Source of the DNA: Chthonomonas calidirosea | GTDB taxonomy: Bacteria > Armatimonadota > Fimbriimonadia > Fimbriimonadales > Fimbriimonadaceae | Direction of reading: 5' to 3' | DNA length: 64,000 nt | Assembly (NCBI GenBank): GCA_945882415.1 | Contig: CAMCWC010000006.1 | Span: 124,001 to 188,000 of the forward strand | The notes under the pieces: generated by a model | The model's input: the letters and a program-made list of their open reading frames with translations, nothing else | The model's database searches: none | Told to the model about the DNA's origin: nothing | Translations under genes and position numbers: made by a program | Part shown: in pieces, positions 1 to 64,000 of the stretch | Position numbering within the stretch: the first letter of the stretch is position 1 | Layout of the letters: each line of letters starts with the position of its first letter

Positions 1-816
1 GCCCGAGATATGGCTTGGTCCATCTCGCAACGGGAGACCTTCTTGGCCGCACTCCGCAGCCTCGCAAATCGTGACAATCCTGACGCCGCCGACCGGAATG
101 GCGTCGTGGGTCTCGATGCCGACCGCTGTCAAGGCGGTGCCGAAATCACGACTTATGACAGCCTTGACGCCAGCCTTGGCCAGGCGCGAAACAACCTTTA
201 CCTAGCGGTGAAGGGCTGGGCCTCTTACCTGCTTTTGGAAGACGTTCTCCGCCGACTGGACGAAGGTGATGCCGCCGCCGAGGCTCGGGATCAGGCCGCT
301 AAGGCTGCAAAGACGATCATTGCCGCTGCTGACGCGGATGGCTTGTTGCCAGCCGTTATCGGCGAAGGCGTAGAGGCCCGCATCATCCCTGCGATAGAAG
401 CGTTGGTCTATCCGTTCGTGCTCGGCCTCGCCATCGATCCTGCCCTGCAGGAGACTTTATCGAAGCACTTAAGCGCTGTGCTCAAGCCGGGCGTCTGCAA
501 GTTCGAAGACGGGGGTTGGAAGCTTTCCTCGACCAGCCGAAACTCGTGGCTCAGCAAGATCTATCTCTGTCAGTTCGTGGCAGAGAAGGTGCTTGGCCTT
601 GCGCCAGATGCCGAAGCAGATGCCGCACACGTGGGATGGCTATTGGATGAAGAGAATGCCTACTTTGCATGGAGCGACCAAATGCTTCAGGGCAAAGCCG
701 TTGGCTCGCGGTACTACCCGCGAGGCGTGACGAGCATCCTCTGGGCGGCCTCCGGCGAGAACCCGCTGGCTGAGCTGGCGACGGCTTTCGGTCAGGCAGA
801 GCAGCCCGTCGCCTGA
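1..816 (+). CDS. Glycoside hydrolase family 52 beta-xylosidase, C-terminal part (5' end outside window)
   Basis: The frame is open to the first base of the window, so this is the 3' end of a longer gene. The motif ITTYDSLDASLGQARNN matches the region of GH52 beta-xylosidases that carries the general acid/base Asp. About 215 residues follow it, as expected for the roughly 700-residue family, so the missing upstream part should hold the catalytic Glu nucleophile. The family removes xylose from xylo-oligosaccharides with retention of configuration. No membrane segment is seen in this part. It ends 4 bases from the convergent CGNR gene. The family call rests on motif memory, not a search. Confidence 0.8.
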   Translation, partial: ARDMAWSISQRETFLAALRSLANRDNPDAADRNGVVGLDADRCQGGAEITTYDSLDASLGQARNNLYLAVKGWASYLLLEDVLRRLDEGDAAAEARDQAAKAAKTIIAAADADGLLPAVIGEGVEARIIPAIEALVYPFVLGLAIDPALQETLSKHLSAVLKPGVCKFEDGGWKLSSTSRNSWLSKIYLCQFVAEKVLGLAPDAEADAAHVGWLLDEENAYFAWSDQMLQGKAVGSRYYPRGVTSILWAASGENPLAELATAFGQAEQPVA

Positions 817-820
817 ATTC

Positions 821-1396
821 TTAGTTCGAACCTGCGCTCCGGGTTTTCCGGTAGTGGTTAGTGGCTTTAGCTCGATTTCCGCACTGGGACATCGAGCACC
901 ACTTTCGCCGTCCCGCCTTCGACTCGTCGAAGAAATGTAGGGTGCAGGTCGGCTCCGCACACTTTCGGACCCGGCCGAAATCTCCGCCCGCCAGAAAGTT
1001 TGCGAACGAGCCGGCGACGACCGCAAGGGGACTCTCATAAACTCTCGCGACCTCGAAGTGATCACCGGTCTGGCGGATCTGGTCATAGCCAGCGCTTGAC
1101 CTTAGAATGACGTTCACACGTTCGATCGCGGTTGCCAACTCAGGGCTACCGACGTGAAACTTGCTCACCCCTTCGGCCATGAGCGACCTTAGCTCTGCAA
1201 GCTCCTCCAAGTTCACCTCGTCAAAGTTGCGCCCAAACCAGGACTGGACCGAGTCGCGACTTTCGAGGACGCTCCCAAGATTCAGGCGCTCCAGGCTCTG
1301 TGAATTCGCAAAGTCGACCCAAAGCACCCCGCCGACCCAAAACAGCTCGGGCCAAGGATCAGCTTCAGATTCTAAGTTTTTCGTCATTCTAACCAT
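821..1396 (-). CDS. CGNR zinc-finger transcriptional regulator (ABATE domain)
   Basis: The C-terminus has the pattern CAEPTCTLHFFDES...RRKWCSMSQCGNR, the four-Cys zinc finger that names the CGNR family, followed by a basic tail. The first 130 residues fit the ABATE stress-sensor-like domain usually fused to it. Such proteins are predicted DNA-binding regulators. The gene is divergent from a secreted alpha/beta hydrolase, with only 75 bases between them, so that hydrolase is its most likely target; this is inference. ATG at 1396 or the in-frame ATG at 1387 could be the start. No effector is evident. Confidence 0.85.
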   Translation of the reverse strand: MVRMTKNLESEADPWPELFWVGGVLWVDFANSQSLERLNLGSVLESRDSVQSWFGRNFDEVNLEELAELRSLMAEGVSKFHVGSPELATAIERVNVILRSSAGYDQIRQTGDHFEVARVYESPLAVVAGSFANFLAGGDFGRVRKCAEPTCTLHFFDESKAGRRKWCSMSQCGNRAKATNHYRKTRSAGSN

Positions 1397-1470
1397 ATTA
1401 ATGGAACTTTAACGGTTTGAGTTCGCTTTAGCCATCGTAACCACTCAAATATAGGTTTACAGGTTAGAAT
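1386..1470. promoter_or_regulatory. Divergent intergenic region bounded by a 9-base inverted repeat
   Basis: ATTCTAACC (1386-1394) and its exact complement GGTTAGAAT (1462-1470) sit next to the two divergent start codons. They could be operator half-sites for the CGNR regulator, or only similar ribosome-binding sequences, because each lies at or just before an ATG. A TATAGG at 1451-1456 is a possible -10 for the hydrolase. Confidence 0.25.
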
Positions 1471-1471
1471 C

Positions 1472-2398
1472 ATGAAAACAAGCGTTCTCGCAACCAGTCT
1501 CGTCACCCTCGCTCTGATCTCCGCGCAAGCAAGCGCCGTTCAAGTCGACCATAAGTTCGAAACGGTGGATGGTCTAAAGGTCTTCTATCGAGAAGCCGGT
1601 CCGAAGTCGGCAAAAACCATCGTTCTCCTTCACGGATTCCCAAGTTCGTCGCATATGTTCCGCGACTTGATTCCAAAGCTGGCCACCAAGTACCACGTGA
1701 TAGCGCCGGACTATATCGGCTTCGGCTATTCGGATGCGCCATCTCCAAAGACCTTCACCTACAACTTCGACCGATTGGCGAGCATCACCAACAAGTTTCT
1801 TGAACAGAAGAACCTTCGGAAGTACAGCCTGTACGTTCAGGATTACGGCGGACCGGTCGGCCTCCGAATCGCCGCGGCGCATCCAGAAAGAGTTCAGGGC
1901 CTCGTCATCCAGAATTCAAACGCCTACGTTGAAGGCATCAGCGAAGCCGCAAAGGGGATCTTGGTCGGATTTGGGAGCAACCGAAACGCCGAGACTGAAA
2001 AGGCGGTTGCCGGACTCTTTAGCCCCGAAGGCATCAAGTACCAGTACGTCACCGGCACGGATGCCTCGAAGATGAGCCCCGACGGCTACACCTTCGATTC
2101 CGCCCTGTTCAACGCCAAACCCGAGAACACCGCGGCTCAGCTCGACCTCGTTGCTGACTACAAGAACAACGTGGCGCTCTACGACTCTTGGCACGAGTAC
2201 TTCCGAAAGTGGCAGCCCAAGGCGTTGGTGGTTTGGGGAACCGGCGATCCATTCTTCACGGTGGCCGGAGCAAAAGCGTTCCAGAAGGACCTGAAGGATG
2301 TAGAGTTGCACCTGCTGGAAGCCGGGCACTTTGCCCTGGAAGAGAAGGGTGACTTCATCGCCGAGAAGATTCTCTCGTTCCTTGGCCGCGTAAAGTAA
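1472..2398 (+). CDS. Secreted alpha/beta hydrolase, haloalkane dehalogenase/epoxide hydrolase-like
   Basis: The 308-residue protein starts with a signal peptide (MKTSVLATSL, hydrophobic core, cut near ASA at 20-22). The fold signatures are HGFP at 54-57 (oxyanion hole) and VQDYGGPVG with Asp124 at the nucleophile elbow. Asp instead of Ser there is typical of haloalkane dehalogenases and epoxide hydrolases. The catalytic His is probably H286 in EAGHFALEE. It probably acts in the periplasm by way of an alkyl-enzyme ester; the substrate cannot be told. It is divergent from the CGNR regulator and is followed by a strong terminator, so it is monocistronic. Confidence 0.8.
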   Translation: MKTSVLATSLVTLALISAQASAVQVDHKFETVDGLKVFYREAGPKSAKTIVLLHGFPSSSHMFRDLIPKLATKYHVIAPDYIGFGYSDAPSPKTFTYNFDRLASITNKFLEQKNLRKYSLYVQDYGGPVGLRIAAAHPERVQGLVIQNSNAYVEGISEAAKGILVGFGSNRNAETEKAVAGLFSPEGIKYQYVTGTDASKMSPDGYTFDSALFNAKPENTAAQLDLVADYKNNVALYDSWHEYFRKWQPKALVVWGTGDPFFTVAGAKAFQKDLKDVELHLLEAGHFALEEKGDFIAEKILSFLGRVK

Positions 2399-2410
2399 CG
2401 CCAGTCAACT

Positions 2411-2466
2411 TGAGCGCGTTGGCGAAGAGATAAACGATCTTCGCGCAAACGCGCTCATTTTGTTTT
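2411..2466 (+). terminator. Rho-independent terminator after the secreted hydrolase
   Basis: TGAGCGCGTT pairs with AACGCGCTCA, with an inner GCGAAGA/TCTTCGC helix, and a T-rich run follows (TTTTGTTTT). It starts 13 bases after the hydrolase stop codon. Confidence 0.8.
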
Positions 2467-2512
2467 GATGGGTCACCACTTTTCCTGCGATTGGCGTAAA
2501 ACAGGGGAGATC

Positions 2513-3346
2513 ATGGCTACTTTCACCGTTGGAACCGAGAACTCGACCCCGATTGAACTGTATTACGAAGACCTAGGAGCTGGCTATCCGGTCATTCTCA
2601 TCCACGGTTTCCCGCTGAGCGGAGCGTCTTGGGAGAAGCAGGTTCCGGCACTCTTGGAAGCTGGTTTCCGGGTGATCACTTACGACCGACGCGGTTTTGG
2701 AAAGTCCAGCCAGCCGTCCACCGGATACGACTACGATACATTCGCCGCCGACCTGCACCACCTCGTTACGAAGCTAGAACTGACCGACTTTGCCCTCGTC
2801 GGTTTCTCCATGGGCGGTGGTGAAGTTGCTCGGTACACGGCTCAGTACGGAATCGGTTCGGTGAGCAAAGCCGTGTTTATCGGCGCCGTGACCCCATTCT
2901 TGGTGAAGGCTGAAGATAATCCGGAAGGAGTTCCGCAAGAAGTCTTCGAAGGAATCAAGGCAGGCATTCTCGCCGATCGTCCCTCCTTCCTCACCGGATT
3001 CTTCGCGAACTTCTTCAACACCGACGTCTTGGGTGGCACTAAGATCACCGATCAAGCGGTTCAAGCGAACTGGAACGTCGCCATCGCGGCTTCACCCATC
3101 GCCACCCACGCGGTAGTGGACACTTGGGGCACCGACTTTCGGCAAGATCTCTATCGATTCGACCTGCCGGTTCTCGTCATTCACGGCGATTCCGACCGAA
3201 TAGTGCCCATCGCGATTTCTGGCGCGAAGACTGCGCAGAATCCGAGCGTTACCGAATTCGTAGTCGTGAAAGACGGCCCTCACGCGGTCAACTGGACCCA
3301 CGCCGATGAAGTCAACGCGGCGTTGATCAAGTTCCTCAAGTCGTAA
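2513..3346 (+). CDS. Alpha/beta hydrolase of the non-heme chloroperoxidase (perhydrolase/arylesterase) type
   Basis: A 277-residue cytoplasmic protein without a signal peptide. HGFPLSG (31-37) gives the oxyanion hole and GFSMGGGE contains the nucleophile Ser99. VIHGDSDRIVP carries the acid and DGPHAVNWTH the catalytic His. The order and the YDRRGFGKSS motif match cofactor-free haloperoxidases/perhydrolases, which are also esterases. The start is the ATG at 2513 because AGGGGAGA lies 5 bases before it; a TTG 48 bases upstream would lack a ribosome site. The gene stands between two terminator-like hairpins, so it is probably transcribed alone. Confidence 0.85.
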   Translation: MATFTVGTENSTPIELYYEDLGAGYPVILIHGFPLSGASWEKQVPALLEAGFRVITYDRRGFGKSSQPSTGYDYDTFAADLHHLVTKLELTDFALVGFSMGGGEVARYTAQYGIGSVSKAVFIGAVTPFLVKAEDNPEGVPQEVFEGIKAGILADRPSFLTGFFANFFNTDVLGGTKITDQAVQANWNVAIAASPIATHAVVDTWGTDFRQDLYRFDLPVLVIHGDSDRIVPIAISGAKTAQNPSVTEFVVVKDGPHAVNWTHADEVNAALIKFLKS

Positions 3347-3363
3347 ATCCGTGGTTCATCATT

Positions 3364-3415
3364 GGCACGATCAAAATTTCCGTGCGGAACGGCGAAGTCT
3401 TGATCGTGCCTTGCT
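3364..3415 (+). terminator. Long inverted repeat, possible terminator
   Basis: GGCACGATCAA (3364-3374) pairs perfectly with TTGATCGTGCC (3400-3410) around a 25-base loop that can itself fold (TTCCGTGCGGAA). Only a weak TTGCT follows, so termination is uncertain. Confidence 0.4.
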
Positions 3416-3481
3416 AGACCAACATCAGTCGCAGCGGCGTTCGTTTGGGAACTCGGCGCGAAAGGTAAAGTAGCCATCGGT

Positions 3482-3964
3482 ATGGAGCAGAATCTGGGTC
3501 GGGACGGTCGCGAGCTCGTGTTTTGGCCGCACCGACAATCGGCATGGGCTGAGAAAGCCGACCGCTTTTTGAATCTAGTGGTGCTAGATGACGAAGTTGA
3601 CGAAGATGCTTGCGAGCAAGTCGCGGCTCGACTTATCGAAGCGGATACCTATGAGCTTTGTAGCATTCCGTTCTTCGCAAGGAACTATGCGCTTGGCGAT
3701 CACGTTCATGCACCTGCGGGAAAGATCGAAAATGTTGTGAAGCCATCTGGACGATACGTCTACCGGATCTTTTTCTCAGAGAACCAGGTCCATCAACCTA
3801 TTCTCGACGAACTCAGAAACCTTGGCGGATGCTTGTTCGAGTCCCTCGGCAACGGGCTGTATGCCATAGATGTGGCAAACGAAGACCTAGCCATTTTGCT
3901 TGTCACGCGCATGGATGAGCTTGAGGAGTCAGGAGTGCTTGTTTGGGAATCGGGACACGATTAA
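3482..3964 (+). CDS. DUF4265 domain protein
   Basis: The 160-residue soluble protein has the core pattern of DUF4265: a central YELCSIPFFARNYALGD block near residues 58-74, a middle section on the 'response' strand, and a last GLYAIDVANEDL segment. No function is established for the family. There are no catalytic motifs, membrane segments or signal peptide. It is followed after about 57 bases by the MNT gene on the same strand. The family assignment is fairly firm; a link to the neighbouring toxin-antitoxin remnant is unproven. Confidence 0.75.
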   Translation: MEQNLGRDGRELVFWPHRQSAWAEKADRFLNLVVLDDEVDEDACEQVAARLIEADTYELCSIPFFARNYALGDHVHAPAGKIENVVKPSGRYVYRIFFSENQVHQPILDELRNLGGCLFESLGNGLYAIDVANEDLAILLVTRMDELEESGVLVWESGHD

Positions 3965-4021
3965 GCTTCGACTAGAGAGTCGATTCGTGCAATTTTGCGG
4001 AAAGAGCAAAGGAACTATCAA

Positions 4022-4372
4022 GTGATAAGCACCATTGAGATTCCTCCTAGTATCCAGCGGATTCTTGATCGTGCCGTCGCCGACTTTCAGCCTTCCAAAA
4101 TCGTCATCTTCGGCTCCCGGGCCCGCCAAGACAACCGCCCCACGAGTGACTTCGACCTAGCCTTCTTCGGCGTGCAAGACGCAAAAGCCTGGGCCCACTT
4201 TGCAGCCGACATGATCGCCGAACCACCGACGCTGTGGGGGCTCGACGTTATGCAGTACGAGAAAGTCCCGCCCGAGATGCAAGCGTCAATTGATCGAGAT
4301 GGAGTGACCCTGTATGTCCGCGAATTGAGAAAAGTTCGTACAGGCCCTCAAGACGCTGCACGAGTACCTTGA
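4022..4372 (+). CDS. MNT-type nucleotidyltransferase domain protein (antitoxin of an MNT/HEPN pair)
   Basis: The sequence FGSRARQDNRPTSDFDLAF is the minimal nucleotidyltransferase motif (GSxAR...SDxDL) with two metal-binding Asp. In MNT/HEPN pairs this protein AMPylates and neutralises the HEPN RNase encoded just downstream. GTG at 4022 is chosen because AAAGGA lies 8 bases before it; a TTG at 3995 lacks such a site. Its last codons overlap a frame that encodes a broken HEPN protein, so this antitoxin seems to have lost its partner. The C-terminal tail (RELRKVRTGPQDAARVP) probably results from the same frameshift. Confidence 0.8.
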   Translation: MISTIEIPPSIQRILDRAVADFQPSKIVIFGSRARQDNRPTSDFDLAFFGVQDAKAWAHFAADMIAEPPTLWGLDVMQYEKVPPEMQASIDRDGVTLYVRELRKVRTGPQDAARVP

Positions 4373-4476
4373 CTCGCCCATCCGAGAATCACGAGACGCC
4401 GCAGGCATTCTGCAAGGTTTTGAGTGTGCCTCTGAACTAGGATGGTGCACATTGCAGGACGAGACTGCTGCCAAGA
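4329..4476 (+). pseudogene. Remnant of an HI0074-family HEPN protein (toxin partner of MNT)
   Basis: Read in the +1 frame relative to the MNT gene, the DNA gives KFVQALKTLHEYLDSPI, then AGILQGFECASELGWCTLQD. This is the N-terminal half of the HI0074-type nucleotidyltransferase-substrate-binding (HEPN) family, whose usual motif is IQRFEFTFELAWKTLKD. A TGA stands just upstream at 4326, so no start codon is available; deleting one A near 4331 would restore TTG-AGA-AAG as a start. Homology stops after about 48 codons, before the catalytic R-x4-6-H motif, and then L9-like sequence begins. The remnant cannot make an active HEPN RNase. Confidence 0.7.
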
Positions 4477-4859
4477 GCTACTCCCAACGCGGCCCACGAC
4501 CGTCTCCTTAAGCTGGCTCAGAGGCGGGTCTCGTCCCAGTAACCGACGCCGAAGCCCTCAAGGCGAATATCGAAGGCAGCATCATCCGACTTCCTGGCCA
4601 GGTCGGCGCCATTCAAGGCAAGCTGTACGGTGCCATCACCGCACAGGACGTCACCGACGCGATCAAGGAACAGCTTGGCCTGTCCCTTGAAAAGAAGAAC
4701 GTCGCGCTCGTCGAGCCAATCCGCCGCCTGGGCGAGTTCGCCGTCGAACTGGACCTCCACCGCGATGTTGACGCAAACATCACCGTCGTCGTCTTCGACC
4801 CGAACGCACCGGTAGTTGCCGCTCCGGTTGCACCAGTCGAAGAAGCTCCGGCTGAGTAA
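4477..4859 (+). pseudogene. rplI: 3' fragment of a ribosomal protein L9 gene, frameshifted
   Basis: From about 4536 the frame ending at 4859 encodes the L9 C-terminal domain: AEALKANIEGSIIRLPG, GKLYGAITAQDVTDAIKEQ, VEPIRRLGEFAVELDLH and an Ala/Pro/Glu-rich tail. The preceding piece, ATPNAAHDRLLKLAQRR (from 4477), fits the start of the L9 connecting helix but lies in another frame, so a frameshift occurred near 4515-4530. The rRNA-binding N-terminal domain (about 37 residues) and the start codon are absent; their place is taken by the HEPN remnant. An intact copy may exist elsewhere. Its original terminator still follows. Confidence 0.75.
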
Positions 4860-4874
4860 GTTCTAGCGAGAAAG

Positions 4875-4917
4875 AAGCGCGTCCGAGAGATAAGTGCTCC
4901 GGACGCGCTTTTTTGTT
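4875..4917 (+). terminator. Rho-independent terminator after the L9 fragment
   Basis: AAGCGCGTCCG (4875-4885) pairs with CGGACGCGCTT (4900-4910) and is followed by TTTTG. It was probably the terminator of the original rplI transcript, and also faces the convergent blaR1-like gene. Confidence 0.8.
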
Positions 4918-4930
4918 TCAGAAGGTGGCT

Positions 4931-7225
4931 TCAACGATTGGGCTTTTTTGTTCGCACGATGTTGACGATGTTCGTTTTTCCATCTTTCACTTGGGCCACG
5001 ATCGGGTCGCTTGTTCCGTCTGCGAGCGAGATGCTGATTTCTCCAGCTGGCACGCGAATCTTGTACATCCCGTCTCGGACGTGCACGCTCTGAACCCAAG
5101 ACGTCGTTTTTGGATGGGATTTGCTATAGCAAAGCACCTGGCTCTGCCAAACTGGGCTGCCATCTCCGTTGCGCACGGTTCCGGAGACAACCACGCCGCT
5201 AGTTATCTCGAAGTTTTGATCGGAGACGTTTTTGTTAGCAGTAACTGTAATCCTTTCTTTTGCGACGGCCGTGTAGGGGGCATGTACTGTGTAGCCGAAA
5301 TCAGCGATCAGGTTATAAGTCCCTGGAGGCAGACGGTGAATCCTGTACTCGCCTTTATAATTCGTAAACACGGCACCCCAACCCTCCGAAACCTGCGAAT
5401 CGTTCGCACTTTGAGCGCCTACGAGTGTTCCGGCAACACCCCTTCCGCGGCCGGAAACCCGGCCGGAAATTGAACCTGCCGCGCGGAGCCTTAAGTCCCT
5501 CGCATTGGTCTGGCCTGATTGTCCCAGTTGAATCTCGTCATCGCTGCTGGGAGGCGCAATACTTAAGTCGCTAACATCTAGCCGAATCAAGCATCCAGCA
5601 GGCAGCCGATTGAAGGTGTACATGCCTTCCTCATCCGTTTGAGTTTCAATCTGCAAGAAGTTGCTTGTCGGTTCAAGCAGCAGGTCCCGTCCCAACTCAG
5701 ATTGCGACCCACCCGGCTTGCGTATCATTCTGACATAAATTTGCATCTTCCTGGCGGCGTTTCCATTAGGAAGCAACAAGCGTCCACGAAGGGTCTCGGG
5801 CCGGGATAGCTTCATGTTGGTTACCGTTTTGGTCGATGGCCATAGCTGCATCCAGTCGATGCCCTCCGTTGAATTGACGACTAGGCGTCCCGAGCGAGGG
5901 CGCTCCGGATGTTTCGGAACCACGACTTGTCCCTTTCGCACCGGCAGCAATTGGGCGTATTTTCTGTGCGGCGCCTCGGCTATAAGCCAAACATCACCGC
6001 TAGATAAGGCTTTACCGTTCGCATCGGTCACAGTGATAGGGCCGCGGAAAGTCGGGTCGACCGGACCGTCGCCGAGATCGACTCGATTGTTGTGGTTCCA
6101 GGGAGACGGTGGCGAAATCAAAATCGGGGTTTCTTGGTTCGTTGGCCATTTGCCTTGCACCATGAGCCATTTCACCGGATCAACTTGGCCCCCTTGTCGG
6201 CGCCCACGCTTGCTTTGAGATTGATCGGACGATGCAGAAACCAGCACCGCTAAACTGCCGCATGTTAGTGTTGCAAGGGCGACCAAGAGGAATTTCACAC
6301 GCTTGCTTTCTGGTTGCTGAGTAGGGTCAAGGATCGCGGTTATTCGCCGACGCAGGCCGGAGCTCTTTCGAACCATGCCGACGGCGAGAGATGGCGTACG
6401 CTCGGGCTGGAATCGTTCGTGTAAAGCTACGAGTGCCTTGGCGTAGTCGGTTCCAAGTGTTGGCGAACCTGTGGACGTGGAAAGAGCAACGCGGTCGCAG
6501 ACCTCTTCGGATGCTTCTAGCATAGGCTTCCGCAAAGTCCAGAGCAGAACTTGTGGCCACAACACGATGGTCAGCACGCGATGCAAGAGCAGGAAGCCGA
6601 GGTCGCGATTGGTCACGTGGGCCAGTTCGTGTCGCAGGACCAGCTCCAGGGTCGGATCTGGATTGACAGTTAGAGATTCGGGAAGGAAAATGGTGGGCCG
6701 AAGCGCTCCGGTCACGAACGGAGTTCGAATGTGCCCACCGGTTCGTACGGCAACTTTTCGGTGACCAAGTTGCGCCGCAAGGTTATCAAAAGCTGCCGAA
6801 GTCCATGATCGGGACTGCTGCTTTAGTCGACGAAGCTTGACCAGCCCAGCACCGAGATACAGGCTTCCGACAAGCACTCCAACCAGCCAGACGGTCAAGG
6901 CGATGGGTAACTCAGGAAGGAACTTCGTTGCGGGCGGTGCCGATTCGACGGTGGGTCGGGTCATCACCGACGGCAGGGTAGAAGCCTGGGCCGGAGCGGC
7001 CAGGCTTGGTAAGGTGACGCGAGCGCTGGGCCGTGGCAGGCTGGCTGGCGGCTGGTTGAAGCTCCAGACAGAGAAGGCAGCGAGGGCGACGCAGCCGACG
7101 AGCGAGGCGCGGATGATCGCTTGGCGAAGAGCCGGGCTGCGCTTGAGGAACAGGAGGGCGACATGGGTTGCCGCGATCAGAATCGCGGACTGAACGAGAA
7201 AAAGGAGGAAGGCGTTTTCGATCAC
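4931..7225 (-). CDS. BlaR1/MecR1-type M56 membrane metalloprotease with C-terminal carboxypeptidase-regulatory-like domains
   Basis: A 764-residue protein. The N-terminal part has membrane segments near residues 5-27, 40-55 and 108-128, then RHELAHVTNRD with the zinc motif HELAH at 199-203 and a downstream EASEEVCDRVAL. This is the M56 sensor-protease module that cleaves its partner repressor. Another membrane segment follows near 310-330. Instead of the beta-lactam-binding domain of true BlaR1, residues of about 390-760 form Ig-like carboxypeptidase-regulatory repeats (for example GQTNARDLRLRAAGSISGRV), so the signal is probably not a beta-lactam. Its start codon overlaps the stop of the blaI-like gene (ATGA). 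Confidence 0.85.
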   Translation of the reverse strand: MIENAFLLFLVQSAILIAATHVALLFLKRSPALRQAIIRASLVGCVALAAFSVWSFNQPPASLPRPSARVTLPSLAAPAQASTLPSVMTRPTVESAPPATKFLPELPIALTVWLVGVLVGSLYLGAGLVKLRRLKQQSRSWTSAAFDNLAAQLGHRKVAVRTGGHIRTPFVTGALRPTIFLPESLTVNPDPTLELVLRHELAHVTNRDLGFLLLHRVLTIVLWPQVLLWTLRKPMLEASEEVCDRVALSTSTGSPTLGTDYAKALVALHERFQPERTPSLAVGMVRKSSGLRRRITAILDPTQQPESKRVKFLLVALATLTCGSLAVLVSASSDQSQSKRGRRQGGQVDPVKWLMVQGKWPTNQETPILISPPSPWNHNNRVDLGDGPVDPTFRGPITVTDANGKALSSGDVWLIAEAPHRKYAQLLPVRKGQVVVPKHPERPRSGRLVVNSTEGIDWMQLWPSTKTVTNMKLSRPETLRGRLLLPNGNAARKMQIYVRMIRKPGGSQSELGRDLLLEPTSNFLQIETQTDEEGMYTFNRLPAGCLIRLDVSDLSIAPPSSDDEIQLGQSGQTNARDLRLRAAGSISGRVSGRGRGVAGTLVGAQSANDSQVSEGWGAVFTNYKGEYRIHRLPPGTYNLIADFGYTVHAPYTAVAKERITVTANKNVSDQNFEITSGVVVSGTVRNGDGSPVWQSQVLCYSKSHPKTTSWVQSVHVRDGMYKIRVPAGEISISLADGTSDPIVAQVKDGKTNIVNIVRTKKPNR

Positions 7226-7602
7226 TTCGTCATCTCCCGCTCGCGGGCTTCGATGAGTTGCTTAATGTCGCGGAGTTCTTCGGCGGACACGGTTTCGTCT
7301 TCCAAAAGGTGGGCAAGGAGGCCGGACAGTGAGTTGTCGTAAACCCGAGCCAGAAGATCCTGTGCGGCACTTCGGGCTACGTCTTGCTCCTTTATGAGCG
7401 GGCGGAAGTAGAAGGTCCGCTCCCGCTGTTCATGCCTGACGGCGCCTTTGGTCTCCAGCTTGCGGAGCAGCGTTTGCACCGTGCTCAGCGTGCTTGGTAC
7501 GCCGCCGCTTAAGTCGTCAGTGATTTGCCGTGCCGTCGCTTCGCCACGCTCCCAAAGCGAGCGCATGATGCGCAGTTGCAGATTTCCCAGTTTCATTCCC
7601 AT
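7222..7602 (-). CDS. BlaI/MecI/CopY-family transcriptional repressor
   Basis: A 126-residue winged-helix protein: KLGNLQLRIMRSLWERGEAT, ITDDL, and STVQTLLRKLETKGAVRHEQ are the DNA-binding domain of the BlaI/MecI family, and a helical C-terminal dimer domain follows. The start at 7602 is chosen because GAGG lies 5 bases upstream; a longer reading would run through the operators. The gene overlaps the M56 protease gene by ATGA, the classic repressor/sensor pair. Two palindromic sites and a -35/-10 pair just upstream indicate autoregulation. Targets beyond this operon are unknown. Confidence 0.9.
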   Translation of the reverse strand: MGMKLGNLQLRIMRSLWERGEATARQITDDLSGGVPSTLSTVQTLLRKLETKGAVRHEQRERTFYFRPLIKEQDVARSAAQDLLARVYDNSLSGLLAHLLEDETVSAEELRDIKQLIEAREREMTK

Positions 7603-7615
7603 GCGGTCCTCGTCA

Positions 7616-7629
7616 TTTACCGTGGTAAA
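7616..7629. promoter_or_regulatory. BlaI-type operator, downstream copy
   Basis: TTTACCGTGGTAAA is a near-perfect palindrome that differs from the second copy by one base. It lies between the promoter and the start of the blaI-like gene. Centre-to-centre spacing to the other copy is 23 bases, about two helical turns. Confidence 0.75.
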
Positions 7630-7636
7630 CGAATGT

Positions 7637-7665
7637 AATTTACCATGGTAAATGAAAAATGCCAA
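7637..7665 (-). promoter_or_regulatory. Promoter of the blaI-blaR1-like operon
   Basis: On the minus strand TTGGCA (-35, complement of 7660-7665) and TAAATT (-10, complement of 7637-7642) are 17 bases apart. The -35 lies within the left arm of the preceding terminator, a very tight arrangement. Confidence 0.65.
7639..7652. promoter_or_regulatory. BlaI-type operator, perfect palindrome
   Basis: TTTACCATGGTAAA is its own reverse complement. It covers the -10 element and part of the spacer of the repressor's promoter, so binding would block RNA polymerase. Confidence 0.8.
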
Positions 7666-7690
7666 GAAGAATTTTTCTTCTTGGCATTTT
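7656..7690 (-). terminator. Terminator of the tricorn gene (symmetrical hairpin)
   Basis: AAAATGCCAAGAAGAA (7656-7671) is perfectly complementary to 7675-7690 with a 3-base loop. It lies 23 bases after the tricorn stop codon and ends in T residues on the minus strand. Confidence 0.8.
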
Positions 7691-7712
7691 CCGGTTTGTC
7701 CGAGATTGACGG

Positions 7713-10700
7713 TCAGTACCGAATGTCGATCTTCGTTCGATCTGGGAACGGAGGCTTAATCGGCTTGGGATACTTGAAGGTCGCGGCTTCCTTCAGGACT
7801 TCTGCGACGGCTCGCTCGAGCTGTGCATCTCGGCCTTGTCGCCAAAGGTACGGGTCCATTTCGACCTCGATGTCTGGCTCCACGCCCCAGCCTTCAACGT
7901 CCCAAGTTCCGTTCGGGTTGTAGAACGCAACGTCCGGCGCGCGGACTACGCCGCCATCAACGAGTTCGAATCCAAAGGCGCGGACTAGTCCGCCCCAGGT
8001 TCGCTTTCCAACGAGCTTTCCGACCTTCTGGTTTCGGAAGAGCCATGGGAACATGTCGCCGCCGGAGCCTGCCCACTGGTTGATCAGCATGACCTTCGGC
8101 CCGAAGATGCTGACACCCGGCGTTGCGCCGTCTTTTCCGCTTCGCGGGGCAAACACGCCTTGCAGGGTTCGGGTCATTTCCAGAACCATGTAGTCGTTGA
8201 TGAGGCCGCCTTGGTTGTAGCGTTCATCCACAACGATGCCCTGCTTTCCAGCCTGGGCATAGTAGTACCGGTTGAAGCTGGTCCAGCCGCCAACGTTGGT
8301 GTCTGGAACGTGGACGTAGCCAATCTTTCCGCCGCTGAGGTTGTCAACAAGCCGACGATTGTCTTCTCGCCAAGCTAGGGCTCGAAGTCCGGCTTCGCTG
8401 GCCACTGGCACAACCGTCACTTCTCGGGAGCCCGCGCCGTCTGGCTTAGGTCCGATCTTGATTTTCACTTGCTTTCCGGCTTTGGCTTCGAGCTTTTCGT
8501 AGATGTCGCCTTGCTCCGTGAGGTCTTGGCCATCGATGGCAAGGATGTACTCACCTGCGACGGCATTGACTCCGGGAGCGGTGAGCGGAGCGCGAGCGCC
8601 GGGGTTCCAGTTCTCGCCGTTATAGACGCGGGTAAGTCGGTACCGACCGTTTTCAAACGCGTAGTCCGCGCCGAGCAAGCCTCCCGGGATGAACGGCTTG
8701 CCGGGAATATCGCCGCCGTCGATGAACATGTGTCCAATGCTGAGTTCACCCAGCATGTCGGTGAACAGGTAGTTCAGGTCTGCACGGCTTGCGATGTTCT
8801 TCAGGAACGGCTCGTACCGTCGCTCCATTTCGGCAGCGTTGATTCCGTGCAGGTTCGGGTCATAGAAGAAGATTCGCTCATTTCGCCAAACCTCTTTGAA
8901 CATCTGCCGCCATTCCTGCCGAGGATCGATCTTCACTCGGATATTGCTGATGTCGAGCGGCGTCGGAGGTGCAGGTGCGACCGTACTGAGAATCTGCAAC
9001 TGACCACCTTGGGCGATCAGGGCCTTATCTCCGGTGGCGTTCACATCGAGTAGCTGAATCCCGGTGCCGACCGGCTGCGGCCGACGGGTGGCAAAGCTAA
9101 AGCGAAGCAGGGTGATCTGGGCAGGAGACGTGAGCGTTGCCCGAGGGGTCGAGAACACGGCGAGGAACGAACCCGGCGTTGCGGCTTCGAGCGCGGAGTA
9201 ATCGGCCGTCGGCATCGGCAGGGCGAGGATCCGCTGCGAGATGTCTTCGAAGTCGATCGTCACCTTTGGAGCGGGGCGAGGTCCACGCGGTCCGCCAGGA
9301 GGTCCTCCTTGTGGTCCGCCCGCCGGCGGTCCGGCCGGAGGCGCGGTTGGTGGCGTGGCTGGAGGAGTCCCAGGTGGAGTGGCCGGTGGCGTTGGAGGTG
9401 TTGGCTCCTTCACGGCTTCTTCGTCACTCTCAGGACCGAGCGGGTTCTCTCCGTTCTTGCTCAGAACGATCGCATATACGCTACTGACAACGTTCAGGTT
9501 GGTGTAGCTGCTGATATCGAGATAGCTCGCCGCAGGACCGGTGTTGGTGCTGGCGACGAAGTACAGGTGCTTGCCGTCTCGGTCGAAGACCGGATACTTC
9601 GCGTTGCTCAGACCATCGGTAATCTGGGTCGTTTTCGCGGTGTCGAGGCTGTAGACAAACACCGCGTTGAGGTGGTTGTCGAGGTCGCGGGCCCAGGTGA
9701 GCCAGCGCGAATCGGGCGACCAGCGTGGCACGATGTTGGTGTTCGGGTCCTCGTAGGTACCGGTGTCGATTTTGATGTTGCGCCCAGTCGACAACTCGTG
9801 AATCCAAACGTTCTTCTTGTTGTCGGTGTAGGCAATCGCCTTGCTGTCAGGGGACCAGACGAGCTGATAAAAGAACGAAAGCCCTTCGCCCAAGCGGACG
9901 CGCTTTTCCTCTTTCGTGCCCGCATTGTGCAGAACGAGCTCGTACCAGCCAGTCGAGTCGCTGATGAAAGCGATCGTTTGGCCGTCGGGCGACCACGCCG
10001 GGAATCGCTCGGCTACGCCTTGTCGTCCCGTCAGTTCGCGAACGTCGCCTTTGCTGGCAGGAACGGTGAGGATGTGCCCGCGCGACTCGATGACAACGCG
10101 CTGACCGCTTGGCGAGATGCTCGCGGCCCCAACTCTGCCGGAGAGATCCTTGAACTGGGTTCTAACCTCAGGGAAGTCGGCGGAGATGGTGATTTCGACC
10201 CGCTTGCTCGACTTCGTTTTCGGATCGAACAGGTGAATGGACCCGAGCTTTTCGTAAACGATCGCGCCCGCGCCAGCGGTGGCGGACTTGATATCGAACC
10301 CTGCCGGAGGAACTTCTTCGACGACCTGACCCGACTTCTCGTCGTAGCTGTAAAGGCTGACGGGCCCTTTCTTGTCGGAAAGGAAGTAGATTCGGTCACC
10401 GATCCACATCGGCTGCTCGTCGTTCGTATTCTTGCGTGGAATCTCCTTCCACTTCGAATCCTTCAGATCAGCGATCCAGATGGCGTAGGTTTGGCCGCCG
10501 CGATACCGCTTCCAAGCATCTTGCCATTTGATGCCGGCAACATAGGCAATTCGCTGTCCGTCAGCGGAGAGCGATCCCATACTGCCCGATGGCAACGGGA
10601 GCGGCTTTGGCGTGCCGCCAGAAACTGGCACGGTGAAAAGTCGGGGAAGCACCGTGTTCTGAAGCATGCTTGAGACGATGAGCGCGCTCTTTCCATCAGG

Positions 10701-11093
10701 AGTCCAACCGGCAGCACGATCGGTCGCCGGATGATAGGTGAGCCTCTTTGGGCTTCCGCCGGTGGCTGGAATCACATAAACGTCTTGATTCCCGTCGTAC
10801 TCGCCGCTAAAGAGAACTTGAGTGCCGTCTGGGGAGAAGAACGGCTCGGACTCGATGCCAGCGTCCGTGGTCAGTCGCTGTGCGGCTCCGCCACTGCGAG
10901 CAACCGACCATAGATCGCCAGCATATTCAAAGACAATACTGGTCGCGTTTACGGTCGGGTGCTTCATCAGAAGCGGGTTTGGGCCGGGATAGAACGGGTC
11001 GTTGGCTTGGGTTGAAGTCACCCCCGCGGATGCGGTGTTGGCCAAAAGGACCGCGAAGGTGCCTAAAGTCATCCCTTTCACTGTACGGTTCAT
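7713..11093 (-). CDS. Tricorn protease homologue (S41 family), secreted
   Basis: An 1126-residue protein with a signal peptide (cut near TASAG). Residues of about 40-540 are two sets of beta-propeller repeats, with units such as EPFFSPDGTQVLFSG and FPAWSPDGQTIAFISDS. Next come a Pro/Gly-rich linker (about 565-610), a helical domain, a PDZ domain (about 835-910) and the C-terminal S41 core. Ser1010 in QWAGSGGDMFPW is the nucleophile, HMFIDGGD holds the likely His and GVEPDIEV the Glu. Tricorn cuts peptides released by larger proteases; here it would work outside the cytoplasm. It follows the cyclophilin gene by 57 bases on the same strand, so the two are probably cotranscribed. Confidence 0.9.
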   Translation of the reverse strand: MNRTVKGMTLGTFAVLLANTASAGVTSTQANDPFYPGPNPLLMKHPTVNATSIVFEYAGDLWSVARSGGAAQRLTTDAGIESEPFFSPDGTQVLFSGEYDGNQDVYVIPATGGSPKRLTYHPATDRAAGWTPDGKSALIVSSMLQNTVLPRLFTVPVSGGTPKPLPLPSGSMGSLSADGQRIAYVAGIKWQDAWKRYRGGQTYAIWIADLKDSKWKEIPRKNTNDEQPMWIGDRIYFLSDKKGPVSLYSYDEKSGQVVEEVPPAGFDIKSATAGAGAIVYEKLGSIHLFDPKTKSSKRVEITISADFPEVRTQFKDLSGRVGAASISPSGQRVVIESRGHILTVPASKGDVRELTGRQGVAERFPAWSPDGQTIAFISDSTGWYELVLHNAGTKEEKRVRLGEGLSFFYQLVWSPDSKAIAYTDNKKNVWIHELSTGRNIKIDTGTYEDPNTNIVPRWSPDSRWLTWARDLDNHLNAVFVYSLDTAKTTQITDGLSNAKYPVFDRDGKHLYFVASTNTGPAASYLDISSYTNLNVVSSVYAIVLSKNGENPLGPESDEEAVKEPTPPTPPATPPGTPPATPPTAPPAGPPAGGPQGGPPGGPRGPRPAPKVTIDFEDISQRILALPMPTADYSALEAATPGSFLAVFSTPRATLTSPAQITLLRFSFATRRPQPVGTGIQLLDVNATGDKALIAQGGQLQILSTVAPAPPTPLDISNIRVKIDPRQEWRQMFKEVWRNERIFFYDPNLHGINAAEMERRYEPFLKNIASRADLNYLFTDMLGELSIGHMFIDGGDIPGKPFIPGGLLGADYAFENGRYRLTRVYNGENWNPGARAPLTAPGVNAVAGEYILAIDGQDLTEQGDIYEKLEAKAGKQVKIKIGPKPDGAGSREVTVVPVASEAGLRALAWREDNRRLVDNLSGGKIGYVHVPDTNVGGWTSFNRYYYAQAGKQGIVVDERYNQGGLINDYMVLEMTRTLQGVFAPRSGKDGATPGVSIFGPKVMLINQWAGSGGDMFPWLFRNQKVGKLVGKRTWGGLVRAFGFELVDGGVVRAPDVAFYNPNGTWDVEGWGVEPDIEVEMDPYLWRQGRDAQLERAVAEVLKEAATFKYPKPIKPPFPDRTKIDIRY

Positions 11094-11150
11094 GGGACGG
11101 ATTACGCAAGTTCTCCCCGAGATATCCCGCCTAAAGTCCGGCGCTAATGC

Positions 11151-12113
11151 TTATTTCCCGGGCGAAACGGGCTCGTCTGGCCGGGCGAGCGGTTTCGGTC
11201 CCATGCCGAATGGCGAGGCAGGGACGAGTTTCATGCGGTGAATCTTGGGCGGATCGTTCGGTCGATCTGCCTTTCCAACCGGTACGGCACCGATTTTGAG
11301 CACAACTTCGGCTCCCTTGATCAGCTGACCGAAGGCGGCATAGCGGCTGTCGAGGTGCTTCGTTCCGGCTCGGCTGAGGCAGACGAAGATCTGGCAACCG
11401 TTGGTATTCGGGTCGGTGCTTCGGGCGATCGAGATGACGCCAAAATCGTGTGGCAACGTGCTGTTTTCGAGCGGATACGCCCAGCCTGGACCACCACTGC
11501 CGGTCCCTGCCGGGTCACCGCCTTGAATGACGAAAGGCGTTCCATCTGCTCGCTTCGCGACGACGCGGTGGAAAATCGTGTCGTTGTACAGGCCACCTTC
11601 TACAAAGCCGCGGACGTTGAAAGTCGTGTTCGGGGCAGCGTCGGGGCGAAGTCGAAACTCCATTTTGCCCATGCTCGTTTCAATCACGAGATTGCGGTCT
11701 GGGTATGCGCGGTACCCGGCGAACTCCTGGTCTTCGTCCGGAACAAATTCGACGGTCTTTCCATCCGCCGCGAGTCGCGAAATCTGCGGGCTGGTCATCG
11801 GTTGCAGAACCAGCGGTGCATCGGTCGGTTTGCCGTCGGCCACGAGTTGAACGTACTTTATGCCGTTTGGTTTGCTGGTCCAGAGTTCGGGAAACAGCTT
11901 TGTCAGGTCGTTACTTCCTGGCCGAACGCTCTTCGTGGCAATCGGCTTTGTACCGGTTGCGTCCCAAAGTTGAAGCTCGATGCTCTCGGCCTGGAGCGGT
12001 GGGCGTACTTGAACCTTAAGTGGCCGATTGATGCCGTTGTAAAGCTGACTTGGGATGACGTCTGCTGGTGACAGGACCGGAAGCAGCAAAAACGAGAGGC
12101 AGAGCGCGCGCAT
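11151..12113 (-). CDS. Secreted cyclophilin-type peptidyl-prolyl cis-trans isomerase
   Basis: The 320-residue protein has a short signal peptide (MRALCLSFLLLPVLS). An unassigned N-terminal domain of about 120 residues precedes the cyclophilin domain: NLVIETSMGKMEFRLRPDAA, FHRVV, VIQGGDPAGTGSGGPG, and FGQLIKGAEVV. The active-site Arg (FHRVV) and the QGGDP and GCQIFVCL segments are present, whereas the Trp common in eukaryotic cyclophilins is not. It should assist folding of secreted proteins. It precedes the tricorn gene on the same strand and is divergent from the universal stress protein gene. Confidence 0.85.
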   Translation of the reverse strand: MRALCLSFLLLPVLSPADVIPSQLYNGINRPLKVQVRPPLQAESIELQLWDATGTKPIATKSVRPGSNDLTKLFPELWTSKPNGIKYVQLVADGKPTDAPLVLQPMTSPQISRLAADGKTVEFVPDEDQEFAGYRAYPDRNLVIETSMGKMEFRLRPDAAPNTTFNVRGFVEGGLYNDTIFHRVVAKRADGTPFVIQGGDPAGTGSGGPGWAYPLENSTLPHDFGVISIARSTDPNTNGCQIFVCLSRAGTKHLDSRYAAFGQLIKGAEVVLKIGAVPVGKADRPNDPPKIHRMKLVPASPFGMGPKPLARPDEPVSPGK

Positions 12114-12193
12114 CCGGGCATTTTAGCGGCAATTTCACCTGGCCCGACGGTGGTTGGCGAAAGAGCATAGAATGGGCTTGGAGTGAACGAAAT

Positions 12194-13075
12194 ATGAAAG
12201 CGATCATTGGCGTTGATGCAGGTGGCGGATACAAGCCAGGAATGGATTTGTTCGTACGACTTGGCTTTAGTGGAGCCGAAGTCACGGTCGTTTCGGCGGT
12301 GGATACAACTCCGCCTATCATCCCGCTGGGCCCGGGCGCCCCGTTTGTGGCAACGGACTACGTGAGCCAGACGGACTCGGCTTCACACCGAGCGGCGGCC
12401 CAAGCCGTTGAAAGCCTAGCCGCGGACGGAATCACTGCTGACTCGGTCGTGCTTTACGGTGCGGTCGTTCCGGTTCTGCTTCGAGAAGCGAGCGAGCTCA
12501 AAGCCGATTTGCTGGTCGTGAACTCGGTCGTTCGAGGCAAATGGCTCAGCGCGATTCTGGGCAGCGTGAGCAATTCGCTCACGAACGAGGCTGATACATC
12601 AGTTTTGGTTTCCAAAGGTGAAGCAGTCGTTGAAGGTCCGATTACTGCGGTCTTTGCGACTGACCATTCCGAGTACGCGGCTCGAGCACTTGAGAAGTTT
12701 CTGAAAATGGCACCGATGGGGCTTCAACAGATTCACATCCTCACGGTTTACGACATCGACGAGCTCGAAACCAAGATGGTTCTGCGAAGCCTTCCCGAAC
12801 TCCAGATCGATATGAAGGAATGGGTGGAAGAGCAACTGACAGAGAAGTGCCAAGCCCTGGCGACCCGTTTGGGTGAGTCTGGCTATGACGTGTCGTTCAG
12901 CGTTCTGCCGGGTGACGTCAATGAGCAGATCTCCGACACGATGACCGAACGTTCGGCGAGTTTGCTGATTCTCGGCGCACAGGGCCATGGCTTAATTGAG
13001 CGCGTGTTTACGGGCAGTGTGGCCCTGCACCAGGTGGTGTCAGAGCCGTACCCGGTCCTGCTTATCCGGGCTTAA
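12194..13075 (+). CDS. Tandem-domain universal stress protein
   Basis: A 293-residue protein with two UspA folds (about 1-140 and 148-293). The second ends with LILGAQGHGLIERVFTGSVA, the ATP-binding pattern G-x2-G-x9-G(S/T). The first keeps VVNSVVRGKWLSAILGSVSN, in which this pattern is degenerate, so probably only the second domain binds ATP. ATG at 12194 follows a GGAG-type site 10 bases away; upstream in-frame codons do not look like protein of this family. It is convergent with the proteasome-like gene, with stop codons that share bases. A stress or energy-sensing role is a family-level inference. Confidence 0.85.
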   Translation: MKAIIGVDAGGGYKPGMDLFVRLGFSGAEVTVVSAVDTTPPIIPLGPGAPFVATDYVSQTDSASHRAAAQAVESLAADGITADSVVLYGAVVPVLLREASELKADLLVVNSVVRGKWLSAILGSVSNSLTNEADTSVLVSKGEAVVEGPITAVFATDHSEYAARALEKFLKMAPMGLQQIHILTVYDIDELETKMVLRSLPELQIDMKEWVEEQLTEKCQALATRLGESGYDVSFSVLPGDVNEQISDTMTERSASLLILGAQGHGLIERVFTGSVALHQVVSEPYPVLLIRA

Positions 13076-13743
13076 ATCCCTTCGACGGCCCGGAGAACCC
13101 GGAAGCGATCTTCTCGAAGCGTGTTCCGCTCGATGAGGATCGCTTCTTCTTTTAGACCTGCTGGCACTGTGCCTTCGAAGCTTGAATCGAAGATGTCGGA
13201 GAGTTTGGCAATGGCCGCTTCGGGTTCGGTTGCGGTCGGGATTTCTGAGAGTGCCGTTTCCAGCTTGGAACCAATATCAAGCGTCCCGGCGATGGCGGAA
13301 CGAAGCCTTGCCACGGCGTAGTCACCGTCGAAGTCGATGACGTAGTACGTGTCCTTCTCCGGAGTCGCGCCGAGCTCGGCAAAGAGGCTGCGTGCGACGA
13401 CCGGGGCGGTCCGAAAGTCGGCAAATGCCTGCTTGATCGGACCGCTAACGGTGGTGGCCACTCGTTGGACGGTTACATCGTCTTCACTTCGTTGGTAGCC
13501 TTCGCGGCTGGCGAACTCTAGGGCGGCGGCGCGGATGGCTTCGAGGTCAGACTGCTGCCCGAGGCCAGCAAAGATGATGCGGTCGTAGATCTCGAAAACC
13601 TTGCGGCTTTGTCGACGGCGCGAGTACATCAGAAGACCGTCGTTAAGTGAGATCGCGAGAACGGGAAGACCTTGGGCGAGTCGCTCTTCTATGTATTGGG
13701 CGCGGTTACTAACGCCCTCTTGCCAATCGTATGGTGAGATCAT
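13072..13743 (-). CDS. Proteasome alpha-subunit homologue (PrcA-like)
   Basis: The 223 residues follow the bacterial 20S alpha subunit along most of their length: ISPYDWQEGVSNRAQYIEER (gating/N-terminal helix region), QGLPVLAISLNDGLLMYSR, KVFEIYDRIIFAGLGQQSDL, LRSA and the strand YYVIDFDGDYAVA. It has no N-terminal catalytic Thr, as expected for an alpha type. Alpha rings gate a beta ring and dock an AAA+ unfoldase. No beta subunit, Mpa/ARC, PafA, Dop or ubiquitin-like tag is encoded nearby, whereas bacterial proteasome genes are normally clustered. It could be a detached subunit or a diverged second copy. Confidence 0.7.
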   Translation of the reverse strand: MISPYDWQEGVSNRAQYIEERLAQGLPVLAISLNDGLLMYSRRRQSRKVFEIYDRIIFAGLGQQSDLEAIRAAALEFASREGYQRSEDDVTVQRVATTVSGPIKQAFADFRTAPVVARSLFAELGATPEKDTYYVIDFDGDYAVARLRSAIAGTLDIGSKLETALSEIPTATEPEAAIAKLSDIFDSSFEGTVPAGLKEEAILIERNTLREDRFRVLRAVEGI

Positions 13744-13761
13744 GAGTGCTTCTACGCGGGG

Positions 13762-14754
13762 TTAGCGCTTCAGAGTCCACGGAGTTGGCTTTGTGAGCCA
13801 GGTTTCAAGAAGTTTGCCAACTTTGCCAAGACTTTCGGCACTGCACTTGTCCGGCGTGTCCTGCAGGGTGTGCCAGTAAGGGTAATCGAAGTCGATCAGG
13901 TCGATGGTAGGGATGCCCGCGCGATTGAGGCTGAGGTGGTCATCAAGGATCGGGGAGCCAATGACGTTCGGGAACGTTGATCGCATATCCAGCGACGCGG
14001 CGTGCAGATACAGGGCCTTCATGAGTTCAGGCGCGTAATAGTTGCTGTATTCCTCTTTCGGGATCGATAGGTCTGCATCTCCGATCATGTCGAGAAGGAT
14101 CCCGTATTGCGGCTTTGGAGTCGGCAGGTGGCGAGAGAGATATTCGGCGCCGAGGAACATCTCGCTAATGTCCGGTCCTAAGTCTTCGCCGTCCACGAAT
14201 GCGTAGCAAATTCCCACTGACCCGGTTCGGCCTTTCAGCGTTTTCATCAGCTCGAGCAGCACGGCCACTCCGCTAGCACCATCATTCGCGCCGGCAATCG
14301 GCTTCTGCCGGTTTTCAGGCCTTGGCTCCATGTCTGCGCTCGGACGAGTGTCCCAGTGCGCCAAGAGAATAACGCGGGTGGTTGCCTTTTCCCAGTTTTG
14401 GAAGGCAAGCACGTTGGTCATGTCGTAGACGTCACGTGTCTTCGACCAGCGGTGCGTAAAATTCTGGAGTTCAACCTTGTCGGCGTACTTGGTTGCCTCG
14501 TCCTGAATGAAGGTTTTGCCTTTTGCGTGGCCGACCGTGCCAGGAACGCGCGGTCCAAACTCGCATTGCTTCTTCAGATAGGTGTAAGCAGCCTCGCCGC
14601 TAAACGGCGTGACAGCGGGGATGGGATCTTGGCTGTGAGGAACGCTCAGGAGCCCGAGGCCAACCAGCGTGGCGAGGAATCGGTAACCCGCTTTCCGCGC
14701 AGGACTTCTTCCAAGGTTTGCGGCAGCGTCTTGGTGATTTTGCTCTTGTCCCAT
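13762..14754 (-). CDS. M28-family metallopeptidase, glutaminyl-peptide cyclotransferase-like
   Basis: Residues LLAHWDTRPSAD, GANDGASGVAVLLEL, VDGEDLG, LLDMIGDAD and YPYWHTLQDTPDKCS form the ordered zinc-binding set of M28 peptidases and bacterial glutaminyl cyclases, the latter favoured by the last two motifs. A basic stretch and a hydrophobic segment (RFLATLVGLGLLSV) near residue 25-40 act as signal or anchor. It therefore acts outside the cytoplasm, either trimming peptides or cyclising N-terminal Gln. The only in-frame start (14754) lies 109 bases inside the preceding gene and lacks a clear ribosome site, so translational coupling or a start error is possible. Confidence 0.8.
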   Translation of the reverse strand: MGQEQNHQDAAANLGRSPARKAGYRFLATLVGLGLLSVPHSQDPIPAVTPFSGEAAYTYLKKQCEFGPRVPGTVGHAKGKTFIQDEATKYADKVELQNFTHRWSKTRDVYDMTNVLAFQNWEKATTRVILLAHWDTRPSADMEPRPENRQKPIAGANDGASGVAVLLELMKTLKGRTGSVGICYAFVDGEDLGPDISEMFLGAEYLSRHLPTPKPQYGILLDMIGDADLSIPKEEYSNYYAPELMKALYLHAASLDMRSTFPNVIGSPILDDHLSLNRAGIPTIDLIDFDYPYWHTLQDTPDKCSAESLGKVGKLLETWLTKPTPWTLKR

Positions 14755-15236
14755 ATCTTGAAATAGCCTAACCCGCCACGACCCAGGTTTGCTGGCATAG
14801 CGATCGTGTAGATCCGTGTTTCATCCAGCTTGGTGCCGTTGGCAGTTACGCTTTGGACGCGTGAGTTAGCTGGGGCGGCACGGTTGAACGAGACTTCGAA
14901 GCCAGATATCTGTAAGAAGCTGGAATTGGGCTGAGGGAACAGCTGGATCGATCTCTCGAAAGCTTGCTTTACTTGGGCGCCGGTAAGCGACACAATCACG
15001 ATTTGGTCGCTCGGGAACTCAAGGATCGTTGCGAGGTCCTCTTTGTTAAAGTTCGCCTTTAGGAGTCCGGCGGCCAAGAAGGCGCCATCCGTACCTGCAT
15101 TTTGACGGAGTGCATCTGCAGCACTTTGCGCTGAGGAATCTGCTCCGGTGTCTGGCGACACGGAGGTTCCCACCTGAGCCAACGCTATCTGGCCGATGGC
15201 CAGGAGAATCCCGAAGGAAATAAGTCGAACTTTCAT
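14646..15236 (-). CDS. Stand-alone 5'-nucleotidase C-terminal domain protein, secreted
   Basis: The 196-residue protein has a signal peptide (MKVRLISFGILLAIGQIALA). The rest matches only the substrate-recognition domain of 5'-nucleotidases: GTDGAFLAAGLLKANFNKED, VSLTGAQVKQAFERSI, FLQISGFEVSFNR and IYTIAMPANLGRGGLGYF. The usual N-terminal metallophosphatase domain is missing, so it is not expected to hydrolyse nucleotides by itself; it may bind nucleosides or partner another enzyme. It is downstream of rplK and overlaps the M28 gene by 109 bases. Confidence 0.75.
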   Translation of the reverse strand: MKVRLISFGILLAIGQIALAQVGTSVSPDTGADSSAQSAADALRQNAGTDGAFLAAGLLKANFNKEDLATILEFPSDQIVIVSLTGAQVKQAFERSIQLFPQPNSSFLQISGFEVSFNRAAPANSRVQSVTANGTKLDETRIYTIAMPANLGRGGLGYFKIWDKSKITKTLPQTLEEVLRGKRVTDSSPRWLASGS

Positions 15237-15260
15237 GTTCGTTACAGTGAACAGACGTTG

Positions 15261-15289
15261 GCCGGTCCGACGGGTTACGTCGGACCGGG
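15261..15289 (-). other. Hairpin between rplK and the next gene
   Basis: CCGGTCCGAC pairs with GTCGGACCGG around a 7-base loop just after the rplK stop codon. There is no T run on the minus strand, so it may protect the mRNA end or attenuate rather than terminate. Confidence 0.45.
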
Positions 15290-15298
15290 CCTAAAGGC

Positions 15299-15724
15299 TT
15301 AGTCTTCGACGCGAACGCCCATGGATCGTGCCGAACCGGCAACGATGCGCATGGCCATTTCTTCGTCGTTGGTGTTAAGGTCAGCCATTTTCTGCTTTGC
15401 AACTTCGCGAAGCTTTTCTTTGGTGAGGAAACCGGCTTTGTCGGTTTTGGCGTTTGCCGCACCGCGCTCGATTCCGGCGGCTCGCTTGATGAGATCCGTA
15501 ACGAGCGGCTGGTTGATCTTAAAGGTGTAGGAGCGATCTTCGAAGACGGTGATTTCAACCGGCATAACGAAGCCCATGTTTGGGGCAGTCGTTTCGTTGA
15601 ATTTCTTCAAGAACTCCATCATGTTGATGCCGGCTTGACCGAGGGCAGGGCCTACGGGCGGAGCTGGAGTTCCCTTTCCGGCCGGGATGTTGAGCTTGAT
15701 GTTAGCGGTAATTTTCTTTGCCAT
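15299..15724 (-). CDS. rplK: 50S ribosomal protein L11
   Basis: A complete 141-residue L11: N-terminal domain IKLNIPAGKGTPAPPVGPAL with GQAGINMMEF, then the rRNA-binding C-terminal domain ending in VAGSARSMGVRVED. It is part of the GTPase-associated centre, and needed for RelA stringent response signalling. Unusually it is not followed by rplA or preceded by nusG/secE; the downstream gene is a nucleotidase-domain protein and the upstream gene is unknown. The sequence itself is ordinary and nothing suggests decay. Confidence 0.97.
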   Translation of the reverse strand: MAKKITANIKLNIPAGKGTPAPPVGPALGQAGINMMEFLKKFNETTAPNMGFVMPVEITVFEDRSYTFKINQPLVTDLIKRAAGIERGAANAKTDKAGFLTKEKLREVAKQKMADLNTNDEEMAMRIVAGSARSMGVRVED

Positions 15725-15795
15725 GGCAAATCTCTTCTGGTTTTTCGCCAGCGGGGAGAGGGAAGCATCGCCCGGGCAGAACGAAGAGAATACCT

Positions 15796-16293
15796 TTAGT
15801 AGCCTTCGAATATCAACAAATTGTCGAGCACGTTGATCAGTCGCAGTCGTTTTGCTCGGGGGAACCTTTTGCTGAAGTTGAAGGTGACGGGAGAAAGGAC
15901 TTCATCGCCGGAGATCCAGGGGTATTCGACGTTGATTCCGGAGCCGCGTTGGGCCAGGGCCGGGTTGAGCCCCTCGATTTCGATTGCAAAGTGTTGAACC
16001 GCACGGAATGATCTGAGTAGGCGCTGGGTGAGATCGCTGTCTTCTATACTCAAAATAGCGAGGGGGATTTCTGCGGCTCGCAACGAAAACGCGTCGTGCC
16101 TTCTGGCCGGTGCAGTTCCGGAAGCTCTGGATATGTAGGCTTTGCCCAAACATTCTATAGACATCTGCAAACAGTGCAATTGCTGACACGTGTCTGAAAC
16201 GGAAGATTCAAGGGCGATGGTGGCGGATAAAGCGCTTCTGGCTTGAAGGAAGAATGCATGGTCCCATGTCGTCGGCGCCAAATCTATCACCAC
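15796..16293 (-). CDS. Unknown protein with HEPN-like N-terminal helices
   Basis: A 165-residue protein. The first 75 residues (WDHAFFLQARSALSA, then LHCLQMSIECLGKAYISR and ARRHDAF) follow the spacing of PF05168-type HEPN domains, in which two helices are joined before an HD motif. The catalytic R-x4-6-H is not convincing, so activity is doubtful. The C-terminal part resembles nothing known to me. GTG at 16293 starts one base after the stop of the 120-residue protein gene, so the two form a tight unit. Confidence 0.5.
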   Translation of the reverse strand: MVIDLAPTTWDHAFFLQARSALSATIALESSVSDTCQQLHCLQMSIECLGKAYISRASGTAPARRHDAFSLRAAEIPLAILSIEDSDLTQRLLRSFRAVQHFAIEIEGLNPALAQRGSGINVEYPWISGDEVLSPVTFNFSKRFPRAKRLRLINVLDNLLIFEGY

Positions 16294-16294
16294 G

Positions 16295-16657
16295 TCACGG
16301 CCCGTATTCTTTTCGCGCTTCGGCTACCGCAACTCTGCCCCTTGGCATTCTGTCGATGACGGTCACCGGATCGCCCCAGCCTGCGGGCCAAGGAAGTTTT
16401 CCATCATCTTCCACCGCAATCATTGCAACTTCGCTTCGGTTTTGGACTCCGTCTTCGAGATCAACCGAAAGATGCCAGGGACGGATTTCCTCCTCGCCAA
16501 TAAGACTTGCCGGAAATGCGTCCTTACTGACGTGAATGACTCGCCAAACATTTTCGGGTCCGGGCGCGAACACATAGGTGCGTTTGACTCCACCGATGTC
16601 ACGCTGCTGCTTGGTCGCGTATTCCACATCTGTTTCCACGCGTTTCGCCCTAGCCAT
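16295..16657 (-). CDS. Hypothetical protein paired with the HEPN-like gene
   Basis: A 120-residue soluble protein with a basic N-terminus (MARAKRVETD) and a mixed strand/helix pattern; I recognise no family. It has no signal peptide or membrane segment. It is the first gene of a two-gene unit, has a TATAAT only 6 bases before its ATG, and is divergent from the E2 operon. Its partner is a HEPN-like protein, so a toxin-antitoxin-like relation can be imagined but is not shown. Confidence 0.5.
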   Translation of the reverse strand: MARAKRVETDVEYATKQQRDIGGVKRTYVFAPGPENVWRVIHVSKDAFPASLIGEEEIRPWHLSVDLEDGVQNRSEVAMIAVEDDGKLPWPAGWGDPVTVIDRMPRGRVAVAEARKEYGP

Positions 16658-16663
16658 GAATTG

Positions 16664-16669
16664 ATTATA
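16664..16669 (-). promoter_or_regulatory. Consensus -10 element 6 bases before a start codon
   Basis: The minus strand reads TATAATCAATTCATG. A consensus TATAAT this close to ATG places the transcription start at the start codon, which implies a leaderless mRNA. No good -35 at 17 bases is visible. Confidence 0.5.
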
Positions 16670-16740
16670 TCGGTCAATTTTCGCATTTCTGGGTCTTCAT
16701 GCCAAACTAGGTTTCATCCGCGCAGGCGCGGGAGAATGCC

Positions 16741-17895
16741 ATGGCCATCGTTTCCATTCAGATTCCGCAACTTGGTGAGGGCCTTCAAGAAGCCCGGGTC
16801 GTTTCGTTCCTAAAGAAGCCAGGAGATACGATCAAGCGCGACGAGCCGATCTATCAGATGGAGACCGACAAGGCGGTCATGGACGTGGAAAGCCCGTACT
16901 CCGGCACCCTCGTCGAATGGCTGGCCGCGGAAGATGATCTGCTCGCAATCGGCGCCGATATCGCGCGCATTGAATCGGAAGATGAGCAGCAGGTGACCTC
17001 GTCCCACGGCGCGCCGAAGGCTGAAGAAGTTGTTGAAGCCGCCGCCGCGTCTAGCGGAGTTCGCGGAGTAAACATTCCGCCGCGCACCCGGGCCTACGCC
17101 AAAGAGAAAGGAATTTCAGACGCCGTGCTTGCCGAGTTGGCCGAAGCCGCAGGCGGAAAGCTGATGCCGGCCGATATTGACGCCCACCTTGGCGGTGCAT
17201 CCGTGCCCACAACCGGTCCGTTCGTCGATAGTGCGGTGCCAAGCAAGCAGCGTCTCTTGTCGTCTCGAATGGTTCGCGGCAACGCCATTGTTGTGCCAGG
17301 CACCGAAGTTGTGGTTGCCGATTGGACGGCGATTGAAACTCTCCGAGCCGAGATCAAGGCCTCGGGAAGCGATTTCCAACCGAGCGCGTTCACGCTCTTC
17401 GCCTTCGCCGTTACCAAGGCACTCGCGCAGTTCCCCATCTTCCGATCCAGCCTAGTAAACGACACCACGCTGCGGACCTACAATCACGTCTCCCTCGGAA
17501 TCGCGGTGAGCCTGCCGGGAGATGAACTAGTTCTCGCCGTCGTCGAGGATGCCGACACCCTCGACTGGCGTGCGTTTGCGCAACGGACCCGCGAGAAGAT
17601 TGAGCTTGCGCGACAGGGAACAGACCAGGCGAACGAAACGGTAACGCTGTCTCTGACAAACATGCAGTCATTCGGTCTTCGAGATGCGGTGCCGGTCGTC
17701 GTGCCGCCGAGCGTTGGAACCCTGTTCTTGGGCGAGGCTTACAACGGGTTGGCGCAGAACACAACGGAACTCAAGCTGCAGCGATGCGCAAACTTAGCCC
17801 TGACCTTCGACCACCGAGTGGCAAACGGAGTCGGTGCAGCGCAGTTCCTCAACGCGGTTAAGAAGAACGTCGAGCACATTCGGGAGCTGATCTGA
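16741..17895 (+). CDS. 2-oxo acid dehydrogenase E2 (dihydrolipoamide acyltransferase)
   Basis: Three domains in order: an N-terminal lipoyl domain with Lys44 in METDKAVMDVES, a peripheral-subunit-binding domain (about 112-150, PPRTRAYAKEKGI), and the acyltransferase core from about 165. The C-terminal motif is FDHRVANG with catalytic His358; in most E2 proteins it reads DHRxxDG, so the Asp is Asn here. E2 passes acyl groups from E1 to CoA. E1 and E3 are not adjacent. GGGAGA stands 5 bases before the ATG. It begins an operon with a C26 hydrolase, a biotin carrier and HMG-CoA lyase, which points to branched-chain (leucine) catabolism. Confidence 0.9.
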   Translation: MAIVSIQIPQLGEGLQEARVVSFLKKPGDTIKRDEPIYQMETDKAVMDVESPYSGTLVEWLAAEDDLLAIGADIARIESEDEQQVTSSHGAPKAEEVVEAAAASSGVRGVNIPPRTRAYAKEKGISDAVLAELAEAAGGKLMPADIDAHLGGASVPTTGPFVDSAVPSKQRLLSSRMVRGNAIVVPGTEVVVADWTAIETLRAEIKASGSDFQPSAFTLFAFAVTKALAQFPIFRSSLVNDTTLRTYNHVSLGIAVSLPGDELVLAVVEDADTLDWRAFAQRTREKIELARQGTDQANETVTLSLTNMQSFGLRDAVPVVVPPSVGTLFLGEAYNGLAQNTTELKLQRCANLALTFDHRVANGVGAAQFLNAVKKNVEHIRELI

Positions 17896-17897
17896 CG

Positions 17898-18620
17898 GTG
17901 TCCAAGCCGATCATCGGCATCACGGGGGACGTCAAAGCGGTGGACGACGAGCGCACTGGCGGTGCTCGCGTCCAGTTGAACATCAACTACGCCGAAATGG
18001 TCGCCCGGGCGGGCGGAGTGCCCCTCATCATCACGCCGCACAGCGACCCGGAGTCAGTGGCGAGTCTGATTGATGGGCTCCTGATTCCCGGCGGGATGGA
18101 TATTGACGCGAAGCACTTCGGCGAAGAAAATCATCCGGCCAATGAACTCCAGCATCCTGAGCGCTTCCGGATTGAGGAAGCCGTTTACCGGGCGCTGCCA
18201 GCACAGCTTCCGATTCTCGGGATTTGCTATGGCTGTCAGTTTGTGAATGTGATGCAAGGTGGCAAGCTTGAGCAACACACGCCGGACCGAGTCGGATCAA
18301 ATGAGCACTCTAGCGGCGAACTACAAACTTATGAGGTCGACTCCGAAAGTCGGTTCGCGGGAGTCGTCGGCGCGCCGATCGTGGAAGGACGATCTTTTCA
18401 CCATCAAGCGGTTTCTGTGGTCGGTGAAGGTCTTAAGGTAGTCGCGACGCATGGAGACGGAACCGTCGAGGCTCTGGAAGGCACGGACGGACGCTTTTGC
18501 ATCTTGGTTCAGTGGCATCCTGAGCGAACTCCAGACGACGATGCGACCGTCCGACTTTTTCAATCGTTCATCGACGGTGCAAAGTGGTACCGAGAGCAAA
18601 AACATGCGGCTGTATCTTGA
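17898..18620 (+). CDS. Class I glutamine amidotransferase-like hydrolase, peptidase C26 (PuuD-like)
   Basis: The 240-residue protein has PIIGITGD at the start, IPGGMDIDAKHFGE, the nucleophile Cys110 in ILGICYGCQF and VQWHPE with His207, the hallmarks of gamma-glutamyl-GABA hydrolase-type C26 enzymes. These split gamma-glutamyl bonds in the cytoplasm. It starts with GTG 2 bases after the E2 stop codon and overlaps the biotin carrier gene by 17 bases. Its place in this operon suggests amino-acid catabolism; the substrate is not known. Confidence 0.85.
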   Translation: MSKPIIGITGDVKAVDDERTGGARVQLNINYAEMVARAGGVPLIITPHSDPESVASLIDGLLIPGGMDIDAKHFGEENHPANELQHPERFRIEEAVYRALPAQLPILGICYGCQFVNVMQGGKLEQHTPDRVGSNEHSSGELQTYEVDSESRFAGVVGAPIVEGRSFHHQAVSVVGEGLKVVATHGDGTVEALEGTDGRFCILVQWHPERTPDDDATVRLFQSFIDGAKWYREQKHAAVS

Positions 18621-19032
18621 CGGAGAATTGTTCGGCGCAGAAACTTCGGCTCGAATTGAGCCAGACGGCGATCGATTTCGCCTGATCACGGACGGCGGAT
18701 GCGTGTCCGTCGCCGCGGTGAGGGTCGGCGACGAGGTCCTCGTTTCGCACCGTGGATTCCAGTACAAGTTTTCGACCAAGCCGCCAAGCCGAACCGGGGC
18801 TGGTGCCGCAGCTAGCGGAGAAGCGCGAGCACCAATGCCTGGACTTATCGTGGATGTTCGGGTTCAAGTTGGAGATTCAGTCACCAAAGGCCAAACCCTC
18901 GTGGTCCTAGAAGCCATGAAAACTCAGCAGCCGTTGCTGGCTCCCTTCGATGGCGAGGTCGCTCATTTGGGCGTGGTGACGGGGCAACAGGTTGAGGATT
19001 CGGCGGTGCTTTTCCGCGTGACGCCGAAATGA
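18604..19032 (+). CDS. Biotin carrier protein of an acyl-CoA carboxylase
   Basis: A 142-residue protein whose last 70 residues are a biotinyl domain: APMPGLIVDVRVQVGD and VLEAMKTQQPLLAPFDG, with Lys106 of EAMKTQ as the biotin site (Thr-Gln replaces the common Met). An Ala/Gly linker precedes it, and the N-terminal beta-rich part resembles the region before the biotinyl domain in methylcrotonyl/acetyl-CoA carboxylase alpha chains. It starts with ATG at 18604 inside the previous gene. Biotin carboxylase and carboxyltransferase are not here. With the following HMG-CoA lyase it fits leucine degradation. Confidence 0.8.
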   Translation: MRLYLDGELFGAETSARIEPDGDRFRLITDGGCVSVAAVRVGDEVLVSHRGFQYKFSTKPPSRTGAGAAASGEARAPMPGLIVDVRVQVGDSVTKGQTLVVLEAMKTQQPLLAPFDGEVAHLGVVTGQQVEDSAVLFRVTPK

Positions 19033-19910
19033 GAATCGTCGAAGTTGGCCCGCGTGATGGGCTTCAGAACGAATCGGTTCCAATTTCGACGGCGGTTAAG
19101 CTTGAATTCATTGCCGCGCTGGCACACGCTGGAATCCAGGAGATCGAGGCCACAAGTTTTGTAAGCCCAAAGTGGATTCCGCAACTTGCGGACGCGGCGG
19201 AGCTTTGGCCGCAACTCCCGGCTGGCCCGAAGTACAGCGCACTTGTTCCAAACGTTCGAGGCATGCTGCGCGCCGTTGAAGTTGGAGTGACGAGATTCGC
19301 GATCTTTACGGCAGCGAGCGATGCGTTCACGCAAAAGAACATCAACATGACCGTCGAAGAGTCTCTGGTGGCGTTCCGCGAATTGCTAGCCATGCGGCCC
19401 CCAAACACCTGGGTGCGTGGTTACGTCAGCACCGCGTTCCAGTGCCCATATGCCGGCAAGGTCCAACCGGAGCGAACAATTGAGGTCGCCCAAGCCTTAA
19501 TCGAACTTGGTTGTGACGAGATTAGCTTTGGTGACACGATCGGAGTTGCCGGGCCTTCGGAGGTTAAGCGACTGGCGAAGCTAGTGGCAAAGGAGCTACC
19601 GAGTACCGAGGTCTTCTGGCACTTTCATGACACGAACGGCACGGCGCTGGCAAATGTGTTTGCGGCCCTGGATGAAACGCCGAACGCAGGTTTCGACGCG
19701 AGTGCAGGTGGGCTGGGCGGATGTCCCTATGCTCCTGGCGCGGCGGGCAACTTGGCGACCGAGGACTTGGTTTACGCGCTGGAAAGAGAGGGAATTGCTA
19801 CCGGGATTGACCTTGCTCAACTGTCGCTGGCAAGCGCATCGATTTTGAGCGCTTTAGGCCGCGCTCCTTCTTCGAAGGCGCAGTTGGCAGCTTTGTCGGC
19901 TGCACGCTGA
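19029..19910 (+). CDS. mvaB: Hydroxymethylglutaryl-CoA lyase
   Basis: The 293 residues follow HMG-CoA lyases: VEVGPRDGLQNE, IQEIEATSFVSPKWIPQLAD, YVSTAFQCPYAGKV, ISFGDTIGVA, HFHDTNGTALANV and GLGGCPYAPGAAGN with the catalytic Cys. It cleaves HMG-CoA to acetoacetate and acetyl-CoA, the last step of leucine catabolism. The ATG overlaps the stop of the biotin carrier gene (ATGA). Its last 113 bases overlap the convergent membrane-protein gene. Confidence 0.92.
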   Translation: MRIVEVGPRDGLQNESVPISTAVKLEFIAALAHAGIQEIEATSFVSPKWIPQLADAAELWPQLPAGPKYSALVPNVRGMLRAVEVGVTRFAIFTAASDAFTQKNINMTVEESLVAFRELLAMRPPNTWVRGYVSTAFQCPYAGKVQPERTIEVAQALIELGCDEISFGDTIGVAGPSEVKRLAKLVAKELPSTEVFWHFHDTNGTALANVFAALDETPNAGFDASAGGLGGCPYAPGAAGNLATEDLVYALEREGIATGIDLAQLSLASASILSALGRAPSSKAQLAALSAAR

Positions 19911-20787
19911 ATCGCCACGCCAGCACGCTCAGACAAACGACGGTCAGGACTACCGTTGTCAGTTTTTCTTCTGCCGTGAACTTAAACTCACGACAGTTAA
20001 CGGCTAAAACAACAGCGCCAATGGGCAACAGCGCGGGCAACGCTCCGAGGCTGATTGGTCCGATCCTAACCGAACCGAACAATAGCGTTGTGAGCAGATA
20101 GCAAATTAGGACCGGTGTGAGCCAAATGGCGGTTTGGCGAATCCGAAGGTTGAACTGGTAGAGGAGCGCGAAGAACATCGCCATGAAGAGGAAGTCCGCG
20201 GGACCAACATAGGCGAGAGGCATTGCGCGACCGTCGGTGGGCACGTGCGTTGGGCGAGGGAGTTGATACGCGACTGAAGCGAGGGCAGTGTTGTTGCCGC
20301 GTGCAATTTGCCCAACGGGCCCTTCCGGAACAAAAACGAGCCACACGTCGAAAAGGGCGAGGAAGATCGCAATCGGCACGATCAAATTTTTGTCGCTGAT
20401 GACCTGCGATAGGAGCGCCCCAAGACCAAGGGTCCAGACGACAAGTCCGGCCTGAGAAATTCCGTGAAGCACTGCACCGACTCCGGAAACGAACATCGGC
20501 GCTACAAAAGCCAGACCAAACTGAAGCGCGAGGCCAAACACAAGAGCAATCAGGCTGGACTTCACCTGCCAAGCAAAGGCTGATGCTCTAAAAATCGCCG
20601 CGATCGGTAAACCCACGAAAATCATGCTGACGATGAGGCTCGTCGTGGGCACCAGGTCGAGCGGCACCGGAACGAATTGAACGAGCATTCGCAGCACGGT
20701 GAGCCCGATCAGGAGCAGCGTCGCATCAAGCAGCGGTTTTCGGTCCGTGGCAACTCCCGGAGCCCGCATGGTGTCGTTATGGATCAA
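19798..20787 (-). CDS. Polytopic membrane protein resembling presenilin/signal-peptide-peptidase aspartyl proteases
   Basis: A 329-residue protein with about nine predicted membrane helices. Three motifs fall at the spacing of the presenilin core: LFDVWLVF (Asp147, like the YD of helix 6), YVGPADFLF (Asp198, GPAD in place of GxGD of helix 7), and LPAL at 250-253 two helices later (like PAL of helix 9). Such enzymes cut substrates within the membrane. The second Gly of GxGD is Ala, and the protein has one fewer helix before the core, so activity is not certain. It overlaps the 5'-adjacent glycosyltransferase gene by 11 bases and is thus in the queA-side operon. It could also be an unrelated membrane protein. 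Confidence 0.6.
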   Translation of the reverse strand: MIHNDTMRAPGVATDRKPLLDATLLLIGLTVLRMLVQFVPVPLDLVPTTSLIVSMIFVGLPIAAIFRASAFAWQVKSSLIALVFGLALQFGLAFVAPMFVSGVGAVLHGISQAGLVVWTLGLGALLSQVISDKNLIVPIAIFLALFDVWLVFVPEGPVGQIARGNNTALASVAYQLPRPTHVPTDGRAMPLAYVGPADFLFMAMFFALLYQFNLRIRQTAIWLTPVLICYLLTTLLFGSVRIGPISLGALPALLPIGAVVLAVNCREFKFTAEEKLTTVVLTVVCLSVLAWRFSVQPTKLPTAPSKKERGLKRSKSMRLPATVEQGQSR

Positions 20788-21955
20788 GATTTACCTCGCT
20801 GCTACGGAACTCCGAAATGACCTCACGATAGACAGCAAGCACGCGATCTACCATTGCGGGAATGGACCTAGGCAATTGTGAATGAAATCCCGCTTCGGCG
20901 AGTTGTTGCCGCGTTTCGTTGGAGCTGAGGACCTCGTTCATCTTCTGACAAAAGTCCATACGGTCGTTCCGTGCCAAGAGTCCGTTATGCCCATCAAAAA
21001 TTGTCTCACTTGCACCGCCCCCACTTACAACAACCACTGGCAGCCGATGTAGCATCGCCTCCTGCACAACTAACCCTTGAGTCTCGGTCACACTGGCAAA
21101 CACGAACAAGTCTGCAGCCCCATACACGTCCCCTACTGATGGTTGGCTGACGAAGCCAAAAAACTTCACTCGGGCTCGAATCCTAAGTTGATCAACGAGT
21201 TCTTCGCAGGTCACCCGGTACGGTCCATCGCCCATGAGCCAAAGTTGAACCTCGGGCCGCTGCGCCATCAGATCCGACACTGCCTCTATAAGCAAGCGAA
21301 GATTCTTTTCCGGAGCAAGGCGACCAGCGTAGAGAAGCACTACGTCTGTCGGCGAAACGCCGAACTTTGCTCGGAGCTCCTCGCGGTTTTGCCGTTTTGG
21401 CACCGGGCTACCGGTTGGGATGATGGTGGCCCTGGTGTGAACGTCGTGCCGCCGAAGCCACTTCAGGCTCGCTTCGCTGGGAGTAATGACATGGTGGACC
21501 CGGCTGTAGTAGTAGTTGGTGTGTCGAGCAATTCGGTACCGGACGAATCGTGGTGGCAGAATCTTGACGTAGTGCGAGTACCGGTCGTACAGGGTGTGGT
21601 ACGTCGAGACGATCGGCAGCTCGTGCGATTCGGCCCATCGTAGCCCGATCATTCCGACGGGGAACGGAGTGTGCGTATGGACGATGTCGTATGTCCGCTC
21701 TCGAAAACGCCGAAGTTGGGTTCCCAGTGGCGGCATCGTTACCGGGTAGCCGCGCCAAAACGGAATCTCGACCGCATGAAACCGAACGTTATTCGGATGG
21801 GTCTCAACAAAGCCGGGGAACCGGTTTGCATAAAGATCCACATCATGCCCACGGTCTCGAAGTTCTTCTACCAGGGCGGCGACGGAAACGCTCACGCCGT
21901 TGATAAGGGGGAGCGCGCTATCGGAGAAGACCGCGATCCGCAACGGCTTTGACAT
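20777..21955 (-). CDS. GT4-family glycosyltransferase (GT-B fold)
   Basis: A 392-residue enzyme. LRIAVFSDSALPLINGVSVS is the glycine-rich N-terminal loop, LLYAGRLAPEKNLRLLIEAV and VFASVTETQGLVVQEAMLHR with VVVSGGGASETI are the donor-site E-x7-E region of GT4 enzymes such as MgdA, PimB and DgdA. The closest resemblance is to glycolipid alpha-glycosyltransferases, which act on membrane lipids from the cytoplasm. The ATG at 21955 has GGAG 5 bases upstream; a GTG at 21961 overlapping the preceding stop codon is the alternative. It lies in an operon with an HTH protein and the presenilin-like protein. Confidence 0.85.
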   Translation of the reverse strand: MSKPLRIAVFSDSALPLINGVSVSVAALVEELRDRGHDVDLYANRFPGFVETHPNNVRFHAVEIPFWRGYPVTMPPLGTQLRRFRERTYDIVHTHTPFPVGMIGLRWAESHELPIVSTYHTLYDRYSHYVKILPPRFVRYRIARHTNYYYSRVHHVITPSEASLKWLRRHDVHTRATIIPTGSPVPKRQNREELRAKFGVSPTDVVLLYAGRLAPEKNLRLLIEAVSDLMAQRPEVQLWLMGDGPYRVTCEELVDQLRIRARVKFFGFVSQPSVGDVYGAADLFVFASVTETQGLVVQEAMLHRLPVVVVSGGGASETIFDGHNGLLARNDRMDFCQKMNEVLSSNETRQQLAEAGFHSQLPRSIPAMVDRVLAVYREVISEFRSSEVNLDP

Positions 21956-21957
21956 GG

Positions 21958-22506
21958 TCACTCCTCAGGGAAGCGACCATGAACTTCGACGAACTGAACC
22001 AAATCGCTCAGTCGAAACCGGCGCTGGCCGCCGGTAGTGCGATGGCATTTTAGCCAGCCGCGGTTGGTGTATCGACGCACGGTTGCAGGTACGACTCCGA
22101 GCAGACGGCTTGTATCTTCTAACGAGAGTTCCGGGTCGAGCAAGCGTCTGATCAGCTCTTCTCGCGATTCTTTGAACTCACCACGGTAATAGTTCTGCAC
22201 CGAAGAGTCGTTGAAGTACTGAATCAGAAACTCGACGTTCTTCGGGAGCGAACGCCACACCGCTTGGATGGCAGGATCCATCGCAGCACTCGAAGTCTTT
22301 TCTTCTGCGCGGCGTGGACGCGGGGCGCGCATTTCGGTTTTGCGGAATTTCTGGTTCGATTTGACTGCTTTTCGCGGAATTTGGGTCAAGTACTCTTGAA
22401 GGTCCGGCAGCTCTAGCTCCAAGCCTTCCGGCACTTTTGGTTCGACCTTTTTATCAAGAAAAGCATTCTCAATATACGAAATTGGATCAAAGTCCGATGG
22501 GGACAC
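21958..22506 (-). CDS. HTH protein with MerR/excisionase-like C-terminal domain
   Basis: The 182 residues are mostly charged and possibly disordered up to about 85; then comes a helical stretch, and at the end LSLEDTSRLLGVVPATVRRY, RGWLKCHRTTGGQRRFRLSD is a MerR-like winged helix (BldC/excisionase type). It has no effector domain. It starts with GTG at 22506, 9 bases after a perfect AGGAGG. The stop nearly touches the glycosyltransferase start, so it may regulate its own operon. A role cannot be given beyond DNA binding. Confidence 0.75.
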   Translation of the reverse strand: MSPSDFDPISYIENAFLDKKVEPKVPEGLELELPDLQEYLTQIPRKAVKSNQKFRKTEMRAPRPRRAEEKTSSAAMDPAIQAVWRSLPKNVEFLIQYFNDSSVQNYYRGEFKESREELIRRLLDPELSLEDTSRLLGVVPATVRRYTNRGWLKCHRTTGGQRRFRLSDLVQFVEVHGRFPEE

Positions 22507-22604
22507 TTAAATAACCCTCCTAGCGCCAAGCTTCCTCGATTAGCTACGTGATTCTACACCGATATGTCTAGGGTTCACGGTAATTCTTATCCGGGATTCA
22601 AGCG

Positions 22605-23642
22605 CTAACCTGATACAGAAGCGGAATTTAGGATCAACATTGAGTCGCCAAAGCTCAGGAATCGGTAGTCAGACTGCCGCGCGTGTCGGTACGCCGTTTG
22701 GATCATGTCCTTGCCAGCCATCGCCGAGATCATGAGGAGCATGGTCGTTCGAGGCATGTGGAAGTTGGTGAACATTCCGTCCACGATTTGAAAATCGTAG
22801 CCCGGTTGAATGAAGATTGAAGTCAGTTTTCGACCTGATTCGAGTTGGCGCTTGCCGATTGCGAAGGACTCCAGGGTTCGTACGGATGTGGTGCCAACGG
22901 CGATCACCCTCCCTTTCGCGCTCGCGATCATTTCCACCGTTTCGGGAGGCACGGAGCACCACTCACCGTGCATATGATGGTCTTCAAGCTTCTCGGCGGC
23001 GATGGGGCGGAAAGTGTCAAGTCCGACATCTAGCGTGACCCGACCAATGGTAACGCCGCGGTCTCGGATGGCCTGAAGAACTTCAGGAGTGAAGTGCAAT
23101 CCCGCGGTAGGGGCAGCGACGGATCCGCCCTCCTTGGCATAAACCGTTTGATATCGTTCCGGGTTTTCCAGCTTGGTCGTGATGTATGGAGGCAGGGGCA
23201 CGGTGCCAATTGTTCGAAGTCTTTCGGTGACGTTTTCGCCTTGAAACTGAATCTCCCGCTGTCCGTCGGCCAACTCCGCGGTGATGGTGGCAGTTAGACC
23301 TGCTTCGAATTCGATGATGTAGCCGATCTTCAGCCGCCGGCCGGGCTTGACGAGCGCGGTAAATCTGCCCTCTCCGAGATCGCGGAGGAGGAGTGCTTCC
23401 ACCTGGGCTCCCGTCGTTTTTGCGCCGAAGAGGCGGAGAGCACTCACCCGAGTGTCATTGACCACGAGAAGGTCTCCCTTGTGGAGCAGAGAAATCGCGT
23501 CTCGAAACCGCAAATCGTGAAGTTGGCCGCTCGCGGGATCGACGTGCAACAACTTCGAGCTGGCTCGATCTTCCAGCGGAGTTTGGGCGATTCGGTGCTC
23601 GGGAAGGTCGAAATCGTAGTCTCCCAATTCGTCGTGCGACAT
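22605..23642 (-). CDS. queA: S-adenosylmethionine:tRNA ribosyltransferase-isomerase
   Basis: The sequence DYDFDLPEHRIAQTPLEDRA, GDLLVVNDTRVSALRLFGAK, VAAPTAGLHFT and FTNFHMPRTTMLLMISAMAG are QueA signatures over about 345 residues, the usual length. It transfers ribose from SAM to 7-aminomethyl-7-deazaguanine in tRNA to form epoxyqueuosine. ATG at 23642 matches the common family start; ATG at 23669 has a better ribosome site (AGG 5 bases before) and would add 9 residues. Other queuosine genes are not in the window. It is divergent from a secreted-protein gene. Confidence 0.95.
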   Translation of the reverse strand: MSHDELGDYDFDLPEHRIAQTPLEDRASSKLLHVDPASGQLHDLRFRDAISLLHKGDLLVVNDTRVSALRLFGAKTTGAQVEALLLRDLGEGRFTALVKPGRRLKIGYIIEFEAGLTATITAELADGQREIQFQGENVTERLRTIGTVPLPPYITTKLENPERYQTVYAKEGGSVAAPTAGLHFTPEVLQAIRDRGVTIGRVTLDVGLDTFRPIAAEKLEDHHMHGEWCSVPPETVEMIASAKGRVIAVGTTSVRTLESFAIGKRQLESGRKLTSIFIQPGYDFQIVDGMFTNFHMPRTTMLLMISAMAGKDMIQTAYRHARQSDYRFLSFGDSMLILNSASVSG

Positions 23643-23734
23643 CCGTGAAGAGGGTACCAAGTCGACCATCGGACCTAATGCCCAGAAACTCACGCAACCG
23701 AAGTCGTAAAATGCCCGTCGAAATAGTGAAATCT

Positions 23735-24439
23735 ATGAAGACTTCTTTTAAGACAATTGGCTCGGCTTTGGCCCTGCTTTCGATTTTGGCCGTCGCGGTC
23801 GCTGTTGATGGATTCACCTTCAAGCGAGCGCCAAAGGAAGGCGAAGTCATCAAGTACCGAATCAAAGCGGACATCGCTTTGGCGGGCATCGAAGCGACGT
23901 TCTCTGGCTTGAACGAAGAGAAAGTCACCAAGGTTGAAGAAAACGGAAACTACACCGTTGAAACCAAGGCAACCGAAACCAAGCTTTCCGTCGCTGGGCA
24001 AGAGCAGGATGTTCCTGATCAGCCTGCTACTCGAAGCACATACAACCCTCGCGGCCTTCTGGTTGCCTATCAAGGCGCAGACAGCGGCTCTGGCACGTGG
24101 CGAATGGCCAACCTGAGCGGATTTTATGCTCCAGAAGCACCCGTAGCCGTCGGCGCGGGCTGGACCTTTGAGCAGGCAGCAGACGAAAAGAAAGAAACGC
24201 CAGCGTTCAAGGCAACTTTCAAAGTACTTGCCGAAGAAAAGGTCAACAACGTTGACGTCGTAAAGGTCGAAGGAAAGGTTGAAGAGACCGGTTCCGACGC
24301 CGCTTCGATCACCAGCATCTTCTGGCTCGACAAGAAGGACTGGTCCCCGGTTAAGGCCGAGGGCGATTGGAAGAACGTTCCCCTCCCAGGCGCTCCTGGT
24401 CCGGTGAACGCAAAGTACACCCTCGTTCGCGAAGGTTAA
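23735..24439 (+). CDS. Secreted protein of unknown function
   Basis: A 234-residue protein with a signal peptide (MKTSFKTIGSALALLSILAV). The mature part is beta-rich: GEVIKYRIKADIALAGIEA, NYTVETKATETKLSV and FKVLAEEKVNNVDVVKVEGK resemble the lipoprotein-like antiparallel sheets of DUF6263-type proteins; I cannot name it firmly. The following secreted protein has the same plan (sheet with NYTV and a GTxCFRVE/VDVVKVEG strand), so they may be paralogues. A strong terminator follows, so it is monocistronic. Confidence 0.7.
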   Translation: MKTSFKTIGSALALLSILAVAVAVDGFTFKRAPKEGEVIKYRIKADIALAGIEATFSGLNEEKVTKVEENGNYTVETKATETKLSVAGQEQDVPDQPATRSTYNPRGLLVAYQGADSGSGTWRMANLSGFYAPEAPVAVGAGWTFEQAADEKKETPAFKATFKVLAEEKVNNVDVVKVEGKVEETGSDAASITSIFWLDKKDWSPVKAEGDWKNVPLPGAPGPVNAKYTLVREG

Positions 24440-24452
24440 GTTGGTCTTCTTA

Positions 24453-24487
24453 AGCGGATCGATCCGTAGGGATCGATCCGCTTTTTC
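24453..24487 (+). terminator. Rho-independent terminator
   Basis: AGCGGATCGATCC (24453-24465) is perfectly paired with GGATCGATCCGCT (24470-24482) with a GTAG loop and followed by TTTTT. Confidence 0.9.
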
Positions 24488-24542
24488 GTGTGTGAAATTG
24501 TAAGGTTTAAATATCCCCGGTGTCTAGGTTGAAACCATTTTA

Positions 24543-24573
24543 TTGCGCTGGTTTCACTAACTGGCTATATAAT
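24543..24573 (+). promoter_or_regulatory. Promoter overlapping the apparent start of the next gene
   Basis: TATAAT (24568-24573) contains the first possible ATG, and TTGCGC lies upstream with a long 19-base spacer. Transcription would begin near 24580, so the second ATG (24584) must be the real start, only a few bases into the mRNA. Confidence 0.5.
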
Positions 24574-24583
24574 GAAGATCAAG

Positions 24584-25300
24584 ATGAAGCTCGTGTCCAC
24601 GCTCGTTGTCCTGACCCTAGCCTCGGCGATCGCGACGTCTTCGCACCGGGATGAAAAGTACTCGCTTCAGACCAAACCGAATATCCCCTGGCCCAAGAAA
24701 ATCGTCTACGGTGTTGACTTCAAGTTCGAGATGAACCCAGAACTGGAGGGTTTAGACAAATCGTTCGGCATGACCGCTACCGCAGAAGTGACGCGAATAA
24801 ACCAGCCTAATGGCAACTACACCGTGCGATTTGCGTTCAAACGCTCAGAAATGAATCAGCCCATCGCGCCGGACGCTAAGGAGTCGATCGAAGAGGTTAG
24901 TTACGATAAGCACGGCAAAGAAATTAAACGGGCCGAGTCCAAGAAAGCGCCTACCGAGCACTTGACTTCCTTCATGGAATTCGAACCACCGACCAAGAAG
25001 GTGGCCATCGGAGAGGTCTGGACTGTTAAGCTGCCGGGAGCTCAACCTGGTGGTGCGAGCACAACCTTCGGAGCCGCGCAACTGACGGGAATCGAGTTGG
25101 TTGACGGAACAAAGTGTTTCCGGGTCGAGCAAGTTTTTCGCGAATCCAGCGTGGATGCAAATCCGACGTATTCAACAATCTGGATAAGGGTGAGTGATGG
25201 TTTCGTTTTTAAGCAGCACTGGACCGGCGCATTTCTTCCAGTGAAAATTGAAGGCACCACGGTCAGTGCCAAGGCAACGGTAAAGCTACTGGAAGGCTAA
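24584..25300 (+). CDS. Secreted protein of unknown function
   Basis: A 238-residue protein. The start at 24584 gives a normal signal peptide ([17 protein letters not shown]) and lies after the TATAAT box, whereas the ATG at 24572 lies inside it. The mature part alternates strands and turns, with blocks [43 protein letters not shown] and [14 protein letters not shown]. It resembles the gene before it in length and layout. No enzyme motif is seen. Its stop codon overlaps that of tdk (convergent). Confidence 0.7.
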
Positions 25301-25875
25301 CCGCGCAGTTTAAAGCAGCGGCGGCAGCGCGCTTCGTACGACTCGGTGGCTCCGATGAGGATCACCGGGTCGTTTTTGTGGGCGGGTTTGCCGTCGATGA
25401 TTCTCTGCGTATGGCTTGCGGGAGCACCGCACTTGATGCAGATGGCTCGCAACTTGACGACCTCGTCGGCTGCGGCAAGCAATCCAGGCATAGGGCCAAA
25501 CGGCTTGCGGCGGAAATCTTGGTCGAGACCGGCGCAGATGACCTCTCGTCCCTCGTCTGCCCATTGGACGCAAAGCTCGATGAGAGAATCGTCAAAGAAC
25601 TGAGCCTCTTCAAGCAAAACGACCTCGGTATCGGGCAAGACCAGGGTGCGTAACTCGGCAACGTTTCGTACCGGAACGGCTTCATGCTTGACCCCCATGT
25701 GGGTCACGACCATGCTCTCGTCGTACCGTTTGTCGATGCTGGGCTTGAAGACTTGGACTTTGCGCTTCGCGTACAAAGACCGGCGGGCGCGTCGGATGAC
25801 CTCCTCACTTTTTCCGGCAAACATGCTGCCGCACACCACGATGAGTTTTCCTTCTGCCTTGATTTTCTGCGCCAT
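25297..25875 (-). CDS. tdk: Thymidine kinase
   Basis: A 192-residue type II thymidine kinase. The P-loop is GSMFAGKS (16-23), [10 protein letters not shown] holds the catalytic Glu, and [15 protein letters not shown] follows. The C-terminal part has two CxxC pairs (CIKCG, CRRCF) for structural zinc and an [13 protein letters not shown] lasso loop. It phosphorylates thymidine for the dTTP salvage route. It stands just downstream of the FmdB-type gene on the same strand, 22 bases away, and the two may be cotranscribed. Confidence 0.95.
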
Positions 25876-25897
25876 CGGCGAAACGATGGTACACGAG

Positions 25898-26227
25898 TTA
25901 CTCGTCGTCTGCTAGCTCGCCGGCCATGTCGGCTTCGAAGAGCTCTTCGATTTCATCCGACACATCTTCGTCCATGGCCTTGCCGAGGTCGCGGACAATT
26001 TCCCTCATTCCGGCCGCCGAATCGGGTTCGCCCATCATTTCGAGGCGGTCGGCAATCTCGTCAATCCGGTCGTCTTCGTTGCGATACCGGGCGAAACGGC
26101 TGACCAAGCGGTTGGTTTGGAGCTCGCCGCACTTTGGACATTTGGTGTCTTCCTCGCCTGCCACCATTCCGACCAAGACGCGGAATTTTGCTTGGCACTG
26201 AGAACACCGATACTCGTAAACCGGCAC
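25898..26227 (-). CDS. FmdB-type zinc-ribbon protein
   Basis: The protein begins [17 protein letters not shown] and continues with KCPKCGE, the CxxC...CxxC ribbon of the FmdB regulatory family; the function of the family is not settled. The remaining 60 residues are strongly acidic and helical (for example [19 protein letters not shown]), unlike the short family members. It is 109 residues long and precedes tdk. Confidence 0.85.
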
Positions 26228-26379
26228 GTTTGCAAGTTACCCGGAAGGCGAGAACGGCCGGTCCCGGAAAAAGTTGAAGAAGAAACTGCAGATTCTGCCG
26301 AAACTAATTGTTATCAGAACGGATTCTGATTTTGTGGGCGACCAAGGCGGCACCACATATTCAAGTAGGGAGGCGAAAC

Positions 26380-26496
26380 GTGCGGGCGATTAAACAGGTC
26401 ATAACCATTTTGATTTTGTGTGCGGCGGTTGCGGTGGCAGCGTCTGGCTCTGGTCGGACTGAGCCAGGCCCGAGTTTTGCTAGCCAGGCCCGATAA
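26380..26496 (+). CDS. Possible small secreted peptide, 38 residues
   Basis: GTG at 26380 follows AGGGAGG with 6 bases between. The peptide has a basic start, a hydrophobic run (VITILILCAAVAVAA) and a short hydrophilic tail, so it looks like a small membrane or secreted peptide. Nothing else supports it: it is short, and the stretch 26228-26379 before it holds no recognisable gene. It ends 8 bases before the RNase G promoter. Confidence 0.35.
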   Translation: MRAIKQVITILILCAAVAVAASGSGRTEPGPSFASQAR

Positions 26497-26503
26497 GTTG
26501 AAG

Positions 26504-26532
26504 TTGGAATCTGGGCAGACGTCCGGTACACT
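26504..26532 (+). promoter_or_regulatory. Promoter of the RNase G gene
   Basis: TTGGAA (26504-26509) and TACACT (26527-26532) are 17 bases apart. The ATG at 26551 lies only 18 bases after the -10, so the leader is about a dozen bases without a Shine-Dalgarno sequence. Confidence 0.6.
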
Positions 26533-26550
26533 CGTACATACCGATTGCTA

Positions 26551-28335
<1,785 letters not shown>

Positions 28336-28373
28336 AACTCAACGCGGTTAGGCAGACGTCTAGGTTCTGAACC

Positions 28374-28943
28374 ATGGACCCACTGAAAGAAAAGCTAACC
28401 GGTCTGACTCTGGCAGTTGGTGTGGTGCTTGCGGTGTGCGGCTGTGTTAGCACGCTTGTTTTTGGTATGGGTGGCGTATTTCGCGCCACCTACACCCGGA
28501 CTCCAGTAACAAACCAGATTACGGACGTCGGTCCAATGAATTGGATTCCGAACAGCCTGACCTGGTTCGCCATCGGGATGTTGATGATCGCCGGGAGCAT
28601 TGGCTACGGCATTTGGTACAACCACGCATCCAAAGGTGGGACAAGAACGGTCTTCGAAAACGCCCGCGTGATGAGCCGGTACGGCATTGCGAAGGACGGC
28701 ACGATGCTGAATTCATCTTGGGAATTTGAAATGGCGGACCGGCCGCGATTCTACGTTCGGCTCCAAACAAGTCCGCATGATGCAAGCGAATACGAATGCG
28801 ACGAGCCAGTGTTTTGGCAGTGCGGCGAGGGGATGTATGGCGAGGCGGAGGTCCAGCGAAAGTGGCTTGGCCGCTTCACGCCGTACATCGGCATGGTCCA
28901 AAGCGCGGATGATGTGGTCGATCCTTTCGTTCGCGGCGCTTAG
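28374..28943 (+). CDS. Membrane protein of unknown function, two transmembrane segments
   Basis: A 189-residue protein. Membrane helices lie near residues 11-32 (LTLAVGVVLAVCGCVSTLVF) and 63-83 (LTWFAIGMLMIAGSIGYGIW); a soluble C-terminal part of about 100 residues has an SSWEFEMADRPRFYVRL and ECDEPVFWQCGEGMYGEAEV pattern similar to DUF3592/YtxH-like sensor folds, but I cannot assign it. It lies 38 bases after rng and may share its transcript. Confidence 0.6.
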   Translation: MDPLKEKLTGLTLAVGVVLAVCGCVSTLVFGMGGVFRATYTRTPVTNQITDVGPMNWIPNSLTWFAIGMLMIAGSIGYGIWYNHASKGGTRTVFENARVMSRYGIAKDGTMLNSSWEFEMADRPRFYVRLQTSPHDASEYECDEPVFWQCGEGMYGEAEVQRKWLGRFTPYIGMVQSADDVVDPFVRGA

Positions 28944-28984
28944 GTCTCCCCTTTCTCGCGGTGCTCCGTCTATAATCGTGCGGT

Positions 28985-29593
28985 ATGCAGGACGCGGTTG
29001 CCATTTGGAAAGAGACTCTTCCCACGGTACTTCACGGGGTGACCGGTCGTGGCGTATGGGCAGCCCTCAATGCGGCGGTTCCGATTGCGCTTGAAGAAGG
29101 ATTGTTGGTGCTGGGCGTTCCGCAAGGCGAGAACGAACTTGGCGGCCACCTTCGGATGCCGCAAACGCAACGATTGATCGAGGTCACGGCCTCCAAGGCT
29201 GCCGGTGGTGCCATTCGCGTTCGGGTCATTGACGGCACGACGGCGGAAGATTTCGAGCGATCAAAGCGACGAGAGGCCGAACGTCGCCGCATGCAAGAAG
29301 CGGAGATGACGAAGCTCCGCGCGGAGATGGAGTCCCGGACGAACTGGGAAGGCGTCTACGAACAGCTCAGCCGACGCTACGCCGCCATCACGAACAAGTC
29401 GTTGCCGCAGAACCGCGCAAGATTTTATGAGGACGCGATCGAACTGATTGCCGAAGCCCGGAAGAGTCAAGAAAAGTACGACGACATGGGTGAGCGCAAC
29501 TTTGCCCGATGTTTGGAGCGATTGGCGCAGTACGCCGACGTTCCGGCGGCGATTGTTGCGGTTGAGGTTCTGAAGAAAGCGGGCGAACTATAA
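28985..29593 (+). CDS. Protein with a DnaA N-terminal-like domain
   Basis: A 202-residue soluble protein. The first 80 residues (AIWKETLPTVLHGVTGRGVW, PIALEEGLLVLGVPQGE, then IRVRVID) have the helix-helix-strand pattern of DnaA domain I (PF11638), but there is no AAA+ or domain IV. The C-terminal half is charged and helical, a possible coiled coil (residues of about 85-125). It could compete with or recruit DnaA/DnaB-like partners; that is inference. The next gene starts directly at its stop codon. Confidence 0.5.
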   Translation: MQDAVAIWKETLPTVLHGVTGRGVWAALNAAVPIALEEGLLVLGVPQGENELGGHLRMPQTQRLIEVTASKAAGGAIRVRVIDGTTAEDFERSKRREAERRRMQEAEMTKLRAEMESRTNWEGVYEQLSRRYAAITNKSLPQNRARFYEDAIELIAEARKSQEKYDDMGERNFARCLERLAQYADVPAAIVAVEVLKKAGEL

Positions 29594-30355
29594 GTGGCCC
29601 GCGCGGTCATTCTAGGGTCCGGAACAAGTAACGGCGTGCCCATGCTGGGATACGACTATCCCGAGTCGTTTCTGCAGAATCCCAAGAACTGGCGCACGCG
29701 CGCATCACTGCTCCTTAATGGGAACGATGGCAATGTATTAGTCGATTGTTCGCCGGAAATGCGTTTGCAACTGCTGAAGGCAGATGTAAAAGATCTAGAT
29801 TCCGTGATCATAACGCATACCCATGCCGATCACGTGATGGGAATGGACGACTTACGCTCGTTAAGTGTTAAGACAAAACGAGATATGCCCGTATATATCC
29901 TGGAAGAATACATGCCAGATATAAAGCGGATCTATCCGTATGCCTTTATGGAGTTTCCGGAGGGCATTATGGTGCCGCGGTTTGATTTGCGGGTCGCTCA
30001 GCCGGTGATGGAATTAGCCGGACTCACGATCAGATCGTTTGTTGTCCGGCACGGTCATTTGCCTTGCCTTGCTTTACGGGTGAACGACTTCTGCTACATG
30101 ACAGACGTGAGCGAAATTCCGGAGCATGTCTGGCCCGAGCTTGCCGGCTTGGACATTTTGGTTCTCGATGCAGTACGATTCGCGCCGCATCCGAACCACT
30201 TCCACTTTGATCGGGCGATGGAAGTGGCGGCGAAAGTTGGGGCGAAGCGGACCATCTTGACCCATCTAAGCCACGACTACGACCACGACGAATTTAATGC
30301 ACGGCTACCTTTTGGCACAGAACTTGCGTACGACGGGATGTCGCTTGAAATTTAG
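29594..30355 (+). CDS. MBL-fold phosphodiesterase, PhnP/cyclic-ribose-phosphate type
   Basis: The 253-residue protein has AVILGSGTSNGVPMLGYDYP at the start, VDCSPEMRLQLL, the zinc motif THTHADHVMGMDD, CYMTDVSEIP and LTHLSHDYDHDEF. This is the metallo-beta-lactamase fold of PhnP and of small-molecule cyclic phosphate phosphodiesterases. A phn operon is absent, so the substrate is unknown. It starts with GTG immediately after the preceding stop codon. Confidence 0.85.
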   Translation: MARAVILGSGTSNGVPMLGYDYPESFLQNPKNWRTRASLLLNGNDGNVLVDCSPEMRLQLLKADVKDLDSVIITHTHADHVMGMDDLRSLSVKTKRDMPVYILEEYMPDIKRIYPYAFMEFPEGIMVPRFDLRVAQPVMELAGLTIRSFVVRHGHLPCLALRVNDFCYMTDVSEIPEHVWPELAGLDILVLDAVRFAPHPNHFHFDRAMEVAAKVGAKRTILTHLSHDYDHDEFNARLPFGTELAYDGMSLEI

Positions 30356-30430
30356 CAAGTTTCGGGGTTGAAGGCGACCGGATTTTCGCCACCATACGTG
30401 GAATTTAATCGGTTTGCTTCTTCTTGGTGA

Positions 30431-30478
30431 TATAGTTAAGGCGTCGGGGGACACGTAACGGATTACGTGCGCCCGGCG
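30431..30478 (+). promoter_or_regulatory. Promoter -10 and structured 5' leader of the sigma-factor gene
   Basis: TATAGT (30431-30436) is a likely -10. Directly after it, CACGTAA (30452-30458) pairs with TTACGTG (30463-30469) around CGGA, and an outer GC-rich helix (30441-30450 with 30471-30478) extends it through a small internal loop. The AGGAGA ribosome site (30482-30487) begins four bases later, so the hairpin may control translation. It matches no riboswitch I know. Confidence 0.5.
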
Positions 30479-30491
30479 ATGAGGAGATTTA

Positions 30492-31265
30492 ATGGCGCTT
30501 AGCCCAGATCAGTTGCAGCAAGCCTGGACAGATTATCATGTCTATGGTCGCTTGGATGCCCGCACCGAGCTGATTCATCACTATAGTTATCTTGTAAAAA
30601 TCACCGTCGGTCGCCTCGTTTCGGGACCGGTCGGGAGCTTGACCTTTGACGATTTTTTGAGCGCTGGCATTGTCGCCTTGATCAAAAGCGTCGATAACTT
30701 CGACCCGACCCGGGATACCAAATTTGAGACATACGCCATCACGATGGTGCGTGTAGCCGTGCTCGAGCTGATTCGGCATGAAGATTGGGTTCCAAGAAGC
30801 ACCCGCGACAAGCTGCGCTTGATCGAGCGAACAGAGAGCCTGCTTACAGTGCGGCTTGGACGGGCGCCCAGCGGCGCGGAGCTCGCCGAAGCCGCCAGCA
30901 TGGGGCAAGACCAGCTTGCACAGCTTCAGGCGCTGCAGTCTCGAAGCCACATCGGTAGCTTGGACGATCTGGTCCCATCCGATTCCGACGACAATCTCAC
31001 CTACTCCGATCTCGTGGAAGACGAGACGGCGAATGTGCGTGGTTTTGTCGAAGGCAAGGCGATTCGAAACGTTCTCGCTTCTTGCATCGATATGCTGAGT
31101 GATCGAGAGCGCACAGTGGTAGCTCTGCACTACTTTGATGGCCTGACCTTCTCCGAAGTCGCGAAGGTTTTAGAAATCAGCGAATCGCGGGCGTACCAGC
31201 TTCATTCGCAGGCCGTAAATCGGCTGCGCGGTATGGTTCGCACGCAGCTCGCGGTTGCAGCCTGA
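30492..31265 (+). CDS. RNA polymerase sigma factor, FliA/WhiG (group 3) type
   Basis: A 257-residue sigma factor. Region 2 is seen in HHYSYLVKITVGRL, FLSAGIVALIKSVDNFDPTR and KFETYAITMVRVAVLELIRH; region 3 in RLGRAPSGAELAEAASMG; region 4 ends with LTFSEVAKVLEISESRAYQL, the HTH for the -35 element. Group 3 factors of this build direct motility, envelope or developmental genes; no flagellar genes are here. ATG is 4 bases after AGGAGATTT... The leader carries a hairpin. Confidence 0.9.
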   Translation: MALSPDQLQQAWTDYHVYGRLDARTELIHHYSYLVKITVGRLVSGPVGSLTFDDFLSAGIVALIKSVDNFDPTRDTKFETYAITMVRVAVLELIRHEDWVPRSTRDKLRLIERTESLLTVRLGRAPSGAELAEAASMGQDQLAQLQALQSRSHIGSLDDLVPSDSDDNLTYSDLVEDETANVRGFVEGKAIRNVLASCIDMLSDRERTVVALHYFDGLTFSEVAKVLEISESRAYQLHSQAVNRLRGMVRTQLAVAA

Positions 31266-31304
31266 ACCGGTTCAGCGCGCTCACACGAATGGGTGACATT
31301 CGTG
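31263..31304 (+). other. Palindrome and hairpin after the sigma-factor gene
   Basis: TGAACCGGTTCA (31263-31274) is a perfect 12-base palindrome that includes the stop codon, and CACGAATG/CATTCGTG (31284-31304) forms a second hairpin. No T run follows, so termination is weak at best. Confidence 0.35.
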
Positions 31305-31392
31305 CGGGCACGTTCCGCGCGCCTCTGATGTTGTAACCTATGCGTTGAGGGAGGGTTGCGTCTCGACCTCACCTTGTTCCGGAGAATTCGGT

Positions 31393-32388
31393 TTGAAGAA
31401 AGCACTTTATGTCCTTTTGCCCATCGCGGCAGGTCTCATCGTCGGTTGCAACAGCGGCTCTGCTACCGGAGGTCCCGTTGCGGTAGTCAACAACGAGCCG
31501 GTCACGAAGGACGAGTACTACAGCTATCTCGAACGAAAGCGTTCGGTTCTCGCCATCACGCCTCAAGGTCCGGTTGACGTGCAGGTTGCGGGTTCGCTTG
31601 GCCTACAAGCCCTGCGAGACCTCATCAACCGCAAGTTGCTTCTCCAGGTCGCCAAAGACCAGAACGTCGCGCCAAATGACGACGCAATCAAGAAGGAACT
31701 CGACTTCCAGACGAAGCGAAATCCACAGTTCGTGAAGAGCCTGCAGTCCGCGGGTATGTCGCTGGCCGAAATCCGCCAGGACCTCTCCATCGACCTAGCG
31801 CGATTCAATCTCATCTCGAAGGGCATCACGGTCACTCAGGCCGATGTTGATTCGTTCATCAAGAGCAATCCGAACAACTTCCTCACCCCCGCCCAGGCAG
31901 AGCTGTTCTACATCCAAGTCGGTTCTGAGCAGTTGAAGGGTCAGGTCGACTCGGCTCTCAAGCAGGGTACGAGCTTCCCGGTTGCGGCGGCTCGCTACAG
32001 CGAAGCGCCAAACGCCCGCGCAACTCAGGGTGCGTTCCCAATCCGTGCGGTTGACCAGATGCCAGCGCAGCTTCAGGCCATCGTCAACAAAACGAAGGTC
32101 GGAACGGCTTCGAACTGGATTCCAGACGGCGGCAACTTCCTGAAGTTCTTCGTCCAGAACCGAACTGCGGCGGAGAAGATCAAGATTGACGAGACGGTCA
32201 AAGAAAGCGTTCGACGCCAGATCGCAGAAGAGCGCGGCAGCCAGGCGAACGACCTCGGAAAGACCCTCCAGGAGCGACTGCGAACCGCAAAGGTCGACGT
32301 CAAGCTCTCCTACCTCGCCGACGGCTGGAAGTCCGCGATGGACGCGCTGAAGGCCGAAGACGCCAGCAGCAAGCCAGTCACGAAGTAA
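31393..32388 (+). CDS. SurA/PrsA-like peptidyl-prolyl isomerase lipoprotein
   Basis: A 331-residue protein starting with TTG at 31393, 8 bases after GGAG. The lipobox is GLIVGC, so the mature protein is membrane-anchored. VAVVNNEPVTKDEYYSYLER opens the SurA-type N-terminal helical domain and residues of about 165-265 (for example ARYSEAPNARATQGAFPIRA) are a parvulin domain. It helps exported proteins fold. A strong terminator follows. A second, larger protein of this type is at 45975. Confidence 0.85.
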   Translation: MKKALYVLLPIAAGLIVGCNSGSATGGPVAVVNNEPVTKDEYYSYLERKRSVLAITPQGPVDVQVAGSLGLQALRDLINRKLLLQVAKDQNVAPNDDAIKKELDFQTKRNPQFVKSLQSAGMSLAEIRQDLSIDLARFNLISKGITVTQADVDSFIKSNPNNFLTPAQAELFYIQVGSEQLKGQVDSALKQGTSFPVAAARYSEAPNARATQGAFPIRAVDQMPAQLQAIVNKTKVGTASNWIPDGGNFLKFFVQNRTAAEKIKIDETVKESVRRQIAEERGSQANDLGKTLQERLRTAKVDVKLSYLADGWKSAMDALKAEDASSKPVTK

Positions 32389-32400
32389 GGACACAAGAAA

Positions 32401-32436
32401 ACGGCCCAGCGCAGAAATGCGCTGGGCCGTTTTTAT
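32401..32436 (+). terminator. Rho-independent terminator
   Basis: ACGGCCCAGCGCA (32401-32413) pairs perfectly with TGCGCTGGGCCGT (32418-32430) around GAAA and is followed by TTTTTATTT. The A-rich flank on the left may let it serve the convergent gene too. Confidence 0.95.
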
Positions 32437-32441
32437 TTCTG

Positions 32442-32744
32442 TTAGGCTACGGCAACAAGAGCGACGGCCGAAACCAACATCGCCACGTGCTCGCTACTGA
32501 TTTCGTCGGTGGAGACGAAGCTCTGAAGGGTGGCTTCCATGCCTTCGAAGTTCGGCGAAGTCCAAATTCCAAACGGACCCTTGTCGCTATCCAGTTTGAA
32601 GAGGCCGAGCCTCAGTTGCTGAGTTGGCTCTCGGTGCCCGAGTCCGACCTCAATGAGGTCCGGGATGGACGTGTACACACCAATCACCTTCGATTGGCCA
32701 TTCGCTTCTACGATTTCTGAAACCCAATAAAGTCTTCGAAACAT
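32442..32744 (-). CDS. Hypothetical protein, 100 residues
   Basis: A small soluble protein, MFRRLYWVSEIVEANGQSKV at the start, with a short hydrophobic C-terminus (MLVSAVALVAVA). I recognise no family. It lies 69 bases downstream of speE on the same strand and ends at the bidirectional terminator, so it may be the last gene of the propeller-speE transcript. The Shine-Dalgarno region is not clear. Confidence 0.5.
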   Translation of the reverse strand: MFRRLYWVSEIVEANGQSKVIGVYTSIPDLIEVGLGHREPTQQLRLGLFKLDSDKGPFGIWTSPNFEGMEATLQSFVSTDEISSEHVAMLVSAVALVAVA

Positions 32745-32813
32745 CCGTTGTTCAACCTTCGGCTCCGTTGCCGAAGCTCTAATTTACCCTTTAGAGACGT
32801 TTTGGACGCCGTT

Positions 32814-33755
32814 TTAGGCGTCCCAAACGAACGGGTCAGCATCGGTAAGGAGTCGTCCCTGCTCTTCCACCGCGCGCAGCAGATACTCGGGAAGAGTAAA
32901 GCAGGCCTGGTGGAATCGAGGCGTGTAGTACTTGTTTTTTACTCCGCGCTCGGCGTGTCGCTTGGCGATTTCTTCGACCGTGAGGGCCATTGGGTCATAT
33001 TTCTTCGAAGCCAAGACAAATCCCCATGGCTGGAAAAACGTGCTGACGATGCCGTAGTAGCCGTTAACGTAGGGGAACACTTCTTTCATGTTCTCCAGCG
33101 TCTTGATGCAGCTGGCCATGCAGGCGGGGTAGTTCTCGTTGGCCGAACCGGCTTGCATTGCGAACACGCCGTCTTCGCTCATGGCGTCGGCGCAGATTTG
33201 GAAGTACTCCTTGGTGAAGAGGAACTGGCCGGGGCCGTCTTCGTGGGGGTTCGGAAGGTCGCTGAGCACGACGTCGAAGTTTGCGCCTTTGTGGTCGGCA
33301 AGCCAGGCTCGGGCGTCGGTGTGAAGCAACGTCGTTCGTGGATCTTCGAAGGCGCCTTGGTGCCACTCGGGCATGTGGACCTTCACCATGTCGACGAGCT
33401 CCTCATCGATGTCCACCATCACGGCTTCGGTAACGGTGTTGTGATACAAGGCTTCTCGGAGGGTCGCGCCCTCACCGCCGCCGCAAACCACAACCTTCTT
33501 CGGGTTCGGGTGCAGGGTCATGGCCGGCTGCGTCATGCACTCGTGGAAGATGTACTCGTCTAGGATGGAAGTCTGGATGTTGTAGTCCAGGAAGAGAGAC
33601 TTTCCGAAGCGAGGGATATCGCAGATTTGGTAGGTCTGGTACTGAGTTTTGCCTTCCAAAAGCATCTTCTCAACGCGGTACTGCCAAATGGCCGCGCTGG
33701 TGTGGGTTTCGTTGATAAAGATGCCGGTGGCGTCGCTGTGAGACATTGAGCCCAT
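32814..33755 (-). CDS. speE: Polyamine aminopropyltransferase (spermidine synthase family)
   Basis: A 313-residue enzyme: VVVCGGGEGATLREALYHNT is the decarboxylated-SAM loop, MVDIDEELVDMVKVHMPEWH and FEDPRTTLLHTDARAWL follow. GGGEG and MPEWHQGAF are shared with the Thermus agmatine/triamine aminopropyltransferase, so the substrate may be agmatine. The active-site loop reads LSDLPNPHEDG where most members have DxTDP: the catalytic Asp is kept but T is P and the second Asp is Asn. ATG at 33755 or 33746 fits; neither has a strong ribosome site. It lies downstream of the propeller genes. Confidence 0.88.
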   Translation of the reverse strand: MGSMSHSDATGIFINETHTSAAIWQYRVEKMLLEGKTQYQTYQICDIPRFGKSLFLDYNIQTSILDEYIFHECMTQPAMTLHPNPKKVVVCGGGEGATLREALYHNTVTEAVMVDIDEELVDMVKVHMPEWHQGAFEDPRTTLLHTDARAWLADHKGANFDVVLSDLPNPHEDGPGQFLFTKEYFQICADAMSEDGVFAMQAGSANENYPACMASCIKTLENMKEVFPYVNGYYGIVSTFFQPWGFVLASKKYDPMALTVEEIAKRHAERGVKNKYYTPRFHQACFTLPEYLLRAVEEQGRLLTDADPFVWDA

Positions 33756-33819
33756 ATTATGAACCACGCGCCCCTTGAGTTCTGGCGCTGAACTCAAGAG
33801 GCGGATGACCACAGCGGGC

Positions 33820-35850
33820 TTACGGGGCAGGCGGGAAGGTGAAGTTGACATCGCGGAGGATGCCGTCGGTTTCGATCCGGGCGCGATTGTCGCCGGGGAG
33901 GACGTCAAGGGCTCGGCTGTTCGACATCCGCTCTGCGCGTCCATCGGACAGGCGAGTTAGGGTGTTGCCAAACTCGTCGAAGTCGAAGAGCAGGTTGCCG
34001 CTTGGTGAGAGCCGGGCGTCGCGGTTGATGAACCGGTTTGGAATCACGAGGGTGAACGCGTTTCGAGGCGTGTAGAACCGCCACACCTGTTCCACGTTGC
34101 CCATGTTGCTGAAGACAACCTTCGTGGCATCGGCAGAAATGCCGAAGACCGAGGAACTGTTGCCTAGCGTGCCGGGGAACGTTGGACTCGAGAGTCGATC
34201 GGTGGCGACGTCATACAGGTAGAGCCGGAAGCTCTGGGGCCCGTTAAAGAGATCGCGGTTGTTCGAGATGAACGCGATCAACTTGCCGTTGCCGGAAAGC
34301 CGAACCTGATCAACCGTGTTGACCGATCCAGCCCCGCTGATGTTCTTTGTGACGAGACGAGACCGCCGAGCGAGGACATCATAAATGTAGACCTGATCCA
34401 CGCTGCTGATGAACTGCCGGTACATGACAATCAACCCGTCGCCGGAAATCTGGTGGTTGCTTGAATTCGGCAAGCTGATAGTGAGGTTCAGGTCATCGTT
34501 TCGGTAAGTCGCGTTGTTGTTGTCACCGACAACGTACGCCTGTCCAGAATCCGACACTGCAAACGGCTCAGAATTAGTCGCCAGCTTTCGCGTGACGCCG
34601 GTGGACGTGTTCTTGATGAACACTCCCGCCGTTTGACCCGAGACGAACAGGTCAGGGGCTCGGAAGATGATTGACGTCCCCGAACTTGAGTTCCGATAGC
34701 GGAGCAGGCTCGCCTTCGGCGGGCCAGGGTAGGGTCCAACGCCGGTTTCGAATCCGATATTGGTCGTGATGTCGTGGCGGACGAGGCGCCCGTCCTCCGT
34801 GATTCCCGCGATGTAGCGACCATCCTCGCTGATGCGCTTGCTGATCGTGCGCAGATTGCTCAGGTCGATTTGCCGTGTCGGGTTTGGCGCGTACATGTTG
34901 TACGGCAGGTCGATGATGTCGGCCATTCCGTTGGTGTACTGAACCACGGTGAACCGTCCGTTGCGTGAGGTCGCGACAGATCGGATGTTGGTGCCGGACA
35001 GTTGGATCAGCCGGCGCTCGCCGGTTGCGGTGCTGACTTGGTAGAGGTCCGGGCCGAAGTCGAAGTCAAGCGGGCTGATTTGCTTGTTCGTAATGAAACG
35101 GGCTTCGATGGGGGCCGACATGCCGGGGTCATTTGAGACCCAAACCGGAAGGAAGGTCTCCGCAATCCCGGCGGTGTGGAACAACCAGAATCGGCCAGAG
35201 CGCGTCACGGCTTGAATGCCGGTGACAGCGGGGAATCCGAAGGTTTGGTTTGCTAAACGGACGGTTGCGTCGCTGGAATAGACGGACGGTTGAACCTGGC
35301 CCGTGTAGCCTCCTTGAAAGTTAAATGAGCTGAACGGATCGAAGGTCTGCCCGAAAATCTGATCGTAAACCAGCGATAGCCCGTCGTTCGAGAGGCCAGT
35401 GGCAAACCGGTTCGGGACCTGATTGACAATCTTTTGATCGAGCTTAGCTCGGTTGGCGGAGCGGCGAAAATCCGTTGGCGAGCCGGGAATGATTACCCGC
35501 CCGCTAGTGAAAGCGATGTGTTGCCCACGATCTGAAATGAACGTGCCATCTGCAACCTCCGGAATGTAATTCGTCCCGTTCGCAAGGCGGTTAACCACCT
35601 TGACCGCGCCACCGACGGCATCCGCCCGAACCACATCGAAGGAATCCACGTCGTCATACGCCCGCACGTCCATGCGGTCGGTGATGAAGGAGATGTAGCG
35701 GCCGTCGCTGGAGATTTCTGGCGAGTAGCTGGTTCCGGCTTTCGGGACTCCGGGGCCGGCGGGGAAGACGAGGGTGGACTGGCCGTAGATCAGGTCTGCG
35801 CTCGCAGAACCTGCAATGGCAACGCCGGCAAGAAGGAGGAGTCTTTTCAT
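33820..35850 (-). CDS. Secreted TolB-like beta-propeller protein, copy 1 of 3
   Basis: A 676-residue protein with a signal peptide (MKRLLLLAGVAIAGSASA). It consists of WD40-like/PD40 repeats such as SPEISSDGRYISFITDRMDV, GLSNDGLSLVYDQ and RLSGNGKLIAFISNNRDLFN, with a final strand DGILRDVNFTF. The units are typical of TolB-like propellers that bind proteins or polymers. It is the most diverged of the three copies and lacks the Cys pair seen in the C-termini of the others (PCEVNIDF, LCDTTFEI). The gene follows the second copy after 2 bases. Confidence 0.75.
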   Translation of the reverse strand: MKRLLLLAGVAIAGSASADLIYGQSTLVFPAGPGVPKAGTSYSPEISSDGRYISFITDRMDVRAYDDVDSFDVVRADAVGGAVKVVNRLANGTNYIPEVADGTFISDRGQHIAFTSGRVIIPGSPTDFRRSANRAKLDQKIVNQVPNRFATGLSNDGLSLVYDQIFGQTFDPFSSFNFQGGYTGQVQPSVYSSDATVRLANQTFGFPAVTGIQAVTRSGRFWLFHTAGIAETFLPVWVSNDPGMSAPIEARFITNKQISPLDFDFGPDLYQVSTATGERRLIQLSGTNIRSVATSRNGRFTVVQYTNGMADIIDLPYNMYAPNPTRQIDLSNLRTISKRISEDGRYIAGITEDGRLVRHDITTNIGFETGVGPYPGPPKASLLRYRNSSSGTSIIFRAPDLFVSGQTAGVFIKNTSTGVTRKLATNSEPFAVSDSGQAYVVGDNNNATYRNDDLNLTISLPNSSNHQISGDGLIVMYRQFISSVDQVYIYDVLARRSRLVTKNISGAGSVNTVDQVRLSGNGKLIAFISNNRDLFNGPQSFRLYLYDVATDRLSSPTFPGTLGNSSSVFGISADATKVVFSNMGNVEQVWRFYTPRNAFTLVIPNRFINRDARLSPSGNLLFDFDEFGNTLTRLSDGRAERMSNSRALDVLPGDNRARIETDGILRDVNFTFPPAP

Positions 35851-35852
35851 AT

Positions 35853-37964
35853 TCAGTTATAGAAAAAGTCGATGTTGACTTCGCAGGGGTAACCGTGGTT
35901 GAGGAACCGTAACGCGCGGGGATCTACCTTTCGGAACTTCGGCTCCTCCATTTTGTAGGGGTGCTTGAGTTCGAGGTAGGCCAGGTTGGAATCGGAAATG
36001 TTCACGAGGAACGACCTTCGAAAATCGCCAAAGGCGAGGTAGGTGTTGTTGGTGTCGTGAAACTGTTCGGCAACGTGGCTGCCTTTGAACACTAGCTTAT
36101 GGGTAGCGGTCGGCACGTAGTAGCGATACAGGTTTCGATAGTAAGACTCGACCGAGCCGTAGATCAGCGTCGTTCCGTCGTACGAGACCGCCCGCACCCA
36201 GGTGCCGGGGTTCTCGATGTCGGTTTTCATTCGGATGAGTGACAGTTTGTCCGTCGCAGTTTCGTACTCGTAGGTGCTGTAGTACCGGTCGGCTCCGGGG
36301 GCGAGGTCACGTGCGGTGGTGCTGAAGAAGATTTTGCTGCCGTTGCCCGCGACCACCGCGAGCACACCGCTGGACCCGGTCGAAGGTGCGCCGGTGCGGG
36401 TTCGCGAAATGAGTTTGGTCACCCGGGTTCTCAGGTTTAGGTAGTACAGCTGGCGGTCAGTGCGCTCGTATGCGAGCACGTCGCCAGCGCCATCGAGTCG
36501 GACCACGCCGGTTGCTTGAGGAATTTCAATGGTGCGCCCGGCGATGCCGTCTCGGAAAATGGTCTTGCCATCCCAAGTTCGGTAAACCCATTTCGTTCCA
36601 GCGTCGTTGATCGCAATCGGGGTTTGGGCGTTGTTCACCCGCTTCACCGTGCGGTCGGGCATTCGAATGTAGAGCCCTTCGAGGTTGTTCGGCACGTAGC
36701 CCTCAACCCCTCGGAAGAGGATCGCTTCTCCACCGGCGGAATGCACCATCTGGTTCAGCGGCTTTCGCGGCGGCGCGGGGTGGGGGCCGTTGTCGACGGT
36801 GAGCTGCGACTCGTTGATCGCGTTCACGCGCTTTGCGTGACCGTCAGAACCGGCGACGGCAAAGTATCGGCCGTCGTCGCTCAGGCGTCGCCCAAGCTGC
36901 TTCACGCCATAGAACCGCGGGTTGCTAACTGCGCCGGTGGTCTGGTCGACATACACGTACGTATCGATGTCGTACGGGGAACTGTTGATGTCGAACCCGA
37001 CGAGGACATAGCGTCCGCTTCTCGACGCGGCGAGCGAGAGTTGGCTGGCATTGGTGGGCACGAGCGTGCCGAGATCGGTGAACCGATAGCTTCCGTCGGC
37101 GTTGCGTCGGTAAAGGTCGTACCGCAAGTCAGTGTCGAGGGGGCTAAGCGGAGCGTTCGTGATGAACGTCGCGTCGGTGAGCGTGTCTGAGATGTAGACC
37201 GGGGCGAGCGATTTATCGGACGGCACGGTTACTTCCGTGCGCGCTTGACCCGTGGTTCTGACGGACTTCAAGCCCAGCATGCGCAGTCCCGACTCGTCGA
37301 AGATGTTGGTGAGGAACATGCGCGCGGTTGCGGAATCGGAGAAAACGCCGCCGAAGTTGCCGTTGATTCCGCCGATGTCCTGGAAGGCGGGGATGTACAG
37401 CCGCCCAGAACTGCCGTTAACCAAGTTCATTGAGTCACAGGTTCCAGAATTTGTGAGATAAGCGAGTTGGGTCCCGTTTCGACTGAGTTCGCCAACAAAG
37501 GAGCCTGAGCCGATGCGAGTGATGACGTTGGTTTCCAGGTTCGCATGGAAGGCGCTGAGCGTGTTGGCCTGCGCGTACGGCGTCAGAAGATTTGTGGGCG
37601 CAGTGAAGGTGATTCCGCGGCCGCGATCAGAAATTCCGAGCCGTGGGTAGTAGCTCAAGATCGGGGCCGGGCTCTGGTCGGGCAACCGGTTCACCAGCTT
37701 CAGGGCGCCGGTCTCGGCGTCGGCACGGATCACGTCGTAGGTCGCGAGGTCGTGCCCCTTGCGGACCGAGGGCCGGGTTGTCATGAAGACAACGTATCGA
37801 CCGTCCGGCGAGATCTCCGCGTCCACCGACTCCCCGGCCGACTCTTGCCCCGGCTGGGCGAGGAACAGATATTCCAGCGGCCGGAAGTTCACCTGCGCGT
37901 TTGCCGCCGCGGCCACGCCGAGCAGAGCGAGGCCGATTACGGCGGCTTTTCGATTACGTATCAC
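35853..37964 (-). CDS. Secreted TolB-like beta-propeller protein, copy 2 of 3
   Basis: A 703-residue secreted protein (signal peptide AVIGLALLGVAAAANA). The first repeat DAEISPDGRYVVFMTTRPSV is followed by RKGHDLATYDVIRADAETG, almost the same as in the third copy. Repeats of this kind fill the whole chain. The C-terminus HGYPCEVNIDFFYN and the internal GTCDSMNLV segment supply two Cys also found in copy 3. Function unknown; a role in the envelope or extracellular matrix is inference from secretion only. Confidence 0.75.
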   Translation of the reverse strand: MIRNRKAAVIGLALLGVAAAANAQVNFRPLEYLFLAQPGQESAGESVDAEISPDGRYVVFMTTRPSVRKGHDLATYDVIRADAETGALKLVNRLPDQSPAPILSYYPRLGISDRGRGITFTAPTNLLTPYAQANTLSAFHANLETNVITRIGSGSFVGELSRNGTQLAYLTNSGTCDSMNLVNGSSGRLYIPAFQDIGGINGNFGGVFSDSATARMFLTNIFDESGLRMLGLKSVRTTGQARTEVTVPSDKSLAPVYISDTLTDATFITNAPLSPLDTDLRYDLYRRNADGSYRFTDLGTLVPTNASQLSLAASRSGRYVLVGFDINSSPYDIDTYVYVDQTTGAVSNPRFYGVKQLGRRLSDDGRYFAVAGSDGHAKRVNAINESQLTVDNGPHPAPPRKPLNQMVHSAGGEAILFRGVEGYVPNNLEGLYIRMPDRTVKRVNNAQTPIAINDAGTKWVYRTWDGKTIFRDGIAGRTIEIPQATGVVRLDGAGDVLAYERTDRQLYYLNLRTRVTKLISRTRTGAPSTGSSGVLAVVAGNGSKIFFSTTARDLAPGADRYYSTYEYETATDKLSLIRMKTDIENPGTWVRAVSYDGTTLIYGSVESYYRNLYRYYVPTATHKLVFKGSHVAEQFHDTNNTYLAFGDFRRSFLVNISDSNLAYLELKHPYKMEEPKFRKVDPRALRFLNHGYPCEVNIDFFYN

Positions 37965-38007
37965 ATGGTCATGTTACGCCCTTCTGCGGCTTAATCGACA
38001 AGAAACC

Positions 38008-40071
38008 TTAATTCGGTGTACTAGGAATCTCGAAAGTGGTGTCGCAGAGGTAGCCGGAGTTTGTAAACCGGATACTGCGGCTGGCTTGACGGAAAGTCAG
38101 CAACCCGATCTCAAGCGGGGCTTTCACAGCTACCGCCCGAAGGTCGTCGATGCGGAGCATCATCAGATCGTAGTAATTTCGATACAGGACATAGGTTCCG
38201 TTGGTCGTCATACCGCGCTGGAAATCTTGATTTCGAACGAGGGCTTTATGAGATTTGGACGGAGCATAGTATCGTAATAAGTCCTTTGCCCTCTCAGTGC
38301 GATAGTTGGTGTAAAGGACGCTCTTTCCATCATATGCAACGGCCTGCAGGTCCGTAACTGGGAACGTTGCCTCAGATCGCATTTTGACAAGACTCAAAGA
38401 GTCAGAGGCGATGTCGTACTCGTAGAGCGAGGTCCAGCGGTCGACACCCGGGGCAATGTCCTTAATTGTTCCCGAGAAGAAGACTTTGGTTCCGTTCCCG
38501 GCAATCTTTACGACATCGATGTCGGGTTCAAACACTTCTGTACCGTTGGCGGTTCGGGTAACGAGCCTGCGCGCTCCGGTTTTGGTGTTCACGAGATACA
38601 GGTTGTTCGTGCGCGTCCGGTAGACGACCCATTCTCCGGAGCCCGAAAGACCAATGTCTTCAATGCGATAGGCATCAGGGAAGTAGACGGTCTTCTGCGC
38701 GAGGTCATCGCGAAAGGCAATCTTGTTCGTGTTGGACACATAAATGTACTGCTCGCCCGAGTCCGAGACGGCGATCATTTGGCCGCCGGTTGCGACTTGC
38801 TTGATCGATGGAATCAGATACCCAGTCCGGATAAAAAGTCCCCCGGGGCCCTTATAGGGATAGTAGCCTGGTACCCCAGTAAAGAAGACACTTTCGCCAT
38901 TTGGCGAGAACATCACTCGCTGGAGCGAGTTCTCTGGCGGCGCGGGGTTTGTGCCCTCGTCGAGGACCTGGAACTCTCCGGTGGCGATGGTCAGTTTCGC
39001 TACGTGGTTATCCGGCGTCAGGGCCGCGACGTACTTGCCGTCGTCGCTAATGTGCGCGCTGAGGGAGGAGATTCCCGGGTAGTTCGGGCTCTTCACCGTT
39101 CGCGTCACGCGGTCGATGAAGTAGTACCGGCCGCTATCGAACTTGACGAGGAAGTACTGTCCGTTCCGGCTGGAGCTGATGCGGACGTTGTACGAAATCT
39201 CCGGGGCGGTGATGCCGAGGTCGATTAACTCATGGGCGCGGGTGCCCTCGTTCCACACGTAGGCATCGAATCTCAGATCGGAGTCTTGCGGCGAGTGGGC
39301 GGCGTTGGAAACGAAGACGGCTTCCTCTCGGTACACCGAAACGTAGGCCGGGTGGATCGACTGCGAGGTGTTGGTGGTGGCGACCACGCGGGGTTCTTCG
39401 TTCACGCGCTTCAACCACAGGGCGGGAACAGAGAGACCGCCTTGATAGGTGAGACCACGGGCGAGCCGCGCTTTGGCGTCATCGGCGAAAACGCCGAGGG
39501 TTCCATAACTTGGAATGGCCACGCTACCGACTTCTCCGGTGAGGATGTTTCGAGTGTCGCAAGGGTTGCCTGTGCTCGAATAGGCGAGCTGATTGCCGTC
39601 GGCGCTCAGACCGCCCACCGTCGTGGCATCGCCCATGCTCGTGAGTAAGTTCGGCGTCGCGAGGTTCACGTGATACGCCGAGAACAGGTTGCTGACAATG
39701 TTGCTCAGCAGGTTTGTGGGCGCGGTGAAGGCGACGTGTCCGCCACGGGCGGAAATTGCGAGTCCGGGGGAGTTCGTGAGAATTGGGGCGACTTCGCCGG
39801 ATGCGGTTCGGTTCACCAGCTTGAGCGAACCGTTTGTGGTGTCAACGCGATACACGTCGTAGGTGTTGAGATCATCGCCCTTTCGCAGGCTCGGGCGGGT
39901 GGATTTGAAAACGATGTATCGGCCGTCGGCGGAGATGTCGGCTTCGACGGTCTTTCCGGCGGAGTCAAAACCGGGAATGCGTTTGAAGACGTAGGTTAGC
40001 GTTCCTACTTTCAGTTGCGCGCTCGCAGCGGCACCGACGCTCACGAGAATTCCGACGGCGATCCACTTCAT
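38008..40071 (-). CDS. Secreted TolB-like beta-propeller protein, copy 3 of 3
   Basis: A 687-residue protein with a signal peptide (MKWIAVGILVSVGAAASA). Its first block, EADISADGRYIVFKSTRPSL then RKGDDLNTYDVYRVDTTNG, and later AFTAPTNLLS and SNAAHSPQDSDLRFDAYV are close to copy 2 (DLRYDLYRR). It is first in transcription order; copies 2 and 1 follow at 43 and 2 bases, so one transcript is likely. A terminator of the pilin unit separates it from the genes upstream. Confidence 0.75.
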   Translation of the reverse strand: MKWIAVGILVSVGAAASAQLKVGTLTYVFKRIPGFDSAGKTVEADISADGRYIVFKSTRPSLRKGDDLNTYDVYRVDTTNGSLKLVNRTASGEVAPILTNSPGLAISARGGHVAFTAPTNLLSNIVSNLFSAYHVNLATPNLLTSMGDATTVGGLSADGNQLAYSSTGNPCDTRNILTGEVGSVAIPSYGTLGVFADDAKARLARGLTYQGGLSVPALWLKRVNEEPRVVATTNTSQSIHPAYVSVYREEAVFVSNAAHSPQDSDLRFDAYVWNEGTRAHELIDLGITAPEISYNVRISSSRNGQYFLVKFDSGRYYFIDRVTRTVKSPNYPGISSLSAHISDDGKYVAALTPDNHVAKLTIATGEFQVLDEGTNPAPPENSLQRVMFSPNGESVFFTGVPGYYPYKGPGGLFIRTGYLIPSIKQVATGGQMIAVSDSGEQYIYVSNTNKIAFRDDLAQKTVYFPDAYRIEDIGLSGSGEWVVYRTRTNNLYLVNTKTGARRLVTRTANGTEVFEPDIDVVKIAGNGTKVFFSGTIKDIAPGVDRWTSLYEYDIASDSLSLVKMRSEATFPVTDLQAVAYDGKSVLYTNYRTERAKDLLRYYAPSKSHKALVRNQDFQRGMTTNGTYVLYRNYYDLMMLRIDDLRAVAVKAPLEIGLLTFRQASRSIRFTNSGYLCDTTFEIPSTPN

Positions 40072-40103
40072 GCCTCAAGCTACCACCAACCGCGTCGGAT
40101 AGA

Positions 40104-40140
40104 CAAAAAAATGGGGCGGACAATTTCTTGTCCGCCCCAT
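40104..40140 (-). terminator. Rho-independent terminator of the prepilin-lipoprotein unit
   Basis: ATGGGGCGGACAA (40111-40123) pairs perfectly with TTGTCCGCCCCAT (40128-40140). On the minus strand a run of T residues follows, 14 bases after the lipoprotein stop codon. Confidence 0.92.
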
Positions 40141-40153
40141 TCGAGTTTAGCGA

Positions 40154-40306
40154 TTACTTATCGCCGTTCTCGTCGGTTTTAACGCCTTCGGGTCGTTCCG
40201 ATTTGACTTTTTCCCAATCGTTCGATGGTGCCGGATCTCCGCACCCGACAAGTGCGAAGACTGAAGCAACCGCGACCAATGTTACGAACAACTTCTGGAA
40301 GTTCAT
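40154..40306 (-). CDS. Small lipoprotein, 50 residues
   Basis: ATG at 40306 starts MNFQKLFVTLVAVASVFALV followed by the lipobox Cys (ALVGC) and a short charged tail (DPAPSNDWEKVKSERPEG). It lies 8 bases after the prepilin gene on the same strand and ends just before a terminator, so it is real in spite of its size. Its association with a prepilin suggests an accessory envelope role. Similar tiny lipoproteins next to DUF1559 genes are common in planctomycete- or armatimonad-like genomes (recollection, not checked). Confidence 0.65.
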   Translation of the reverse strand: MNFQKLFVTLVAVASVFALVGCGDPAPSNDWEKVKSERPEGVKTDENGDK

Positions 40307-40313
40307 TCCACGA

Positions 40314-41192
40314 TTAGTTGGTGAAGTAGCAAGCAGCCGTGTCCGGTGCATTTGCAGGGCATGGCGTGGAGATGTTCTGAACGACCCAAGCTGCGTACTG
40401 TCCACAAGGAAGCGCTGGCGGAAGTGGGTTTGCGTTCAGGACAGAAGATCCGCCGCTTTCAGGGCTAACGATTGCATCAGGATCTGCACAATAAGCGCCG
40501 CCGTACTGGTCGAGGTTTGCTGGTCGAACGAATCGATCGCCGAACGCGCCTGGCCAGATACCGGCTCGAACTGGAACAGCCTTAGCGTGTCCGTCCAAGA
40601 ATGCATAGTTGAAGGAGCCGCCGTAGCGAAGGGCACTGTTGGACTTGCCGCTGAAGGTGTCTCCAGCGAAGCCGAGGCCGATCGTTGCTCGTGGCGTGTC
40701 GTAAGTGTCGCCGTAAACGTAGACGCCAGCTGGGTTGGTCACGCTCGTTGCAGAGATACCAATGTTGACGTTGCTCGTTCCGAAGATGGCCGAGTCAAGT
40801 CGCTGCTGCTGTCCAAGAAGACCACCGCCGCGCCAGCCGTATGGGCCCCAGTTGTAGCCGTAAGCCGAGAGCTTTCGTGCGCCAAAGGATCGTCGGAAAG
40901 CGTTGTTATCAACGTCGTTTCGCTCGTCTGAGTAGATCAGGTCAATGGACTTGAAGTAAGGGAAGAGAGGAACCCACCATTCGCCAACGTTTCCTGGGAT
41001 GGAGACGGTCAAGTCATCGCTGTCGTTCAGATAGATCTGATACGCAGTGCTGAGCTGCTTGACGTTGCTGAGGGACTTGGTCTTCTTTGCAGCGAGTTTA
41101 GCCTGAGCGAAAACTGGGAAGAGAATGGCAGCGAGGATTGCGATGATCGCAATGACGACGAGAAGCTCGATAAGGGTAAATGCTTTTCGCAT
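40314..41192 (-). CDS. DUF1559-type prepilin (type II secretion/type IV pilin-like)
   Basis: A 292-residue protein. [20 protein letters not shown] is the prepilin peptidase site (K-A^FTLIE) and hydrophobic helix; the body contains YGYNWGPYGWRGGG and ends with NYAFLDGHAKAVPVRAG (H-x-DG type C-terminal motif) and a Cys-rich tail. Such proteins are processed by a prepilin peptidase and build pseudopili. ATG at 41192 is chosen as family start. Two direct repeats AATTGTTAAGA are upstream. The small lipoprotein gene follows. Confidence 0.88.
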   Translation of the reverse strand: MRKAFTLIELLVVIAIIAILAAILFPVFAQAKLAAKKTKSLSNVKQLSTAYQIYLNDSDDLTVSIPGNVGEWWVPLFPYFKSIDLIYSDERNDVDNNAFRRSFGARKLSAYGYNWGPYGWRGGGLLGQQQRLDSAIFGTSNVNIGISATSVTNPAGVYVYGDTYDTPRATIGLGFAGDTFSGKSNSALRYGGSFNYAFLDGHAKAVPVRAGIWPGAFGDRFVRPANLDQYGGAYCADPDAIVSPESGGSSVLNANPLPPALPCGQYAAWVVQNISTPCPANAPDTAACYFTN

Positions 41193-41223
41193 GGAAAACA
41201 CCAAGCACGAGTTTGGGTTTCCC

Positions 41224-41271
41224 AATTGTTAAGATGCCGATAAATATGTTTCCAGCTTCAAATTGTTAAGA
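41224..41271. repeat. Direct repeat AATTGTTAAGA upstream of the prepilin gene
   Basis: AATTGTTAAGA occurs at 41224-41234 and 41261-41271, 37 bases apart, in the only noncoding stretch before the prepilin gene. The second copy is also the left arm of a 9-base hairpin (41265-41289) that covers the rhaB stop codon. They could bind a regulator. Confidence 0.4.
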
Positions 41272-41284
41272 GACGCGGCTTCTC

Positions 41285-42568
41285 TTAACGTGAATTTTGG
41301 GTCGAATCTAGCTGAAACCGGAGATTTCCAACGATCGTCGCCTCGCTCGGCCCGAGCTCAATGATAAGTCCTGCGCGAGATTGCAGCTGTTCTCGGAACA
41401 CTTCGCTGCGAGATGGCCCGCCACCAAGTCGCAAAGATCGAAACTCACGATTGGTACATTCTGCTAACGCCGGAATGTGCTCCGCAATTCCCTCGACTAA
41501 GCTAAGAAGTGCAATTCCCGCCCAGGTTTCGTCATTTTCTGGTTTTTTACCGATCAGGGTAATGCATGCTTCGAGCATTGATTCGGGGTTGAAAAGCTCC
41601 GGAGCGTTCAGGTCGATCCTTTCCGTCGTTGTCAGGTTCGCACTAGCGATCCAATCGGGAACTGAGACTGGAACTTTCAACTCGGCGTGTAAACGATTGA
41701 CGACCCAAAAACCGGGAACGTTCTTGAGGAACCGAACTTTGCCATCGACCGTTCGTTCGTTCGTGAAGTTGCCGGATCGGGCCGCATCGGTGACGATTGG
41801 CTGGTCGATGACCGTGCCCATCAGCGACCAGGTTCCGATGTTGAGAAACACGGATGTGTCCGCAAGCGGTTCGAGGCCAAGGACGGCCGAAGCAGTGTCG
41901 TGGCTTCCCACCGACATCAACCGAACTCCATCTGCGATATAGCCACCAATGTGCCCCGCAAGCGACGGTTGCAAATCAGGCATCGGCCAGCCGGTGAGAG
42001 CAAAGGCTTCTTCCGACCATTGGTTGTCGAGGCCCATCAACTGGGTTGTTGATGCTTCACTCAGTTCGTAGTTGGCTTGGCCGGTGAGTAGGTAGCCAAT
42101 CAGATCGGGGAGCAACAGCCAACGATGGGTGTCATGAACGAGGTTCGGATTCTCGTTTCTTCGGACAATCAGTTGGCAGATCGTGTTGAACGGCTGGTGC
42201 TGGATTCCGGTGAGCCGATAGAGCTCGTCCCGATGGGGAGCCAGAGACTCAAAGGCGACTTCGTGCGACGGATCGCGATAGCAGACCGGAGTCTGAATAA
42301 GGTTCCCATTCCGGTCAAGAAAGCCGTGATCCACGCCCCAGGCATCAATGCCAAGCGTGGCCCGGCCGAAACGGGTGGATCCATACTCCGCAGCGCGCTT
42401 GACGAACGCAAACAGAGCCTCGAAGTCCCAAACGATGCGGCCGTTCTCGGTGCGCGTTTGATGTGGCACCTGTTCGATGATCTCATAGCGGAGTTCGCCA
42501 TCCTCCAACCATCCGGCGGCAAATCGTGCGCTGGACGCACCGAGGTCAACCGCAATCGCACCTTTCAT
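41285..42568 (-). CDS. rhaB: L-rhamnulokinase (FGGY family)
   Basis: A 427-residue FGGY kinase: AVDLGASSARFAAGWLEDG, LGIDAWGVDHGFLDRNG, PVCYRDPSHEVAF, DTASAVLGLEPL and LRLGGGPSRSEVFREQ. The D-W-G-V-D segment and the length are those of RhaB, which phosphorylates L-rhamnulose in the cytoplasm. Other rhamnose genes are not in the window. The ATG overlaps the csoR stop (ATGA), so it is expressed with a metal-sensing repressor, an unusual partner for a sugar kinase. Confidence 0.9.
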   Translation of the reverse strand: MKGAIAVDLGASSARFAAGWLEDGELRYEIIEQVPHQTRTENGRIVWDFEALFAFVKRAAEYGSTRFGRATLGIDAWGVDHGFLDRNGNLIQTPVCYRDPSHEVAFESLAPHRDELYRLTGIQHQPFNTICQLIVRRNENPNLVHDTHRWLLLPDLIGYLLTGQANYELSEASTTQLMGLDNQWSEEAFALTGWPMPDLQPSLAGHIGGYIADGVRLMSVGSHDTASAVLGLEPLADTSVFLNIGTWSLMGTVIDQPIVTDAARSGNFTNERTVDGKVRFLKNVPGFWVVNRLHAELKVPVSVPDWIASANLTTTERIDLNAPELFNPESMLEACITLIGKKPENDETWAGIALLSLVEGIAEHIPALAECTNREFRSLRLGGGPSRSEVFREQLQSRAGLIIELGPSEATIVGNLRFQLDSTQNSR

Positions 42569-42873
42569 TTTAGGAACCGATTGAGAGTGACCCGGATTTC
42601 GGAGAGCCGCTCTTCCTTGGTTTGGTATTCGTGACCCGCCTCATGGTCGTCCCCATAGACGCAGTTCTCGAGGTGGGTGGAGAGCATAAGCAACCCAAAT
42701 TGATCCAGTGCAGCCCGAAGAGCCGACACCTGCGTGAGAATGTCGACGCAGTATCGATCCTCTTCAATCATCTTCTGTAATCCCGAAACCTGGCCCGTAA
42801 TGCGGGCAAGTCTCTTTCGGGCGTCTTCGCGGGTTTCGGCGGGAATCACTGAAAATAACTGTACACCGTTCAC
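42565..42873 (-). CDS. csoR: CsoR/RcnR-family metal-sensing repressor
   Basis: The 102-residue protein has ETREDARKRLARITGQVSGL, the metal ligands Cys42 (RYCVDIL), His67 and Cys71 (THLENCV). This C-H-C set is that of Cu(I)-sensing CsoR (formaldehyde-sensing FrmR has a different set). It has a longer basic N-terminus but no signal peptide. The gene is divergent from a prepilin gene, and its own start (GTG) is near a CsoR-like site. No copper ATPase or copper chaperone is close by. Confidence 0.88.
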   Translation of the reverse strand: MNGVQLFSVIPAETREDARKRLARITGQVSGLQKMIEEDRYCVDILTQVSALRAALDQFGLLMLSTHLENCVYGDDHEAGHEYQTKEERLSEIRVTLNRFLK

Positions 42874-42889
42874 GATTCAGACTAACTGA

Positions 42890-42921
42890 GTTATACTAAA
42901 TGCTCATACCCCCTATAGGTA
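42890..42921. promoter_or_regulatory. Putative CsoR operator and -10 element before the prepilin gene
   Basis: ATACCCCCTATAGGTA (42906-42921) is a pseudo-palindrome of the G/C-tract type bound by CsoR proteins (ATACCC..GGGTAT). TTATACT (about 42890-42896) upstream is a -10 candidate for the + strand. Bound CsoR would block this promoter, and maybe its own. Confidence 0.5.
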
Positions 42922-42926
42922 CCAAA

Positions 42927-43622
42927 ATGACCCAAATGAAGCGCGGATTTACCCTCATTGAACTGCTCGTTGTGATTGCGATCATCGCGATTCTTGCCGC
43001 GATTCTGTTCCCGGTTTTTGCTCAGGCGAAGGCAGCGGCGAACAAGACTCAGGACCTCAGCAACTTCAAGCAGATCGCGACCGCGATCGTGCTTTATGCG
43101 AACGATAACGACGATGTGAGCCTGACCTCTAACCACGACGCAGGGGTTGAGTGGTTTGAGTCCCTTTATCCCTACGTGAAGTCAAACGACGTTTTTCGTT
43201 CCCCGGCATACACGCGAACGGCAGTTGACCATGAAGGGGAATCGGAGATGCCAGAAACGGACTATTCGATCAATGGAATCTGGACACATGCCACTCCGTT
43301 GACCAACTCAAGTGCACCCGCAGAGCAGATCACGGTTGGTCTCCGAGCGAAGCTAAATGGAGAGATTGACTACCATCCATGGCCAACCCATGAAGGCGGA
43401 GTCTGGGACGATCTCGCGACCTATTACGACGAGCACCACGAGAACGAAGACTGGTTCTTGGAGCGACTTGAAAAGACCCCTTGGAACAACCAAGGTTCGA
43501 ACTTCTCGTTCCTTGATGGACACGCCAAGTATTTCAACTTCGACCGTACCGTCCGAAACACGTTTGCCCTGCCCGGTTTCCATAACGTAGATCGAATCTC
43601 TTACGTTGAGGAAGAAGAGTAA
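42927..43622 (+). CDS. DUF1559-type prepilin, second copy
   Basis: A 231-residue protein: [20 protein letters not shown] holds the prepilin cleavage site and helix; the body has [14 protein letters not shown]-like segments and ends with [14 protein letters not shown], the same C-terminal motif as the copy at 40314. ATG at 42927 has AGG 8 bases before it. It is divergent from csoR and likely controlled by it, giving a copper-linked prepilin. The tail ends in acidic residues (EEEE). Confidence 0.88.
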
Positions 43623-43678
43623 GGAACAAACGTAACGAATCGTTGAGGGCCCGATCTGCCGGTACACTTTGGATACCA

Positions 43679-45163
43679 ATGGCGGATCGGGCTTTTCGAT
43701 TACACGACACCATGTCGCGGCAGGTCAAGCCGCTCCAGACCCTAGAGCCAAAGCATCTTCGCTTCTACACTTGTGGCCCGACGGTTTATAGCTACGCGCA
43801 CATTGGCAATTTCCGAAGCTTCTTGACCGCAGATCTCATCGTGCGCACCGCCAGGGCCATCGGCTGGAAGGTCACTTGGGCCGCGAACATCACCGACGTT
43901 GGGCACTTGACCGAAGACGACGTTGCAGACGCTGGCGGCGAAGACAAGATGGAGAAAGCGCTTCGCAGCAAGGACGGCGAGAACTTCAACAACGTGTGGG
44001 AACTGGCTGAGTTCTACACGGAAAAGTTTAAAGAGGACTGGCAGCGGCTAAACCTGACCGAGCCGACCGTTCGCCCGAAAGCAACCCAGCACGTCCGTGA
44101 ACAGATTCTCGCGACGGAAGAATTGATTCGTAAAGGGAACGCCTACGAGACCCCGACCGGCGTTTACTTCAAAGTCGATAGCTTCCCGGCGTACGGCAAG
44201 CTCAGCGGGAACACCCAAGAGAATCTGCGAAAGGGGGTTCGAGACGTGGTTCAAGATGACAACAAGCGCGACTCGGCCGACTTTGCGCTTTGGAAGAAGG
44301 ACGACAAGCACCTGATGCAGTGGTTCTCGCCGTTCGGCTGGGGCTTCCCGGGCTGGCACATCGAGTGCACGGTCATGGCGCGAACTTACCTTGGCGACAC
44401 CCTCGACCTTCACAGCGGTGGCGAAGACAACATGTTTCCGCACCATGAATGCGAGATCGCGCAAAGCGAGGCGCTGACCGGCAAGACCTTCTGCGACCAC
44501 TGGGTCCACACGCGCTGGCTTCAGGTGAACGGCGAGAAGATGTCTAAGAGTTCCGGCAACTTCTACACCGTGCGTGGACTCATTGAGAAAGGGATCGAGC
44601 CACTTGCCATTCGGTACGCGCTGATTTCCGGCGTCTATGGCAAGCCCTATAACTTCACCGACCAAGGCTTGATTGATGCAGGCGGGAATGTTGATCGGCT
44701 TCGACGGGCGCTGACGGCTGCTGAAGCTGCCCTGCTGACTGGCACGGATGGTCCGGACGAGCTCGCCGCGATTCTAGAACCGATTTATGAAGGTGCCTTG
44801 GATGCCATGTGCGACGACCTGAATACATCGGTTGCGCTCGCCAAGGCGCTCGAGGGAGCGAAAGTTATCAACCGCGACGGTGAAGCGATGTCGAAAGCCT
44901 CCGCGGCATCAGCCCAAGACTTTCTTCATAAAATCAATGCCCTGTTGGGAATAGTCTCGAGCGATTACGACCTGCCGGCCGAAACGAGCGACTCCGGACC
45001 CGACGAAGCCCGGATCGATGGTTTGATCGAGGAACGCAACGCGGCGAAGCAAGCCAAAGACTTTGCGAGAGCGGACGAAATCCGCAAGCTCTTGACCGAT
45101 GAAGGCATCGAACTTCGCGATTCGCCAGAAGGAACGACCTGGACTCGAAAGCCGACCCTTTAG
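43679..45163 (+). CDS. cysS: Cysteinyl-tRNA synthetase
   Basis: A 494-residue class I synthetase: YTCGPTVYSYAHIGNFRSF with zinc Cys32 and HIGN (41-44), GWGFPGWHIECTVMA, LDLHSGGEDNMFPHHECEIA, and KMSKSSGNF (287-295). It attaches Cys to tRNA-Cys in the cytoplasm. The start at 43679 agrees with the family; upstream are TACACT and TTGAGG but with a short spacer (14), so the promoter is uncertain. Its stop codon overlaps that of lexA (convergent). Confidence 0.97.
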   Translation: MADRAFRLHDTMSRQVKPLQTLEPKHLRFYTCGPTVYSYAHIGNFRSFLTADLIVRTARAIGWKVTWAANITDVGHLTEDDVADAGGEDKMEKALRSKDGENFNNVWELAEFYTEKFKEDWQRLNLTEPTVRPKATQHVREQILATEELIRKGNAYETPTGVYFKVDSFPAYGKLSGNTQENLRKGVRDVVQDDNKRDSADFALWKKDDKHLMQWFSPFGWGFPGWHIECTVMARTYLGDTLDLHSGGEDNMFPHHECEIAQSEALTGKTFCDHWVHTRWLQVNGEKMSKSSGNFYTVRGLIEKGIEPLAIRYALISGVYGKPYNFTDQGLIDAGGNVDRLRRALTAAEAALLTGTDGPDELAAILEPIYEGALDAMCDDLNTSVALAKALEGAKVINRDGEAMSKASAASAQDFLHKINALLGIVSSDYDLPAETSDSGPDEARIDGLIEERNAAKQAKDFARADEIRKLLTDEGIELRDSPEGTTWTRKPTL

Positions 45164-45792
45164 AAGGATCGGCCCTCGTAGTCTCGAATCAAGCCCACAA
45201 CCTTTCCGATGACGCGCGAACCTTCTCGGTCGACCGGGATCGGCGCGTACTTCGGGTTGCTGGAAAGGAGCTTGATGGAACCGTTTGGCTCGTAATTGAT
45301 CCGCTTGACGGTGGCTTCGTCCCCGAGCAGGAATGCCACGATGTCCATGTTGCGCGCATTGGTCTGTGGGCGGATGACGACGAGGTCACTTTCGAGAATT
45401 CCGTCGCCGATCATGGAGTCTCCGATAACGCGAAGCAGGAACGCGTTGTCTGTGTCTTTAACCATCCCAGGTGGAACTGGGATCATCGCGTCTACGTGTT
45501 CCTCGGCTAAAATAGGTTGGCCAGCGGCAATGGTTCCGAGCAGGGGAAGCTGCAGAATGCCCGCGTTAGGTTGAAATTCGGGGTGAACGACCTTGATCGA
45601 ACGCGGGGTGTTCGAGCGATTGATGTACCCTTTTCGTTCTAAAGCGTCTAGGTGTACAGTAACGCCGCGAAGCGATCCGATCTCAAATTGCTTGCCAATT
45701 TCTCGGATCGACGGAGGGAATCCTTCCTTCGCGACGTAATCCCGAATGCACGCGAGTATCTCTTCTTGCCGCTTGGTAAGTCCTTTTGCCAT
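45160..45792 (-). CDS. lexA: LexA SOS repressor
   Basis: The 210-residue LexA has an N-terminal winged helix (FPPSIREIGKQFEIGSLRGV), cleavage site Ala90-Gly91 (TIAAGQP), and catalytic Ser126 (GDSMIGDG) and Lys163 (ATVKRI). It represses SOS genes until RecA-ssDNA triggers self-cleavage. Its promoter contains an inverted repeat that is the best operator candidate. The gene is convergent with cysS and lies well apart from the foldase gene. Confidence 0.95.
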   Translation of the reverse strand: MAKGLTKRQEEILACIRDYVAKEGFPPSIREIGKQFEIGSLRGVTVHLDALERKGYINRSNTPRSIKVVHPEFQPNAGILQLPLLGTIAAGQPILAEEHVDAMIPVPPGMVKDTDNAFLLRVIGDSMIGDGILESDLVVIRPQTNARNMDIVAFLLGDEATVKRINYEPNGSIKLLSSNPKYAPIPVDREGSRVIGKVVGLIRDYEGRSF

Positions 45793-45798
45793 GGCTAC

Positions 45799-45835
45799 GT
45801 AGACGCATGATACACGCTTTTTGTCTACCTGTCAA
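45799..45835 (-). promoter_or_regulatory. lexA promoter with candidate LexA operator
   Basis: On the minus strand TTGACA (complement of 45830-45835) and TATCAT (complement of 45807-45812) are spaced by 17. Inverted arms GTAGAC and GTCTAC (45799-45804 and 45823-45828) bracket the -10, as expected of a self-repressing site. Only 14 bases separate the -10 and the ATG, so the leader is very short. Confidence 0.7.
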
Positions 45836-45974
45836 GGCAACCTGTCATACTTTTTTCTAAGTTCGCCCGCGAGGGTGGAACTCCGCCAAAATGAGTTTGG
45901 TTTGCTGACCCTAGTAGGGAGCATTTTGGCGATACGAGTTCCCAAGTTGTCGGTCCAGTACAAGGTGATTTAGG

Positions 45975-47690
45975 TTGTCGATTTCAAAATTTCAAGAGAT
46001 GTTCATGGGCAAGGGCTGCGTGGCCTTTGTCAGCGTGGGAATGGCAATGGTCTTTCTGGCCGGCGTCGTTGGTCAGTGCACTCGTGGTGCCGGTGTTGCT
46101 GAGCAACAGAACAATGTTCCGGCCCGAACCGTTGCAACGATTTCGGGCAAGCCATTGTCAGACGAAGTTGTTCTGAGAACGCTGGATACTCAGAAGGCTC
46201 AGATGGCTCAGTACATGCCATCGGGCTTCCCGCCAGAGCAAGAGGCCGGAATGGCGGGGCAAACCATCAACACTTTGTTGCGCCAAGTTGCATCTCGGGC
46301 GATTGCCGAAAAAGAGAAAGTAGACCTTTCGGATGCGGCGATCACCAAGCACGCGGCCGAGCAACTCGATAAAGCCGTTAAAACGGAAGTTGACAAACTC
46401 ATTTCCGAGAAGAAGCTCAAGCCGAACCCAAGTGCCGCTGATGTTGACAAGGCCATCAAGGCGAGCTTCGGCCAGACCGTTACCGAAGTCCGAACTGCGC
46501 AGACGAAGAACCTGGAGGAATCGCTCAAGGATCCAGCGCGCAAGGAAACGTTGCTGAACTCAGTTGCCGAGCAACTTCTCCTCGCCAGCTACGCCGAGAA
46601 GGTTGATGCTTCGCCGGCCGCGATCAAGCGCAGCTACGACGTGATCAGCGCAAAGCGTATTTTCCTCATCAACAGCGCAGCCACCGACATCGCCGCTCAA
46701 GCGACCAAAATCGCGGGCGAGCTTAAGGGCGGCCTGAAGTTTGAGGAAGCGATGAACAAGTATTCGCAAGAGCCCGCTCAGCCAGGCAAGACAGTCAGCG
46801 ACAACCTGACGTCGGTTTCCGGCCAGCAGCTCACCCAAGAGGCGTATGCGCCGCTCGCGAGCTTGAAAGCGGGTGAAGTTTCACCGCCAATTCGAACTCC
46901 AGAAGGCATCAGCATCTACAAAGTGTTGAGCGTGAAGAATGAAGCCCCGGCTGATTTCGAGAAGAAAAAGGCTGATTACGAAAAGACCTTCCGCGAGACC
47001 CAGGCCCGACAGAAGCTGGACGCGCAGGTTGACGAACTTCTCAAGAGCGGCGAAGTCCGCTGGCAGAACAAGACGATTGAGGCTCTTTACGACCTTGGCC
47101 AGCTTAGCTTTGCGACCGACGCCACCCAGCGAAACGCAAAGCTCAAGAAGATTGCGGCCGCCGGTAAGGAAGGTGCGGAGAAAGGCGAAGCCGCCGACAT
47201 CAAGATCGGTGCACTTGTTTACTACGCGGCCCTTAACCAGCTCAGCATGACGGCGAGCGCCACCGAGCGCGCCGAACTTGCTCCGCAGATCGCGGATGCC
47301 GTTACGAAGCTGCTGCAAACAACCGAAGACTTTAAGCTTCGCGTGAAGCTGATCGACGCTGCGATTGAGGCAAAGAATGCCGCGGAGGCCACGGACAACT
47401 TGTTTAAGTCTGCGCAGTACAACAGCGACTACAGCGCCGCTGGGCAAGCGGTATACGGTGAAATGCAGGCGAAGTTCAAGGAACTGAAGGACAAGAAGCT
47501 GCTCGTTGCCGAAGGCGAAAAGCAGATCGAGGCCGAATTCCAGCGATGGCGAAAGGAAAAGGTCGCTTACGAAAAGGCTGAGGCGGAAGCTAAGGCTGCT
47601 GCCGAAGCAGAAGCGAAGAAAAATCCAGCGCCCGCAACGGGCGCAAGCAAATCGCCTGCGCCAGCCGCAGGCAACGGTACGCCGAAGTGA
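45975..47690 (+). CDS. PpiD/SurA-like periplasmic foldase with parvulin domain
   Basis: A 571-residue protein. One N-terminal membrane anchor (CVAFVSVGMAMVFLAGVVG) precedes a SurA/PpiD-like helical domain (ATISGKPLSDEVVLRTLD), and at about 215-330 a parvulin domain (EEAMNKYSQEPAQPGKTVSD, PLASLKAGEVSPPIRTPEGI). The remaining part is helical and TPR-like, with an Ala/Glu/Lys-rich C-terminus. It chaperones outer-membrane or secreted proteins. TTG at 45975 is 6 bases after AAGGTGATTTAGG. It overlaps rsmI by ATGA-type coupling (GTGA). Confidence 0.8.
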   Translation: MSISKFQEMFMGKGCVAFVSVGMAMVFLAGVVGQCTRGAGVAEQQNNVPARTVATISGKPLSDEVVLRTLDTQKAQMAQYMPSGFPPEQEAGMAGQTINTLLRQVASRAIAEKEKVDLSDAAITKHAAEQLDKAVKTEVDKLISEKKLKPNPSAADVDKAIKASFGQTVTEVRTAQTKNLEESLKDPARKETLLNSVAEQLLLASYAEKVDASPAAIKRSYDVISAKRIFLINSAATDIAAQATKIAGELKGGLKFEEAMNKYSQEPAQPGKTVSDNLTSVSGQQLTQEAYAPLASLKAGEVSPPIRTPEGISIYKVLSVKNEAPADFEKKKADYEKTFRETQARQKLDAQVDELLKSGEVRWQNKTIEALYDLGQLSFATDATQRNAKLKKIAAAGKEGAEKGEAADIKIGALVYYAALNQLSMTASATERAELAPQIADAVTKLLQTTEDFKLRVKLIDAAIEAKNAAEATDNLFKSAQYNSDYSAAGQAVYGEMQAKFKELKDKKLLVAEGEKQIEAEFQRWRKEKVAYEKAEAEAKAAAEAEAKKNPAPATGASKSPAPAAGNGTPK

Positions 47691-48391
47691 GCGAACCGCG
47701 GCTATCGGTGGTTTGCACCCCGATCGGAAATTTGGGCGACCTTTCCGATCGGGCGAAGCAGACCCTTACCGACGCTGCGGTTTGGATTGTTGAAGACAGC
47801 CGGGTATCCGGAAAGCTGGCGCAACATCTCGGCATCAAGCGGCCCATGAAAGTGCTGAACGACCACTCTTCATCTGGAGTGGTCGAAGGTTTGGTGGATC
47901 TGATTCGCCAAACCGGACACGTTGCGGTTCTCTCTGACGGCGGGGCGCCTACGGTGAGCGATCCAGGCACTTTGCTTATTGATGCCTGCCACGACGCCGA
48001 TATTCCGATTGAAGTGATTCCTGGCCCCAGTGCGGTGATCGCTGCGCTGGCTGGCAGTGGATTCTTTGGCCAGCGTTTTGCCTTTCTAGGCTTTCCGCCC
48101 CGCAAGCCCGGCGACATTAAGTCGTTGTTTTTGCCATTTGCAGACTCGCCCATGACGCTCGTTTTCTTCGAGTCGCCGTTCCGATTCAACGCCACCTTGC
48201 TAGCTGCATCTGCGGTAATCGGTGAGCGCCGATATGCCATTTGCCGTGAATTGACCAAGATGCACGAGCAGATTTATCGGGGCACGTTGCCCGAATTGCC
48301 CGACGAAAAGGCCGTGCCGCACAAAGGCGAGGTCACGGTAGTGGTTGAGGGCCGAAGAAGCACGAAAAGTGCGTCGAATTTCTTGGACTGA
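47687..48391 (+). CDS. rsmI: 16S rRNA (cytidine-1402-2'-O)-methyltransferase
   Basis: The 234 residues follow RsmI: LSVVCTPIGNLGDLSDRAKQ, VEDSRVSGKLAQHLGIKR, VLSDGGAPTVSDPGTLLI, VIPGPSAVIAALAGSG and FFESPFRFNATL. The protein uses SAM to methylate the ribose of C1402. It begins with GTG overlapping the stop of the foldase gene. Length is shorter than the 280-residue E. coli protein because the C-terminal extension is absent. Confidence 0.92.
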   Translation: MSEPRLSVVCTPIGNLGDLSDRAKQTLTDAAVWIVEDSRVSGKLAQHLGIKRPMKVLNDHSSSGVVEGLVDLIRQTGHVAVLSDGGAPTVSDPGTLLIDACHDADIPIEVIPGPSAVIAALAGSGFFGQRFAFLGFPPRKPGDIKSLFLPFADSPMTLVFFESPFRFNATLLAASAVIGERRYAICRELTKMHEQIYRGTLPELPDEKAVPHKGEVTVVVEGRRSTKSASNFLD

Positions 48392-48445
48392 ACGTCCGTA
48401 CCTGTACCATCGGTCTGGCTTCGCCTGGCACCGACTGGTTCCGGT

Positions 48446-49396
48446 ATGAAGCTGCTCTCGTCCGTTTGTGTTTTGAGCTTGTTCGCAATGAGCGTTATTG
48501 CGCAAGCCCAGAACGAACCCGCTCCCGATGCGGCAACCGCATATCGGTTTCGAGCGGAGGACGTCCTGCGCGTTCAGGTGTACGGCCAAGCTCAGTTATC
48601 GGCCGAGATGCCGGTTGGCGATGACGGCACGATCACGCCTCCGTTCGTAGGTTCCATCATGGCGGCCGGAAGATCTGTCAAAGAACTCACGGACGATCTT
48701 GTGAAGCTTTATCAAGACAAGGTCCGACTCCGAGAACCTTTGGTCAGCATTTCCATCATCAAGTACCGCGAGAATCGGGCAACCATTGGTGGTTTCGTCG
48801 GCCGGCCAGGCAACTATCAGATTCGCAAGGGGGATCGCATCCTGAACTTGCTCAGCGTCGGCGGCGGCCCGATTGCCGACCGGTCTGACCTCAAGCGCGC
48901 GACCCTACAGCGACAGGGAAGTCGCGAGCTCATCCCGATCGATCTTCACGCGATGCTTTATCGCAACGATACGTCGCAGAACTACGAACTGAAAGACGGA
49001 GATCAGCTCAGCATTCCCGAAGGACTGAACCTGTTCATCAAGGTCCAAGGAAAGGTCCAGGCACCGGGCTTGTACCCGTACAAAGAGCCGATGACCTTGG
49101 CCGATGCCATCTCTCAAGCGAGAGGTGAGGTCGTTGGGCGATCTCGGTTAAGCAAAACCTTGGTGATTCGCCAAAAGCCTGGACAGCCCGGGCAGTACAC
49201 CTACATCAATGCCGACTACGTGAAGTTCATTCGCAAAGGCGATATCACGCAGAACATTGAATTGCAGCCAGGAGATCTGATTTACGTACCGGAAACCAAC
49301 ACGCCGGACTTCCAGCAGATCACGAGTTTAGCCAACGTCTTCTTCATCCTGGACCGCGTTGGTAGCGGCTTGTTCGGACTTCAGTTCTTCCGCTAA
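48446..49396 (+). CDS. Polysaccharide export protein (Wza-like, SLBB domains)
   Basis: A 316-residue protein with a signal peptide (MKLLSSVCVLSLFAMSVIAQ). YRFRAEDVLRVQVYGQAQLS is the polysaccharide-export domain (Poly_export), VSISIIKYRENRATIGGFVG and GLYPYKEPMTLADAISQARG are SLBB beta-grasp motifs. It has no lipobox. It exports capsule or extracellular polysaccharide. No glycosyltransferase or Wzc kinase lies nearby. It is 54 bases after rsmI. Confidence 0.85.
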   Translation: MKLLSSVCVLSLFAMSVIAQAQNEPAPDAATAYRFRAEDVLRVQVYGQAQLSAEMPVGDDGTITPPFVGSIMAAGRSVKELTDDLVKLYQDKVRLREPLVSISIIKYRENRATIGGFVGRPGNYQIRKGDRILNLLSVGGGPIADRSDLKRATLQRQGSRELIPIDLHAMLYRNDTSQNYELKDGDQLSIPEGLNLFIKVQGKVQAPGLYPYKEPMTLADAISQARGEVVGRSRLSKTLVIRQKPGQPGQYTYINADYVKFIRKGDITQNIELQPGDLIYVPETNTPDFQQITSLANVFFILDRVGSGLFGLQFFR

Positions 49397-49404
49397 GCCG
49401 GGTC

Positions 49405-49887
49405 ATGAGAATTCTTGGCATCGACCCGGGGCTAGAGCGGGTCGGTTGGGCGGTTCTGGATCGACAGGGTTCGCGGATGTTGCCGGTGGAATACGGGCTC
49501 ATCCTAACACCCCGTATCGCGACTCCGCTTCGGCTGCATCAGATCTACTCCGAAGTAACGGCGATCGTGGCGAAGCATTCGCCTGCCGTGTTGGTGACTG
49601 AACGTTTGCTGTTTACGGTTAACAAAACGACGGCGATGGACGTTGCGAAGGCAATTGGCGTGGTTCAGCTTGCCGCCGTGATGGCCGAACTGGAATTCAT
49701 GGAGTACAGCCCGCCCGAAATTAAGCAAAGCGTGGTCGGCGTCGGGAACGCGGATAAGAAACAGGTTCAGTTCATGGTGACGAAGCTGCTGAGTTTGAAG
49801 GAAACGCCAAAGCCGGACGACGTGGCCGATGCTCTGGCGATCGCGATCACCCATGCGTTGCGAAGCCGCGTGAGTGGGCTTCGATGA
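49405..49887 (+). CDS. ruvC: Holliday junction resolvase
   Basis: The 160-residue protein has MRILGIDPGLERVGWAVL with catalytic Asp7, TERLLF with Glu66, VGVGNADKKQVQFMV and KPDDVADALAIAITH with Asp138 and Asp141. This is the complete RuvC active site. It cleaves Holliday junctions after branch migration by RuvAB, which are not adjacent. It starts 8 bases after the export-protein gene and is convergent with a small gene on the other strand. Confidence 0.95.
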   Translation: MRILGIDPGLERVGWAVLDRQGSRMLPVEYGLILTPRIATPLRLHQIYSEVTAIVAKHSPAVLVTERLLFTVNKTTAMDVAKAIGVVQLAAVMAELEFMEYSPPEIKQSVVGVGNADKKQVQFMVTKLLSLKETPKPDDVADALAIAITHALRSRVSGLR

Positions 49888-49891
49888 TCGC

Positions 49892-50074
49892 TTAGGATGG
49901 TTTCCGTAGATTCTTTCGAGCTTTGATTAGCTCTCGAACGAAGATCAACCCACGCTTCCACATTGGAGCATTGAGGTCCGAAAACGCGGCTTCAACTTGA
50001 CGAGCCTGTTGCTCCATGATTCGCTCGGTTTGCTCCTGCAATTTTTCCGAGTTATTCAATTGAACTAATGCCAC
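49892..50074 (-). CDS. Hypothetical small protein, 60 residues
   Basis: A charged, helical protein (EKLQEQTERIMEQQARQVEA) without signal peptide or membrane segment; a coiled coil is likely. It lies 39 bases after a GAF-like membrane protein on the same strand and ends close to ruvC, so it is plausible as the second gene of that unit. No family is recognised. Confidence 0.5.
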   Translation of the reverse strand: MALVQLNNSEKLQEQTERIMEQQARQVEAAFSDLNAPMWKRGLIFVRELIKARKNLRKPS

Positions 50075-50113
50075 GTATTTATTATGCCTCCAAAGGGAAA
50101 ACTTGCCAAGTGC

Positions 50114-50917
50114 TTATGGGAGTTTAGCGTATCCGTCAATGAGTCTGATGACCGGTGCCACGTCGGCCGCGATTCTGGTGAAGAGCTTAAGATCTTCCGT
50201 TCTTAAAGACCTATTCTCAGATGTATGGACGGACAAAACGAACTGAACGTTCTGTCCGCTGCCATCGAAAATCGGAAACAGGAACAAAGACCCTTTGTTG
50301 TCGTTCGGTCCGTTCACAGCTACAAGCAACCCAATCGCAATGTCGAACGCAAGATTCACAGACAGGATTGACTTTTGGTTTGAGAAGACGCGACTAACCG
50401 CAGAATTTGGCTGCTGCAGGCTTTGGAGCTGTGCTGCCGTTAGCTTTAAGTTGTCAGGAAATGCTGCTTCTTGAACGATCTGCCCGTTCGATTGGGTGAA
50501 AAGGTAAACCCGTGCATCACCTTTTCCACCAGTCAGCTTCAGCACGGCTGTACCAACGTAGGTTATCGCCGACTGAAAAACGCGTTCTCGCTTTTCGCGA
50601 AGGTATGCACCATCATCGCGTATCAGGGTGTCTAGGGCACTTGCTCCGACGCTATGGATCGCCAGCAGATCTGTTTGAGTTATTGGTCGCACGCGCTTTT
50701 TGATGGCTTCTATCGTCTTGCCTGCCGAATCCACAATTGGCTTGAAGCCGATCAGAAGCTCCTTAAGTCCAGGCTGTGCAAAGGTGAATACCTCTTGCTG
50801 GATCCCGAACAAAACAGCACCCGTAATGAAGGCGATGGTCGTGACTATGATCCCGACGGCTTGCGTCGCAAAAAACACGGTCGATCCGAATAGAAAATTT
50901 TGAATCCACCAAGCCAC
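50114..50917 (-). CDS. Membrane protein with a GAF-like domain, function unknown
   Basis: The 267-residue protein begins with a membrane segment (VFFATQAVGIIVTTIAFITGAV near 14-35). A helix-rich linker (residues of about 45-110) joins it to a soluble part (GKGDARVYLFTQSNGQIVQE, DIAIGLLVAVNGPNDNKGSL, FLFPIFDGSGQNVQFVLSVH, LFTRIAADVAPVIRLID) that has the layout of a GAF domain, a small-ligand sensor. There is no output domain, so it would sense or scaffold. It forms a unit with the 60-residue protein. Confidence 0.55.
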   Translation of the reverse strand: MAWWIQNFLFGSTVFFATQAVGIIVTTIAFITGAVLFGIQQEVFTFAQPGLKELLIGFKPIVDSAGKTIEAIKKRVRPITQTDLLAIHSVGASALDTLIRDDGAYLREKRERVFQSAITYVGTAVLKLTGGKGDARVYLFTQSNGQIVQEAAFPDNLKLTAAQLQSLQQPNSAVSRVFSNQKSILSVNLAFDIAIGLLVAVNGPNDNKGSLFLFPIFDGSGQNVQFVLSVHTSENRSLRTEDLKLFTRIAADVAPVIRLIDGYAKLP

Positions 50918-50999
50918 ATGCTCAGAAAACGTCGCCGCCTTTTTCCATTTATCGGCCCACCTGCTTACTTAGTGGAACATTATAGCTTGGCAATTGCAA

Positions 51000-52619
51000 T
51001 CACTCGTTCGCCCAATCGTTGATCAGCCACCAATTCGCTTGATCGTGCGGGATGAACTTGGGGTGGGTTATGGTTTCGAACGACGGTAGGTAGCCAAGCG
51101 AGCCGTCGCCATAAGTCTTCACCCGTCGGATCACCTTTTCAACGTGCTCGCGGGCGGCGATGCAGCGCTCGACATCCGCAAGCGATCCACCGATTCGAGC
51201 GTTGGTTCCCTTCGCGATCCTCTCCAGACCTTCAAACACTTGTCGGCAAACGGTAAGGGCGGTGATGGCTTTGCCAACCTCACCCTCGGCATAAAACTGG
51301 TGCGCCTCCTCCGCGTACCGAACGAACTCGATTGCGAGCTTTCCGAACTCGGTTACGCCGCGATAAGCCGCATCTGGCGCGAATACGACCGCCGTGTCGA
51401 GGATCTGATACGCGCGCTTGCCAGCCTCGCCGAGAATGACCTCTCGGTCCCGAAGCCAGAGTAGAAACGGGTTGCTGTACATCAGCAAGCGGCTCTTGAG
51501 TTGGCTGCGATGGCCGCTATAGGCGAAGAACTCACCGGCAGATTGCAGTTCACACCCAACCAGGCGCGCCCATTCCTCGGTGTTCTCGCCGAGCTCCATG
51601 TACGCCTTCAGGAACTGCGGAGCGGAAGTGGCTTTCTGATATTCCAGAATTGCCTCGTGTCCGCCGAGCCCGGTCGGGTACTCGGCTGGTTTGGTCGGGG
51701 GATCTCCGGCGGTGGTTTCTGAGAGGATTCGACCTGAAGCCTTGATGGCCGGAAGAATCGTTTCGTAGTTGCCAAACAGTCCGCACTCCCAGGTTGTGAG
51801 GCAGACGCCATAGTCGCCTCGGCGGACGGCGGCTTCTGCGCATTCGGTCACGTTCCGCTCGCTTTGCGGAAGGTGGCACCAGACGGCGCTGTAGGTTTGG
51901 ATGGCTGGGCACAAGACGGTTTTGAAACCAGCGTCGCGGAACCGGTCGGCGGTGTGTTCTGCAGTCCGGAAGTACTGCCAGTCAAAGATCACCGTCTCTT
52001 TTGGCATCGCATCAAGTGCGAGTGGGTGGTCATAGTACATGTCTCCCCATACGGCCGGCGTTCGGCCCGCCCGAAGCACCTTTTCGGCCAGTGGACCGAA
52101 GTGGGCGCCGTACAGCGCCGCCTTGCCGTCGGCATGGCCATCGGATTCATATTGCCGAACACGCCCTTCGCTTGAGGCGCCTTTGCCGAGTTGGAACGTC
52201 TCGTCGCCGCCGAGATGAATCAGATCGGACTTGAAGATTGATATCGCATCATCGACGATTCGGTGGCAGAGTTCAACGAAGGCGTCGTTGGTCGGGTCGG
52301 CTTGCATCCCCTTGAATCGCTCGCAAGCAAATTTGAGTCCAGGTTCGGAGTAGATCATTCCTTCGCAGTGGCCGAGCAGGTTCAAGAACGGGACGATCTG
52401 TAGATCGGGATACCGCTCCTGCAACCAGGCAACATCGTCTGGCGTGACCGCGCCTTTGCCGGCGATCCAGGGCATGCTTGGGTACGCAAAGCGGTGCTCT
52501 AAATACAGCCCAAGCGCGTTGTAACCTGCAGACATCGACAGGTCCGCCATTCGGTCCAGAGTTTCTCGGTCGGGGCTCTGCTCGCGGGCGATGTCGTACA
52601 TCCACATTCGAAGTTGCAT
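51000..52619 (-). CDS. Glycoside hydrolase family 20 beta-N-acetylhexosaminidase
   Basis: A 539-residue cytoplasmic enzyme: MWMYDIAREQSPDRETLDRM, IVPFLNLLGHCEGMIY, and LIHLGGDETFQLGKG with the GH20 Asp139-Glu140 pair; DWQYFRTAEHTADRF and CLTTWECGLFGN follow in the barrel. The acetamido group of the substrate is the nucleophile in this family. There is no signal peptide or N-terminal non-catalytic domain. ATG at 52619 is used; TACACT lies 7 bases before it, so a leaderless mRNA is possible. It would free GlcNAc/GalNAc from short oligosaccharides. Confidence 0.82.
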   Translation of the reverse strand: MQLRMWMYDIAREQSPDRETLDRMADLSMSAGYNALGLYLEHRFAYPSMPWIAGKGAVTPDDVAWLQERYPDLQIVPFLNLLGHCEGMIYSEPGLKFACERFKGMQADPTNDAFVELCHRIVDDAISIFKSDLIHLGGDETFQLGKGASSEGRVRQYESDGHADGKAALYGAHFGPLAEKVLRAGRTPAVWGDMYYDHPLALDAMPKETVIFDWQYFRTAEHTADRFRDAGFKTVLCPAIQTYSAVWCHLPQSERNVTECAEAAVRRGDYGVCLTTWECGLFGNYETILPAIKASGRILSETTAGDPPTKPAEYPTGLGGHEAILEYQKATSAPQFLKAYMELGENTEEWARLVGCELQSAGEFFAYSGHRSQLKSRLLMYSNPFLLWLRDREVILGEAGKRAYQILDTAVVFAPDAAYRGVTEFGKLAIEFVRYAEEAHQFYAEGEVGKAITALTVCRQVFEGLERIAKGTNARIGGSLADVERCIAAREHVEKVIRRVKTYGDGSLGYLPSFETITHPKFIPHDQANWWLINDWANE

Positions 52620-52694
52620 GATCGCGAGTGTACAGCGATTGGCCATTCGGCAAACCAGCCAGATCGAGTTCACTTTTTTCGCAAGTGTGATACG

Positions 52695-53678
52695 ATGCGA
52701 CCAGTGGCCGCTTCCCCATTTGCAAAGAAGAACGAGTATCGATTGCTCCGAAATCACCAGAAGGTCCAGTTTCAGCAACTGTTGATCGAAGCGCGGACGT
52801 ATGCCGACCTTCAGAGTGGAACAGACCTGCAGTTCTTGGATGAACTTGGCAAGAAGCTTCCAACTGAGCTCACCCTTGAAGAGCTGTTCCAGATTGAGTT
52901 GTTCCTCAATCAGCACCGGCCAATCGAAGTTCTTCTGGGGCTCCGTTCTGGGTTAGAACAAGAGTTTGCCGCGGTCGGAGGCAAGAATTCGCCTTTGTCT
53001 GGCTTGCGGGAAGAGGCCGACGAGGAGCAGGTTCGGGCCAGATTTATTGCCCACCATCTGATCTTTAGCCGTCTGCGTGCGGCACATCACGTTTCGCAGG
53101 CAAGCCGCAGGAAGACGTTACGGATCGGCATTTGCGCGACGATCATTGTTGTCGCGATTGCGTGCGTGATTCTTACGCTGTTCTCTTCGGGAAGGGATAT
53201 CTATCTGCCGTCTTTCGGAATGTCCATGCTCATGGGTTTGCTGGGCGGGCTCGTCTCTACGATCGCTCCGTTGCTGGGCGGTCAGATTTCGGTGACGGCG
53301 GAGGACGATCAGGAGACGAACAGTGCCCTCCGGGCAACCGTCTTCTTCGGGCCTGTTTTGGGCTGCTGTTTCGCGGCGATTTTGTACTTGATCTTTGCCT
53401 CGAACATCGTGACGCTCGACCTGTTTCCGAAAATATTGACGCCGGATGCCAAGGATTTTGACAAGCTCTCGGCAAAGTTCATGCTCCCCATTGGGAAAGC
53501 GGCTCAGCTGAACAATCAGGAGCTCTCGATCGCCCGCATGCGGTTGTTTCTGGGCAAGGTCTATCCGGCTTCTGGGCAGGACTTCTGCAAACTCATGTTC
53601 TGGTCCTTTATCGCTGGCTATGCCAACCGACTCGTTCCAGACATGCTGACGAAGATTTCCCAGGGGCCGCGAAAGTGA
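52695..53678 (+). CDS. Membrane protein of unknown function
   Basis: A 327-residue protein. The N-terminal half is helical and charged (residues 1-135), then come membrane segments (IGICATIIVVAIACVILTLF, SMLMGLLGGLVSTIAPLLGG and VFFGPVLGCCFAAILYLIFA), and a last soluble part with a weak hydrophobic stretch at FMFWSF-like residues. I do not recognise a family. ATG at 52695 or GTG at 52704 are possible, as a TGATAC -10-like box lies only 5 bases upstream. It is convergent with hemW and divergent from GH20. Confidence 0.6.
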   Translation: MRPVAASPFAKKNEYRLLRNHQKVQFQQLLIEARTYADLQSGTDLQFLDELGKKLPTELTLEELFQIELFLNQHRPIEVLLGLRSGLEQEFAAVGGKNSPLSGLREEADEEQVRARFIAHHLIFSRLRAAHHVSQASRRKTLRIGICATIIVVAIACVILTLFSSGRDIYLPSFGMSMLMGLLGGLVSTIAPLLGGQISVTAEDDQETNSALRATVFFGPVLGCCFAAILYLIFASNIVTLDLFPKILTPDAKDFDKLSAKFMLPIGKAAQLNNQELSIARMRLFLGKVYPASGQDFCKLMFWSFIAGYANRLVPDMLTKISQGPRK

Positions 53679-53683
53679 CCTGA

Positions 53684-54790
53684 TCAGACGAGCGCTAGCG
53701 CTACTTCGGAACAGAAGTGTCGGCCCGCGCTCGTCAGGCGAACGCGACCGTTCGTCGTCTCCGTCCAGCCGCGATGGGTCGTGCGTTGAAGGTCGGTTGG
53801 GTTGGTCCACTCGGTTGGAATCCCTTCGCGCAGCCTCAGGCCCAGCATGATTCGCTCTAGGCGCTCCGACTCACGCGAGAGAATTTCGGACTCGAAGAAG
53901 ATCGGTTTGCCTTCATCAACTGCGGTCACATAGCGCTCTGGGAGTTTTAGATTCGTGTAACGCATCACGCCTTCGGCCGTCGGCAGGCAGCCGACCGCCC
54001 CCGGGCCGTAGCCAGCGTAGGGGTTGCCGTACCAATACTCCAGGTTATGTTTGCACTCCAGTCCCGGTTTGGAGAAGTTGCTGATCTCGTAGTTTTCAAA
54101 TCCCTCGGCGGTGCAGCGCGCGTGGCAGTCTTCGTACATTTCGACTTGCATTTCGTCGTCGGGCTGGGTGATTTCGCCTCGAAGATGCTTCTTGTAGAAG
54201 GCGGTGTTCGGTTCGATGGTGAGGCAGTACAGGCTGAGGTGCTCTGGTTTCAGGGCCATGGCTCGGTCGAGATTTCGGTTCCACGCGTGGCGGCTTTGGT
54301 TTGGCAGCGCGAACATCAGATCGAGGTTGATGTTGTCAAACCCGGCTTCGCGGGCGGCGGCGACGGCACGTTCGATGTCGCCGCTTTGGTGGACGCGATC
54401 CAGTCGCTTAAGGTCGCCATCGTCAAAACTCTGCGCACCGAGGCTAATGCGGTTAAAGCCGGCCTGTCGCATCGCGCGAAACTTGCTGGCGTCCACCGTT
54501 CCCGGGTTGGCTTCGCTGGTGATCTCGGCTCCTTCGACCGGTGGATGGGCATCGAGGACGGCCTCGAAAACCGTCAGGAGGTCTGCTTCGGAAAGATAGG
54601 TCGGTGTTCCACCGCCAAAGAAGATGGTCTTCGCGGGAATGCCGAAGACCGGCGATCGGCGGATTTCTTCGGCGATGGCATTCGCAGTCAGAGTCTGGAT
54701 GTCGCCGGTCTGCGCATACGAGTTGAAGTCGCAGTATCCGCACTTGCTGGGGCAGAACGGGATGTGCACGTAGACGGCGAGGCTGTCCAA
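53684..54790 (-). CDS. hemW: HemW-type radical SAM protein
   Basis: The 368 residues have LAVYVHIPFCPSKCGYCDF with Cys13, Cys17 and Cys20 (CxxxCxxC) for the 4Fe-4S cluster, FGGGTPTYLSEADL, FNRISLGAQSFDD and LSLYCLTIEPNTAFYK. These are typical of HemW, a haem-chaperone related to HemN that lacks oxidase-specific residues. The gene is the last of the run that includes the five membrane-protein paralogues, 26 bases after the closest one. Confidence 0.9.
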   Translation of the reverse strand: MDSLAVYVHIPFCPSKCGYCDFNSYAQTGDIQTLTANAIAEEIRRSPVFGIPAKTIFFGGGTPTYLSEADLLTVFEAVLDAHPPVEGAEITSEANPGTVDASKFRAMRQAGFNRISLGAQSFDDGDLKRLDRVHQSGDIERAVAAAREAGFDNINLDLMFALPNQSRHAWNRNLDRAMALKPEHLSLYCLTIEPNTAFYKKHLRGEITQPDDEMQVEMYEDCHARCTAEGFENYEISNFSKPGLECKHNLEYWYGNPYAGYGPGAVGCLPTAEGVMRYTNLKLPERYVTAVDEGKPIFFESEILSRESERLERIMLGLRLREGIPTEWTNPTDLQRTTHRGWTETTNGRVRLTSAGRHFCSEVALALV

Positions 54791-54816
54791 GGATTCAGTT
54801 TACTGGCGATGCGCGT

Positions 54817-55539
54817 TCACCGCGTCAAACCACCGATCGCTCGGGCCGTTTGCGACTCGGGCCGGTTGCAGGCTTCGATGGCGCTCGCGAGGGGACCGGC
54901 TAACGTGCCTTCCTGGTCGATTTCGCTGCTGCGCTCGTGCAACGACACCAGACTTGGGAGCAAGCTTTGGTTCGCGCAAATGTTTGCTATTAGCAAGAGG
55001 GTTTTCAAGCGTGAGGATAGCGTCTCGGTCGACAACAGATCTACAAGATGCGTAATCGTTTCCTCCGAGATTTCACGGCGATGATGCGGATGCAGATGCT
55101 TGGTGAGATAACTGAGAGAATTCCAGACCCCTGCCACTTTATCTTCATCGACAGGGTGCAAACCCGCGACGGATCTTGCTTTCCTTAATAGGTGAGGTAA
55201 GTCCGAAACCTTACGTGTTAACTCGCTCGCAGATGGTCTTAGATCGAGTTCTAAAAATGTATTAGTAGCATCAGAAATATGCACAAGGGCTAACAGAATC
55301 ATTCCATGCTTAGCCGCGTAACCAAAATCCTGAGTTGTAATCCAAGCGATGGTGGTGACAACGAAAAGCGCAGCGAACAGTACAAGATGAACTAGGGAAC
55401 TGATCCGAATCGCAATTGCTCTTCTCGCCTGCCGCTTTAATTCTTTAGCGTGATCAAAGTCGGTGATGATGCTTGGCTCAGGTGAAGCAATCTTGTCAGG
55501 CAGTTCTTTCACTCGACCGTCACCTCTAATAGACCGCAC
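54817..55539 (-). CDS. Member 1 of five tandem paralogous membrane proteins
   Basis: A 240-residue protein. Two membrane segments (SLVHLVLFAALFVVTTIAWI and GMILLALVHISDATNTF) are followed by the shared C-terminal domain: DLPHLLRKARSVAGLHPVDE, VWNSLSYLTKHLHPHHRR, LVDLLSTETLSSRLKTLLLI, and the ending ARAIGGLTR. The same ending (VRAIGGLAK) is found in member 3. The C-terminal domain is helical like ARM/HEAT repeats and lies in the cytoplasm if the N-terminus does. No catalytic residues are seen. It is the last copy before hemW. Confidence 0.7.
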   Translation of the reverse strand: MRSIRGDGRVKELPDKIASPEPSIITDFDHAKELKRQARRAIAIRISSLVHLVLFAALFVVTTIAWITTQDFGYAAKHGMILLALVHISDATNTFLELDLRPSASELTRKVSDLPHLLRKARSVAGLHPVDEDKVAGVWNSLSYLTKHLHPHHRREISEETITHLVDLLSTETLSSRLKTLLLIANICANQSLLPSLVSLHERSSEIDQEGTLAGPLASAIEACNRPESQTARAIGGLTR

Positions 55540-55574
55540 CTCCCGTTTTCCATGGTCTGGCCGTTAATGATCAT

Positions 55575-56237
55575 CTACCTGTCAGACCCTGCAATTCTTG
55601 AGTTCGGCATACCCTTGGTCTGGCCACATTCTGCAATCGCTAGCTTCACCTGGATTGCCAAGTTGCCGCCGGGATCGACGCTATCCACACGCGCCGCCAA
55701 GTCATCTAGCCCAGCGAGAAGTGCCCCATTGCCCGCGACTTTCGCGAGCCGTACGAGGACCTCGAGCCTATCGGGGCGAGTCTGCACGATGAGGAGCTCA
55801 TTCAAGTGAGATATCGAATCTTCCGAAAAGTGCTTTCGATGGCGAGGTCGGAGCTTCTTTGAGAGATAGTTTAACTCGAACCAAGCCGTGTAGGACTGGG
55901 CTCCTGAGTCGGGGGCCTGAGCCACAACTTCGATAAGTCGAGAAACTTCTTTTCCGTTCCATGGGAGACCACGGAAAGTTGATTTCGAATAGTGACCAGC
56001 CACATCTAATGCGGCAGAAAAGAGAAGTAAGAATTGACCGGTAATAGTTGCGGCCGGGTGACTAAGCAGGTTGGTTCCGAAGAGAAAGGGTACCAAAATG
56101 AAGAGCGAGGAAGATGCCACGGCAATGACGTAAATTCGCACTGCTAGTGGGAGCCACTTGAGTCGATCTTGCGTCTCTTCTAGTTCCAAACCGCCAATGG
56201 GATCAGCTTTAACGGTATTCGCGTCGGCATCGCTCAC
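55575..56237 (-). CDS. Member 2 of five tandem paralogous membrane proteins
   Basis: A 220-residue protein with two membrane helices (IYVIAVASSSLFILVPFLFG, ITGQFLLLFSAALDVAG) and the C-terminal domain with AWFELNYLSKKLRPRHRKHF, LNELLIVQTRPDRLEVLVRL and LLAGLDDLAARVDSVD. It lacks the ELPRLL segment strength of the others (VSRLIEVVAQAPDS) and the RAIGGL ending is decayed (RIAGSDR), so it is the most diverged. No family is recognised. Confidence 0.65.
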   Translation of the reverse strand: MSDADANTVKADPIGGLELEETQDRLKWLPLAVRIYVIAVASSSLFILVPFLFGTNLLSHPAATITGQFLLLFSAALDVAGHYSKSTFRGLPWNGKEVSRLIEVVAQAPDSGAQSYTAWFELNYLSKKLRPRHRKHFSEDSISHLNELLIVQTRPDRLEVLVRLAKVAGNGALLAGLDDLAARVDSVDPGGNLAIQVKLAIAECGQTKGMPNSRIAGSDR

Positions 56238-56299
56238 TGTTTGACCGCCTCCGTAACGGGGATTTTGGAGTCATATACATACGTATAACAAGTGACCAT

Positions 56300-57037
56300 T
56301 TACTTTGCCAAGCCTCCAATGGCCCGGACCGATTTTGGTTCGACTTTGCTACACGCCTCGATCGCCAAGGCGATTTGCTCGGCAAGTTTGTGAGTCGAAT
56401 CGAGATCGTCTGCGACTAGTTTCACCGTTTTGAGCTCGGGCAGGAGCTTCGAATCTGCGGCGATGGTCGCAAGTCGTACGAGCACCACTAGTCGTTCCAG
56501 AAGTGTTTCCGTGCCCAGTAAGTGCTTCAGATTCTCCACGGCGCCATCGTCGAAATGCGGCTTGTGGTGAGGATGCAGCTTTTTGGACAGGTAGCTCAGG
56601 CAATTCCAGACATTTACGTACTCACTCTCGTCACTCGGGGCAAGCACCGCGACTTGTTTCGCTTTCCCCAGCAAGCGGGGTAGCTCGGATGGCTTTGAAG
56701 TCCACTCCTCTGTCCCAAAATCGAACACACCTTTGCGTCGGTTTCGCTCGATAATGACCATCACTCCAGCGAACAACAAGAACTTGCCGAGGTAATCAAA
56801 AGGTTTGTGTGGACCTGGCAAGTAGCGTTGCATGAGTTCCGAGATCCCGGCCCAGATGCAGTACGCGCTAATGATGATGACAATATTTGGCGTCCAGAAC
56901 GCCCTCCAGTCTTCAGAGGGTTTTGGCTTCTTCGGTGTCACCGCAGCTGAAGGGACGTCGGCCTCGTGCAAAGCGACCGAGATGCCCGATGATGCCCGCG
57001 TCGGCTCTGGTCCTAGATCAAGATTCTGCTGAGCCAT
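56300..57037 (-). CDS. Member 3 of five tandem paralogous membrane proteins
   Basis: A 245-residue protein (ATG 57037; a GTG at 57073 would overlap the preceding gene). Membrane segments are NIVIIISAYCIWAGISEL and LGKFLLFAGVMVIIE. The C-terminal domain is the best representative: ELPRLLGKAKQVAVLAPSDE, VWNCLSYLSKKLHPHHKPHF, LKHLLGTETLLERLVVLVRL, LLPELKTVKLVADDLD and the RAIGGLAK ending. The N-terminal 35 residues are Pro-rich and disordered. Confidence 0.7.
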   Translation of the reverse strand: MAQQNLDLGPEPTRASSGISVALHEADVPSAAVTPKKPKPSEDWRAFWTPNIVIIISAYCIWAGISELMQRYLPGPHKPFDYLGKFLLFAGVMVIIERNRRKGVFDFGTEEWTSKPSELPRLLGKAKQVAVLAPSDESEYVNVWNCLSYLSKKLHPHHKPHFDDGAVENLKHLLGTETLLERLVVLVRLATIAADSKLLPELKTVKLVADDLDSTHKLAEQIALAIEACSKVEPKSVRAIGGLAK

Positions 57038-57042
57038 GGGGT

Positions 57043-57675
57043 TTAAGGGGCGGCGGTCAGGGCTCTCTGACACGTTGTGGAGGCAAAAGCAATTTGATCC
57101 GCAAGGGATTGAGTCGGGTCGATATCGGCTGCCCGTGCGTGGAGGGAATTTAGGCTTGGTAGTAGAACCGGATTTGCGGCGACTTGGGAGAGGCGAACCA
57201 GAACCGCGAGCCGCCTCGGGTCGGGTTCCACGGTCAACATCTCCGCAAGATCAGTGATGATCTCGGGCGTGAAGAAATTCTGATGATGGGAGTAGAGCTT
57301 GGTTGAAAGCACCGATAACTCCGACCAGACTTCAGTCGACTCGCTCGGCTCTGACTCGCCGCGTTTGGCCTGCTGAAGCAGTTGAGCGAGCTCGGATGCG
57401 TTGCGGCCGACCTCGCTCGGAGTGAATTTCTTATCGAAATCGATCAACCAGACGGTCACGGCCAGGAGCGTTGTCTGGAGGATCGATGCGGCGGGGTTTA
57501 CGACCAATTCGAGGCGGTTTGTGATCGAGCAGATGACGAACAGGCACAGCACAAGAATGACGAGAACAAGGCAGGTGATGATCGTGGTGCGGAGCCAGGT
57601 TGGCCGGGTGGGAAGGTGAGTTGGCGCCAAGGTTCCTCCGCTGGAAGTCGCGCTTGGGTTGGCGTTAGATTTCAA
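57043..57675 (-). CDS. Member 4 of five tandem paralogous membrane proteins
   Basis: A 210-residue protein with two membrane segments (TIITCLVLVILVLCLFVICS and ASILQTTLLAVTVWLI), and the shared domain ELAQLLQQAKRGESEPSEST, VWSELSVLSTKLYSHHQNFF, LAEMLTVEPDPRRLAVLVRL and LLPSLNSLHARAADID. The His-His of PHH in this region is conserved as SHH. The N-terminus is Pro/Thr-rich. It ends just upstream of member 3, on the same strand. Confidence 0.7.
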   Translation of the reverse strand: MKSNANPSATSSGGTLAPTHLPTRPTWLRTTIITCLVLVILVLCLFVICSITNRLELVVNPAASILQTTLLAVTVWLIDFDKKFTPSEVGRNASELAQLLQQAKRGESEPSESTEVWSELSVLSTKLYSHHQNFFTPEIITDLAEMLTVEPDPRRLAVLVRLSQVAANPVLLPSLNSLHARAADIDPTQSLADQIAFASTTCQRALTAAP

Positions 57676-57751
57676 CTTGGGTCACCGATGCATCGAAGCT
57701 AGGGATAGTTTATCGCAGACAACCAGCATCTACCAACACTTTTCGCCGCAA

Positions 57752-58432
57752 TTAGGCGGACTTTGCGCAGGCAGAGATGGCTTCGCGGAGCACTACTCGG
57801 AGGTTGTCGAGAACTTCAAGATCCTTGGTTCGATCCTTAAGGTCGCGAAGGAGCGGCAGCAACTCGGGGTCGGCCGCGATGGCGCAGATGCGGACGATGG
57901 TTTCGAGGCGGTCTCGGCGCGTTTCGGAGGCGAGGAAGCCTTTGAGATCGCCGATCGTATCTTCGGTGATGACGGTTTTGTGCTCGGGATCAAGCTTTTT
58001 GGAAAGGTAGCTGAGGGCTCTCCAAACGCCAATATTGGCTTCTTCGAATTCGGCCGAAAGGTGCATGACCTCTACCGCTTTCTTCAGCAAGCGCGGAAGC
58101 TCAGACGCCTTTGAGGTGAATGGCTCTGGTGTCAAATCCTCCTCGGTAGCGGAAGGCTGCTTCAAGAAGAAAAACGGTGCGGTGAAAACTAGACTAAGAC
58201 CGGCGGTTTCCAGCATGCGTTCCACATTGAACGGCTTTCCGGCTCCAAAATCTCCTACAGCAGTACACACCGCCATAAGGAGTGTCGTGCCGAAGTACGC
58301 GATCCATGCCATCTTGGAGGTATCGGAATCAACCGTCTGCTCGTCGTCCGACTCAAGAGCGTCTTCTTCAAGCCAAGCGCCGTCAACCGCGAGCGGCGCA
58401 ACCACGATTTGTTCCTCCGAATCCTGAGTCAA
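57752..58432 (-). CDS. Member 5 of five tandem paralogous membrane proteins
   Basis: A 226-residue protein, first in transcription order. It has an acidic N-terminus (EEDALESDDEQTVDSD), membrane segments (IAYFGTTLLMAVCTAVGDF and LSLVFTAPFFFL) and the shared domain ELPRLLKKAVEVMHLSAEFE, VWRALSYLSKKLDPEHKTVI, LKGFLASETRRDRLETIVRI and LLPLLRDLKDRTKDLE. The HH pair is EH here. It lies 64 bases downstream of the PfkB gene. Confidence 0.7.
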   Translation of the reverse strand: MTQDSEEQIVVAPLAVDGAWLEEDALESDDEQTVDSDTSKMAWIAYFGTTLLMAVCTAVGDFGAGKPFNVERMLETAGLSLVFTAPFFFLKQPSATEEDLTPEPFTSKASELPRLLKKAVEVMHLSAEFEEANIGVWRALSYLSKKLDPEHKTVITEDTIGDLKGFLASETRRDRLETIVRICAIAADPELLPLLRDLKDRTKDLEVLDNLRVVLREAISACAKSA

Positions 58433-58496
58433 CTTTCCTCCACTTGCTCCGGGCTTATCTTAACTCGCAATGCGCCGCGAAAGAAAGCGCAGGTCG

Positions 58497-59474
58497 CTAA
58501 ATTCCCACGCTAACGTCGGCTCGCCATTCACTATCCAGCCTCGCGTGGAGGTCGGAGGAGGTTGGAATCCCAGACACCGCGTCGGCGGACTCACAGCAGA
58601 AAGCGCCTACCGCGCAGCCTAGGCGGACGGAATCCGCTGGGTTGTGGCCGTGGAAGCGGCCGTACAGGTAGCCGGCGATGGTGGCGTCGCCGGCGCCGGT
58701 TGCGCCGGTTACGGTGACCGGGAAGCAGTGGTGCCAGGATGTGCCGGTTTCGTCCGAGAGCAGAACGCCTTCTTCACCGCATTTCAGCACGACTCGGGAT
58801 GCGCCTAGGTGGTGCGCTTTTGAGACCGAATCGGGCGGCGTGGCGGTGCCGAACATCGCGCGGAGGTCGTCGTGGCTGGGCATGAAGTCGTCGACGTAGG
58901 GCAGGACCGAGCTGAGGATTCGCGACCAATCGACTTGGCCGGCGAAGGAGTTCGGGTCGGGGACGCTGAGGTCGAGGGAGGTGGTGAGTCCGGCGGATTT
59001 GGCGCGGCGGAAGAGGTCGGCGAGCTCTGCGCCGTCATTCTCGATCATGGTTTTCATGAGCGGGGGGTAGCCGAAGTGGAGGTGGCTGGCTTGGCTAAGG
59101 GCGTCGTCGGGGACGGTCTGGGAGGCGAAGGCGGCATTTGCGCCGGGGTCGTGGAGGAACATTCGGTCTTGTCCCGGCGGGTCTAGGACGATCGAATACG
59201 ACGTCGAAACGTCGTCGCAGAGCTGGAAGCCTTCGGCGAGCGGGCCGAGGAGGGATTGGACGTTTTGGCCGAAGATGTCTGAACCGATGAGGCCGACGAG
59301 GGTGACGGGGACGCCGAGGCGGTGGAGGGCGCGGCCGACGTTGCTCACGACTCCGCCCGTGCTGAGGGTGGCTTTTCCGACCTCGACCAAGCTGCCGGGT
59401 TGGAACCCGTCGAACCGGTCGAGCTTCGGAATGATATCGAGGCAGATGTGCCCAGCGACGAGGATGCGGCTCAT
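58497..59474 (-). CDS. PfkB-family carbohydrate kinase
   Basis: A 325-residue sugar kinase of the ribokinase fold: SRILVAGHICLDIIPKLDRF, GGVVSNVGRALHRLG, LVGLIGSDIFGQNV, and near the C-terminus VTVTGATGAGDATIAGYLYG with the catalytic Asp of GAGD. The sugar substrate is unknown; the preceding gene encodes a Gfo/Idh/MocA oxidoreductase, so an inositol- or sugar-acid pathway is possible. The ATG overlaps that gene's stop codon (ATGA). Confidence 0.85.
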   Translation of the reverse strand: MSRILVAGHICLDIIPKLDRFDGFQPGSLVEVGKATLSTGGVVSNVGRALHRLGVPVTLVGLIGSDIFGQNVQSLLGPLAEGFQLCDDVSTSYSIVLDPPGQDRMFLHDPGANAAFASQTVPDDALSQASHLHFGYPPLMKTMIENDGAELADLFRRAKSAGLTTSLDLSVPDPNSFAGQVDWSRILSSVLPYVDDFMPSHDDLRAMFGTATPPDSVSKAHHLGASRVVLKCGEEGVLLSDETGTSWHHCFPVTVTGATGAGDATIAGYLYGRFHGHNPADSVRLGCAVGAFCCESADAVSGIPTSSDLHARLDSEWRADVSVGI

Positions 59475-60595
59475 ACCGGTTCGGTGGTGCCGTTGGTTTG
59501 CGACCGAAGGGCGGCGGTGAAGAGGCGGTGGCTCAGCAGAGCTTCGGCCGGGGTGGCGACGCGAAACGGCGGGGTTTCGCCCGCGAGCTCGGTCAGGTAG
59601 GCAGCCCACATTTGGACGATGGCGTCGCTGAAGCCGAACTCGAAAATGTGGCCTGTAATGCTCTTAAAGGCATGCGGCTGGCCGAGGCTTTCCTCTCGCC
59701 ATTCCTGCGGTTGGCCGCTTTGGTAACGGAGGGTCCGCAACGTCTTAGGTTGCGCGGTGCTGAACTGGGCCGACATCTTGGTCCCGTAGATTTCCAGCTT
59801 CCAAGAGTTGGTGTCGCCGGGGGAGATGCGCTTGGTTTCCAGGAGCATCGTAGTTCCGGCTTCGGTTTGGCAGAGCAGGGTCGCGTTGTCCCACGTTTCG
59901 CAGAGGACGGGTTCGCCGTTCGGTCCGGGGCGGGTTTTGACGATGTTCGAGAGCGCGGCGCGCACGTTCGCCGGGTGGAATCCGAGGCGGAACGGGACGT
60001 GGCATACGTGCAGGCCGAGGTCACCCATACAGCCGTATTCGCCGTTAAAGGCAATTTGCCGCTTCCAGTTGATCGGCTTGTTCGGGTCGAGGTCGCTGCA
60101 GTGGTTGAAGGCGGCGCGGATTTCGAAGATCTCACCGAACTTACCGGCTTCCACGTGGTGGATGATGCGCTGGACGGCGGGATAGAACGGGAACTCGGAC
60201 GAGATTCCGATCTTCACCTCGGGGTGCGCCGCGGAAATCTTCGTGATTTCTTCGGCGGATTCTAGGTCGATTCCGAATGGCTTTTCGGCGAACAGGTGTT
60301 TTCCGGCTTCGATGACTTGGCGATAGATCGGCAAGTGCAAGTGGTGCGGCACGGCGACGTAGACGGCGTCGATGTCGCTACTCAGCAAGGTCGCGAGGTC
60401 GTCGGTGGCGAGGGTGACGGTCGGCACGTTCTGCTGGAACCATTCCCGCGCGGCCGGTGCCGGGTCGCAGATCGCGGTGATGATCGGCCTCGCCGGGACG
60501 CCTTCGAGATGAAACCACCGCGCCGCCGCGCTGGCGAACTCCTTCCCCATGAGCCCACCCCCAATCACGCCGAACTTGAAAGCCTGTACCGGCAT
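59471..60595 (-). CDS. Gfo/Idh/MocA-family oxidoreductase
   Basis: A 374-residue NAD(P)-dependent dehydrogenase: FKFGVIGGGLMGKEFASAAA is the Rossmann glycine motif, AVYVAVPHHLHLPIYRQVIE and GKHLFAEKPFG supply the EKP motif with the catalytic Lys; GYCMGDLGLHVCH-like residues (EYGCMGDLGLHVCHVPFRL) give the active-site His region. The substrate is a sugar or cyclitol. It starts a co-oriented run with the PfkB kinase. The 5' side is a long noncoding stretch. Confidence 0.88.
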   Translation of the reverse strand: MPVQAFKFGVIGGGLMGKEFASAAARWFHLEGVPARPIITAICDPAPAAREWFQQNVPTVTLATDDLATLLSSDIDAVYVAVPHHLHLPIYRQVIEAGKHLFAEKPFGIDLESAEEITKISAAHPEVKIGISSEFPFYPAVQRIIHHVEAGKFGEIFEIRAAFNHCSDLDPNKPINWKRQIAFNGEYGCMGDLGLHVCHVPFRLGFHPANVRAALSNIVKTRPGPNGEPVLCETWDNATLLCQTEAGTTMLLETKRISPGDTNSWKLEIYGTKMSAQFSTAQPKTLRTLRYQSGQPQEWREESLGQPHAFKSITGHIFEFGFSDAIVQMWAAYLTELAGETPPFRVATPAEALLSHRLFTAALRSQTNGTTEPV

Positions 60596-61068
60596 GGGGC
60601 GAGTATACGTTGGGGGCGCTTTGGGCTTCGCGCTTTGTGTGGCCTTGGGTGGCTTTGTATGGCCTTGAGGCTTGGAATTAATTAACGTTCCCCCCTAAGC
60701 GGATTAATTAATTACAGCCCATTTTAGGTTCAAGCGGCGGCGTTACGGGTGGATTTGTATTGTATTGCATTGCATTGCATTGCATGGCATTGTGTTGCTA
60801 CTGGGGAGTTCAGTTCATAGGAGCCGAAACGGTGGAAAGTCAACCAGGGATTTGATGTTTTTTCCTGACGGCCGCCGATGGCATTGACCGGGCAGTCTCA
60901 CCCAGGAAGGGCGAGGCAAGAGTCTTCCACCGAAGCACACGGTTTGAGAAAACTTGCCGTAGACTTCATGGCGTGGACGGCCCTGACAGAGAGAAGGAAA
61001 CGAAACACTGGCTTGGTGTTGCGACCTATCCAAGTTCGGGAACAGCGCCGTGTGAACTCTGATAAGCG
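60596..61068. other. Noncoding stretch with short tandem repeats
   Basis: No convincing gene is present in this 473-base stretch between the oxidoreductase and a small membrane protein. It holds three imperfect 10-base units (TTGTGTGGCC-like, 60635-60664), two AATTAATTAA blocks (60676-60685 and about 60703-60714) and a five-base microsatellite (separate entry). Short open frames at 60815-61072 on both strands have atypical composition and no recognisable protein. A promoter for the oxidoreductase must lie near 60600, but I see no clear boxes. Confidence 0.5.
60755..60799. repeat. Pentanucleotide tandem repeat (TTGCA)n
   Basis: Nine five-base units: TTGTA twice, TTGCA four times, then TGGCA, TTGTG and TTGCT. 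The central four are identical. Such a microsatellite can change length by slippage. It does not lie in a gene. Confidence 0.85.
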
Positions 61069-61392
61069 ATGATTGTCGATGACATGGAGAAGTCGTACTG
61101 GGGTTCCTGGGCGGCGGTGCTGGCAGGGCTTGCGGCTTGTTCGGGGATCTTCCTGGCGATCCTAATCGGAAACTATCAAAACATCACCGCATCGGGAAAG
61201 CTTGTTATCGGCAAGAAGTACTTTCCGCAGAGGATCATTGTTGGCGAGGAGTTGCAACGCATTCTCGTTGATATGCGAATTCAGATTGCTTGCATGAGCG
61301 TGCTGACAGCAGCGCTGCTGATCGCGTGCGCGTGGACGGGAATTCTGGCTTGGATCGACTACAAGCGGCGATATGAAGTGGAGATGGACTGA
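61069..61392 (+). CDS. Small membrane protein, function unknown
   Basis: A 107-residue protein with two membrane segments (WAAVLAGLAACSGIFLAILI and MSVLTAALLIACAWTGILAW) and a basic/acidic C-terminal tail (IDYKRRYEVEMD). ATG at 61069 or 61084 may be used; no strong ribosome site. The hydrophilic loop between the helices (about 40 residues) may be extracytoplasmic. No family is recognised. Confidence 0.5.
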   Translation: MIVDDMEKSYWGSWAAVLAGLAACSGIFLAILIGNYQNITASGKLVIGKKYFPQRIIVGEELQRILVDMRIQIACMSVLTAALLIACAWTGILAWIDYKRRYEVEMD

Positions 61393-61659
61393 TGTGAGTG
61401 AATGTACAGGATTCAGGTACTCGCAAAGGTTGCGTGTGTGCGGGCCCTCACCCCCTGCCCCCTCGTCCACCGGAGTGGAGATGGGGTTCACGCGGCTTCG
61501 ACTGCAGTCCGAAATTTGGCTTGGCGAACTCACCCGGGACGGGTGAGCTACCTGGGTTTCGTTCGGGAGTTCGGGGGTTACCTGCGCAGGGTTTGGGCGT
61601 CAATTCTGGTTAATGGGATCTTTCCGGGCCACTGGTCAGATCCTTGAATATGGAGCAAA
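61393..61659. other. Noncoding stretch with CTCACCC hairpin
   Basis: This stretch has a CCCTCACCCCCTGCCCCCTC-like tract near 61445 and a CTCACCC-GGGAC-GGGTGAG hairpin near 61530-61550. Such sequences often occur as dispersed intergenic repeats in genomes of this type. No gene is supported. Confidence 0.4.
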
Positions 61660-62091
61660 TTGCTTTATCTCTTAGCCTTGTCATCCCTTCTCGCTTCCGA
61701 TGATGCATGGCCGCAGTTTGAGGTGCGGACTGGGAAGTACGTTGTTTCGATCTCGCAAGCGGAAACAAAGCGCGATGTTTATTGCTGGGGATTTGATCCG
61801 TACTTTGAAATGACCGCGACCAAGATCGGGATCTCGATCAAAAAGGAGGGCCAAACGTACTATCCAAGTTTTTCGGCGTACTCCGACCTGAGCAGCTTGC
61901 ACGCCGTGGCATGGAAGATGAGCGGTGACCGGCTGATCGTCACAGGAAATGGTGGTGATGCGAGCGTCGGGTACTCGGTGAAGTGGACTTTTCGGAATGG
62001 TGCCTTGGTTCGGCGTGAGGTTCGGGCCAGCGAGTTTCCGGAAAACGAATACGAGATCACGGAATACGTTTACAAACCGTACGAAGATTAA
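61660..62091 (+). CDS. Secreted protein of unknown function
   Basis: A 143-residue protein. TTG at 61660 follows GGAG by 4 bases. A short hydrophobic start (MLYLLALSSLLAS) acts as signal peptide; the rest is beta-rich (GKYVVSISQAETKRDVYCW, TATKIGISIKKEGQTYYPSF, VGYSVKWTFRNGALVRREVR) with an acidic C-terminus. No enzyme motif. The next secreted-protein gene begins 38 bases downstream. Confidence 0.6.
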   Translation: MLYLLALSSLLASDDAWPQFEVRTGKYVVSISQAETKRDVYCWGFDPYFEMTATKIGISIKKEGQTYYPSFSAYSDLSSLHAVAWKMSGDRLIVTGNGGDASVGYSVKWTFRNGALVRREVRASEFPENEYEITEYVYKPYED

Positions 62092-62129
62092 GTCTCGTCA
62101 CAACTTTGGCCAGAACCCTAACAACTCAC

Positions 62130-62870
62130 ATGCTTTTCCTCTCCCTCTTTCTCCAAGCGCCGACGCAGGCCGACGTTTATCCTCGGTTCTTCATGCGGGA
62201 GTTGGTGACGGGGCCGCTCATCATTGTGGAGCAGCGGCATGATTTGATCTATCGGAAGACCACGGAGCTACGGTACGACGACCGGGGGCAGCCGATTCCG
62301 CAGTCGCATATCACGCGGCGGTTGGGGTGGTGTACCTATGGCGTGACGGAGGGCGAGTTGTTTGGGGAGCCTTGCCGGGTGGTGCGTTGGTACACGCGGT
62401 ACAAGCCGGAGAGCGGGGAGGCGGATGCGGATGTGGAGCATCGGTTTTTCGTGACACCCGAGGGCAAGATTCTGCGGCAGGTTTCGCGGTCGACTTATCC
62501 GAAGCCGCGCCTAGCGAACGTCTTGGTTACCGAGAATGGGTTGCAGGTGATGGTCACGGACGCCGACGGCAATCGGAGTTTCGACTTGGAACTGGCGGAC
62601 ATGGCGCCGTACGTGAACGCGTTTGTTCCTTACACGAGCGGGGTGAAATCGGTGGTCCTGTATGACCCGTTCCGCAACGGCCTATCGCAGTTCACCGTCT
62701 CGTTGGCGTCTTACTTTACGGATAGCTGGGACGGGGTTCGGTACAAGGGGAAGTCGTACGCGATCGACAAAGGGAAGCTGTACTTGACGGATTCTGGAAA
62801 GCCGTTTCGGTGCGAGCTCAGCGACTTCGTCGGCTTTGAACCGTTTGTTGAAGGATTACGTTCTAAATAG
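62130..62870 (+). CDS. Secreted protein of unknown function
   Basis: A 246-residue protein with signal peptide MLFLSLFLQAPTQA. The mature part is a beta-rich domain (RELVTGPLIIVEQRHDLIYR, RRLGWCTYGVTEGELFGEPC, VVRWYTRYKPESGEADADVE, HRFFVTPEGKILRQVSRSTY) with two Cys that may form a disulfide. The start at 62130 is preferred because of the signal peptide; the upstream in-frame TTG (62106) lacks one. A small DUF6132-like gene follows directly. Confidence 0.65.
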   Translation: MLFLSLFLQAPTQADVYPRFFMRELVTGPLIIVEQRHDLIYRKTTELRYDDRGQPIPQSHITRRLGWCTYGVTEGELFGEPCRVVRWYTRYKPESGEADADVEHRFFVTPEGKILRQVSRSTYPKPRLANVLVTENGLQVMVTDADGNRSFDLELADMAPYVNAFVPYTSGVKSVVLYDPFRNGLSQFTVSLASYFTDSWDGVRYKGKSYAIDKGKLYLTDSGKPFRCELSDFVGFEPFVEGLRSK

Positions 62871-62871
62871 T

Positions 62872-63048
62872 ATGAATCCGGTTTTTAAGGCCATCCTTGG
62901 CCTGGGCGGCGGCGCGCTCATGGGCTACGGCTACCACATCACGATGCGTTGCACGGGCAGCGTCTGCATCAACTCCCGAATGCCCGCCGTGCCGATTGGC
63001 GTGATGGCGGTTATTGGTCTGCTCGTCGCGCTGAACTCGCGACCCTGA
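62872..63048 (+). CDS. DUF6132-like small membrane protein, 58 residues
   Basis: MNPVFKAILGLGGGALMGYG, MRCTGSVCINSRMPAVPIG and VMAVIGLLVAL give two membrane helices with a CTGSVC loop, similar to small proteins of the DUF6132 type (GCRSGTCPITSNP). It lies one base after the preceding stop codon. The two Cys may bind a metal or form a disulfide. Function unknown. Confidence 0.55.
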   Translation: MNPVFKAILGLGGGALMGYGYHITMRCTGSVCINSRMPAVPIGVMAVIGLLVALNSRP

Positions 63049-63049
63049 T

Positions 63050-63880
63050 TTAGTCGATTCCGAGTTCGGTTAGCTCGGCGGCGATTGCCGCCTTGTCGAA
63101 GTTTCGACTGTCGATGGGGAAGAGGAATCCGTTGTTCCCCGGCCAAAGCTGGCTTTCGCTGAAGCCCTTGTTTGCGGTTGTGATCACCACATCACCGAAA
63201 GAAGAGCCCGATAATCCTAAAGCGTCCGGCATCATGAAGCCCAGAAGGGTACGGCTGGAATCGAGAATTCCAGTGATTCCCTTTCCGGTCGCAGAAGTCC
63301 CTTTGCTTGCGATCGTCACGGCTTTGGTGCTTTGAAGGGAATACGTGCCGCCGACTCCGCGGACCCGAGCGGTGATGGGTTTTGCGTTGTTCGGCAGCAG
63401 TCGGATGGCATAGACCGGGTTGTTGAGCTTTGGCAAAACGGCCGGTACGAGGGCCGATTTGCCTTCGGCGAGCAGGTGGAAAGCAGTGATTTCATCGGGC
63501 ACTAAGTTGTTTCGGGCGTCGAACCGCCAAGGCTTATCCGGAAAGTTGCCGTGAATCGTTCCTACGAGGGCATCGCCGTTTGGAACCGCTCGTAACTGCA
63601 TGACGACTTGACCATTGAAATCGCGAGAAATGAAGTCGTAGCGAATGCAGTTTCCGGCTACGTCGTAGGTGGCCGCGGATGTATTCAGCAGGCTTGCGTT
63701 CCGAGAAACCGCCGGGTTGTCTTGCCAGTGGGCAATGATGCGGCGGCCGTCGCTCGATTCTTTCTTAATGCGATGCACGACCGCGATCATCTCGTTGGCA
63801 CGCATTTCTGCCGTCGGGTACCAGCCGAAGGTCTGGTACGTCGTCGTTCCAACCGCTAGCGCTATCAGTGCCGTCATCAT
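63050..63880 (-). CDS. Secreted protein of unknown function, LolA-like layout
   Basis: A 276-residue protein that begins with a hydrophobic start (MMTALIALAVGTTTY). It has AEMRANEMIAVVHRIKKESS and CIRYDFISRDFNGQVVMQLR, strands and turns of the kind found in LolA/outer-membrane-lipoprotein-sorting-like proteins; the rest, TARVRGVGGTYSLQSTKAVT, is not recognised. It is 32 bases downstream of argS on the same strand and convergent with the DUF6132-like gene. Confidence 0.6.
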   Translation of the reverse strand: MMTALIALAVGTTTYQTFGWYPTAEMRANEMIAVVHRIKKESSDGRRIIAHWQDNPAVSRNASLLNTSAATYDVAGNCIRYDFISRDFNGQVVMQLRAVPNGDALVGTIHGNFPDKPWRFDARNNLVPDEITAFHLLAEGKSALVPAVLPKLNNPVYAIRLLPNNAKPITARVRGVGGTYSLQSTKAVTIASKGTSATGKGITGILDSSRTLLGFMMPDALGLSGSSFGDVVITTANKGFSESQLWPGNNGFLFPIDSRNFDKAAIAAELTELGID

Positions 63881-63912
63881 CTCAAACCTAATGGATTGAC
63901 GGGTTTAGCCCG

Positions 63913-64000
63913 CTACGAAGTTGGTGCTTCTTGGGCCGTACGTTCCATTCTTTCCGGAGCCGATATTCCCAGCAGGTCGAGGGCGGCTTGGAGGGCGTTT
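63913..64000 (-). CDS. argS: Arginyl-tRNA synthetase, C-terminal end (5' part outside window)
   Basis: The last 28 codons before a TAG on the minus strand read NALQAALDLLGISAPERME, then RTAQEAPTS. LLGISAPERM is the usual C-terminus of ArgS, part of the anticodon-binding helical domain (LANGLALLGISAPERM). The gene runs out of the window. It is too short for a firm call but the motif is specific. Confidence 0.75.
   Translation of the reverse strand, partial: NALQAALDLLGISAPERMERTAQEAPTS

Follow-up and report, generated by a model that had tools for sequence, protein, structure and literature searches.

Five tandem genes encoding putative membrane-hairpin proteins with a predicted HEAT/ARM-type repeat domain

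The window, the whole stretch of 64,000 nucleotides that was analyzed, contains five tandem genes on the minus strand (54817-58432) whose products are paralogs of 210-245 amino acids. The locus raises the question of what kind of proteins these are, to which family they belong and what the array as a whole might do. Such an array had been described in an original prediction made from the window's letters, and all five open reading frames were confirmed in place.

Layout of the array and predicted fold of its products

The start codons of P1 to P5 were corrected against the orthologs of a sister species. The genes and the repeat domain of P3 were placed as follows.

P1: 54817-55512, minus strand; GTG start, 231 aa; N-tail, membrane hairpin, predicted HEAT/ARM domain and IGGL tail (open reading frame and AlphaFold)
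P2: 55575-56237, minus strand; 220 aa; most of its length diverged from the sister ortholog (open reading frame)
P3: 56300-57037, minus strand; ATG start, 245 aa; N-tail, membrane hairpin, predicted HEAT/ARM domain and IGGL tail (AlphaFold)
P3 repeat domain: 56348-56692, minus strand; predicted HEAT/ARM-type helical-repeat domain (AlphaFold, Foldseek and VIA-align; hhalign to the 2TM-HEAT family)
P4: 57043-57675, minus strand; 210 aa; without IGGL tail, hairpin kept between species (open reading frame)
P5: 57752-58432, minus strand; 226 aa; hairpin segment apparently replaced between species (open reading frame)

The paralogs followed a common plan, in which a variable N-tail precedes a membrane hairpin and a conserved helical C-domain. 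The conserved motif blocks described earlier for the C-domains were real. The five domains shared 17 invariant columns and aligned far beyond chance, with shuffle z scores of about 20-60 for nearly all pairs of full-length paralogs; the lowest pairing was that of the truncated sister P5 with P4 (z = 9-11). When the N-tails and transmembrane (TM) segments of different paralogs were compared, no clear similarity was seen (z below 5). The ending RAIGGL, predicted for members 1 and 3, was found in window P1 and P3, and RTIGGL and RAIGGL were present in the sister orthologs. The IGGL-type tails of P1 and P3, kept in the sister, could be candidate linear motifs. Promoter and terminator scans were uninformative. 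Whole-genome searches recovered exactly the five genes of the array as close copies; a single-copy gene elsewhere in the genome was a remote relative.

For P3 and P1, AlphaFold models based on alignments of nine rows showed a disordered N-tail, two long helices forming a hairpin, and then a domain of stacked helices. The two membrane helices of the original prediction corresponded to two hydrophobic helices in these models, while a simple 19-residue hydropathy cut-off missed the second helix in window P1, P3 and P5. In the P3 model the hairpin comprised residues 38-70 and 76-102 and the repeat domain residues 114-228. The pLDDT was near 90 across most of the P3 repeat domain and more variable in P1. 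The best PDB matches of the P3 domain in Foldseek included designed armadillo and other repeat proteins, with probabilities up to 0.99 and E values of at least 0.045. The VIA-align Z scores were 11.1 with APC and about 10 with beta-catenin, values within the range that unrelated helical repeats can reach. As scores of this size are common for helical repeats, the fold assignment rests on their agreement with the sequence evidence given below. The prediction for the C-domain, which this agreement supports, is a short HEAT/ARM superhelix of about three repeats. In those proteins whose hairpin was found by the hydropathy scan, basic residues ahead of TM1 were at least as numerous as acidic ones, which is in line with an N-in topology.

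Related proteins and named families

No direct significant match of the five proteins was found in Pfam or NCBIfam, PHROGs gave nothing significant, and the best hit of a PDB sequence search had an E value of only 0.28. PADLOC gave no match at E 0.1; its library dates from 2023, and absence there does not exclude defence. No relatives of the array were found in plasmid and phage records or in viral contigs. Literature searches on the family, the LLRP motif and the phylum, genome papers included, yielded no description of a 2TM-HEAT family. HEAT repeats that have diverged often escape searches made with a single sequence, as noted in PMC2744927.

When 291 genomes of the phylum were searched with a profile of the ten array C-domains, only two further matches appeared, both weak and both in genome G137. 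These led to a family with a TM hairpin, a HEAT domain and three C-terminal LLR[PA] motifs, which is multicopy and often tandem (26 matches in G137 and 12 in G143). In hhalign this LLR-tail family matched the array with P = 6e-8 and a score of 58, against 19 for the reversed profile; column-shuffled controls, for which the C-domain alignment was used, reached at most 16, against a real score of 49. A profile of 17 2TM-HEAT proteins with LLRP tails from the Armatimonadota lineage, which included no array sequence, detected all ten array proteins with E values from 1.2e-8 to 2.7e-3, the best of 299 background open reading frames having an E value of 0.86. Sister P2 was the array protein that the LLR-tail profile matched best, and a whole-genome search with the profile recovered it at 1.9e-6. 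The listed matches of the LLR tail searched alone in three genomes fell where the HEAT profile also matched.

By inspection, the three LLR[PA] motifs are absent from all array proteins, which were therefore filed as relatives and not as members of the LLR-tail proteins. Both groups have a TM hairpin N-terminal to a homologous HEAT/ARM domain and both are multicopy and often tandem, but P1 and P3 carry IGGL-type tails in place of the triple LLR[PA] tail. Two families of the phylum (f12 and f22; loci L031-L056 of G137, L057-L086 and L087-L091) carried the LLR-tail proteins in multiple copies, and within the window's own order members were found in few genomes.

Relatives lacking the tail, of 220-257 aa with a hairpin and a HEAT domain, were matched, some weakly, in 16 of 85 genomes of the same bacterial family, including the window's own. 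They resemble the array in this plan and in the absence of the LLR tail (e.g. L128); unlike the array, they occur as one copy in most carrier genomes, and their direct similarity to it is weak. The hhalign P value between the two was 1e-5, and the tail-less profile matched sister P2 at E 3.4e-6 and window P2 at 7e-3, the remaining array proteins lying at background level. Several members of both the LLR-tail and the tail-less families matched Pfam HEAT_2 or HEAT_PBS. No recurring partner gene was found beside the relatives looked at. A single-copy tail-less gene sits immediately upstream of an ftsY-like gene in L128 (1486-2151, G000:C3, the window's own genome) and L129 (1498-2154, G014), and a relative in G011 closely follows YidC-like and Jag-like genes; these neighbors were named from reading.

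On the basis of the profile links and the HEAT_2 and HEAT_PBS matches of the relatives, the array would be a divergent tail-less branch of the 2TM-HEAT family, and homology to this Armatimonadota-lineage family is supported by the sequence comparisons. The earlier statement that the domain belongs to no named family thus held for direct searches; it did not hold for the domain itself, which is of a divergent HEAT/ARM type and has ties to a large 2TM-HEAT family within the same phylum. An apparently orphan array is thereby joined to a family that occurs in multiple copies in part of one phylum. Like HEAT and armadillo proteins (HEAT_2 and HEAT_PBS members; APC, beta-catenin and designed ARM proteins), the array proteins have a predicted helical-repeat superhelix, but they differ in lacking a direct family match, in having only about three repeats and in the membrane hairpin fused to them.

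Conservation and mosaic divergence between two species

The array was present in only two of 20 genomes of the genus, that of the window and that of a sister species (G014, JAIXQR010000001.1, a pond MAG), which was also the only match in a scan of genome contigs for the array. Copies beside the same neighbors in related genomes had been proposed as a check, and the sister had all five there: the same genes in the same order between the same flanking neighbors. Each pair of window and sister orthologs formed a supported clade. The five copies therefore predate the split of the species, and the array is old, as had been supposed. Repeated replacement of whole copies among the paralogs was unsupported, since window and sister orthologs grouped pair by pair. 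In the sister, P5 carries a frameshift within its repeat domain (L017 8688-9443, G014), which reflects either a real pseudogene or an assembly error.

The retention of five copies in unchanged order in both species would agree with a hetero-oligomeric membrane scaffold, in which five fixed subunits diverged into distinct positions and the IGGL tails lie in the repeat grooves of neighboring subunits. The tails of P1 and P3 are conserved, and armadillo domains often bind extended peptides. We consider this scaffold rather doubtful, given the P5 frameshift in the sister and the wholesale replacement of the hairpin in two or three subunits, described below, which is unusual for fixed subunits.

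Divergence was compared between two genomes, the window and the sister. DNA identity within the array was mostly 70-93%, and two blocks stood out in the identity profile.

Block A: 58160-58430, minus strand; N-tail and hairpin of P5; 45-62% DNA identity to the sister
Block B: 55215-56279, minus strand; P3/P2 spacer, P2, P2/P1 spacer, and N-tail and hairpin of P1; 33-61% DNA identity

The start of the P2 ARM domain, with 73% DNA identity, was an exception inside block B. Identity was intermediate at the edges of both blocks, which lay close to the boundary of hairpin and repeat domain in P5 and P1. In blastn against the sister, 58133-58409 was unmatched, and only 55824-55976 matched within block B. 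The first hairpin helix of P3 had 63% DNA identity. At the protein level, the identity of P1 to its sister ortholog was 84% in the ARM domain and 48% in the N-tail and TM segment (N+TM). The N+TM of P5 was only 34% identical, while the first half of its ARM domain reached 90%. In P2 the values were 31% for N+TM and 48% for ARM; P4 showed the opposite pattern (80% and 72%).

By NG86, estimates of which are rough where segments align poorly, dS was saturated in the N+TM of P5 and P2, 3.2 in that of P1 and 2.4 in the P2 repeat domain, while elsewhere in the array it was 0.2-0.9. Fast amino acid change as the sole cause of the hairpin divergence was rejected, since spacers and silent sites in the blocks were equally diverged. 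This divergence argues for the replacement of DNA segments and not merely relaxed constraint on the proteins. Mosaicism, in which hairpin-coding segments were replaced between the species while most repeat domains remained alike, is supported by the comparison of these sequences. Variation is located in two sharp blocks in which DNA, mostly that coding for hairpins, was replaced next to repeat domains that are conserved.

The original prediction had read the array as selection for combinations; the pattern found was instead the replacement, segment by segment, of DNA that codes for hairpins, joined to a repeat domain that was mostly conserved. Such replacement fits the diversification of one module, and hetero-oligomers, sensing or immunity are not identified by it. 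Replaced blocks with saturated silent sites, a broken P5 in the sister and an array confined to two of the 20 genomes would be expected of a conflict or immunity locus, where toxins, phages or competitors that act on the membrane would each be sensed or warded off by a different hairpin, and hairpins would be exchanged under diversifying selection. We regard such a locus as unlikely, as the immediate neighbors are of housekeeping type (HemW, PfkB and a GFO/IDH oxidoreductase by Pfam/NCBIfam), PADLOC and PHROG matches were absent, and the phage, plasmid and viral-contig collections held no relative.

The dS of the neighboring genes was also variable (0.38-2.11), and the P3 hairpin had a raised dN/dS (0.44) at ordinary dS. 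Both observations, like the multicopy state of the family elsewhere (26 matches in G137), would suit a weakly constrained family under little or no shared selection, with hairpins for which hydrophobicity suffices and a mosaic that reflects hidden paralogy or else homologous recombination of an ordinary kind with strains that had diverged. Purifying selection acts on the repeat domains, with dN/dS about 0.1 in P1 and P3, and the block edges in P5 and P1 lie near the hairpin/repeat boundary, which makes this reading improbable in our view.

The reading that we prefer, to which we would give nearly an even chance, is that the array encodes five membrane-tethered HEAT/ARM adaptors with the hairpin as a swappable specificity module and the repeat domain as a shared docking module. 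The N-terminal hairpin would anchor each protein with a short extracytoplasmic loop, and both the repeat domain and the disordered N-tail would be cytosolic. The five similar repeat domains would dock a common partner or each other, and the paralog-specific hairpin and N-tail would choose the membrane partner of each copy. An adaptor function is suggested by the mutually unrelated hairpins joined to similar ARM domains and by the mosaic identity profile. Against it, the repeat domain of P4 changed more than its hairpin, that of P2 was also largely replaced, sister P5 is frameshifted, a direct Pfam/NCBIfam match is absent, and the VIA Z scores are attainable without relation. That hairpin modules are recombined onto constant HEAT/ARM adaptors and so diversify membrane recognition, for self/non-self or competitor recognition, seems quite improbable. 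If recurrent replacement were seen in more strains, the specificity module would be directly testable by domain swaps.

Surroundings of the array

A pfkB-like gene flanks the array on one side and a hemW-like gene on the other. The hemW-pfkB junction gave no empty site: a hemW locus was present in 17 other members of the genus, pfkB was found beside it in none of them, and the gene upstream varied. A plus-strand gene for a membrane protein without a clear family separates hemW from a large conserved gene (window 52614-53678, 51000-52916). The large conserved gene was near hemW in 9 of the 17 other genus loci examined.
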